Below are positions 1-34,049 of a stretch of DNA of 34,049 bases, piece after piece (within the stretch, counting starts at the first letter, position 1; each line of letters starts with the position of its first letter). A program made the translations under genes and the position numbers. Under the pieces are notes generated by a model. It made no database searches, was not told the DNA's origin, and saw only the letters and a program-made list of their open reading frames with translations. The stretch is from Candidatus Gottesmanbacteria bacterium (GTDB lineage: Bacteria > Patescibacteriota > Microgenomatia > UBA10105 > UBA927): NCBI GenBank assembly GCA_016218215.1, contig JACREM010000063.1, positions 1-34,049 of the forward strand. Reading direction: 5' to 3'.

Positions 1-582
1 ATGAAAACATACGGTATTATCCTTATCTTTGCACTTGTTTTTCTTATTCTTCTGCCAAGCATTCAGAAAACTCAGGCCGCGTGCTTTACTGCTGCAAAGG
101 GTAATTATACGATTTCTACTACCTGCACAGTCGCAGCAGACACGACTGAAGGAAACGATTCTGCTACACTTGATACGGACACCACAAACACTGCAGTGAT
201 CACAGTCACAGGCTCTGTCACGCTTGCAGCCGGATCTTCTATGACGACACTCGCAGCAGGTTCTCTCGTTTTATCCGGAGGAGGATCAATTGCTTTGGGA
301 AGTACAAAAACACAGATTACACTCGGTACTCCCGTTTATGTAGCTGATGCCGATGGAGACGGCTGGGCATCGGCATTTACTATATATACAGCAACCGCCT
401 CCGGCAGACGGAGACTCAATCTTATGAAATCAACAACAACGACTGATTGTAGTGATGCAGCATACTCACTTGACAACTCCTGCTATTCCTATGGTCAGGG
501 ATATTATTATGGTCAAGGCTACTACTACGGTCAAGGGTATTATTACGGAGAAGGCTACTACGAGGGCAATTACCACTGGTAA
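1..582 (+). CDS. Secreted CPR-type surface protein with C-terminal YGQGYY repeats
   Basis: 193 aa. Residues 1-26 form a Sec signal peptide with a long hydrophobic core and probable cleavage after TQA. The mature part is rich in Thr, Ala and Gly, of predicted beta character, and has four cysteines (Cys28, Cys42, Cys150, Cys161). Residues 116-121 (DADGDG) resemble a calcium-binding loop. The C terminus carries three YGQGYY units and one YGEGYY unit (residues 164-187). Small exported proteins ending in Tyr/Gly/Gln repeats are common in Patescibacteria, where their function is unknown; a surface or pilus-like role is only a guess. The ATG is the first base of the window, so upstream signals and an earlier start cannot be assessed. 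It converges on the cupredoxin-like gene 17 bases downstream. Confidence 0.75.
   Translation: MKTYGIILIFALVFLILLPSIQKTQAACFTAAKGNYTISTTCTVAADTTEGNDSATLDTDTTNTAVITVTGSVTLAAGSSMTTLAAGSLVLSGGGSIALGSTKTQITLGTPVYVADADGDGWASAFTIYTATASGRRRLNLMKSTTTTDCSDAAYSLDNSCYSYGQGYYYGQGYYYGQGYYYGEGYYEGNYHW
490..561 (+). repeat. 18-bp tandem repeat coding for YGQGYY
   Basis: Four consecutive 18-bp units encode YGQGYY three times and YGEGYY once. The units differ at third codon positions (cag/caa, gga/ggc/ggg, tat/tac), so the peptide is kept while the DNA has drifted. This points to selection on the protein rather than recent slippage. Confidence 0.85.
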
Positions 583-599
583 TCGATTATCAACGATAC

Positions 600-995
600 C
601 TACTCAATGACAGTGATTACTCCGGTAATGTATGGTGCAAGATGATCGTGCATTTCCCATGTTCCAATCTTACCAAACACAAAATCCCATGATTTTCCCG
701 GTAGGACCGGCTCCTTCGGATCAAACTCAGGATACATCAAATGCGATGGGTGGAGATTACTTGCAGGCCAACGCGCAACAGATGTTGCATTGAAAAAAAC
801 CACTTTCGTCCCTTTTTTGACCGTCAAGGAATTCGGTATATATTCGTCTTCACGCATTGAAATCGTGACGGAATTCGTTACAACCCTTTTTGACCCCCCG
901 CGTGTTACTGAATTTCTATACATGAGCAATGCACTAACAACAATACCTACGAGGCAAAGGGTAATGACAAATGATAGTTTCTTAAGTATTCTCAT
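600..995 (-). CDS. Membrane-anchored cupredoxin-like protein without the type 1 copper Cys
   Basis: 131 aa from the ATG at 995; the open frame runs 6 bases further to a GTG. A GGTGG-like Shine-Dalgarno precedes the ATG. Residues 5-25 are a signal anchor. The rest reads as a small cupredoxin beta-sandwich: the TVKKGTKVVFFN strand, the WPASNLHPSH segment with His82 and His85, FDP...LPGKSWDFVF, and a C-terminal GTWEMHDHL...GVITV. In a classical type 1 site the last segment carries Cys and Met ligands; here Asp and Ile occupy those places, while His117 and His119 remain. It may bind copper through histidines or not at all. It lies 20 bases after the DUF7282-like gene on the same strand, probably co-transcribed. 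Confidence 0.75.
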   Translation of the reverse strand: MRILKKLSFVITLCLVGIVVSALLMYRNSVTRGGSKRVVTNSVTISMREDEYIPNSLTVKKGTKVVFFNATSVARWPASNLHPSHLMYPEFDPKEPVLPGKSWDFVFGKIGTWEMHDHLAPYITGVITVIE

Positions 996-1015
996 GCCCA
1001 CCGACAGGACTACTG

Positions 1016-1474
1016 TCAGAGTGCCGTAAACATCTTTATGACCGGCTTTCCGAACAGGTCTCTCAGAGTCGGGTCATTTCCCCTGGTAAAACATAATTCA
1101 TTCATTCTTCGAAGTGTCACCGAAATCTGTGACCCGGACTCGATCGTTACTGTTTTACCTGCATACGTACTTGTTGCATCGTTTGGCAAAAATGGAACTT
1201 CTATATCCGTATACGTTCCGGGGAGAAGATTGATCGTCCTGCCAATAGTCTGCCCGGGGTAACCTTGATTTGTTGCCTGCAGAAGTATATACGCTCCGCT
1301 TGCGTCTTTTATCGTCACTTTCTTCAGCCTAACAGCATTAAATATTTTTTGATCGCTGACGGTAATAGAGTTCGTTTTAATCAAAAATACATAAACTCCA
1401 GCCAGTACTACTTCTGCTATGAGAATTGAAAAAATTCCTACGAATACCATGAGTATTTGCTGTGTGTTTTTCAT
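1016..1474 (-). CDS. One-helix membrane protein, DUF7282-like paralog A
   Basis: 152 aa from the ATG at 1474, which has a GGGGGA Shine-Dalgarno; the frame is open further upstream to 1579 but that would run into the divergent gene. Residues 7-32 are a membrane helix. The exported part starts with TNSITVSDQ (residues 34-42) and ends with a LRDLFGKPVIKMF segment. The same order of blocks (V-x-DQ, a strand, G-x-x-WLP-x-GT-like loop, a final FG-x-x-V-x-K-F segment) recurs in three other proteins of this window. This one is the most diverged: its central loop reads NLLPGTYTDI. The layout resembles DUF7282-type domains. Function unknown. It is divergent from the haloperoxidase/FG-GAP gene. Confidence 0.7.
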   Translation of the reverse strand: MKNTQQILMVFVGIFSILIAEVVLAGVYVFLIKTNSITVSDQKIFNAVRLKKVTIKDASGAYILLQATNQGYPGQTIGRTINLLPGTYTDIEVPFLPNDATSTYAGKTVTIESGSQISVTLRRMNELCFTRGNDPTLRDLFGKPVIKMFTAL

Positions 1475-1536
1475 TCTTCCCCCTTGAATATCATAGTCTA
1501 TTAGCATAGTATCATTACAATAAACACGAGTACAAT

Positions 1537-4401
1537 ATGGTAAGAAAACATACACATAGTCCTCTGCGCACGCCTGCAAATATGTTCCAAAAAATTATTC
1601 CGATACTCTCTCTCATCGTTCTGTTTTTCGTTGTCTACTTAGGCATTACCGGCTTTATACTCTATCATCGCGACCTCATTCTTACCCAAAAAATAGACCG
1701 GTATAAAAAATCGGAAACCCGGCATTCAGACGTACCTTCCCGATACAACGCAATCACCGCAATGGAAATTGTAAAGAAAGAAAATTTCTCCCCTACAATC
1801 GCATCAAGATTTTATGCATATGTAGTCAGCGTCTATGCAGACGTTCTTTCCTCGACAAATGACGAAACCCAGGCCGCCCTGTCAACCTCCGAATTTCTAA
1901 ACATGATCGCGCCAAAACATCAAGCGTATATTTCCGAGCGTCTCAATGCCCTCGTCCCTCATCCTCCCCAAATAACAGACAAAGCACAAGTTATCCTTGA
2001 CTCTTATAATAAACGACTGACAGAAGATAATTTTTCTCTTGCTACAGAGATAGTCCCTCCGGTAAATCGTGATACAGGATGGTATGTGAGACAATCCATG
2101 ATCGACAAAGGTGCCAAAGCAGGAGATTGGAAACCCTGGGTTATCAATGCAGACGATTCGCTTGAAATTACCCCAAAACCACCTAATCGTGGTTCATTTA
2201 CGGACAGATATGAACTGGCAAAAGTTGAATTTGCAACGAAAAAACGCACCAAATCCGACATTGACAGCATCTATTTCTGGCACGGCGCGACAGGGTTTAT
2301 CAAGGGTCAAGCCGGAGACAATGTCACACCAACAGGTGCATGGCTTAACATCCTGTACGAGGAACTTGGAAAAACCGTGGACAACCGCGAGTTTGCCCGT
2401 ATGCAAAAAATCCTAGCCCAGAGTATAGCAGATTCCTTTATCACTACTTGGAAAGTCAAATATACCTATTGGACACAACGTCCGTCTATGAGAATCCCCC
2501 TTCATGACCTTGCCGTAGCAGATCCGCCATTTCCATCTTACATATCCGGGCATTCAACGATTTCCCATACTGCGTCTACTGTCCTTTCGTACTTGTATCC
2601 TTCTAAACGGATGCTTTGGACGGCGCTCGCTCATGACGCAAAAAATTCCCGCCTACTGGCCGGTATCCACTTCGGTATTGACAATGACGTCGGGGAGTAC
2701 ATAGGAACGCTAGTCGGAAACAAAGTAATATCCAAAATCTCCGACACAAAGCTCGCGAATAAACCTTTCCCGTCTCTTTTGCCTTTCCAAATGGTACCTG
2801 AATATATACTGTTACGCCTCGGCGTTTTGTATTTAAAAATAAAAGAAATTCTCATCGGCATAATTACAGAATATTCAGTTCCAGCCCCACGGACGAAATA
2901 TAAGAATATAACAACATCTGCGGGAATTGATCGTAAAGTCGGCGACAACGGCGTATCCTGGGGCGATTATAACGGCGACGGGTATGATGATCTTCTTATT
3001 ATCAACACGAACAAACAAGGCAACAGGCTGTACCGCAACAATAAAGACGGTACCTTTACCAACGTCGCGCGCGAAGCAGGCATCAGGTCAGATATCTTTG
3101 GAAAAGTCGGAGTATTCGGAGACTATGACAATGATGGATGCGAAGATTTATATATCGCCGTCGGTAACTATACATATCAGAATGAAAACCAGGATATACT
3201 CTACCACAATAACTGCAATGGAACATTTACCGATGTCACCCAACAAGCCGGCATAAAAGACTCATATCACGGCTCCGGGGCCTCATGGGTAGATTACGAC
3301 AATGACGGATATCTTGACCTTTATGTCGCTAATTTCGGACAAAAAATCGGCAATAACTGGAATGCGGAACCAGGTCTTCTCTACCACAACAATAAAAACG
3401 GAACATTTACGGAAGTTGCGATGTCTGCGGGAGTAACCGAAGGAGCAAAGGTTACATCCATCGACGCACACTTCGTCGACGGCAAAGATAACCGTCTCAG
3501 AACCGGACTTTCTCATCAGGGCGTATGGTTTGACTACAACAATGACGGATTCCAGGACTTGTTTGTCGCGACAGACCGAGGCGTGAGCCCGCTGTACAAA
3601 AATAATGGCAACGGGACGTTTACAGACTCTACAATCGCAACCGATGTCACCGAACAGGCAGGACTAAACTTCGGCGGAACAAACATGGGTGTTGCCATCG
3701 GTGACTATGACAACAACGGCTATCTTGACATCTATACGACAAACTACGCGGATAATTATCTTTGGAAGAATAACGGCAATGGTACGTTTACAGAAGTTGG
3801 CGCTCAAACACATACGGCAGATGCATCGGCTATCGGCTGGGGCACTGCGTTTCTGGACGGTGATAACGACGGAAATCTAGATATAGCCGTAGCAAACGGC
3901 GCAGTAGCAGAGACACTCCTAAGCCCGGAGCGTACTTTCACAACAAGCATAGATTCGTATTTTCAAAATAACGGTGACGGGACGTTTGGACGTGTTACAA
4001 AAAGAGCAGGACTTGAAAATAATTTCGTGAGCCGCGGCCTTGCAGTCTCGGATTTTGATCACGACGGTTTTCCCGACTTAATCATATCAAACGAGGAAAA
4101 ACCTGACGCGCTTTTCCATAACCTCGGAAATCATAACCACTGGCTTGAAGTAAAACTTGAAGGGACTGTATCCAATAGGGACGCTATCGGAGCGCGACTT
4201 ACATTAGTTGCCAACGGGAAAACTCAGATCAGAGAAGTTTCAAGCGGATCATCATACGCATCACAAAACAGTCTCGTACAGATGTTCGGTATCGGGAAAG
4301 AAACAAACGTTTCGTCTCTTACGATCCGATGGCCATCCGGTAAAACGACAATCAAAGAAAACATTACTGCAGATCAATTAATCCACATCACGGAAAAGTA
4401 G
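1537..4401 (+). CDS. Membrane-anchored vanadium-haloperoxidase-type PAP2 domain fused to FG-GAP repeats and ASPIC/UnbV
   Basis: 954 aa. One N-terminal helix (about 20-42) should place the rest outside the membrane. Residues about 240-400 are a PAP2-superfamily helical domain with the full haloperoxidase signature: K308-x6-R315-P316, S337-G338-H339, and S371-R372-x5-H378-x3-D382, H378 being the expected vanadate ligand. Seven FG-GAP/VCBS repeats follow (starting near 473, 524, 583, 663, 718, 768 and 834), each with a DxDxDG-type calcium loop such as DYDNDGYLD and an LYxNNxxGTF strand. An ASPIC/UnbV domain fills about 868-952. This C-terminal half is CRTAC1-like. Family knowledge predicts vanadate-dependent oxidation of halides by peroxide, or acid-phosphatase activity. 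A second possible start is the ATG at 1582; a TACAAT hexamer abuts the first ATG. Confidence 0.88.
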   Translation: MVRKHTHSPLRTPANMFQKIIPILSLIVLFFVVYLGITGFILYHRDLILTQKIDRYKKSETRHSDVPSRYNAITAMEIVKKENFSPTIASRFYAYVVSVYADVLSSTNDETQAALSTSEFLNMIAPKHQAYISERLNALVPHPPQITDKAQVILDSYNKRLTEDNFSLATEIVPPVNRDTGWYVRQSMIDKGAKAGDWKPWVINADDSLEITPKPPNRGSFTDRYELAKVEFATKKRTKSDIDSIYFWHGATGFIKGQAGDNVTPTGAWLNILYEELGKTVDNREFARMQKILAQSIADSFITTWKVKYTYWTQRPSMRIPLHDLAVADPPFPSYISGHSTISHTASTVLSYLYPSKRMLWTALAHDAKNSRLLAGIHFGIDNDVGEYIGTLVGNKVISKISDTKLANKPFPSLLPFQMVPEYILLRLGVLYLKIKEILIGIITEYSVPAPRTKYKNITTSAGIDRKVGDNGVSWGDYNGDGYDDLLIINTNKQGNRLYRNNKDGTFTNVAREAGIRSDIFGKVGVFGDYDNDGCEDLYIAVGNYTYQNENQDILYHNNCNGTFTDVTQQAGIKDSYHGSGASWVDYDNDGYLDLYVANFGQKIGNNWNAEPGLLYHNNKNGTFTEVAMSAGVTEGAKVTSIDAHFVDGKDNRLRTGLSHQGVWFDYNNDGFQDLFVATDRGVSPLYKNNGNGTFTDSTIATDVTEQAGLNFGGTNMGVAIGDYDNNGYLDIYTTNYADNYLWKNNGNGTFTEVGAQTHTADASAIGWGTAFLDGDNDGNLDIAVANGAVAETLLSPERTFTTSIDSYFQNNGDGTFGRVTKRAGLENNFVSRGLAVSDFDHDGFPDLIISNEEKPDALFHNLGNHNHWLEVKLEGTVSNRDAIGARLTLVANGKTQIREVSSGSSYASQNSLVQMFGIGKETNVSSLTIRWPSGKTTIKENITADQLIHITEK

Positions 4402-4431
4402 CGTTAGTAGAGTTTCACTTCACTTTTATTA

Positions 4432-4995
4432 TTATTGTACGATCAACTTCCGAACGACAGGCCGTCCAATTACATCACGAAGAACACTATTCTCCGACGT
4501 GATCCCCTGTTCGAGAATGTCCACATCGTGAAGTGAGACATATACCGTCTCTCCTGCTTTTGGACGAATAATTTCATTTCCTTGTCTATTTTCTATGTTA
4601 GAAACACCAAGGGGAATGCCAATATATGAGTGAGTACCTCGAGGGAGCCATGGAGAGAATCCAACCATCGTCCCGCCTTTCGACACGCCATTTATCGAAA
4701 GCTTTATTCTTGCCCCGCGAGGACTTGCCACAAACACCTGGTCAATAATAACAAATTCACCAAGCGCCTGATCATGGACAGTCATGCTGTTTCTCGAAAC
4801 ATACACATACCCAAAAACGATCAGTAAAAAAATAGAAAAAATACCAAATCCCACAAAGCGGAAAAGTATATGTTCTTTCGTAGGTAACGGCGATTGCCCT
4901 ACAGGCGGTTGCTTCAGCTCAACTATATTAGGAATGGGAAGAGTTGAGGTATTTGAAAGCACTTGTTGTGCTGCTGAAATAGATGGCTGATCCAT
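4432..4995 (-). CDS. One-helix membrane protein, DUF7282-like paralog B
   Basis: 187 aa. A soluble Pro/Gln-rich N-terminal tail of about 45 residues is followed by a membrane helix (46-66), then RNSMTVHDQ (68-76), a first beta region with the GARIKLSINGV segment, the GFSPWLPRGTHSYIGIPLG block (112-130), a KAGETVYVSLHD strand and a terminal RDVIGRPVVRKLIVQ segment. The blocks align closely with paralog D (7135-7707). The DQ motif, S-x-WL-x-xGT loop and final segment resemble DUF7282-type exported domains. No catalytic residues are evident. It converges on the haloperoxidase/FG-GAP gene with 30 bases between. Its own promoter lies just upstream with a perfect TTGACA box. Confidence 0.7.
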   Translation of the reverse strand: MDQPSISAAQQVLSNTSTLPIPNIVELKQPPVGQSPLPTKEHILFRFVGFGIFSIFLLIVFGYVYVSRNSMTVHDQALGEFVIIDQVFVASPRGARIKLSINGVSKGGTMVGFSPWLPRGTHSYIGIPLGVSNIENRQGNEIIRPKAGETVYVSLHDVDILEQGITSENSVLRDVIGRPVVRKLIVQ

Positions 4996-5002
4996 ACTTT
5001 AA

Positions 5003-5031
5003 GCGTTACACACCAATTCTATCACTGTCAA
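5003..5031 (-). promoter_or_regulatory. Promoter for paralog B, leaderless-type
   Basis: Read on the minus strand, TTGACA (5031-5026) is followed after 17 bases by TAACGC (5008-5003), and only 7 bases then separate this hexamer from the ATG at 4995. The -35 box is perfect and the -10 weak. The predicted transcript would start at or next to the ATG. Confidence 0.5.
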
Positions 5032-5051
5032 CAATTTAATATTTTTTCGCC

Positions 5052-5081
5052 TTGAGAATCTTCATGAGAAGAATGTATGAT
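5052..5081 (+). promoter_or_regulatory. Promoter for the GT-C-like gene, leaderless-type
   Basis: TTGAGA (5052-5057) and TATGAT (5076-5081) are each one base off consensus and 18 bases apart. The ATG at 5094 follows 12 bases later. Earlier in-frame starts (TTG 5052, ATG 5064, ATG 5073) lie inside the promoter, so 5094 is preferred as the translation start. Confidence 0.55.
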
Positions 5082-5093
5082 CTTGGTATACAC

Positions 5094-6602
5094 ATGAATA
5101 TCCAGGTAATAATAAACCACTCCATAAAAAAGGTTAGACTCCTGGTATTGCTCATGGGAATTTCTCTTTTTGCCGGCGTCTGTATATCTTTAAGAAACTA
5201 CTTTCCGATTCCAAACACAAATTTTTTTGCATATGCAAAGGAAGGAAACGAATATCTATCTGGCAAAATACCAGAGCTCGTAAAGCTTCCACCTGTCTAT
5301 TCGATACTTATTACTATCCCTGGTCTCTTTATTCATTCTGATTATATACAGCTAAAAACCGCAGTTATGATGAATATTGTCCTCATTACTTCTTCTTTTT
5401 TATTGATCTACGTATATCTTAAGAAGATAGATACACAGATCAGTTTACCGATTACATGCTTACTCATGAGTAACTTTCTGAGCTTTATCGTAGCGCTCCA
5501 ACCAATAAATACCGCTGCTTTCGTGTTTCTGTTCATGGTTGCACTGACGCTTGATATATACAAAAAAAAACGCTTGCCGATGATCATCGCAGGGATTGGC
5601 TACCTTGTGCGCCCTGAGTCTATTGTCCTCCTGTGTACTCTCTTTGTAAAAAATCTTGTACTTGTTTTTTTAGGCCATAACAAAATACAAAAGACGAAAG
5701 AAAAAATCATACTTTTCACCGATTATTTTTTTATATCCCTCACCCCCTTCGTTATTTGGGAGGCATTTGCCTATTATCATAATGCCAAAGCGAACGACTA
5801 TTTTCTTGAAATTGCACGAAGAATAAATGAAATTCCCAATTGGTCGTTTTTAGTTGATTCCGAGGTTAATTATCTTTTCTATACTCTCGCACTCCCAAAA
5901 ATAATAGTGCTTTCATTTATGATTGTATTGGTTAGTATTTGTACGATTCTTCTTATACGGGGGAAATTTCGAGAAATTGCTACTCTTCTTTTGTTTTCAC
6001 TATTGTATGCGGCTATACATGTATTCTTCCCTGTTGCCTCTGGCAGATACTCGTATGTGCTGTTGTTGATAAATTATGTTCTTCTCTTCGTTCCGATCCT
6101 TTACTTGCATACCATGCATCACATCACCTCACATCAAAAGTCAATCCTTATTGTGCTACTTACCTTTTTTTTACTGTATGTAAACGTGAGGGATTTACCT
6201 CAAGGTTTTGCAAAAGAAAAAAAATACAGAGAAGAAGCGCTCTTACTCATTGAGTATTTACGCTCAAATAACTTTACCAAACAAACAGTGATATTGATTC
6301 CGGAGCCATGGATTGCACAATATTTTAATCAAAACACCAAGGTTTCTGTCGTTTCTGCACCAATAAACTGCATAAGCCTATCATGCCTCACGAAGGACAA
6401 TGCAATACAATCTGCAGAGGAAGTATTGGTTGCACTCGATAGTTATACATCGCGGGCTCTCGGAAAAAAATATTTCAAAAATTTCCCTCATGCTAAATTT
6501 TTTGAATATTTTGACACTCGCTTATCAGCGTCTATGGTACCAATATATAGTGCAACGCTTAACGATAGTTGGATACGTATATACCAACTTTCATCGCATT
6601 AA
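5094..6602 (+). CDS. Polytopic membrane protein, probable GT-C-type glycosyltransferase
   Basis: About 502 aa from the ATG at 5094, chosen because of the promoter just upstream; the frame is open to 5052. There are ten or so hydrophobic helices and a soluble C-terminal part of about 130 residues after the last helix. After helix 1 comes a loop with Tyr, Glu and the LVKLPPVYSIL segment, which recalls the first extracytoplasmic loop of GT-C enzymes (ArnT/PMT type), where acidic residues bind the polyprenyl-phosphate sugar donor. GYLVRPES after the central helices also fits that group. Substrate unknown. It lies between DUF7282-like genes and converges on paralog C. The assignment rests on topology and short motifs, so a different membrane family is possible. 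Confidence 0.6.
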   Translation: MNIQVIINHSIKKVRLLVLLMGISLFAGVCISLRNYFPIPNTNFFAYAKEGNEYLSGKIPELVKLPPVYSILITIPGLFIHSDYIQLKTAVMMNIVLITSSFLLIYVYLKKIDTQISLPITCLLMSNFLSFIVALQPINTAAFVFLFMVALTLDIYKKKRLPMIIAGIGYLVRPESIVLLCTLFVKNLVLVFLGHNKIQKTKEKIILFTDYFFISLTPFVIWEAFAYYHNAKANDYFLEIARRINEIPNWSFLVDSEVNYLFYTLALPKIIVLSFMIVLVSICTILLIRGKFREIATLLLFSLLYAAIHVFFPVASGRYSYVLLLINYVLLFVPILYLHTMHHITSHQKSILIVLLTFFLLYVNVRDLPQGFAKEKKYREEALLLIEYLRSNNFTKQTVILIPEPWIAQYFNQNTKVSVVSAPINCISLSCLTKDNAIQSAEEVLVALDSYTSRALGKKYFKNFPHAKFFEYFDTRLSASMVPIYSATLNDSWIRIYQLSSH

Positions 6603-6619
6603 AACAGTGTCATTATTAC

Positions 6620-7129
6620 TTAAAGAAGAACAAACTTTTTTACCAAGCTTCGTCCGAAAAGATCAAAAAGAATATTTTGTATATCCTCTTCTACAACCAG
6701 CATATTTTCTTCTGCTTTATAAAGCATTGCATATAATATGTCTCCTTTTTTAGGCGCAATGGTCGTGGTTCTACTATCAGTTTTCCCTTCTATGACGTTT
6801 AATCTTACTCCTATATGCGTATGCTTACCCGGAGCAAGCCATGGCGACATGCCTACCCAATCACGCCCATCCGTCATACCATGAAGGGAAAGTACGATCC
6901 GTGCCCCTTTGGCATTTCCTATGGTGACGCTTTCAATATCTACGCTCTTTCCAGACCCGAGTATCTGATCGAAGACTTCAAGATCATTTTTATGCTTTAA
7001 TATCGACAAAAATCCAGATATAAAAAAAACAATTATGACAGAAATCATCAATATCAATACAAACAGCCTCGGCAAAAACGAACTATGTGCATCATAAACG
7101 TGTGGAATATTTGTTGACGGAATATTCAT
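6620..7129 (-). CDS. One-helix membrane protein, DUF7282-like paralog C
   Basis: 169 aa from the ATG at 7129; the frame is open to 7354, but that would overlap paralog D and gives a Cys-rich non-homologous extension. Residues 21-43 are a membrane helix. The exported domain contains LEVFDQ (50-55), GARIVLSLHGM, WVGMSPWLAPGKHTHIGVRL (91-110), a PKKGDILYAMLY strand and the terminal LFGRSLVKKFVLL. Compared with B and D it lacks the NS-x-TVHDQ consensus, and its C-terminal part is acidic (around EENMLVVEED). It is the third gene of a minus-strand unit: permease/FG-GAP gene, paralog D, paralog C, with gaps of 6 and 5 bases. That makes a functional link to the permease fusion likely. Function unknown. 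Confidence 0.7.
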   Translation of the reverse strand: MNIPSTNIPHVYDAHSSFLPRLFVLILMISVIIVFFISGFLSILKHKNDLEVFDQILGSGKSVDIESVTIGNAKGARIVLSLHGMTDGRDWVGMSPWLAPGKHTHIGVRLNVIEGKTDSRTTTIAPKKGDILYAMLYKAEENMLVVEEDIQNILFDLFGRSLVKKFVLL

Positions 7130-7134
7130 ATCCT

Positions 7135-7707
7135 TTAAAATACAGTAAACTTTTCTATCACTTCTTTCCCGAAAATTGCATGAAGCAATGTCGAGGCAGT
7201 CGTAATCTGCTGCTCTATCTTGGATGATGCAAACAACGACGCATATATTCTGTCCCCTTTCGTAGGCATTAATATTTTTGATGAGCCGCTCGCATCCGTA
7301 GATTCTACACCAAGGGGTATCCCTACATATGAATATGTACCAGATGGCAGCCATGCAGATGTTCCGACTCTCTGTCCTCCCTCAAGAGACCCATTGATTG
7401 TTAGCGCTATTCGCCCACCAGAAGGATTAGATATAGAAACCTCGTCAACTATAGCGTAGTCTTCAAGCGGCTGATCATGAACTGTTATGCTATTTCTCGA
7501 AACATCCACATAACGTGCTGCTAATAAAAAAATTGCAAAAAATACAACGGATACGAAAATTCGTTTCTTTCCTCGTGATCCATCGATAGATGCATGATGC
7601 ATCAAATATGTCTGCGCATATCCTTCTTTTGTTTGGTTTGAAACAGACGGACCTATAGAAGAATTTGCTATACCCGATTGACCGCTTTGTACGAGTTGTT
7701 CACCCAT
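7135..7707 (-). CDS. One-helix membrane protein, DUF7282-like paralog D
   Basis: 190 aa. A polar N-terminal tail (1-48) is followed by a membrane helix (49-65), RNSITVHDQ (71-79), a GGRIALTINGS strand, the GTSAWLPSGTYSYVGIPLG block (115-133), a TKGDRIYASLF strand and a terminal HAIFGKEVIEKFTVF segment. It is the closest relative of paralog B. A GGGAG Shine-Dalgarno sits at its start, as expected for an internal operon gene. It follows the permease/FG-GAP gene by 6 bases and precedes paralog C by 5. The domain resembles DUF7282-type exported domains; the biochemical role is unknown. Confidence 0.72.
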   Translation of the reverse strand: MGEQLVQSGQSGIANSSIGPSVSNQTKEGYAQTYLMHHASIDGSRGKKRIFVSVVFFAIFLLAARYVDVSRNSITVHDQPLEDYAIVDEVSISNPSGGRIALTINGSLEGGQRVGTSAWLPSGTYSYVGIPLGVESTDASGSSKILMPTKGDRIYASLFASSKIEQQITTASTLLHAIFGKEVIEKFTVF

Positions 7708-7713
7708 ATATCA

Positions 7714-10383
7714 TTACTCCCTTTCAACTATTGTGATTTTTTGATTGGAAGAAATATTAGATAGAGACTGACGGATACCGCTTGGCCAAAAAACGTTTAT
7801 AGTATCAACGCGATCAGCGTCTTTTAATCCAAACGTAAGCCAGGAACTATTCTGAGAATAAAATGAGGATCCGCTTATAACCTGTTGGGTCTGTGCATTA
7901 CCCTGAGTTGTTAGCTTAACCGTCGCCCCCACTCCGTCTCTGTTGCTTTTGATTCCGACGAGCTTTAGGGTTATCCAATAATTTCCGTTGCCGCGATTTT
8001 TATAAAATCTATTTATCTGAGAGCTTTTTTTCTCTCTCATTGCATCAGATACGATAAATACATCAACAAATCCGTCGTTATTATAATCGCCAAACGCAGC
8101 GCCGGTTTTTGGTTCATTCCCGTATAGACCCGACCGAAACGTCACATCGGCAAACGTTCCATCGCCATTATTTCGGAAAAGAAAATCATCAAAATATGTT
8201 ATCGATCTTCGGGAATACGCGTCACCGACTATGCCATTTACTGCATAAATATCGATATTTCCGTCATTATCCAAATCCAAGAATCCTGTTCCCCATCCTA
8301 GGAGATTTCGAGATATCCCAAGTTTTCGTGCAACATTTGCAAAGGTACCGTTCCCATTATTTTTCCATAAAAAATACTCTCCGGTATTGGTCACGAAAAG
8401 ATCAAGATAACCATCACGGTTATAGTCTCCGACCGCAACTCCCATGCCTGTGGCAAACCTGCAAAGCCCTGCGTCATTTGTCACATCGACAAACGTTCCG
8501 TCACCGTTGTTTTTGTATAAAGGGCTAACTCCTGTATCTGTAGCGATAAATAAATCAAGTTTTCCGTCATTATTATAATCAAACCACACAGGCTGATACG
8601 ATAATTTTTCTCTCGTCTCTCCGACAAGCGTAAATTCCTGCTTTTTGCCGGTATCGTATATTTTTTTTGGGCACTGTGCATTACCCGACGCGCCCGCCGC
8701 ATCAATACGGTTCGTAAACGTTCCGTTACCATTATTGTGATAAAGAATATTCGGCTCAATCACGTGCGTTTTATTCCCTATGTCAGCACCAATATTGGTA
8801 ACATATACATCAAGATATCCATCATTATCATAATCTCCCCAGGCGGCTCCGGTTGCGTGGTACGTATTAAGCATTCCGGCGGAACTCGAAACATCGACAA
8901 AGGTACCCTTGCATGTGTTATGAAAAAGCATATCCCTATTGCCTATTCGATCTGTACTATTTGAGGCCATGCTAAGATACAGATCAGGACACCCGTCATT
9001 ATCATAATCTCCAAATATTCCTGCGCTAACGATACTCGGAGAATGTATTCCTGCATCTTTAGTAACATCGACAAATGTATCATTCCCCATATTCTTATAA
9101 AGTTTTATATTTTTATCCTTCTTTCCTCCGACAACTAATAAGTCCAATTTACCGTCACCGTCATAATCCGCCCAAGATACTCCAGACCCAGGTCCATTGC
9201 TTACCATGGGAGTATCTTTCAATATATCTACATATATACGCGGATACATTCTCAAGGCAACATAGTCCAAGCCCATAACAGTAAGTCCCCCAAGAATTCC
9301 GATACACGTCACTGCGACAAAAACCGCGACTGCGAGTCTTTTAGAGACATACTGCCAGAGTATCGAAGCCGAAAAAATGCTATATGCAGGAAGCGTTATG
9401 AGAAGTGCCATCGCAAGACCACGGGAGAGACCGCTTTCAATAAGCGAAAGCACCAAAATAACATCGACAAGCATTGGGATAGGAAGAAGAGTACCCAAAA
9501 CAGACGCAAGCACAACAAGGACAAATTGATTTGTCTCTGGTCGGATAAAAAGTTCAAGCGGAATATACACCGCCATAACCCCGCCTAAAATTCCGGCGAG
9601 AATCATAAGAGGGAGAGTCAACGCGATTAACTTTACTGTCTCAAATAAAAATGAGCGTAAGGAAAAAAACAGCGCATGCCCCCAGGTCTCTTGCAATTCA
9701 ATCATTTCTCCCACTGAAACCTGTGAATCTACCCCCGCTTTCTGAGGCACCAATACGCTTATAAGTGGAACGACTATAAGAATAAGAATAAATGTGGCGA
9801 CCACCTTTATAAACGCCAGATCAAAGGAAAACACGCTAAATGCTATATACAAAGCTACAATGTTCAGCATCGGAGAAGAAAGCATTGATGCAAGTGTCGT
9901 TTCAATGCTCACGCCTTTTTTACGAAATGACAGCCCTATCGGTGCCACACAATTTGCACATACCCCGAGGGGGATCCCGGATACAAGGCCAATAAACGCG
10001 CCCTTCCAACCACGAAGACAGAATAATCCTTTTTTTAGTGAGAGGGATGAGAAAAGCGCCAGAAATCCACCGCCAAAGAGTATGCCAAAACTCATTCCTA
10101 CTCTGTTGGTATAAAACCAATTTACAGACGTCTTGGCGATAATCACAAACGCGGAATCTTCGAGAGTTTGTCTCCCGGCATGCGTGCTCATGAGTTCATC
10201 CTTGGTTATACGACCAAGATTTCGCTCTGTCAACGTGCCTTCATAGGCTCGTTCGCCTTCATGAATAAGAGCCGGATAACGTGAGATAAACCAAAAAATA
10301 GATACAATTACACCTAATATACATAAATGTATGACAACACGCTTATGGGAAAAAAGTTTGCGGAAAAATGATATTCGTTTCAT
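7714..10383 (-). CDS. YraQ/ArsP-type permease fused to FG-GAP repeats and ASPIC/UnbV
   Basis: 889 aa from the ATG at 10383 (an in-frame ATG at 10401 adds six residues). A first helix (about 16-34) and an extracytoplasmic stretch lead into a permease core (about 95-372) with eight or more helices. The segment GIPLGVCANCVAPIGLSF with Cys142 and Cys145, then KKGVSIETTLASMLSSP, matches the conserved half-repeat of COG0701 permeases. Then follow seven FG-GAP/VCBS repeats (about 398-795) with DxDxDG calcium loops, and an ASPIC/UnbV domain (about 800-887). This half mirrors the haloperoxidase-like protein block for block. Family members move small molecules or arsenicals; the substrate here is unknown. 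The propeller is predicted to lie outside the cell. Fusion of this permease family to a CRTAC1-type propeller is unusual. Confidence 0.85.
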   Translation of the reverse strand: MKRISFFRKLFSHKRVVIHLCILGVIVSIFWFISRYPALIHEGERAYEGTLTERNLGRITKDELMSTHAGRQTLEDSAFVIIAKTSVNWFYTNRVGMSFGILFGGGFLALFSSLSLKKGLFCLRGWKGAFIGLVSGIPLGVCANCVAPIGLSFRKKGVSIETTLASMLSSPMLNIVALYIAFSVFSFDLAFIKVVATFILILIVVPLISVLVPQKAGVDSQVSVGEMIELQETWGHALFFSLRSFLFETVKLIALTLPLMILAGILGGVMAVYIPLELFIRPETNQFVLVVLASVLGTLLPIPMLVDVILVLSLIESGLSRGLAMALLITLPAYSIFSASILWQYVSKRLAVAVFVAVTCIGILGGLTVMGLDYVALRMYPRIYVDILKDTPMVSNGPGSGVSWADYDGDGKLDLLVVGGKKDKNIKLYKNMGNDTFVDVTKDAGIHSPSIVSAGIFGDYDNDGCPDLYLSMASNSTDRIGNRDMLFHNTCKGTFVDVSSSAGMLNTYHATGAAWGDYDNDGYLDVYVTNIGADIGNKTHVIEPNILYHNNGNGTFTNRIDAAGASGNAQCPKKIYDTGKKQEFTLVGETREKLSYQPVWFDYNNDGKLDLFIATDTGVSPLYKNNGDGTFVDVTNDAGLCRFATGMGVAVGDYNRDGYLDLFVTNTGEYFLWKNNGNGTFANVARKLGISRNLLGWGTGFLDLDNDGNIDIYAVNGIVGDAYSRRSITYFDDFLFRNNGDGTFADVTFRSGLYGNEPKTGAAFGDYNNDGFVDVFIVSDAMREKKSSQINRFYKNRGNGNYWITLKLVGIKSNRDGVGATVKLTTQGNAQTQQVISGSSFYSQNSSWLTFGLKDADRVDTINVFWPSGIRQSLSNISSNQKITIVERE

Positions 10384-10391
10384 GGCAAATA

Positions 10392-10400
10392 AAAATACCA
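10392..10400 (-). promoter_or_regulatory. Possible extended -10 for the permease/FG-GAP gene
   Basis: On the minus strand TGG-TATTTT (10400-10392) has the TGn extension and a TATxxT core, 8 bases before the ATG at 10383. If used, translation would begin at 10383 on an almost leaderless mRNA. No -35 box is recognisable. Confidence 0.3.
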
Positions 10401-10449
10401 TCTACACAAAATTTGTAATCTATATTACAATATCTGATAGAGTCTCAGA

Positions 10450-10482
10450 TTGACAAACAAGAGAGACTATCTCTATTATAAT
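10450..10482 (+). promoter_or_regulatory. Promoter with perfect TTGACA, leaderless-type
   Basis: TTGACA lies at 10450-10455. Two overlapping -10 candidates follow: TATTAT (10474-10479, spacing 18) and TATAAT (10477-10482, spacing 21). The ATG at 10486 is 6 bases after TATTAT, so the transcript would start at the ATG itself. A frame open from the TTG at 10450 would place coding sequence over the promoter and is rejected. Confidence 0.6.
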
Positions 10483-10485
10483 ACC

Positions 10486-11145
10486 ATGATACGAAAAAAA
10501 TCAGGACGCACCAAACTCAGAAATACCAATCCTCTTCCAATGCCTTTTCCGGTTGATATCAATACAGATGACAAAAAATCAATAAAAAAGAAGGCACTAT
10601 TCTACCTCGTAGTTCTTCTTGTAATTGTCGTGTCATTTATGCTTGGATATAAAGCAGGCGATTACGCTATCTCATCCGGAATGCTTCAAAAATTGCAATC
10701 AAAAACGGGCATGCTGTCTCAAATTTTTCAAAAAAAGCAACTGCAGTCTAATTTTACCAAAACGACAACAAAAACAGACCAAAAGAGCAAAACGCAAGCC
10801 TCTCTTACTATCGGCAATGTCACGCTCACAACTCCAAAAACTCCTGAGGAAGAGAAGCAATTCGGGGAACAGGTTGACAAACTTTCCGTAGAAACATCTA
10901 CGATTACAATAAAAGACGGATGCGTCATCGATCCTATTATCCCAAAGGTTCAATTCGGAAAATCAGTCGAAATATTTAATAATACAAATACCAAAGAAAC
11001 TCTGACCATAGGAGAAACAGGAACGACCCTGGAGCTCAAGCCAAAAGAAAAAATTCAAGCCCCTGTAAAGTTTAACGGTCAGGGAATATACTCTATGCTT
11101 TGTGGTTCAGAAGGGTTATCCGGACTGCTAAAAATTGTAAACTAA
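10486..11145 (+). CDS. Membrane-anchored protein with C-terminal cupredoxin-like fold
   Basis: 219 aa. A basic N terminus of about 35 residues and one membrane helix (37-54) are followed by a Lys/Thr/Gln-rich linker (66-130) and a beta-rich C-terminal domain (about 138-219). That domain reads like a reduced cupredoxin: ITIKDGCVIDPII, VQFGKSVEIFNN, ELKPKEKIQAPVKF, then GQGIYSMLCGSEGLSGLLKIV. Cys205 sits where the copper Cys of a Y-x-x-x-C-G strand would be, but the expected histidines are missing. Cys146 and Cys205 could instead form a disulfide. Copper binding is therefore not predicted with confidence. It is divergent from the permease/FG-GAP gene and has its own promoter. Confidence 0.65.
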   Translation: MIRKKSGRTKLRNTNPLPMPFPVDINTDDKKSIKKKALFYLVVLLVIVVSFMLGYKAGDYAISSGMLQKLQSKTGMLSQIFQKKQLQSNFTKTTTKTDQKSKTQASLTIGNVTLTTPKTPEEEKQFGEQVDKLSVETSTITIKDGCVIDPIIPKVQFGKSVEIFNNTNTKETLTIGETGTTLELKPKEKIQAPVKFNGQGIYSMLCGSEGLSGLLKIVN

Positions 11146-11233
11146 TTTTCTTCATTTTTCACAAAGCCGCCTTCTTCATTCCCGCTGTTATATGTGTTTT
11201 CTTCTACACAAAAAAATATGCTAGACTTATGGT

Positions 11234-11716
11234 ATGGATCAAGATTTGACAAACACATATAAAAACCTTGTACTAAAGATTGGACCCTTAGCAAATACTA
11301 ACGCTATCCACAGGAGTAGACTTTCAAATACAGACAAGCTCGCACTTGTTGTCACAGAAAAAATCGGCACCATGGGATTTTTTGCTATTATTTTCTTCTG
11401 GACTATGCTCTGGTTTGGATGGAATGTCGTCATGCCGCAAAATTTACGGTTTGATCCGTATCCTGCATTTGTCTTATGGCTCTTTATCTCAAACCTTATC
11501 CAGATTCACCTCATGCCGCTTATTATGATCGGCCAAAATATCCAGGGAAGGCATGCAGAGCTTCGAGCGGAACATGAGTATAAAGCGAGTATCAAATCAG
11601 AAAAAGGGATAGAAATCCTGCTCGAACACATGGAAAAACAACAAACCCTGATCCTTATACTCCTCAATAAAATCGAAACGCTTGAAAAGAAAAGCACAAA
11701 CTCCTTCAGGCAATGA
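11234..11716 (+). CDS. DUF1003 family membrane protein
   Basis: 160 aa. It matches the DUF1003 layout: a polar N terminus, then LALVVTEKIGTMGFFAIIFF (first helix), WFGWNVV, the family hallmark FDPYPAFVLWLFISNLIQIH (second helix), MPLIMIGQNIQGRHAELRAEHEY, and a C-terminal helical part (about 118-155) likely to form a coiled coil. The function of the family is unknown; members sit in the inner membrane. A -10-like TAGACT (11222-11227) lies 6 bases before the ATG and no Shine-Dalgarno is present. It converges on the glycosyltransferase gene and their 3' ends overlap by 11 bases. Confidence 0.9.
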   Translation: MDQDLTNTYKNLVLKIGPLANTNAIHRSRLSNTDKLALVVTEKIGTMGFFAIIFFWTMLWFGWNVVMPQNLRFDPYPAFVLWLFISNLIQIHLMPLIMIGQNIQGRHAELRAEHEYKASIKSEKGIEILLEHMEKQQTLILILLNKIETLEKKSTNSFRQ

Positions 11717-12956
11717 CAGAGATATACGTCTCAAGCATCCGATCGACAATTTTACTCCACGAAAGATCCAAAACATTTGCCCGAAGTTCACTACGAAGCA
11801 ATTCCCGTTTCTTTGTATCCAATAGAAGCAGTTCTATCTGTGACGCTAATAAAAGCGGATTTTGAGCTGAAGTCACGAGTGATGTATGTTTTTCGTCTAA
11901 AATTCCGGTAATCCCGGATACATTGGTCATGATCACCGGCACTCCGCATGCCATCGCTTCTAAAGCCACCATACCAAACGATTCGTAATGAGACGGCATA
12001 ACAACGACATCTGAGGCGTTATAATAATATGGTAGCTCTGACTGATTTTTCTGACCGACAAACTCTACGAGCGATTCTATATGAAGGACTCTTCGTAATT
12101 TTTCTAAAGCCCGAAGCGGCTTAGACCACGCGTCCAGAGACTGAGAGATATCCCCTCCGACGATCCGAAGATTTACTTTGCATTTCGCGTGTCTGACCGT
12201 CAGAATTTTTAGTGCATACAAAAGCGCATCGATCCCCTTCAGGGGTTCAATTCTTCCGACAAATAATATACTACACTCTGCATCCTTTGCGTTTACATGG
12301 TCTCTTGCAACTTTCTGGTCAATAGGACGAAAAAGCTCTGTATTAACACCTGGTGGAATGACGGAAATATTTTCCTTTACCGCGCCGTACAGATATTCCA
12401 AATACGAAGATTCATGCTCACTTGGAGTAATAATTTTTTTGCACTCTTGCACCAAACCCATTTCCGCTCGTATCCTCTCATCGTTCTCCTGCTCTAGTTC
12501 TCCACGTGCCACTAAGTTTTTCAAAAGTGCCAACGTATGAAAACTCATGACGATAGGAATACCTCCAAGAGATTCCTTTACCATCTGACCAATCACTCCG
12601 GACTGGTAATAATGACAATGAAGGAGGTCATACGATAATCCATTTTTTTGGATAAACTCTTTCAGAGAGTCTGCAAATTCTCTTGTGTATAACAGGAGAT
12701 CTTTTTTTGGCATAGCTCCAAAGGGTCCACCGGGAAGATGGATGAGTCGAAGACCAGGAGAAATTTCAATAATGGTTTTGTTGGTCGCATCCTGACAGCG
12801 GGTAAACATATCGACTGTATGTCCGGCCTTAGCAAGTTCCTTTGAAAGCTCCAGCACGTACACGTTCATTCCGCCCGTTTCCTTCCCTTCTTCAGACGCT
12901 AAAGGGCATGCGTGATACGAAATCATCGATATATGAAGCTTTTTCAATTTATCCAT
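11706..12956 (-). CDS. GT4 family glycosyltransferase, MshA/sucrose-phosphate-synthase-like
   Basis: 416 aa, GT-B fold. The N-terminal domain starts LHISMISYHACPLA and carries the GGMN loop (28-31) that contacts the sugar nucleotide in MshA-like enzymes. DLLHCHYYQSG (110-120) and the PPGVNTELFRP hinge (201-211) are typical. The C-terminal domain has LFVGRIEPLKG (231-241) and the E-x7-E motif (E325 to E333 in YESFGMVALE). Length is normal for the family. The closest named group is D-inositol-3-phosphate or sucrose-type glycosyltransferases, but the acceptor cannot be read from sequence. It stands alone with no biosynthetic partner next to it. A CATACT hexamer lies 9 bases before the ATG. Confidence 0.88.
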   Translation of the reverse strand: MDKLKKLHISMISYHACPLASEEGKETGGMNVYVLELSKELAKAGHTVDMFTRCQDATNKTIIEISPGLRLIHLPGGPFGAMPKKDLLLYTREFADSLKEFIQKNGLSYDLLHCHYYQSGVIGQMVKESLGGIPIVMSFHTLALLKNLVARGELEQENDERIRAEMGLVQECKKIITPSEHESSYLEYLYGAVKENISVIPPGVNTELFRPIDQKVARDHVNAKDAECSILFVGRIEPLKGIDALLYALKILTVRHAKCKVNLRIVGGDISQSLDAWSKPLRALEKLRRVLHIESLVEFVGQKNQSELPYYYNASDVVVMPSHYESFGMVALEAMACGVPVIMTNVSGITGILDEKHTSLVTSAQNPLLLASQIELLLLDTKKRELLRSELRANVLDLSWSKIVDRMLETYISVIA

Positions 12957-12965
12957 AGTCTATTG

Positions 12966-12971
12966 AGTATG
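12966..12971 (-). promoter_or_regulatory. Possible -10 box for the GT4 gene
   Basis: CATACT on the minus strand (12971-12966) ends 9 bases before the ATG at 12956. No Shine-Dalgarno is seen and no -35 box is clear. It fits the short-leader pattern seen elsewhere in the window. Confidence 0.3.
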
Positions 12972-13009
12972 ACGTATTATCTCATATTTAATTTTTTTCA
13001 CTATCATAG

Positions 13010-13015
13010 TATTAT
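13010..13015 (+). promoter_or_regulatory. Possible -10 box upstream of the alkyltransferase gene
   Basis: TATTAT (13010-13015) ends 7 bases before an ATG at 13023 that opens an 11-codon reading frame coupled to the next gene. A TTTAAT at the right distance (12987-12992) is a poor -35. Confidence 0.3.
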
Positions 13016-13022
13016 GGTGTCA

Positions 13023-13058
13023 ATGACTAAGCTCATATTTCGAGCCAAAATAGTATGA
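13023..13058 (+). CDS. Possible 11-codon leader ORF overlapping the alkyltransferase start
   Basis: ATG at 13023 opens a frame coding for MTKLIFRAKIV and ends in TGA at 13056-13058. The stop overlaps the ATG at 13055 as ATGA, the same coupling used between true genes in this window. The ATG sits 7 bases after a TATTAT hexamer. It could be a leader peptide that feeds ribosomes to the next start, which has no Shine-Dalgarno. Chance occurrence cannot be excluded. Confidence 0.3.
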   Translation: MTKLIFRAKIV

Positions 13059-13372
13059 CTCCACTAGCAAAAAAAGTTTACTCACTTCTTGACACAGTCC
13101 CACGCGGGAAAGTGACTACGTATAAAGCGCTTGCCCACGGAGCCGGAACAAAAGCATATCGGGCAATCGGGCAGATTATGAAATACAATCCCAATGCCCC
13201 AGAAACTCCCTGCCACAGAGTCGTCGCAACGAACGGAACACTTGGTGGATATATGGGGAAAACAGACAAACAAACGCTTCAGAAAAAAATCGACCTACTG
13301 AAGAAAGAAGGCGTTGAAGTAAAAAACAACCGCATCCTCAATTTCAAAAATATTTTTTACTCATTTTCTTAG
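13055..13372 (+). CDS. O6-alkylguanine-DNA alkyltransferase domain protein (MGMT/Ogt C-terminal type)
   Basis: 105 aa, consisting only of the DNA-binding/active-site domain. It has the winged-helix segment VPRGKVTTYKALA, the arginine-finger region AYRAIGQIM (Arg36) and the PCHRV motif with active-site Cys53, then GTLGGYMG. Full Ogt/Ada proteins have an extra N-terminal domain that is absent here. ATL proteins of similar size normally replace the Cys with Trp, Ala or Ser; this one keeps it, so alkyl transfer is possible. Small stand-alone MGMT-domain proteins are common in reduced genomes. No Shine-Dalgarno is visible; translation may be coupled to the short upstream frame. Confidence 0.9.
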   Translation: MTPLAKKVYSLLDTVPRGKVTTYKALAHGAGTKAYRAIGQIMKYNPNAPETPCHRVVATNGTLGGYMGKTDKQTLQKKIDLLKKEGVEVKNNRILNFKNIFYSFS

Positions 13373-13422
13373 ATCTATATTCCCTAAATTCTAAATATTA
13401 AATTCTAATCCCCCAAGTATTT

Positions 13423-14367
13423 TTACCAGCTTCCGCTTGATCCGCCGCCGCCGGAACTCCCACCGCCAAACCCCCCAAAACCGCTGCTTGACGAACTGCT
13501 TCCGCTCCCCCAATGCGTGCTGCTGCTATTCCAGTATTGAAGAGTCTTATGCATCAACGTATGCTTGCCGGATGTATCAAGCCGCTGATATAAAAAGGAT
13601 GAAATAATATCAAGAAAAAGACCGGCTATACCTACAATACCTGCTAAAACCAAAGCACCTACAATCGTTCCGGTAAAAATACCGATGAGTCCGCCTAATA
13701 TTCCCCCACCTACTCCGCCGAGCCAAAATCCTTTCGTCTTCCCGAGAGCGTAGGTAAGTTTAAAAAATAATCCGCCAAATATCCAAAATCCAATAGAAAT
13801 TGCAAGAAATATTAAAAGGATATTTTCGCCCTTTCCGCTTGTCGAAGCAGATGCAGTTGCCTCAGGAATTTCTCCACCATCAAGCACAGCTTCAATCGCC
13901 ATCGCTCCATTCTTAGCGCCTTCAAAATATCTTCCATTCTTAAACGCCGGAGTTATGACGTTACGGATTATTTCTCCGGCCTTTCCGTCGGTAAGCTTTG
14001 GTTCAAGCCCATATCCTACTTCTATCCGCATCTTCCGATCGTCGATTGCCGCTAAAAACAATACCCCGTTATCTTTCCCTTTTTTCCCTATCTTCCACTG
14101 TTCAAACAGCTTTACAGCCACATTTTCTACCACATCTCCATCTAGTGACTTTATAAATACAACACTTATCTCGTTCGTTGTCTTTTTCTCGTATTCGGAA
14201 AGATTTGTCTCAAGCGAAGTCTTTTGTTCAGCGGTTAATACATGTGCAAAATCATTCACATATCCGGTAGGCTCAGGGGGTGTCGCAGAAAAAACTTTGA
14301 CTATCTGTGGAGATAAAATCAAAAATGAGCATATGACAAATATAACCCTAGAAAAGAATTCTCTCAT
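13423..14367 (-). CDS. TPM domain protein (YgcG/DUF477 type) with Gly/Ser-rich tail
   Basis: 314 aa from the ATG at 14367, chosen because it opens a clean signal peptide (1-28, ending VFSA). The frame is open to 14445, but the extra residues come from a hairpin repeat. The exported TPM domain (about 35-160) begins GYVNDFAHVLTAEQ and contains EISVVFIKSLDG, DNGVLFLAAIDDRKMRIEVGYGLE and the ITPAFKNGRYFEGAKNG block. Two hydrophobic regions follow (about 172-192 and 210-250), then a tail of Ser and Gly ending GGGGSSGSW. This architecture is typical of TPM proteins found beside LemA, as here. A role in membrane-protein or envelope maintenance is assumed for the pair. Confidence 0.88.
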   Translation of the reverse strand: MREFFSRVIFVICSFLILSPQIVKVFSATPPEPTGYVNDFAHVLTAEQKTSLETNLSEYEKKTTNEISVVFIKSLDGDVVENVAVKLFEQWKIGKKGKDNGVLFLAAIDDRKMRIEVGYGLEPKLTDGKAGEIIRNVITPAFKNGRYFEGAKNGAMAIEAVLDGGEIPEATASASTSGKGENILLIFLAISIGFWIFGGLFFKLTYALGKTKGFWLGGVGGGILGGLIGIFTGTIVGALVLAGIVGIAGLFLDIISSFLYQRLDTSGKHTLMHKTLQYWNSSSTHWGSGSSSSSSGFGGFGGGSSGGGGSSGSW

Positions 14368-14395
14368 GTGCAAATCATGCTCTTTCATCATGTGC

Positions 14396-14439
14396 TGCGC
14401 CCCGCGGAGCTCGAGCTTTGCGAGATGCGAAGTAGGGCT
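14396..14439. repeat. GC-rich imperfect hairpin repeat, copy 1
   Basis: 44 bp with GCGCCCCGCG at one end and GAAGTAGGGCT at the other, able to fold into an imperfect stem. It shares both ends with the copy at 14463-14495 but has a longer middle part. It lies between lemA and the TPM gene, against an AT-rich background. Confidence 0.55.
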
Positions 14440-14462
14440 CATCACGTTCTTTTATCAGGTAC

Positions 14463-14495
14463 TGCGCCCCGCGTAGTCTTTGACGAAGTGGGGCT
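14463..14495. repeat. GC-rich imperfect hairpin repeat, copy 2
   Basis: 33 bp beginning TGCGCCCCGCG and ending GAAGTGGGGCT, so GCCCC faces GGGGC across an imperfect stem. It starts about 10 bases past the lemA stop. With copy 1 it forms a tandem array in an otherwise AT-rich spacer. It may stabilise or attenuate the lemA transcript, or be a small dispersed repeat. Confidence 0.55.
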
Positions 14496-14504
14496 AATTT
14501 TGTT

Positions 14505-15059
14505 TTAAAACTGGATCTTCGGCGCGTTTTCGCTATCGGCTGTTGCTTCAAAATATGATCGCGTTTTAAACCCAAACAATGAAGCCACGATGTTTCCTGG
14601 AATCGTCGTTGCTTTTATATTGTAGGTTTGAACCAATTCATTGTATCTCCGTCTTTCTACAGAAATTCTGTTTTCTGTTCCGGCCAATTCATCCATAAGC
14701 TTTGACACAGTCTGATCACTTTTGAGTTCCGGATAATTTTCCATGACGACAAGAAGTCTTCCAAGCGCAGATTCCAGTTGACCTGCAGCCGCGGCTTTCT
14801 GATCCGAAGATGCCGCACCGGCATACCTGGTTCTTGCTTCTGCTATTGCACCAAACACCGCTTGTTCCTGTTTTTGCACTCCCTTTGCTGATTCTAAAAG
14901 ATTTGGGATCAGATCAAACCGCCTCTGATACTGCACCTCTACCTGTTTCCACTGACCATCCACGCCATTACCCTGAGTCACAAACGAATTATATTGACCA
15001 CCCACCCAAAGAGCGAGAACAAGAACGATGCCTGCCAAAACAACGAGTGTATTTTTCAT
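14505..15059 (-). CDS. lemA: LemA family protein
   Basis: 184 aa, the usual length. Residues 5-21 are the N-terminal membrane helix, followed by the hallmark YNSFVTQGNGVDGQWKQVEV, YQRRFDLIPNLLESAKG (48-64), long helices, an ENYPELKSDQTVSKLMDEL segment and RRRYNELVQTYN near the C terminus, ending with FGFKTRSYFEA. LemA forms a membrane-anchored helical bundle of uncertain function and is often encoded with TPM proteins, as here (137 bases upstream of the TPM gene on the same strand). The spacer carries two hairpin repeats. No Shine-Dalgarno is seen; a weak TACTCT hexamer lies 9 bases before the ATG. Confidence 0.93.
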   Translation of the reverse strand: MKNTLVVLAGIVLVLALWVGGQYNSFVTQGNGVDGQWKQVEVQYQRRFDLIPNLLESAKGVQKQEQAVFGAIAEARTRYAGAASSDQKAAAAGQLESALGRLLVVMENYPELKSDQTVSKLMDELAGTENRISVERRRYNELVQTYNIKATTIPGNIVASLFGFKTRSYFEATADSENAPKIQF

Positions 15060-15108
15060 AATAACGATAGAGTAACCAATCCCTGTGTCGGTGTCAAGAA
15101 AAATCCTC

Positions 15109-15114
15109 TATACT
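15109..15114 (+). promoter_or_regulatory. -10 box for the PLP-protein/GT39/queA unit
   Basis: TATACT (15109-15114) ends 7 bases before the ATG at 15122, so transcription would start at the initiation codon. No Shine-Dalgarno is present. The -35 region is poor. Confidence 0.4.
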
Positions 15115-15121
15115 CTGGTCT

Positions 15122-16219
15122 ATGATCCAGCACTATCAACCATTTCTCCTACCGTTTCTTGGAAAGAAAAAACATATAATCCCGCCGTCTATCCGACAGA
15201 CATACTACCACTCATTTGAAGATGGGCTCTGGGATATTCTGTCGCATAGAAATATTCCGAAACACGCAACTATTTTTATCCCTTCGTTTTATTGCATGGA
15301 TGTAGTAAAAAATATAAAAGAGCACGGATATACTCCCTATTTCTACCCGCTAGACAATAATTTTCAGATCAAAGAATTTTTCTTTATAACATTACTGAAG
15401 CGTTACAGACCACAGGTCGTCATTCTCTTTCATGCTATTGGCATCACAAGTCAACTCACAAAAAAATATCACTGGAAACGATATCTTTCTCATAAATCAA
15501 TCGTCATTGAAGACTCAGTTCACCGATTGATAAATCCCGAAACGATCGTTATACATGATAAAAACCATATTATTTTGAATAGCCTGCGAAAAGTATCTCC
15601 TCTCGGGGGAAGCATGGTGTACGAAAAAATTTCTTCAGAAGACCATACATCTTCAACTCGAATTTCGTTTTCCTCGTATATGTTAAAAACATCAATTGTA
15701 TATTTTCTTTTTCGTGTGACTCTTCTGCTTTCAGAACACCTCCAATCCGCAAAGATGACGACCATTGCACATGAAAAAATCCTCGCACTTCACGACGATA
15801 TTATTGGCGACAGCCCAACCGGACATATTGGCAAAGGCCTTACGCCTCGTCTGTATCCATGGTTTAATTTTTCTAACATTGAATCGCTCAAGACACAACA
15901 AATCGTAAGATATAAATCGGCCATTCAATCTCTCTTTCCATCCCGATATTTTTTTCCAATCAAATTATATCTCCAGGATTACGGAAAACTTCACGCGTAT
16001 CCGATGGGGATCAACATAAAACCATCCACAAAGCTTATTTCTTATCTTCATGTAAACAAAATTTTTGTTTGGGAAAAATACAAAGATTGCCCATGGTCAA
16101 AAAATAAAGGAGTTATATTTCTACCGCTTGGGTTTCATATAAAAACACGGGATATCATCCATATTTCAAATATACTCAATACATGGTGTACTATGTATTC
16201 ATCAGAAAACATTGTATGA
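15122..16219 (+). CDS. DegT/DnrJ-like fold-type I PLP protein, specific role unknown
   Basis: 365 aa. Motifs follow the order of a DegT/DnrJ/EryC1 aminotransferase: ATIFIPSFYCMDVVKNIKEHGY (loop binding the cofactor phosphate, about 49-70), VVILFHAIGI (99-108), IVIEDSVHRL with Glu130-Asp131 where the cofactor-binding Asp is expected, and NSLRKVSPLGG where Lys157 is the candidate Schiff-base lysine. The overall sequence is diverged and rich in Lys, His and Ile, with no clear match in its C-terminal half. It could be an active sugar aminotransferase or a non-catalytic relative. Its TGA overlaps the next start as ATGA, so it is co-translated with the GT39-like enzyme, which suggests glycan work. 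Confidence 0.6.
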   Translation: MIQHYQPFLLPFLGKKKHIIPPSIRQTYYHSFEDGLWDILSHRNIPKHATIFIPSFYCMDVVKNIKEHGYTPYFYPLDNNFQIKEFFFITLLKRYRPQVVILFHAIGITSQLTKKYHWKRYLSHKSIVIEDSVHRLINPETIVIHDKNHIILNSLRKVSPLGGSMVYEKISSEDHTSSTRISFSSYMLKTSIVYFLFRVTLLLSEHLQSAKMTTIAHEKILALHDDIIGDSPTGHIGKGLTPRLYPWFNFSNIESLKTQQIVRYKSAIQSLFPSRYFFPIKLYLQDYGKLHAYPMGINIKPSTKLISYLHVNKIFVWEKYKDCPWSKNKGVIFLPLGFHIKTRDIIHISNILNTWCTMYSSENIV

Positions 16220-17739
16220 AAAACATCTGGAATATCTGGAGCATTTTTGTCCTATTTTTAATCCTCCGTCTTGTACTTATCGTTACGTTCCCGCCATTCA
16301 CAGACGAATCGCTCTATATCCGATGGGGACAACTCATGGTCTGGAATCCGGATTTCCGCTTCGCTTCCATCCTTTATCACAGCCGCCAACCGCTTGCATT
16401 CTGGCTTTTTGGACTCGGCTCTGTTGCTGTAGGCAATCCTCTTGTAGGTGGACGGCTTATCTCGCTTCTTATCAGTATCACTTCATTTTTTACCCTCTTT
16501 CATTTTATGAAAAAATCATTTGATGAGCACACGGCACTTATAAGCATTCTCCTTCTTTCTATCTCTCCGCTCGCAATTTTATTTCAAAGCCTTGCACTCA
16601 TGGACGGAATACTTTTTAGTACCACGTTTTGCATCATCTATGTTTTAAACGAATATCGCATTCGAGAAAAAAATCTGTTATTGCTTGCCATCGGCACTAT
16701 TCTTGGAACACTTCTTTGGATCAAAACCACTGCGCTTTTTATCATCCTTCCGACTCTTCTTTCCATGATGCAAATATCTAGCTTCGCAAGTCAAAAGATC
16801 CCCGTAGGGGAGCCTTGCTCTCTGAAGAGATTTCGTTCCACTCAACTTGCGAAGCTATTTTTTAGATTAGCTTCACTTTTGTTACCAATATTTTTGGTAA
16901 CTTTGCCGATCGTATTACTTCCAAATTTTTCTAAAATACTATCTGAACCCGGATCTTTCTCCTTCACCCCAAAAGAACTCATGGCTTTCCCGATTGGCTC
17001 TTGGATCAAAAATATAACATATGCACTCTATGGAATGATGATCTATTTCTCCCCAATAGTATTCTTCTTTGGACTCATCGGGATTCATAGATACAGAAAA
17101 GAAAAATCACTCGCACCTCTCTATTTTTTGGGATTAACGATACTTATTTCCATGCTTCTCGGAAAAATATTTCGCATCCGCTATGCGCTTTACGCAGTGG
17201 CAGGCATCATTCCGTTTGCTGCACTACTTCTTTCTCAACCCAATTCGATATTATTATTCAATCGTCTAAAATACGCCCTTTGTATCGGATCATCGTTTTT
17301 TATATCTTTAATTCTCATTCTAAACCCTCGACTTTTCTTCACGCTCTTCCCGGAAAAATCGGCTATAACCCGTGAACGCGAATATGCATACGGATGGACA
17401 GCAGGATACGGAATAAAAAGTTTGATTGAATTTATAGAAAAAACGCCGCGGTCAACGCAAAAAAGAGTTGTTCTTTTTACCGAGGATTCACCCGGAAATC
17501 CTAGCGATTATCTTCTGATGAAATATTACTTCGATGAAACGATGATACTCTCTCCGGTAGACATATCTCTTACCTCCCTAACATCATTATTTCAAAAAGC
17601 AAACGGCTCTGCAGTTTTCATAGTCGCCCGAAGCAGCCGCATCGACCAAGCTCTTGCACCATATCTTGCGCCCATTCAGACATTCTCAGAAAACGATCCC
17701 CATGAATTCCTTGGCCTTTACCGGTTAAAATCCCCATGA
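16216..17739 (+). CDS. GT39/PMT_2-like membrane glycosyltransferase
   Basis: 507 aa from the ATG at 16216, which overlaps the previous stop as ATGA; the frame is open to 16183. Around ten helices. The first outside loop has the FTDESLYIRWGQ segment, whose Asp-Glu pair is the acidic signature of PMT/ArnT-type enzymes that use polyprenyl-phosphate sugars, followed by HSRQPLAFWLFGLGS. LALMDGILFSTTFC matches the second family block. The C-terminal 120 residues are soluble. A polar stretch of about 26 residues after the fifth or sixth helix is encoded by an inverted-repeat element (16780-16856). The stop overlaps the queA start as ATGA. Confidence 0.85.
   Translation: MKNIWNIWSIFVLFLILRLVLIVTFPPFTDESLYIRWGQLMVWNPDFRFASILYHSRQPLAFWLFGLGSVAVGNPLVGGRLISLLISITSFFTLFHFMKKSFDEHTALISILLLSISPLAILFQSLALMDGILFSTTFCIIYVLNEYRIREKNLLLLAIGTILGTLLWIKTTALFIILPTLLSMMQISSFASQKIPVGEPCSLKRFRSTQLAKLFFRLASLLLPIFLVTLPIVLLPNFSKILSEPGSFSFTPKELMAFPIGSWIKNITYALYGMMIYFSPIVFFFGLIGIHRYRKEKSLAPLYFLGLTILISMLLGKIFRIRYALYAVAGIIPFAALLLSQPNSILLFNRLKYALCIGSSFFISLILILNPRLFFTLFPEKSAITREREYAYGWTAGYGIKSLIEFIEKTPRSTQKRVVLFTEDSPGNPSDYLLMKYYFDETMILSPVDISLTSLTSLFQKANGSAVFIVARSSRIDQALAPYLAPIQTFSENDPHEFLGLYRLKSP
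16780..16856. repeat. Palindromic element inserted in frame in the GT39-like gene
   Basis: AGCTTCGCAAGT (16780-16791) is exactly inverted as ACTTGCGAAGCT (16845-16856), and an inner TCCCC-gta-GGGGA palindrome (16799-16811) lies between the arms. The 77-bp unit adds a polar peptide of about 26 residues between membrane helices without breaking the frame. Its look resembles small palindromic repeats or MITE-like elements; no transposase is nearby. Confidence 0.6.
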
Positions 17740-18770
17740 AATTTACACAAATATCAGATTATGACTATGTGCTCCCTCGTTCTCTCATAGCCCAATCACC
17801 AATATCTCCACGGGAGTCTGCCAGACTTATGATTGTTGACAGAAAGAATGACCGCATCGAACACAAACATGTGAGAGACTTGCCAATGTACATTTCAAAA
17901 AATGACGTTATAGTCCTCAATAACAGCAAAGTGTTTAAGGCTCGACTTCATGGCACCATAGACGGAATACAAAAGCCGGTCGAAATTTTTCTCATTCGCC
18001 CACATGATGAATATTCATGGATCGCCATAGGAAAACCAGGGAAAAAATTAATCACAAAAACCCGTGTCAATTTTTCGAATACTATAGTCGGGACAATTAC
18101 ACATAAATATCCAGATGGCTCAATGCTCATTTCATTTCCTGACTCTATTCAAAGTATTCTCGACTTTACGGATCGTTTTGGTGAAGTGCCTGTGCCGCCG
18201 TACATTTCAAAAATACCAAAAGAATATGAATATCAGACATCATACGCTTCGGTTGTGGGTTCCGTCGCCGCACCTACTGCAGGATTTCACCTTACCAAAA
18301 ATATAAGATATCAAATTACAAAGACAGGGGCATTGATCATAGAGATAACACTGCATGTAGGTCTTGGAACATTTCTGCCCGTCAAAACAAAATTTCTCGA
18401 AGAACACACTATGCATAGTGAATGGGTTTCCGTTTCTAGAAATTCTTCAAAGATAATAATGGATGCCAAAAGAGAAAAGAAACGAATCATCGCCATAGGC
18501 ACGACAACAGCACGAGTACTTGAAGGAGTCGCTACGACTCACGACGGATTACTTTGTGAGTATTCAGGAGACATAAATTTATTCATAACCCCGGGATTTC
18601 AGTTTCAAATCGTGGACGCGCTTTTCACAAACTTTCACCTTCCAAAATCTACACTCCTCATCCTTATAAGAACATTCGGCGGAGATAAACTTTTGAAACG
18701 CGCGTACAAAGAAGCGATAGAAAAACAATATAGATTTTATTCTTTCGGAGATGCCATGCTCATTTTGTAG
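17736..18770 (+). CDS. queA: tRNA preQ1(34) S-adenosylmethionine ribosyltransferase-isomerase QueA
   Basis: 344 aa, normal length. QueA transfers the ribosyl part of SAM to preQ1 at the tRNA wobble position and makes epoxyqueuosine. Diagnostic segments: DYDYVLPRSLIAQSP (8-22), SARLMIVDR, VIVLNNSKVFKARL (58-71), FGEVPVPPYI (148-157), the SVAAPTAGFHLT block (176-187), ITLHVGLGTFLPV and the C-terminal LPKSTLLILIRTFGG. It overlaps the glycosyltransferase stop by four bases (ATGA), so it is translated as the last gene of an otherwise sugar-related unit. No other queuosine gene (tgt, queG/queH) is in the window. A hairpin terminator follows 20 bases downstream. Confidence 0.96.
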   Translation: MKFTQISDYDYVLPRSLIAQSPISPRESARLMIVDRKNDRIEHKHVRDLPMYISKNDVIVLNNSKVFKARLHGTIDGIQKPVEIFLIRPHDEYSWIAIGKPGKKLITKTRVNFSNTIVGTITHKYPDGSMLISFPDSIQSILDFTDRFGEVPVPPYISKIPKEYEYQTSYASVVGSVAAPTAGFHLTKNIRYQITKTGALIIEITLHVGLGTFLPVKTKFLEEHTMHSEWVSVSRNSSKIIMDAKREKKRIIAIGTTTARVLEGVATTHDGLLCEYSGDINLFITPGFQFQIVDALFTNFHLPKSTLLILIRTFGGDKLLKRAYKEAIEKQYRFYSFGDAMLIL

Positions 18771-18790
18771 TAAATAGTATAAGTCACAAA

Positions 18791-18816
18791 AAACCGAGGG
18801 TTTTGCCCCTCGGTTT
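18791..18816. terminator. Bidirectional intrinsic terminator between queA and the RRM gene
   Basis: AAACCGAGGG and CCCTCGGTTT form a perfect 10-bp stem around a TTTTGC loop. On the minus strand the stem runs into six T residues, which suits the RRM gene; on the plus strand the tail is TTTCTCATTTT, which suits queA. It lies between convergent genes. Confidence 0.85.
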
Positions 18817-18843
18817 CTCATTTTCGTACGAAAAAAGAAATGT

Positions 18844-19218
18844 TTACCAACGCTTCTGTCGATCAAATCCACCGCCGTGTCCGCCACTGCGGTCTCCGCC
18901 ACCGTATCCACCTCGACCTCCGCCAAATCCGTCTCGACCACCGCCTCCACCTCCGCGGTTGCCTCGATCTTCCTGAGGACGGGCTTCGTTTACCACAATC
19001 GGCCTTCCGTTCATAGAATAGCCATTGAGCGTTCGTATCGCATTCTCAGATTCTTCATCTGTAGACATTTCAACGAAACCAAAGCCTTTGCCCTGACCGG
19101 TAAATTTATCCGTAATAACCGTAGCGGATACTACTTTTCCGGCCTGTGCAAATACTTCTTCAAGTTGCGCACTTGTCGCTTCATACGGAAGCTTCCCAAC
19201 AAATAATCGTTTTGCCAT
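18844..19218 (-). CDS. RNA-binding protein with one RRM and Gly/Arg-rich tail
   Basis: 124 aa from the ATG at 19218, preceded by an ideal AAGGAGGTG Shine-Dalgarno; the frame is open to 19239 but that would consume the Shine-Dalgarno. The RRM covers about residues 3-79, with RNP2 LFVGKL (5-10) and RNP1 GKGFGFVEM (43-51) carrying the expected aromatic residues, and NGYSMNGRPIVVNEAR closing the domain. The tail (84-124) is almost only Gly, Arg, Asp and Phe/Tyr in RGG-like order and ends FDRQKRW. Bacterial and cyanobacterial proteins of this form bind single-stranded RNA and are often cold-induced. It is a single-gene unit with its own terminator. Confidence 0.93.
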   Translation of the reverse strand: MAKRLFVGKLPYEATSAQLEEVFAQAGKVVSATVITDKFTGQGKGFGFVEMSTDEESENAIRTLNGYSMNGRPIVVNEARPQEDRGNRGGGGGGRDGFGGGRGGYGGGDRSGGHGGGFDRQKRW

Positions 19219-19222
19219 AATT

Positions 19223-19259
19223 TTTTCACCTCCTTTCAAAAAAGATTTGTACTTTATAA
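19223..19259 (-). promoter_or_regulatory. -10-like box and strong Shine-Dalgarno of the RRM gene
   Basis: On the minus strand TATAAA (19259-19254) lies about 25 bases upstream of an AAGGAGGTG ribosome binding site, which in turn is about 9 bases from the ATG at 19218. Unlike many first genes in this window, this one therefore has a normal leader and ribosome binding site. The rest of the 19219-19434 spacer shows only a GCAATATTGC palindrome (19261-19270). Confidence 0.45.
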
Positions 19260-19434
19260 AGCAATATTGCTGCCTACACGAGAAGAGAATGGAGAAAGAA
19301 AGAAGAATAAAACACTCTGTCTACCAATCATCATACACGCGAAACCTTCGTATCAAGCAGTCACTTCAAAGAGCCTTGACGTCATGAGTATACAGGAACT
19401 GAGGGGTAATCGCAAACAACAAACGAGTGTTCTG

Positions 19435-20433
19435 TTACCACTCATGTTCCCAAACGATCCGGGCGAGCGCGGCTGCAGGAATTGCAAGAACCATACCTAA
19501 AATTCCCCAAACGTGCCCACCCAAAAGCACTGAAAAAAGCACAAGAATCGGATGTAATTTCATCGTACGACCGAGGACATACGGAATAATAAAAATATCC
19601 TCAAGTTGACGCAATACCAAATACACTATCGCGACAACGAATCCTTCATACAAAGGTAGCACAGAAAACTTACTCGCCCCGTCAAAAATTGCAACCAACG
19701 ATGCAAGCGCTCCTGCGACAATCGGACCAATGAGAGGTACCGTTTCCGCTATACCGGTAAACACACCCAGAAAAAATGCATATTTCACACCCAATATGGA
19801 AAGCGCGATCCACGAAACGCTGCCCATGAGAAACACTAAAAAGAGCTGTCCCCGCAGATAATTTCCAAGAATCTCACGGATGTGCTTGCGTTCTTCTTCA
19901 TTGTGAAAAAAAGATGGAAGAAACCTCGTAAACTGTGATGAAATGAGCTCTCCATCCTTTAAAAAATAAAATGTGGCGATAAGAAAAACGAGTACTGAAC
20001 CAATTCCGGAAAGCGCACCGGTAAAGTATGGCCAAAGTCTATTTTTGGGAAGAAACGTACCATTTCGTATGTTTAACACGAGTTCATCCATAGAAGGCTT
20101 GAGCCACTCGGGTGCAGTATCTCGTTCCCGTTCTAAAACAGCGGTGACATATTTCATTTCAAAACCAAGTTCACGTGCCTCACGATTCGCGATAGATCCG
20201 ACAAAAGAAGAGGCGATGAAAAGAAAAGAAATTACTACCGCATAGAGAACGCCTACGACGACAAACCGCGAAATATTCGTTTTTTTTGTCACGTACACCA
20301 CAAGCGGATGGAAAATATAAGAAACAATACCAGCCAGTAGAAATGGCGCCAAAACACCATGAAAGCTTACCAATAGCTGAAGTGAAAAGAGGAATCCAAA
20401 AAAAGCAATAATTCGCACATATGAAGTTTTCAT
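19435..20433 (-). CDS. AI-2E family transporter (PerM/TqsA-like permease)
   Basis: 332 aa. About eight helices in the AI-2E family arrangement: two N-terminal helices (about 10-38), one at 56-82, a soluble stretch of about 70 residues (LGFEMKYVTAVLERE to LPKNRLW), then the family core FLIATFYFLKDGE, GQLFLVFLMGSVSWIALSILG, the conserved ETVPLIGPIVAGA, LRQLEDIFIIPYVLGRTMKLHPI, and a final GHVWGILGMVLAIPAAA helix. Members export autoinducer-2 or act as antiporters; the substrate is not predictable here. It follows the LCP gene by 18 bases. A consensus TATAAT (20448-20443) lies 9 bases before its ATG, so it may have its own start of transcription. Confidence 0.93.
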   Translation of the reverse strand: MKTSYVRIIAFFGFLFSLQLLVSFHGVLAPFLLAGIVSYIFHPLVVYVTKKTNISRFVVVGVLYAVVISFLFIASSFVGSIANREARELGFEMKYVTAVLERERDTAPEWLKPSMDELVLNIRNGTFLPKNRLWPYFTGALSGIGSVLVFLIATFYFLKDGELISSQFTRFLPSFFHNEEERKHIREILGNYLRGQLFLVFLMGSVSWIALSILGVKYAFFLGVFTGIAETVPLIGPIVAGALASLVAIFDGASKFSVLPLYEGFVVAIVYLVLRQLEDIFIIPYVLGRTMKLHPILVLFSVLLGGHVWGILGMVLAIPAAALARIVWEHEW

Positions 20434-20442
20434 TCTGTACCT

Positions 20443-20448
20443 ATTATA
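20443..20448 (-). promoter_or_regulatory. Consensus -10 box before the AI-2E family gene
   Basis: TATAAT on the minus strand (20448-20443) ends 9 bases before the ATG at 20433. An AGAGG just upstream of the hexamer could alternatively act as a Shine-Dalgarno, though it is rather distant. No clear -35. Confidence 0.4.
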
Positions 20449-20451
20449 CCT

Positions 20452-21660
20452 CTAATTACCAAAACGTATTCCCGCAGCCGATGTTGCGATGAGCCGTGCA
20501 GACTCACTTGCTATAAATGCATGAACACTATCAAACGAGTCATTTTTTTCTTTTGGGACAAAAACATATTGACCATCGCGTGTTGTCGAAGGCGTAAATA
20601 CGTTTTGCTCACCCAGGACGAGAGTCGAAATGTCATATGTTGTAACATCTCCAAACAGAGTCAAAAATTGAGCTGACTGTAAAAGTGTAATATCTGTCTC
20701 CATGGCACCTTTGAGTGCACTCGCAGTTTGGTAGAGCTTCGATCCAATCCCAAGAGATATAATTTTTTGCCTAAGTGATTTGAGTAAAGCCTGCTGACGA
20801 AGAGACCTCCCAAAATCTCCGCCATTTTGATCTGAATGCCGAGAGCGTACAAATGTCAGAGCTATCTTTCCATCCATGTGCGTTTTTCCTTTCGTAAATT
20901 CGAGTCTCTCAAACCTGCAGGTAAATGCTTGTTCCAGAAGATACCCTGAAATCGTTGCCGAAAGAAGTCGGATGTCTTCCTCTGTCCTTTCGCATGTATC
21001 TTTCTCTTTTCCTTCTATCGGGTAAAATTCATCTACAAACGAAGACGGAACATCAATATCAAGTCCACCAAACCCATCTATGGCTCGAATAAATCCTTCA
21101 AAACTGAGAGCTACATACTGATCAATGGTAAATCCGACAACAGCGCCAACAATATCTTTTGCCATCCGTCCTCCACCTCCTTCTCCGGTATAGGCCTTTG
21201 GTTTATCCGGAAAATTTCTATCATCAGTCCCTATGGCATATGCTGCATTTATCTTTTCATCTTTGAAAGTATCTTTCTTCACAGGAATGTGAACCAGAAT
21301 ATCTCGAGGAAGTGAAATAAGAATAACTTTCTTTAGTCGTGGATACATTCGGGCAATAATCATAGTATCGGTAAGCAAAGCCCCCTCATGCGCTCCTCCG
21401 CCGTATCCTAAAAGAAGAAAAGAACGAGGTCCGAGTGGATCAGTCGGCTCTTGAGATCCAGATCCGTCATCAGCAATCGGACTTACAACAGGGAGAAAAA
21501 ATATCTTTCGAATAAAAAGTAAACCCGCAATGCAAATTACACAGACGACAACACAAAGAAGCACGTCCTTCCACACGCTTTCACGATTCACCCGATGTCC
21601 TACTGCCTCAGGCGTAGATATTTTTTGAGAGAAAAAAGCATGTAATTTTTGATCATTCAT
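20452..21660 (-). CDS. LytR-CpsA-Psr (LCP) family protein
   Basis: 402 aa from the ATG at 21660, which has a GGGGGAG Shine-Dalgarno; the frame is open to 21882 but that would overlap divergent msrA. One helix (32-51) anchors an extracytoplasmic LCP domain. It starts FLLLGYGGGAHEGALLTDTM with the conserved Asp98, then VILISLPRDILVHIP with Arg119 and Asp120, KINAAYAIG, the DGFGGLDIDVP block, and GKIALTFVRSRHSD with DFGRSLRQQALL, where the second set of arginines binds the pyrophosphate of the polyprenyl carrier. LCP enzymes transfer glycopolymers from undecaprenyl-pyrophosphate to the cell wall or to proteins. This implies a glycosylated envelope, consistent with the GT-C-type enzymes in the window. 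Confidence 0.93.
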   Translation of the reverse strand: MNDQKLHAFFSQKISTPEAVGHRVNRESVWKDVLLCVVVCVICIAGLLFIRKIFFLPVVSPIADDGSGSQEPTDPLGPRSFLLLGYGGGAHEGALLTDTMIIARMYPRLKKVILISLPRDILVHIPVKKDTFKDEKINAAYAIGTDDRNFPDKPKAYTGEGGGGRMAKDIVGAVVGFTIDQYVALSFEGFIRAIDGFGGLDIDVPSSFVDEFYPIEGKEKDTCERTEEDIRLLSATISGYLLEQAFTCRFERLEFTKGKTHMDGKIALTFVRSRHSDQNGGDFGRSLRQQALLKSLRQKIISLGIGSKLYQTASALKGAMETDITLLQSAQFLTLFGDVTTYDISTLVLGEQNVFTPSTTRDGQYVFVPKEKNDSFDSVHAFIASESARLIATSAAGIRFGN

Positions 21661-21690
21661 ATTTTCGTTCTCCCCCACTTTCTTTGCCCA

Positions 21691-21699
21691 TGATACCAT
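21691..21699 (+). promoter_or_regulatory. Extended -10 box for msrA
   Basis: TGA-TACCAT (21691-21699) has the TGn extension and a TAxxAT core, 10 bases before the ATG at 21710. No Shine-Dalgarno is visible. The predicted leader is three or four bases. Confidence 0.4.
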
Positions 21700-21709
21700 C
21701 ACTAGTAGT

Positions 21710-22276
21710 ATGACCAAAAGCAAAGAAAATGAACTAACGGAAGTCGCAATCCTTGCGGGAGGGTGTTTTTGGTGTATGGAAGCGGTATTTGAACGTGTCA
21801 AAGGAGTCTTAAAAATTGTTTCCGGATATATCGGGGGAACTACAATAAATCCGACATACGATGAAGTTTGTTCAGGAATCACTGGCCACGTAGAAGCAGT
21901 TCAAATTATGTTTGATCCAGTCGTCATAACATATGAAACACTGCTTGATGTTTTTTTCCATCACCATGACCCAACTTCTAAAGACAAGCAAGGAAATGAC
22001 CAGGGTACGCAATACAGGTCCATAATTTTTTATCAGAATGAAACTCAAAAACAGATCGCGGAAAAGTATATACATGAGCTCAACAGTTCCCATACATACT
22101 CTTCACCTATAGTCACAGAGGTTCAGTCAGCATCAATATTCTATCCAGGCGAAGAGTATCACCAAAAATACTACGAGAAAAATTCATATCAGCCATACTG
22201 CCAATATGTGATCGACCAAAAGATCCAAACACTATACAAAGACTACGGAAAATTACTAAAAAATAAGATACTTTAA
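21710..22276 (+). CDS. msrA: Peptide methionine sulfoxide reductase MsrA
   Basis: 188 aa. It reduces the S-epimer of methionine sulfoxide in proteins. The catalytic motif GCFWCMEA lies at 18-25 with nucleophile Cys19. GVLKIVSGYIGG, TGHVEAVQIMFDP and FHHHDPTSKDKQGNDQGTQYRSIIF are all family signatures, the last holding the substrate-binding aromatic and acidic residues. YPGEEYHQKYYEKN follows near residue 150. A resolving Cys may be Cys22 or Cys164 (QPYCQY). No MsrB domain is fused. It is a single-gene unit divergent from the LCP gene, and its 3' end overlaps the convergent GNAT gene by four bases. Confidence 0.97.
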   Translation: MTKSKENELTEVAILAGGCFWCMEAVFERVKGVLKIVSGYIGGTTINPTYDEVCSGITGHVEAVQIMFDPVVITYETLLDVFFHHHDPTSKDKQGNDQGTQYRSIIFYQNETQKQIAEKYIHELNSSHTYSSPIVTEVQSASIFYPGEEYHQKYYEKNSYQPYCQYVIDQKIQTLYKDYGKLLKNKIL

Positions 22277-22755
22277 AGCTCTTTTACCATAAGTATTTGA
22301 TCTATCACTTCGTTCGCGACTTTCTCGCTTTCCCGTTTCATTTCCTTAAATCCTTGTTTCTTGTAAAATGCCTGACCTTTTTCATTTTTCAAATCAACAT
22401 GAAGTTGAATCTTCTTTGCTTTTGGAAAATGTCTGATCACATTATTTATTAATAGTTCGCCGATACCTTTTCGCTGATGTTGAGGATACACATATAACCG
22501 AAAAAGTACTATCACATCCTCAGATAAACGCGCAGTTGCGACTCCAATCATACTTTCTGTTTCTTTAACAATTGGAAAGTAAATCTCAAAATCTTCAATC
22601 TGACGAGTCAAAAACTCAATACTCTGCCAATTTTTGTATACCTCGTCTAGTGTCGCCTGAAAAAAATAGCCACCATATGTATCATTCCAAGTCTCTCGAA
22701 GCAATCTTTGAATTTCAATTACATCTTGTGGTGTTGCATGTGCAATCTTCATCAT
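22273..22755 (-). CDS. GNAT family N-acetyltransferase
   Basis: 160 aa. The order of segments matches a GNAT fold: an N-terminal KIAHATPQDVIEIQRLL, a central MIGVATARLSEDVIVLFRLYVYP beta region, and the acetyl-CoA pyrophosphate loop QRKGIG (94-99) followed by ELLINNVIRHF. A LHVDLKNEKGQAFYKKQGF segment ends the fold as in ribosomal-protein-type acetyltransferases. The substrate cannot be read. Its ATG overlaps the stop of the MBL-fold gene as ATGA, so it is the last gene of a four-gene minus-strand unit (HIT, FMN reductase, MBL, GNAT). Confidence 0.9.
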   Translation of the reverse strand: MMKIAHATPQDVIEIQRLLRETWNDTYGGYFFQATLDEVYKNWQSIEFLTRQIEDFEIYFPIVKETESMIGVATARLSEDVIVLFRLYVYPQHQRKGIGELLINNVIRHFPKAKKIQLHVDLKNEKGQAFYKKQGFKEMKRESEKVANEVIDQILMVKEL

Positions 22756-23378
22756 ACCGTTTTATGATTCATAATAAATTGTTTTAAACTTTCTTTAACT
22801 CCTTGCAGAATCATATTATAATGAAACGGCAATATAGTATTAAAATCATATGAAAGTAGCTTTGTGCAACTTAAAAATCGCTCATGTAGATCTCCATAAA
22901 AAATTCCGTCTTCACTGAAAAAATCGTTTATTTCGCCATTGGGTAATCCACCAATTGTATCTCCTGTAAACATAGTTCTCGTATCTGTCTCATATACACA
23001 AATGCTTCCTGGAGTGTGTCCGGGAGTAAAAATCACCTCGAGATTGGGGGCAAATATTGGTGGAATATCAAATAAAACATCCGGTTTTATACGAATCCAT
23101 TGGTTATCTTTGTCTGCTTTATGGAGGTAAATTTTCAAACCAACTTTCTGCTGCCAAATTATTCCATCGGAGATACCGCATGCCCCATGGCTTAAAATTG
23201 CAACAATTGGTTTTTTGAATGACACAAAGAAAGATTCTAAATGCTTCGAATAGGTTGGAAGATCCACGAGGATCAGTTTTTTTTGAGTATCTATACAATA
23301 TGATCCTACTAATTCATTGTAAAAATACTGGTTCTCAAATCGAGAAATAATTGCATTAATCTTCTTTACTGATGTCAT
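22752..23378 (-). CDS. Metallo-beta-lactamase-fold protein with degraded first metal motif
   Basis: 208 aa. The fold is clear from LILVDLP (strand before the active site), VIFTPGHTPGSICVYE with His121, MFTGDTIGG with Asp140, and ILPFHYN with His186. These match the glyoxalase II-like group. The HxHxDH motif that normally binds zinc is changed: the matching residues are S63-H-G-A-C-G-I-S-D-G72, so only the first His (64) is kept, while the second His, Asp and third His are Ala66, Gly68 and Ile69. One metal site is therefore probably missing. The protein may be a non-hydrolytic relative or bind one metal. It overlaps the FMN reductase gene by 23 bases. Confidence 0.85.
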   Translation of the reverse strand: MTSVKKINAIISRFENQYFYNELVGSYCIDTQKKLILVDLPTYSKHLESFFVSFKKPIVAILSHGACGISDGIIWQQKVGLKIYLHKADKDNQWIRIKPDVLFDIPPIFAPNLEVIFTPGHTPGSICVYETDTRTMFTGDTIGGLPNGEINDFFSEDGIFYGDLHERFLSCTKLLSYDFNTILPFHYNMILQGVKESLKQFIMNHKTV

Positions 23379-23931
23379 GAGATTGAATCGCTGTAGTTAG
23401 CTCTATAAGCTCGTCTATCATACGTTTACATCGCTCTTGAATATCCTTATTTGATAATACAAATTCTGTTTCTTTTTCTTCATAATCTTCACTTGAAGTA
23501 CCGATTTGGGACTGCAGAGCATAACCATAGAGAGTACGCACAACCAAACGTAGATGTTCACAGGGATGCGCACAGTTACGTATCGAGCTTGAATTACTGA
23601 CTAACGCAACTGGCTTATTGCAAAATGCGTCATAGTATAAATTATCCAATGCATTTTTTAGCACCCCGGAAAAGGAACCGTGATACAATGGTGAACCAAG
23701 AACTAATGCATTTGATTCGGTTACATAATTAACAAATTCTTTCACATTAAAATCAGGAGCGTCTAATGGATTTTTGTGGTACTCAGGAAGAGCGATCGGC
23801 AGTGGTTTTTTCAGTAAATCCCAAAATATAGTCTCTACTCTTTTTGCCTTCAATAACACCTCAAGATACATAAGAAGCGCACGGGTATGGGATTTTTTTG
23901 CTATACTTCCACAAACAAGCAATATCTTCAT
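23356..23931 (-). CDS. Flavodoxin-like NAD(P)H-dependent FMN reductase
   Basis: 191 aa from the ATG at 23931, one base after the HIT stop; an in-frame ATG at 23943 would add four residues. The N terminus MKILLVCGSIAKKSHTRALL holds the flavin phosphate loop (GS-x5-T, residues 8-16). The second flavin-binding block is ALVLGSPLYHGSFSGVLKNALDNL, typical of the FMN_red family, followed by KPVALVSNSSSIR. Such enzymes reduce quinones, azo compounds or metal ions using NAD(P)H. The substrate is unknown. It sits in an overlapping unit with HIT, MBL-fold and GNAT genes. Confidence 0.9.
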   Translation of the reverse strand: MKILLVCGSIAKKSHTRALLMYLEVLLKAKRVETIFWDLLKKPLPIALPEYHKNPLDAPDFNVKEFVNYVTESNALVLGSPLYHGSFSGVLKNALDNLYYDAFCNKPVALVSNSSSIRNCAHPCEHLRLVVRTLYGYALQSQIGTSSEDYEEKETEFVLSNKDIQERCKRMIDELIELTTAIQSHDISKED

Positions 23932-23932
23932 A

Positions 23933-24394
23933 TTATTTGCCATAATCTCTAATTTTTTTGGCCAACGTAGCAAGTTTTTCATCATCTTCACGCTTGTAAT
24001 CGTGCGAAGATATGTATCCTTCATACTGGGTAAAATATTTGTCTACACTTGAGGTTCGTTTTTTCCACTCATCTGTCTTTGTCCCGTGCATGGGAAATAA
24101 TTTTGCGTGAAGATGGTCTACGCCAAATCCTTCAAAAAAAAGCCCTGTCCTTCCTACGTCGTCAAATGCTCGGTCAAGTAGAACGGCAACGGATTTTGCG
24201 GCAATAATCAAACCGGACAACACTTCATCAGTTTGTGCAAATGCGTAGCTTGGATAATGCGCCTTCGTCGTCACGACGGTAAACCCTTCAGTATTCGGAA
24301 ATATAGACAGAAATGCCAAATGCTTCCCATCTTCCCACACTTTGTGACCGGAAATCTCTCCCTTTACAATCGAACAGAAAATACATCCTTCCAT
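23933..24394 (-). CDS. HIT family protein
   Basis: 153 aa from the ATG at 24394. Family proteins begin M-E-x-C-I-F-C-x-I, which fits this start, and an extended -10 lies 6 bases upstream; the frame is open to 24448. CIFCSIVKGEI (4-14) contains the two zinc-type cysteines of HIT proteins; HKVWEDGKHLAFLSIFPN follows. The histidine-triad motif reads VDHLHAKLFPMH: the first two His are kept, the third triad position is Lys. HIT enzymes hydrolyse nucleoside phosphoramidates or dinucleotides; the changed triad belongs to a variant subgroup whose activity is not clear. First gene of the HIT, FMN reductase, MBL, GNAT unit. Confidence 0.88.
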   Translation of the reverse strand: MEGCIFCSIVKGEISGHKVWEDGKHLAFLSIFPNTEGFTVVTTKAHYPSYAFAQTDEVLSGLIIAAKSVAVLLDRAFDDVGRTGLFFEGFGVDHLHAKLFPMHGTKTDEWKKRTSSVDKYFTQYEGYISSHDYKREDDEKLATLAKKIRDYGK

Positions 24395-24400
24395 ACTATG

Positions 24401-24409
24401 TATATACCA
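24401..24409 (-). promoter_or_regulatory. Extended -10 for the HIT unit
   Basis: On the minus strand TGG-TATATA (24409-24401) lies 6 bases before the ATG at 24394, so the mRNA would start at the ATG. No -35 or Shine-Dalgarno is visible. It is divergent from the ABC exporter promoter 25 bases away. Confidence 0.45.
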
Positions 24410-24433
24410 CATCGCGCCACGAATTTCTCTTTG

Positions 24434-24442
24434 TGAGATAAT
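24434..24442 (+). promoter_or_regulatory. Extended -10 for the ABC exporter gene
   Basis: TGA-GATAAT (24434-24442) is one base off the -10 consensus with a TGn extension, 9 bases before the ATG at 24452. The predicted leader is two or three bases. Confidence 0.5.
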
Positions 24443-24451
24443 AGACAAATC

Positions 24452-26263
24452 ATGCGACCGATTTTCCGCATAATTTCATTTACCAAACACCTTGCTCCCT
24501 GGTATATATTCATGGGTGCGTTTATTATCATCATCTCGCTCTTGTCGCTTGTCACACCTTTCTTAACAAAACAGATCGTGGATCTTATCGTGGCAAACAT
24601 TCAAGGAACCCCGGTAGACACGATGAAACTTTTATACCTACTGGCAGGAATATTTGGCACGGATATCGTCATCACGTCCTGCACCGCTTACGGGCAATGG
24701 ATCGGAGACATTCTTGCCATACGACTCCAAACGTTTCTCTCTAAAAAATTTTATGAACATGTCTTGTCATTACACATCGGATACTTTGATAACGAAATCA
24801 CCGGGAAAATCGTCAACCGCATGTACCGAGGCATCACATCTATTACCGATTTTATTCAGAGCATGCTCAATAACTTTCTTCCGTTTTTCCTTACCGCTCT
24901 TACGACCATCATTCTCCTGGGATTTTACTCTCCATTTATCGCAATCCTCCTTTTCATCCTCTTCCCGGCCTACATCATCATCTCTCACGGATCAAGCCAA
25001 GCGTGGATGAAATATGAGAGTCAAAAAAATGCTCTCGTCGATCAGAGTCAGGGACGGGTGTTTGAAAGCCTCGTTGGCATACGCGTCGTCAAGTCTTTTG
25101 CAGCAGAAATTACCGAACTCGCTTCTTTTCTGTCCACGAGGAAAAAAGTTGAGATACTCGCCCGCGATCAGACGAAACAGTGGCATTTTTTTGATTTTAT
25201 ACGACGTTTTGTACTAAATATTATCCTTTTTGGCATATTTGGCTACATTGTCTACTGGACATTTCATAAGCGTTTTACCATAGGAGAAATGACGTTTCTT
25301 CTTCAACTCGTCCAGCAGGCCCGATTTCCGCTTTTTGCTATGTCCTTTATCCTGGGTCAGATTCAGCAGGCAAGCTCTGGCTCCGCAGATTACTTCAATG
25401 TTCTGGAGACAACATCCATGATAAAAGACAAGATAAATGCAAAATTTCTCAGTATCCCAAAATCCACAAAAGACAAACAATTTATTACCTTTACAGATGT
25501 TTCATTTTCTTACGAACAGGAGAAAAAAGTTCTCAAAGATATCTCGTTTTCTATCGCACGGGGAGAAAAATTCGCACTCGTCGGCGAAAGCGGCCAGGGG
25601 AAATCTACGCTCGTCAATCTTCTGCTTCGTTACTATGAACCACAGTCTGGATCAATCACGCTTTCAAAACAAAACGTTGCTCTTGTTACCCAAACTTCCC
25701 TCCATGCCCAAATTGCAGTCGTTTTTCAGGAATCGCTCCTTTTTTCTGGAACCATTCAAGAAAATATCCGCTATGGAAGACCGGATGCAACTGATAAAGA
25801 TGTCCTAAATGCAGCCGAAGCGGCAAATGCTCATGATTTTATCAGTGAACTTTCCGATGGATACCAAAGCATGATCGGAGAGCGCGGCGTGAAGTTAAGT
25901 GGCGGTCAGAAACAGAGAATTGCAATAGCTCGCGCTATCATAAAAAATGCTCCAATCATTATCCTTGATGAAGCGACCAGCTCTCTTGACAGTAAAGCTG
26001 AAATCGAAGTACAAAAAGGACTTGAAGCGCTACTCAAAGGGAGAACCGCCATCATCATCGCCCATAGGCTCTCGACCATCTCCCATGCAGACCGAATTCT
26101 TGTCCTAGAACACGGAAAAGTTTCCGAACTTGGAACTCATGCAGAACTTATAAAAAATAGGAATGGTCTCTACGCCCAACTCGTCTCTCTCCAGCAAAAT
26201 CTCACCAAACTTCCGTCAGAAGAAAGTAAGAAAAAACTCCAGGCCTTCGACCTTGTGGGATAA
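24452..26263 (+). CDS. ABC exporter half-transporter (MsbA/LmrA-like)
   Basis: 603 aa, one transmembrane domain fused to one nucleotide-binding domain, so it works as a homodimer or with an unseen partner. Six helices lie between about 20 and 305, with the coupling-helix segment IRLQTFLSKKFYEHVLSLHIGYFDNEITGKIVNRM. The ATPase has Walker A GESGQGKST (378-386), Q-loop Gln426 in VVFQESLLFSGTI, signature LSGGQ (482-486), Walker B IIILDE (502-507), D-loop SSLD and switch His538. All catalytic residues are intact. Between Walker A and Q-loop there is a short insert (QNVALVTQTSLHAQ). Substrate (lipid, peptide or drug) not predictable. It is transcribed divergently from the HIT unit. Confidence 0.95.
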   Translation: MRPIFRIISFTKHLAPWYIFMGAFIIIISLLSLVTPFLTKQIVDLIVANIQGTPVDTMKLLYLLAGIFGTDIVITSCTAYGQWIGDILAIRLQTFLSKKFYEHVLSLHIGYFDNEITGKIVNRMYRGITSITDFIQSMLNNFLPFFLTALTTIILLGFYSPFIAILLFILFPAYIIISHGSSQAWMKYESQKNALVDQSQGRVFESLVGIRVVKSFAAEITELASFLSTRKKVEILARDQTKQWHFFDFIRRFVLNIILFGIFGYIVYWTFHKRFTIGEMTFLLQLVQQARFPLFAMSFILGQIQQASSGSADYFNVLETTSMIKDKINAKFLSIPKSTKDKQFITFTDVSFSYEQEKKVLKDISFSIARGEKFALVGESGQGKSTLVNLLLRYYEPQSGSITLSKQNVALVTQTSLHAQIAVVFQESLLFSGTIQENIRYGRPDATDKDVLNAAEAANAHDFISELSDGYQSMIGERGVKLSGGQKQRIAIARAIIKNAPIIILDEATSSLDSKAEIEVQKGLEALLKGRTAIIIAHRLSTISHADRILVLEHGKVSELGTHAELIKNRNGLYAQLVSLQQNLTKLPSEESKKKLQAFDLVG

Positions 26264-26281
26264 CTTCTTATTTCAAAAAAA

Positions 26282-26947
26282 TTATTCTCCTGCTGTGTCA
26301 ACGGGTGTCTGTGTTTCGACAGGTACTGACCCGGTCGATGTCGTTTGGCCTTTATCTCCGAGTGCAACTACGATACTTGTTTCTCCTTTATCAGAGGAGA
26401 TGACGACTGTCCCTTCCTGATTCGCCTTCGTTACGGATACCGTCGATGCACCCGCAACATTAAACTCGCCGGTAGATACCCATCCGGAAGATTTTAATGC
26501 ATCTTTGTAAAAAGTGAGAACTTTGTCCAAAGAGTCTTTTGTCTGAAACGTCACCCAGAACCCGTTGCCTTTTCCTGCCTGTCCACCGGACAACGAGCCA
26601 GTGACCTGAGCGCCTTTGTAGACCGGAAAATCTTTTGGAAACGTATCAGGAAGTTTTGTACTCCCGACATTCACCTGCTGGCCGGTCTTACTATCTATAA
26701 ATGTCAGATTTCCTTTTTCAATTCCGGACAGATCGGTTTTCACTCCTGTCTGTTTTTCTAACACTCCCGAAAGTAGTGATGTCCCGGCTTTTGCGGCAAA
26801 TTGTTTAATAAGAAATGAGATGCCAATACCCAAAAGAGCAAGAAGTACAAAACACCCGATCCCAATAAACAAAAGCGGCTTTGCGGCCGATGAAGATTTT
26901 TTTACTGGTACCGTCTCTGGTACTGCATCTGGTACTGTATCTGCCAT
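26282..26947 (-). CDS. One-helix membrane protein of unknown function
   Basis: 221 aa. A short Pro/Val/Thr-rich tail (1-20) and one helix (about 25-48) are followed by an exported part. Residues about 100-195 form a compact domain that starts LPDTFPKDFPVYKGAQV, has WVTFQTKDSLDKVLTFYKDAL, then SSGWVSTGEF, and ends VVISSDKGETSIVVALG. This alpha/beta pattern (FP-x-Y-x-x-A, FYKDxLxxxGW) recurs in bacterial lipoproteins and anchored proteins, but I cannot name the family with confidence. The C-terminal tail is Thr/Val-rich. It lies 91 bases after purM on the same strand and converges on the ABC exporter. Function unknown. Confidence 0.7.
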   Translation of the reverse strand: MADTVPDAVPETVPVKKSSSAAKPLLFIGIGCFVLLALLGIGISFLIKQFAAKAGTSLLSGVLEKQTGVKTDLSGIEKGNLTFIDSKTGQQVNVGSTKLPDTFPKDFPVYKGAQVTGSLSGGQAGKGNGFWVTFQTKDSLDKVLTFYKDALKSSGWVSTGEFNVAGASTVSVTKANQEGTVVISSDKGETSIVVALGDKGQTTSTGSVPVETQTPVDTAGE

Positions 26948-27038
26948 AGTAATCTCTTTTGTAATATGTCAAACATCTCTACTGGTCAATACTATACCTG
27001 CATGAATATAATAGTCAACTCACAATACATCACAAATT

Positions 27039-28148
27039 TTATTTTACGGCAAATGAAGAACCCTCAAAAGTTATGCCAAGCGGCTCGATAACCACCTTTC
27101 GAGAACCATGCTCTACGACACCCGCAACGAAACTTTTAAGTGAACACGACGCTGCAGCCTTCACGACGGTTTCTGCATCTTTTGGTGAAACAAAGCACGC
27201 AAAAGCTGTACCCATATTAAATATCCCATACATGTCTTTGGTTGATAACGATCCGTGCTTTTGGATAAACGTAAATTCTTCCTGTACAGGTGGTACAGTA
27301 TAAATTCTGTATGTAAAAACTTTTTTTGCTCTCATAATTTTCCTCCACCCATGTCCGGTTATGTGCGACAGATAATGAATATCTACTCTCTTTAAAAATA
27401 ACTGCTCAACGAGTTTGACATATATATGAGAAGGCGTAAGAAGCGCATCGCCAAAAAATTTTCCGCTTGGAAGTTTCATCTTATACCCCTTTGGAAGTTT
27501 TGAAGCTAGACTTCTTGCCATGCTTAATCCATTTGTATGTATCCCACTGCTTTCTATCAGGACTATCGCATCCCCCACTTTCAAGTTCTCTTCAACTATC
27601 AATCGTTTTTTTGGTCGAATGATCCCTACGGCAGATCCAGAAAGCTCGATAGCCGTAGGATTCACAATTCCCTGAAGCGTCGGTGTTTCGCCTCCGCCAT
27701 ACACCGCTCCTGCCATAAGACAGCCTTTGGTCCAGCCCTTTACCAAGTCTTTAAATTTTTTTTTATCGGAAAACCAATCATTACTTCCAAGAGACCAGTG
27801 TGCATTCACGACCAACGGCCGCGCCCCAACCGTGATGAGATCGTTAACGATTGTCGCAACCGTGTCTATCCCCATCGCTTCGTAGTACGGTTTCTTTCCT
27901 CCGAGGGCCATCATTGCATCTGCGATGAGATTTTTTGTTCCAAGGCCTTCCTGAGTACTTGCGAGATAATACTGGCCTAGGTCAATGACATACGCAGATT
28001 CACCGCGCGAAGCGGTAACTTCTATTACCCCCGTGTCACGGATGGCAGAGCGTGTAGACTTTGCTTTTTTTTGTGTAAAAACTTTCAGCGGGTCTTTCTC
28101 TTTGTAATTATCCCCGACAGAAGCGTAGGTAATCGAAACTTGTTTCAT
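27039..28148 (-). CDS. purM: Phosphoribosylformylglycinamidine cyclo-ligase, diverged PurM
   Basis: 369 aa. PurM closes FGAM to AIR using ATP. The PurM/PurL fold is shown by ITYASVGDNY at the N terminus, ASTQEGLGTKNLIADAM (the DGVGTK-type loop), YYEAMGIDTVATIVNDLITVGARPLVV, CLMAGAVYGGGETPTL (the GGETA-type loop), IELSGSAVGII, LIESSGIHTNGLSMAR, LLTPSHIYVK and HITGHGWRKIMR. Several family blocks differ from the textbook form: TQEGLGTK instead of TDGVGTK, and a longer middle part, so it is a diverged member. Its place at the end of a pur operon, overlapping purC by ATGA, supports the assignment. The alternative is a PurM-like paralog of other function. Confidence 0.87.
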   Translation of the reverse strand: MKQVSITYASVGDNYKEKDPLKVFTQKKAKSTRSAIRDTGVIEVTASRGESAYVIDLGQYYLASTQEGLGTKNLIADAMMALGGKKPYYEAMGIDTVATIVNDLITVGARPLVVNAHWSLGSNDWFSDKKKFKDLVKGWTKGCLMAGAVYGGGETPTLQGIVNPTAIELSGSAVGIIRPKKRLIVEENLKVGDAIVLIESSGIHTNGLSMARSLASKLPKGYKMKLPSGKFFGDALLTPSHIYVKLVEQLFLKRVDIHYLSHITGHGWRKIMRAKKVFTYRIYTVPPVQEEFTFIQKHGSLSTKDMYGIFNMGTAFACFVSPKDAETVVKAAASCSLKSFVAGVVEHGSRKVVIEPLGITFEGSSFAVK

Positions 28149-29122
28149 TTGTTCTTTACAAACGACCCGACTGCTTTTACGATTGAGTCTTCAATCGGAT
28201 ACGCGTATGGTTTAAATTTCTTCCCCGTCAATTTTTCATATACACCTATATACCGTTTTGCTACAGCTATCATGAGGCCCTTTGGCATCGCTGGTGGAGC
28301 GCCATCTCCTCTGTACCCGTGCTCGGCATACCAGAGACGCAAAAATTCCTTATCAAAATTTTCCGGCTCAAGTCCTTTCTTTAGCCGGTTCTCGTATGTT
28401 TTTGCTATCCAAAATCTGGAAGAGTCTGGCGTATGAATCTCGTCTATGAGCATGAGCTTTCCTTTATAGAGTCCAAACTCATACTTTGTATCGACCAAAA
28501 TAAGTCCGTGTTTTTTACAAAGTTTACTCCCATAAGAAAACAGGGAGAGCGCTGCTTTTTCCATCTGCTCATACAGTTTTTTTGGAACAATTTTTTTGGA
28601 AAGTATTTCCTCTCTTGTGAGTCTCTCGTCATGAGCTGTACTCCCTGCCAATGGATGCGTCGTTGGGGTTATGACCGGTTTTGGAAGTTTCTGATTTTTT
28701 ACTAACCCTTCGGGAAATTTAAGTCCATAGATAAACCGTTCTCCTTTTTCATATGAATACCAGATAGATGTTTTTGTCACACCGCTTATATACCCCCGCA
28801 CGATCATCTCTACCGGGATCGGTGTACACTCATGCGTCACCATGACGTTTGGATGTGGAACAGCGATCATATGATTTTTCACGATATGACGCGTTTTGAC
28901 AAACCAGAATTGTGAGAGAAGATTAAGTACCGCACCCTTAAAAGGTATGTGACCAAGGATGACATCAAACGCAGATTGTCTGTCAGTCGTCACCAAAATC
29001 CTCTTTCCGTCGACAGTATAAAAATCCCTCACCTTCCCCTGTTGTTTTTTCCCTAAATTTGGCACATCAATTGCTTGAAGCATATTTTTCCCAATCTGAA
29101 GAATCGTTTTTGTAGTAACCAT
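28145..29122 (-). CDS. purC: Phosphoribosylaminoimidazole-succinocarboxamide synthase PurC (long type)
   Basis: 325 aa. PurC joins CAIR with aspartate to give SAICAR. KQQGKVRDFYTVDGKRILVTTDRQSAFD is the first signature; EMIVRGYISGVTKTSIWYSY, PVITPTTH, GLILVDTKYEFGLYKGKLMLIDEIHTPDSSRFW with the acidic metal-binding residues, and the C-terminal RLWYAEHGYRGDG follow. The length and the C-terminal extension resemble the yeast Ade1-type enzymes (about 300 aa) more than the 235-aa short bacterial PurC. A GGAGAG Shine-Dalgarno precedes the ATG at 29122. It sits 14 bases after purE and overlaps purM by ATGA. Confidence 0.96.
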   Translation of the reverse strand: MVTTKTILQIGKNMLQAIDVPNLGKKQQGKVRDFYTVDGKRILVTTDRQSAFDVILGHIPFKGAVLNLLSQFWFVKTRHIVKNHMIAVPHPNVMVTHECTPIPVEMIVRGYISGVTKTSIWYSYEKGERFIYGLKFPEGLVKNQKLPKPVITPTTHPLAGSTAHDERLTREEILSKKIVPKKLYEQMEKAALSLFSYGSKLCKKHGLILVDTKYEFGLYKGKLMLIDEIHTPDSSRFWIAKTYENRLKKGLEPENFDKEFLRLWYAEHGYRGDGAPPAMPKGLMIAVAKRYIGVYEKLTGKKFKPYAYPIEDSIVKAVGSFVKNK

Positions 29123-29136
29123 ATATCACTCTCCTT

Positions 29137-29658
29137 TCATTTTGTATATTCTTTATATCCAAGTAACTGCAATTTTTTTGATTTTTCACGCGTAGATTTT
29201 GCCAGATTTTCTTTATATGCCACGATTTTTTTTTCAAGCAATTTATCAGACACAGCTAGTATTTCTATAGCTAAAATTCCGGCATTTTTTGCTGCATTTA
29301 TTCCAACTGACGCAACTGGCACGCCTGGAGGCATCTGGACTGTAGAATATAGAGAGTCCACTCCACCTAGTTGTGGTGTCGCCATGGGGATGCCAATAAC
29401 AGGAAGCGGAAAGTGAGAAGCAATAACACCTGCAAGATGTGCCGCTCCGCCAGCAGCAGCGATAATCACAGAAATTCCCCTCCTCCGTGCTGATTGAACA
29501 TACTTTAGTGTATCATCCGGAGATCTATGAGCAGAAGAAACAATTATCTCATAAGATACACAAAACTCTTCGAGGATTACTGCTGCATCTTTTACAACCG
29601 GTAAATCTGAATCAGAACCCATGACGATAGCAACGAGTATATTTGTTCCTTTATTCAT
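29137..29658 (-). CDS. purE: N5-carboxyaminoimidazole ribonucleotide mutase PurE
   Basis: 173 aa. The signature GSDSDLPVVKDA (14-25) binds the substrate phosphate; SSAHRSPDDTLKYV (41-54) contains the catalytic His; IIAAAGGAAHLAGVIAS and FPLPVIGIPM follow, and the Pro-Gly-x-Pro-Val-A-x-V loop closes the domain. These fit the class I octameric mutase, which needs PurK to make N5-CAIR. purK is not in the window. Some class I-looking enzymes accept CO2 directly (class II), so the route cannot be settled here. Its ATG overlaps the purB stop as ATGA. Confidence 0.96.
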   Translation of the reverse strand: MNKGTNILVAIVMGSDSDLPVVKDAAVILEEFCVSYEIIVSSAHRSPDDTLKYVQSARRRGISVIIAAAGGAAHLAGVIASHFPLPVIGIPMATPQLGGVDSLYSTVQMPPGVPVASVGINAAKNAGILAIEILAVSDKLLEKKIVAYKENLAKSTREKSKKLQLLGYKEYTK

Positions 29659-31076
29659 ATTTTTCCTTTCCGTAGATTCATTATATGTTTCACAATATTT
29701 CTTGCCCTTTGTGGTGCATCGCCGACGTGCTTTTGTACGTCTATGAGGGATGAAATCTCATCTTTCGATAGATACCCAAGGAGAATTTTGTCCGAGAGAA
29801 GTAGGGACACCAACGTATTCTCTTTTCCTTCCTGCACACTCGCCCATGCTCTCATCGAGATTTCGCGTATGAACTCATGCATCTCTTGGCGATTCGCTCC
29901 TTTTTTTACGACTGCAATAATAATTCGCTCCGTCCCGGCGAATGGGCCAAATTGCGCGAGATTGTATGCAATTCGTTTTTCATCGATGACCAGTCCTTCA
30001 ATAATTTTTTCTGCGGTCATAAGCATCTCATCGAGAGCCAAGAATGCCTCGGACATGACGATCCGCTTATTTGCCGAGTCATCGAGCGTTCTTTCCAGTA
30101 TAGAAAGCGATGCATTGCCTAGGGCAACCGTAGGCAAATTTGCAAGATATCTTCCAAGTGAACAGATTTTTTCACTATTGATCGGATTTTTCTTAAACGG
30201 CATCGCTGAGGAGCCGACCTGCGACTTGCCAAACGGCTCAGCCCACTCACCAATCGCAGGCGACTGAAGCACACGAAGATCAGTTGCAAATTTAGAAAGA
30301 GACCCGCCGATACCAGCAAGGACACTTAATAAATAATAATCTACGATCCTTGGGTACACCTGAGTTGAAATAGAGTGCGACTTCATGTCAAGCGGATCAA
30401 TAACGGCATCTTCGAGTTCTCCTACTGTCATATTTTTTCCGAATAAAATCTCGTGATAACTTGCAGCAGTCCCTACAGCACCTTTGAATCCCTTTGCTTT
30501 TAATAAATTTTTCTCGACTGCCGTAAGCATTGTGCAGTTTAATAAAAGATCATACGCATAGACTGAAAGTCTATACCCGACAGTCGTCGGTTCTGCCGGT
30601 TGAAGATGAGTGTATCCCATGCAGACTACGTCGGAATATTTTTCAATCTTTGTACCCAGAAGCCCAAGAATCTTGATGGTTTTAAAAGATATGATACTCA
30701 AGGCTTCTTTTTGCCGTATAGCATCGGTATTGTCGACTATATCCATGCTTGTAGCTCCGAGGTGAATTTTTCCGCCGCCTATTTTTGCCTTCTCGCTAAA
30801 CTCACGAATGGCCGCTACCACATCATGTTTCGTCTCTTTTTCAAGTTCTAAAATCCAATCGATATCTATCAGAGATTCATGAGAAGCGAGATCATCGAGC
30901 TCTTTTTTTGAAACCAACCCCTTGGCATATTGGGCTTTTGCAAGGCTCACCCAGAGCTTTCTCCAGAGTTCATACTTATGCTTCTCGCTAAAAATGCGCC
31001 GCATCTCATTTGAGCTATATCTCCAGGTAAACGGTGAAATGTACGTATCAAACGGCAATGATGATAGAGTGTTCAT
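29655..31076 (-). CDS. purB: Adenylosuccinate lyase PurB
   Basis: 473 aa. PurB acts twice in purine synthesis: SAICAR to AICAR, and adenylosuccinate to AMP. Signatures: ETKHDVVAAI (81-90), GATSMDIVDNTDA (107-119), GYTHLQPAEPTTVGYR (154-169) with catalytic His157, and the flexible-loop motif GSSAMPFKKNPINSEKI (288-304), where the Ser pair includes the catalytic residue. Length is typical. It is two bases after purA and overlaps purE by four bases. No notable Shine-Dalgarno was needed to fix the start, as MNTLSSLPFDTYISPF is the natural N terminus. Confidence 0.97.
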   Translation of the reverse strand: MNTLSSLPFDTYISPFTWRYSSNEMRRIFSEKHKYELWRKLWVSLAKAQYAKGLVSKKELDDLASHESLIDIDWILELEKETKHDVVAAIREFSEKAKIGGGKIHLGATSMDIVDNTDAIRQKEALSIISFKTIKILGLLGTKIEKYSDVVCMGYTHLQPAEPTTVGYRLSVYAYDLLLNCTMLTAVEKNLLKAKGFKGAVGTAASYHEILFGKNMTVGELEDAVIDPLDMKSHSISTQVYPRIVDYYLLSVLAGIGGSLSKFATDLRVLQSPAIGEWAEPFGKSQVGSSAMPFKKNPINSEKICSLGRYLANLPTVALGNASLSILERTLDDSANKRIVMSEAFLALDEMLMTAEKIIEGLVIDEKRIAYNLAQFGPFAGTERIIIAVVKKGANRQEMHEFIREISMRAWASVQEGKENTLVSLLLSDKILLGYLSKDEISSLIDVQKHVGDAPQRARNIVKHIMNLRKGKI

Positions 31077-31078
31077 TT

Positions 31079-32347
31079 TTATCTGTACAATGTCTGATTT
31101 CTATTTGGACCAACCGAAATAGTCAAAACTTTTGTCCCTGTTTGTTTCTCCAGCTCCAATAGGTACACCTTGGCTTCTTTTGGAAGAAGTGCATACTTCT
31201 TTATATCGCCAAGAGGAGTCTTCCACCCCTTCATCACTTTATATATTCCCCGTACCTCGGCCAATGAATACGCATCCAGATTTTCGTACGATACCCGTTT
31301 TCCTTTGAGTGTATATCCGGTACATATTTTTATCGTTTCAAAACTATCCAGTACATCTATTTTTGTGATAGCAAGATCCGTAAAGCCATTTACTTTTGAC
31401 GCAAACCGTACAAGCTCCGCATCAAACCATCCGCACCGTCTTGGCCGTCCCGTGGTCGCTCCGTACTCCTTTCCTACAGCCCTCAATTTCTCACCAACCG
31501 TATCAGATAATTCCGTCGGAAACGGTCCCGAACCCACGCGCGTGGTATACGCTTTGGTCACCCCTGTCACACGATTTATATACTGAGCGGGTACTCCGGA
31601 AGATGCAGTGATACTTCCGGCAACAGTAGACGAAGCGGTGACAAATGGATACGTCCCCCAATCGTTATCCAAAAACATCCCCTGAGCTCCTTCATACAAA
31701 ATAGTCTTTTTCTTTTTGTACGCGTCAAAAAGAAGCGACATCGGTTCTCTCACCATATCCCTAATTTTATTGTAGTGCACCATCTGTTCTTGTAGGATCT
31801 CTTCTACATCCAGAGGGGACTCGCCAAACGCACGAATAATTTTATTTTTTATCGACAGTGCGATTTCTAATTTTTCCCTGAGCCTGTTCACATCTTGAAA
31901 ATCATTTAAGCGTATACCCTGATACGAAACTTTATCCGCATACACAGGACCGATGCCCCGTCCTGTCGTGCCTGTTTTACTTTTTCCTTTTGCCTCTTCA
32001 TACAACCGGTCAAGAAGTTTGTGATACGGCAGGATGATGTGGCAACGGGGAGAAATCAAAAGTCTTTTTCTTAAGTTCGACAATACTTTTTCCAGCATTG
32101 CTATCTCAGCAGTTAATACTTCCAGATCCAGAACTACTCCTGAGGTGATGCAGGTAATTCCTTTCTTCGTAAATACTCCAGAAGGCACGAGGTGAAGAGG
32201 AAATGTTCCATAAGAATTTATCACCGTATGACCTGCGTTATTGCCGCCATGAAACCGAACAGTAATATCTGATTTCTGGGAAAATAGGTCAACAATTTTT
32301 CCTTTTCCTTCATCCCCCCACTGTGCTCCGGTTACGACGTGAATCAT
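31079..32347 (-). CDS. purA: Adenylosuccinate synthetase PurA
   Basis: 422 aa. PurA couples GTP hydrolysis to formation of adenylosuccinate from IMP and aspartate. The N terminus has the P-loop-like WGDEGKGKIVD (10-20) with Asp12, GGNNAGHTV (34-42) with His40, GTTGRGIGP (126-134), and later VTKAYTTRVGSGPFPTEL and TTGRPRRCGWFD, which bind aspartate and IMP. The enzyme is complete and of normal length. A strong AAGGAGG Shine-Dalgarno lies five bases before the ATG. It follows purQ by 13 bases and precedes purB by two. Confidence 0.97.
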   Translation of the reverse strand: MIHVVTGAQWGDEGKGKIVDLFSQKSDITVRFHGGNNAGHTVINSYGTFPLHLVPSGVFTKKGITCITSGVVLDLEVLTAEIAMLEKVLSNLRKRLLISPRCHIILPYHKLLDRLYEEAKGKSKTGTTGRGIGPVYADKVSYQGIRLNDFQDVNRLREKLEIALSIKNKIIRAFGESPLDVEEILQEQMVHYNKIRDMVREPMSLLFDAYKKKKTILYEGAQGMFLDNDWGTYPFVTASSTVAGSITASSGVPAQYINRVTGVTKAYTTRVGSGPFPTELSDTVGEKLRAVGKEYGATTGRPRRCGWFDAELVRFASKVNGFTDLAITKIDVLDSFETIKICTGYTLKGKRVSYENLDAYSLAEVRGIYKVMKGWKTPLGDIKKYALLPKEAKVYLLELEKQTGTKVLTISVGPNRNQTLYR

Positions 32348-32360
32348 ACCTTCCTCCTTT

Positions 32361-33161
32361 TTAATGAAAATACTTTACTGCATTTTTAAAAATTTCAAAC
32401 CCCGGTCCGTATACAGGCAACTTTTTTCCTTCTCGTTCATACTGCTCTTTTAATACCGTCCAGTTGGGAAGCTGGGTAAAAAACAATGCTCTCTCCGGAT
32501 GGGGCATGATTCCCAGTATCCGTCCGTTCTCATTTGTAAGAGCCGCAATATTTCTCGCTGTACCTGTCGGGTTTTCGGGAAGGTGTTGATACTCAAAGAG
32601 TAAACCACGTTCATACCTAAGAGCAACAAGGTGCTTTTTCTCAAGAACATGTAAAATTTCATCTGAAGCATGCAACCGTCCTTCACCGTGTGCAATCGGC
32701 AAACTTATATGCGAAATCCCCCAAAGCCACGGTGTTTCACTTTCACTTTTCATATCAGTCCATCTGGCTACATACCGTGTACTACTATTATGAAGAAGGG
32801 CAACTTCACGTTTCCCGTACTTTCCGTTCAGCGCAGGAACAAGACCCAGGGATACGAGTATCTGACACCCGTTGCAAATTCCGATAACGAGAGTATCTTT
32901 TTTTGCACATTCCAGAATCTCCGGCCAGAGGTGATTTCTAACTTTATTGGCATACGCATTTCCAGATCCCATATCATCCCCGTACGAAAATCCTCCGGGA
33001 AATGCGAGTACTTCATACTCCCGAATTTTTTTGGGTTTTGCGACAAGATCATTGACATGGATTATGTCTGCTTTTGCTCCGACGAGATCAAAGGCAAATT
33101 TTGTCTCGTCCTCACAATTCAAACCAAATCCTGCAAATACTAAAACGTGTGGTTTTTTCAT
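32361..33161 (-). CDS. purQ: FGAM synthase glutaminase subunit PurQ
   Basis: 266 aa, class I glutamine amidotransferase. LAFPGGFSYGDDMGSG (52-67) is the PurQ hallmark; the nucleophile is Cys96 in VIGICNGCQIL, and the His/Glu of the triad are His221 and Glu223 in MPHPERA. It supplies ammonia to PurL. The start overlaps the purL stop as ATGA. At 266 aa it is longer than the 225-aa Bacillus-type PurQ, because of extra length around residues 120-200, close to the size of archaeal-type forms. No purS was seen next to it. Confidence 0.96.
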   Translation of the reverse strand: MKKPHVLVFAGFGLNCEDETKFAFDLVGAKADIIHVNDLVAKPKKIREYEVLAFPGGFSYGDDMGSGNAYANKVRNHLWPEILECAKKDTLVIGICNGCQILVSLGLVPALNGKYGKREVALLHNSSTRYVARWTDMKSESETPWLWGISHISLPIAHGEGRLHASDEILHVLEKKHLVALRYERGLLFEYQHLPENPTGTARNIAALTNENGRILGIMPHPERALFFTQLPNWTVLKEQYEREGKKLPVYGPGFEIFKNAVKYFH

Positions 33162-34049
33162 ACTTGTTCCTTTTCACTTCTGGCTCTATACGCTTTTACC
33201 AGATCATTCAGTGGTGTATCGATGCTCTTTTTTCCGTCAAGGCCGCAAACAGTAAAATTCAATGAATCGCAAACAAAACCGATATTTCGATATGGGGCAT
33301 GCGAAAAAATTGACTCAAATTTTTTTTGAAATTTCGGATGTATCGTTACCACTACCCGACCTTGCGATTCACTAAAAAGCACTTCATCATTTTTCTCTAC
33401 CGATCCGGGTATTTTTTCTAAGAAAATATTCATGCCAAGCATGCCCCCAAGTGCGGTTGTTGCAAGGGCAATCCCAAGTCCGCCGCGGGAGACACTTTGA
33501 GCCGATGCGACAAGCCCCAGTTGTATTGCACGAAAGAGCGCAAGATACAGTGCGCGATTACTTTTTGCGTCTACAAGCGGTACATTATTTCCGATGGCAT
33601 TATTTCCTTCTCGTTCCGATAAATAAACAAAATACTCGCTTGCTCCCATCTCACTATGCGTTTTTCCTAACACATACACCAAATCTTCCGGACACTTTGC
33701 GTCGAGGGATACAGTTTTCATCACATCGTCGATGTGACCTATTGAGGAAATTAAAAGAGTCGGAGGAATCGATATCTTTACCGGTTCTCCTCGCGCGTCA
33801 AATCCTGAAAAATCATTAAACATACTGTCCTTACCGGATATAAACGGCGTTTGAAACAAAGTGGCATAGTCGTAGCATGCCGTCACTGCTCTTTTGAGTT
33901 GTCCCAGACGAAACGGGTCTTTGCTGCTGCACCAGCAAAAATTATCGACAAGAGCGATTTTGTTTGGATCTGCTCCAGCCGTTACGAGATTTCGAATTGC
34001 CGTATCTATACTACTGGCCGCCATAGTATACGTATCTATGTCGCTGTAA
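33158..34049 (-). CDS. purL: FGAM synthase synthetase subunit PurL, C-terminal part only
   Basis: The frame stays open to the window edge, so only the last 296 residues or so are seen; the ATG at 34024 is internal, since the upstream codons (YSDIDTYT) continue the family pattern. Recognisable PurL blocks are SSIDTAIRNLVTAGADP, ALVDNFCWCSSKDP, FISGKDSMFNDF (conserved GKDSM), PPTLLISSIG and SRGGLGIALA near the C terminus. PurL uses ATP and PurQ-derived ammonia to turn FGAR into FGAM. Its stop overlaps purQ by four bases. It is the most upstream pur gene in view; the operon promoter lies outside the window. Confidence 0.96.
   Translation of the reverse strand, partial: YSDIDTYTMAASSIDTAIRNLVTAGADPNKIALVDNFCWCSSKDPFRLGQLKRAVTACYDYATLFQTPFISGKDSMFNDFSGFDARGEPVKISIPPTLLISSIGHIDDVMKTVSLDAKCPEDLVYVLGKTHSEMGASEYFVYLSEREGNNAIGNNVPLVDAKSNRALYLALFRAIQLGLVASAQSVSRGGLGIALATTALGGMLGMNIFLEKIPGSVEKNDEVLFSESQGRVVVTIHPKFQKKFESIFSHAPYRNIGFVCDSLNFTVCGLDGKKSIDTPLNDLVKAYRARSEKEQV

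What the first reader, a model, noticed from the sequence alone, without database searches (positions are those of the whole stretch)
1537..10383. Same CRTAC1-type propeller module placed on two unrelated membrane modules
The proteins at 1537-4401 and 7714-10383 share a C-terminal half made of seven FG-GAP/VCBS repeats and an ASPIC/UnbV domain, with the same repeat order and matching insertions (for example a long insert after repeat 3 and a GWGTxFLDxDNDGN repeat 6). Their N-terminal halves are unrelated: a haloperoxidase-type PAP2 enzyme in one, a YraQ/ArsP-type permease in the other. Domain swapping of a calcium-dependent propeller onto an enzyme and a transporter, 6 kb apart and each beside DUF7282-like genes, suggests a modular surface system in which the propeller is a shared docking or recognition part. 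Domain identity is read from sequence; the system idea is inference.
Basis: partly seen in the sequence, partly recalled or inferred. Interest (0 to 1): 0.75.

Follow-up and report, generated by a model that had tools for sequence, protein, structure and literature searches.

The report
Shared calcium propeller on two proteins
A small, uncultured bacterium carries two neighbouring genes in which the same calcium-binding propeller domain is joined to a haloperoxidase-like enzyme in one protein and to a membrane permease in the other; the permease fusion already exists unnoticed on plasmids of marine Roseobacter bacteria, while the enzyme fusion was found nowhere else.

Summary
The proteins at 1537-4401 (+) and 7714-10401 (-) each end in seven FG-GAP blades plus a UnbV/ASPIC domain (47-49% identical). 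They share a roughly 20-residue insert after repeat 3 that nearly all sampled relatives lack. Both modules fold confidently as seven blades plus a C-terminal domain, and mouse CRTAC1 is the best solved match. The N-terminal halves are unrelated: a single-helix-anchored vanadium-haloperoxidase/PAP2-like enzyme with a complete active-site signature, and an ArsP_1/UPF0718 permease.

What changes the picture: the permease fusion is not unique. Eight proteins on Roseobacter plasmids match its permease half at 31-36% identity; the seven domain-scanned are permease plus FG-GAP, six of them with UnbV. Those aligned share a CxNC motif that standalone permeases lack. Their propellers, however, are not the window's closest relatives (AU p = 0.006), so the module was probably copied or exchanged within this lineage. 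The haloperoxidase fusion was found nowhere else, but haloperoxidase and CRTAC1-type genes lie close together in Gemmatirosa and Hymenobacter.

The DUF7282-like neighbours are local and not conserved with the module. 'Modular' is supported; 'surface docking system' remains inference. Verdict: new variant of a known kind, moderate interest.

The parts
1537..4401 (+). 954-aa protein: N-terminal anchor helix, VHPO/PAP2-like enzyme domain, 7-blade FG-GAP propeller, UnbV/ASPIC domain
1585..1668 (+). predicted N-terminal membrane helix (aa 17-44)
   Evidence: hydrophobic stretch read from sequence; helix in model
1759..2736 (+). vanadium-haloperoxidase-like / PAP2 domain (aa 75-400) with K308, R315, S337-G338-H339, R372, H378
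   Evidence: PF01569 31.0 bits over cut-off 27.2; PDB 4cit E 4e-11; motif positions; alignment with standalone homologues
2899..4161 (+). seven-blade propeller with seven DxDxDG-type loops (aa 455-875)
3415..3516 (+). insert after repeat 3, shared with the other window module
4183..4383 (+). UnbV/ASPIC domain
   Evidence: PF07593
7714..10401 (-). 895-aa protein: ArsP_1/UPF0718 permease, 7-blade FG-GAP propeller, UnbV/ASPIC domain
9268..10344 (-). permease domain (aa 20-378), closest to the fused permeases of Roseobacter plasmids
   Evidence: PF03773 85.2 bits; 31-36% identity to 8 plasmid proteins; alignments A5, A6
9949..9960 (-). CxNC motif (C148, C151) shared with the aligned fused permeases; standalone UPF0718 permeases read CSC here
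7957..9195 (-). seven-blade propeller with seven DxDxDG-type loops (aa 403-815)
8587..8709 (-). insert after repeat 3 (aa 565-605)
7732..7935 (-). UnbV/ASPIC domain
   Evidence: PF07593
7135..7707 (-). DUF7282-like gene, 6 bases downstream of the permease-propeller gene on the same strand (probable operon)
   Evidence: 18.8 bits, below cut-off 27; alignment A2
6620..7354 (-). DUF7282-like paralogue (homologous part 6623-7120)
4432..4995 (-). DUF7282-like paralogue
1016..1579 (-). DUF7282-like paralogue
   Evidence: 20.7 bits, below cut-off
600..1001 (-). cupredoxin-like protein with HDH where the usual Cys/His/Met copper ligands are expected; family common in relatives
   Evidence: motif read from sequence

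Best explanation
Two exoplasmic proteins of one locus carry paralogous copies of a CRTAC1-type module: a calcium-bladed seven-blade propeller plus a UnbV domain. In one, the module is joined to a membrane-anchored vanadium-haloperoxidase/PAP2-like enzyme. In the other, it sits on the outer face of a CxNC-type UPF0718 permease. Most likely mechanism (inferred): calcium-stabilised propellers hold the enzyme and the permease against the same extracellular partner (a surface glycan, a surface protein, or each other), so that oxidative or phospho-ester chemistry and transport of a small ion or product happen at the same place. Shown: architecture, homology, paralogy of the modules, existence of the permease fusion in a second phylum. 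Inferred: exoplasmic side, calcium binding, shared partner, substrate.
For: Domains over Pfam cut-offs. Models with pLDDT above 90 over most of both modules, the same seven-blade order, and CRTAC1 9etn as top PDB match, E 4.7e-32 and 6.5e-31. Seven DxDxDG loops each; such 'calcium blades' bind Ca2+ in integrin, PilY1 and fungal lectin propellers (PMC3123361). Two modules sister, shared insert. Positive-inside pattern puts the permease C-terminus outside. Eight Roseobacter plasmid proteins have the same permease type on an FG-GAP protein. VHPO and CRTAC1-type genes adjacent in Gemmatirosa and in one cluster in Hymenobacter. A CRTAC1-type module is also fused to a di-haem peroxidase/MauG domain in Alteromonas, and a CRTAC1 gene lies beside a cytochrome c peroxidase gene in Phaeobacter.
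Against: No second genome was found with both fusions or this neighbourhood. None of the 80 closest global module loci has a VHPO homologue within about 6 kb, so that pairing is uncommon. Nothing identifies a ligand, and the top-face residues of the two propellers were not compared. The enzyme and permease halves of the models are low confidence.
Confidence: 0.45

Rival explanations
1. No joint system. The module is a generic stabilising or secretion-competent C-terminal domain that duplicated within the locus; the enzyme and the permease work independently and share only ancestry of the tail.
For: Module sisterhood and shared insert are explained by duplication alone. The module is fused to many unrelated partners elsewhere: TPR, NHL/Ig, di-haem peroxidase. 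No conserved neighbourhood in relatives.
Against: The same permease subtype is tied to an FG-GAP module in two phyla with different propeller lineages, which suggests that the permease needs a propeller rather than carrying a random tail.
Confidence: 0.35
2. The module is specifically an accessory of extracytoplasmic peroxidase-type enzymes (vanadium haloperoxidase, di-haem peroxidase/MauG), and the permease moves an ion or product linked to that chemistry such as vanadate, phosphate, halide or an organic product.
For: Fusion here; adjacent or clustered genes in Gemmatirosa and Hymenobacter; MauG-FG-GAP-UnbV fusion in Alteromonas and a peroxidase neighbour in Phaeobacter; CRTAC1-type genes next to hydrazine-synthase-like genes (PMC12758564).
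Against: Most CRTAC1 loci examined have no haloperoxidase nearby; Roseobacter permease fusions sit mostly among exopolysaccharide, sulfotransferase or glucan genes rather than peroxidases.
Confidence: 0.15
3. Assembly or binning artefact: chimaeric ORFs or a foreign contig in the genome bin.
For: The module has no match in the same family among 138 relatives searched; the window is one contig of a 96-contig assembly.
Against: Both frames are open without stops; two separate fusions on opposite strands; the permease fusion exists on independently sequenced plasmids; neighbours have homologues in the same family; estimated contamination 0.28%.
Confidence: 0.03

Closest known systems
CRTAC1 / ASPIC-UnbV family (PF13517 + PF07593; mouse CRTAC1, PDB 9etn)
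   Same: Seven FG-GAP blades followed by a UnbV domain; best PDB match of both models; 20-21% identity to 9etn in the Foldseek alignments, about 35-40% to the best bacterial CRTAC1 proteins
   Different: Most bacterial members sampled have under about 130 residues before the module; here 380-450-residue enzyme or permease halves precede it, and an extra insert follows repeat 3
Permease-FG-GAP-UnbV proteins of Roseobacter plasmids (annotated only 'FG-GAP-like repeat-containing protein')
   Same: Same domain order, same permease subtype with GVCxNC and SRYPAL motifs, 31-36% identity in the permease half
   Different: Total length about 1000-1068 aa, and their propellers are from another lineage: a clade of the window permease's module with theirs is rejected, AU p 0.006
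UPF0718/YraQ/ArsP permeases (PF03773)
   Same: Pfam match over cut-off
   Different: Standalone members aligned have FCSC, not CxNC, and lack the N-terminal SRYPAL segment; far below SaoE and SO_0444 equivalog cut-offs
Vanadium-dependent haloperoxidases / PAP2 phosphatases (PF01569; haloperoxidase PDB 4cit)
   Same: Complete K-X6-RP, PSxxSGH, SRX5H signature; 35% identical standalone homologue in another genome of the phylum
   Different: Fused to a CRTAC1-type module; no other case found here

Membership tests
CRTAC1 / ASPIC-UnbV | multiple FG-GAP repeats followed by a UnbV/ASPIC domain | tested here: met
   both proteins over cut-off
CRTAC1 / ASPIC-UnbV | seven-blade propeller plus C-terminal domain as in CRTAC1 | tested here: met
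   (predicted; TM-score to 9etn 0.73-0.75 by target length)
CRTAC1 / ASPIC-UnbV | extracytoplasmic location | tested here: inconclusive
   N-terminal helix and loop charges favour it; not measured
CRTAC1 / ASPIC-UnbV | metal binding by the blade loops | not testable with these tools
   seven DxDxDG loops each
Vanadium haloperoxidase / PAP2 | Pfam PAP2 over cut-off | tested here: met
   31.0 against 27.2 bits
Vanadium haloperoxidase / PAP2 | vanadate/phosphate-binding K, R, S-G-H, R, H residues | tested here: met
   K308, R315, S337-G338-H339, R372, H378
Vanadium haloperoxidase / PAP2 | halide oxidation rather than phosphatase activity | not testable with these tools
   closest PDB entry 4cit is a haloperoxidase, the next are acid phosphatases
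UPF0718 / ArsP_1 permease | Pfam ArsP_1 over cut-off | tested here: met
   85.2 against 32.3 bits
UPF0718 / ArsP_1 permease | CSC motif as in the aligned standalone members | tested here: not met
   CANC instead; shared with the fused subfamily
SaoE or SO_0444 metal exporters | NCBIfam equivalog cut-off | tested here: not met
   40.5 against 325 and 28.3 against 300 bits
Roseobacter permease-FG-GAP-UnbV proteins | domain order and CxNC permease subtype | tested here: met
Roseobacter permease-FG-GAP-UnbV proteins | module of the same lineage | tested here: not met
   (long branches, quick trees, so provisional)
DUF7282 | Pfam gathering score | tested here: not met
   18.8 and 20.7 against 27 bits for two of the four genes; no hit for the other two

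The most novel reading that the evidence does not exclude
CxNC-type UPF0718 permeases form an undescribed transporter family that depends on an exoplasmic calcium propeller as a built-in receptor. In this bacterium the same propeller was moved onto a haloperoxidase-like enzyme so that enzyme and transporter address one target.
Probability: 0.25. Interest if true: 0.65.

Novelty: new variant of a known kind. Interest (0 to 1): 0.45.

Why it matters
CRTAC1-type propellers occur from bacteria to humans, and I know of no established molecular role for the bacterial ones. Fused partners are the best available hint. The fusions point to transport and to haloperoxidase/peroxidase-type enzymes, and an apparently unnamed permease subfamily on Roseobacter plasmids becomes a tractable model outside an uncultured bacterium.

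Tried and rejected
Permease half in genome contigs by peptide patterns: no relative confirmed. Viral contigs: one weak 25% match. Searching around a genome outside the phylum with 'of': the locus id was not accepted, genome handles only. Cupredoxin as a conserved partner: rejected, since it occurs in 45 of 96 genomes (own genome included) although the module is nearly absent from these relatives. DUF7282-like genes as a conserved partner: rejected. VHPO as a general CRTAC1 neighbour: rejected as general, 0 of 80 loci. Polytopic N-termini among the 80 best global module hits: none seen by hydropathy; the long N-termini scanned are TPR, NHL/Ig, more FG-GAP, or no family. Promoter and terminator scan: no excess over shuffles. 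Literature on FG-GAP with Patescibacteria, VHPO with FG-GAP, CRTAC1 with VHPO: no papers held; a broader search on FG-GAP, permease, fusion and Roseobacter gave nothing relevant in the eight papers listed.

Full report
Observation. The two ORFs are real and intact. Pfam puts all named domains over their cut-offs. The C-terminal halves (about 505 aa) align end to end, E 3e-138, 47-49% identity. Both have seven DxDxDG-type loops. AlphaFold models built on 40-row alignments give pLDDT above 90 for most module residues, the same seven-blade order and the same C-terminal strands. Foldseek returns mouse CRTAC1 (9etn) first for both, E 4.7e-32 and 6.5e-31.

Special or generic? The module belongs to the CRTAC1/ASPIC family, common in Acidobacteria, Poribacteria and others. 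Repeat 6 and the order are family features. The two window modules nevertheless belong together: they are closer to each other than to any sampled relative, are sisters in three quick trees (SH-aLRT 90, 95, 92), and share a 41/45-residue stretch after repeat 3 that is 21-26 residues in all but one of the relatives aligned (57 in a Thermoplasmata protein, which groups near them). The module has no match in the same family among 138 relatives and is rare in the phylum. A third, more distant UnbV protein lies on contig C27 of the same genome.

N-terminal halves. The enzyme half carries the complete vanadium-haloperoxidase/PAP2 signature, matches the haloperoxidase 4cit best in the PDB, and has a 35% identical standalone homologue in another genome of the phylum with no module beside it. 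It has one N-terminal helix, so it is anchored rather than polytopic. The permease half matches ArsP_1. In relatives and in the class sample, standalone permeases, most of about 300-360 aa, match at 19-28% identity and none is fused to the module.

The key finding is in the plasmid collection. The permease half matches eight Roseobacter plasmid proteins at 31-36% identity over 82-93% of its length, all annotated 'FG-GAP-like repeat-containing protein'. Pfam of seven of them confirms ArsP_1 + FG-GAP, with UnbV in six; in Parasedimentitalea the UnbV part is annotated as a separate ORF. The seven aligned to the window share GVCxNC with it, and the four shown in full alignment share the SRYPAL N-terminal segment, whereas four standalone permeases read FCSC and lack that segment. 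The architecture is therefore an existing, apparently unnamed family. Yet the Roseobacter propellers are not the nearest relatives of the window's: a clade of the window permease's module with them is rejected (AU p 0.006) and so is one with both window modules (p 0.03). These branches are long and the trees are quick ones, so this is provisional. The simplest reading is exchange or copying of the module inside this lineage, onto or from the haloperoxidase protein; the direction is not established.

Context of the Roseobacter fusions: exopolysaccharide, sulfotransferase, SEL1-repeat or glucan genes. Context of the haloperoxidase link: in Gemmatirosa a CRTAC1-type gene is followed directly by a standalone haloperoxidase-like gene; in Hymenobacter a CRTAC1-type gene annotated as VCBS repeat protein lies in one cluster with a frame-shifted haloperoxidase. 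A di-haem peroxidase/MauG domain is fused to the module in Alteromonas, and a cytochrome c peroxidase gene is next to a CRTAC1 gene in Phaeobacter. Against this, none of the 80 closest loci has a haloperoxidase homologue nearby.

Side of the membrane. Over eight fused permeases, the N-terminus of the window protein and the loop after the second hydrophobic region are rich in Lys/Arg with few acids, and the last helix follows a positive loop in the window protein, which places the propeller outside. This is a simple hydropathy and charge argument, not a measurement.

Neighbourhood. Four DUF7282-like paralogues, all below or without the Pfam cut-off and all within this locus, interleave with the two genes. 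One starts 6 bases after the permease-propeller gene on the same strand, so co-transcription is likely. The other genomes found with DUF7282-like genes show no match to the module.

Mechanism. Shown: architecture, fold family, paralogy, a second-phylum permease fusion, and gene proximity of haloperoxidase and CRTAC1 in two other bacteria. Inferred: calcium binding (calcium blades, PMC3123361), exoplasmic position, a common ligand or partner, and the substrate. I rate a shared docking role at about 0.45 and a generic duplicated tail at 0.35.

Limits. The N-terminal halves of the models are unreliable.

Noticed in passing
L162 (G000:C27) 803-11020 and 2283-4181: Tandem cluster of about seven Cys/His-rich, apparently exported paralogues (motifs such as CxHGxGHG, CHVLGH), one fused to the same HDH-type cupredoxin as window 600-1001, beside the genome's third UnbV/FG-GAP protein; no Pfam family found for the three tested.
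   Followed up: partly
L252 (G094:C33) 41-1063 + and 2463-3005 -: A Cys/His-rich protein of the same kind lies on one small contig with a DUF7282-like gene, so these families recur near each other in another genome of the class.
   Followed up: partly
window 600-1001: Cupredoxin-like family in which the usual Cys-His-Met copper ligands appear replaced by HDH; present in 45 of 96 genomes searched, sometimes inside open frames of 500-850 aa.
   Followed up: partly
L216 7791-10889, fused propeller: In the Roseobacter protein read in full, the propeller holds a Cys-rich insertion that the window modules do not show.
   Followed up: no
L223 4246-7566: Alteromonas plasmid protein fusing a di-haem cytochrome c peroxidase/MauG domain to FG-GAP plus UnbV, beside PQQ-dehydrogenase, Rieske and TonB-receptor genes.
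   Followed up: partly
L251 7350-8543 (G182): Haloperoxidase homologue in which parts of the catalytic signature look lost (no RP after KYIYWSP, no SGH), perhaps an inactive copy.
   Followed up: no
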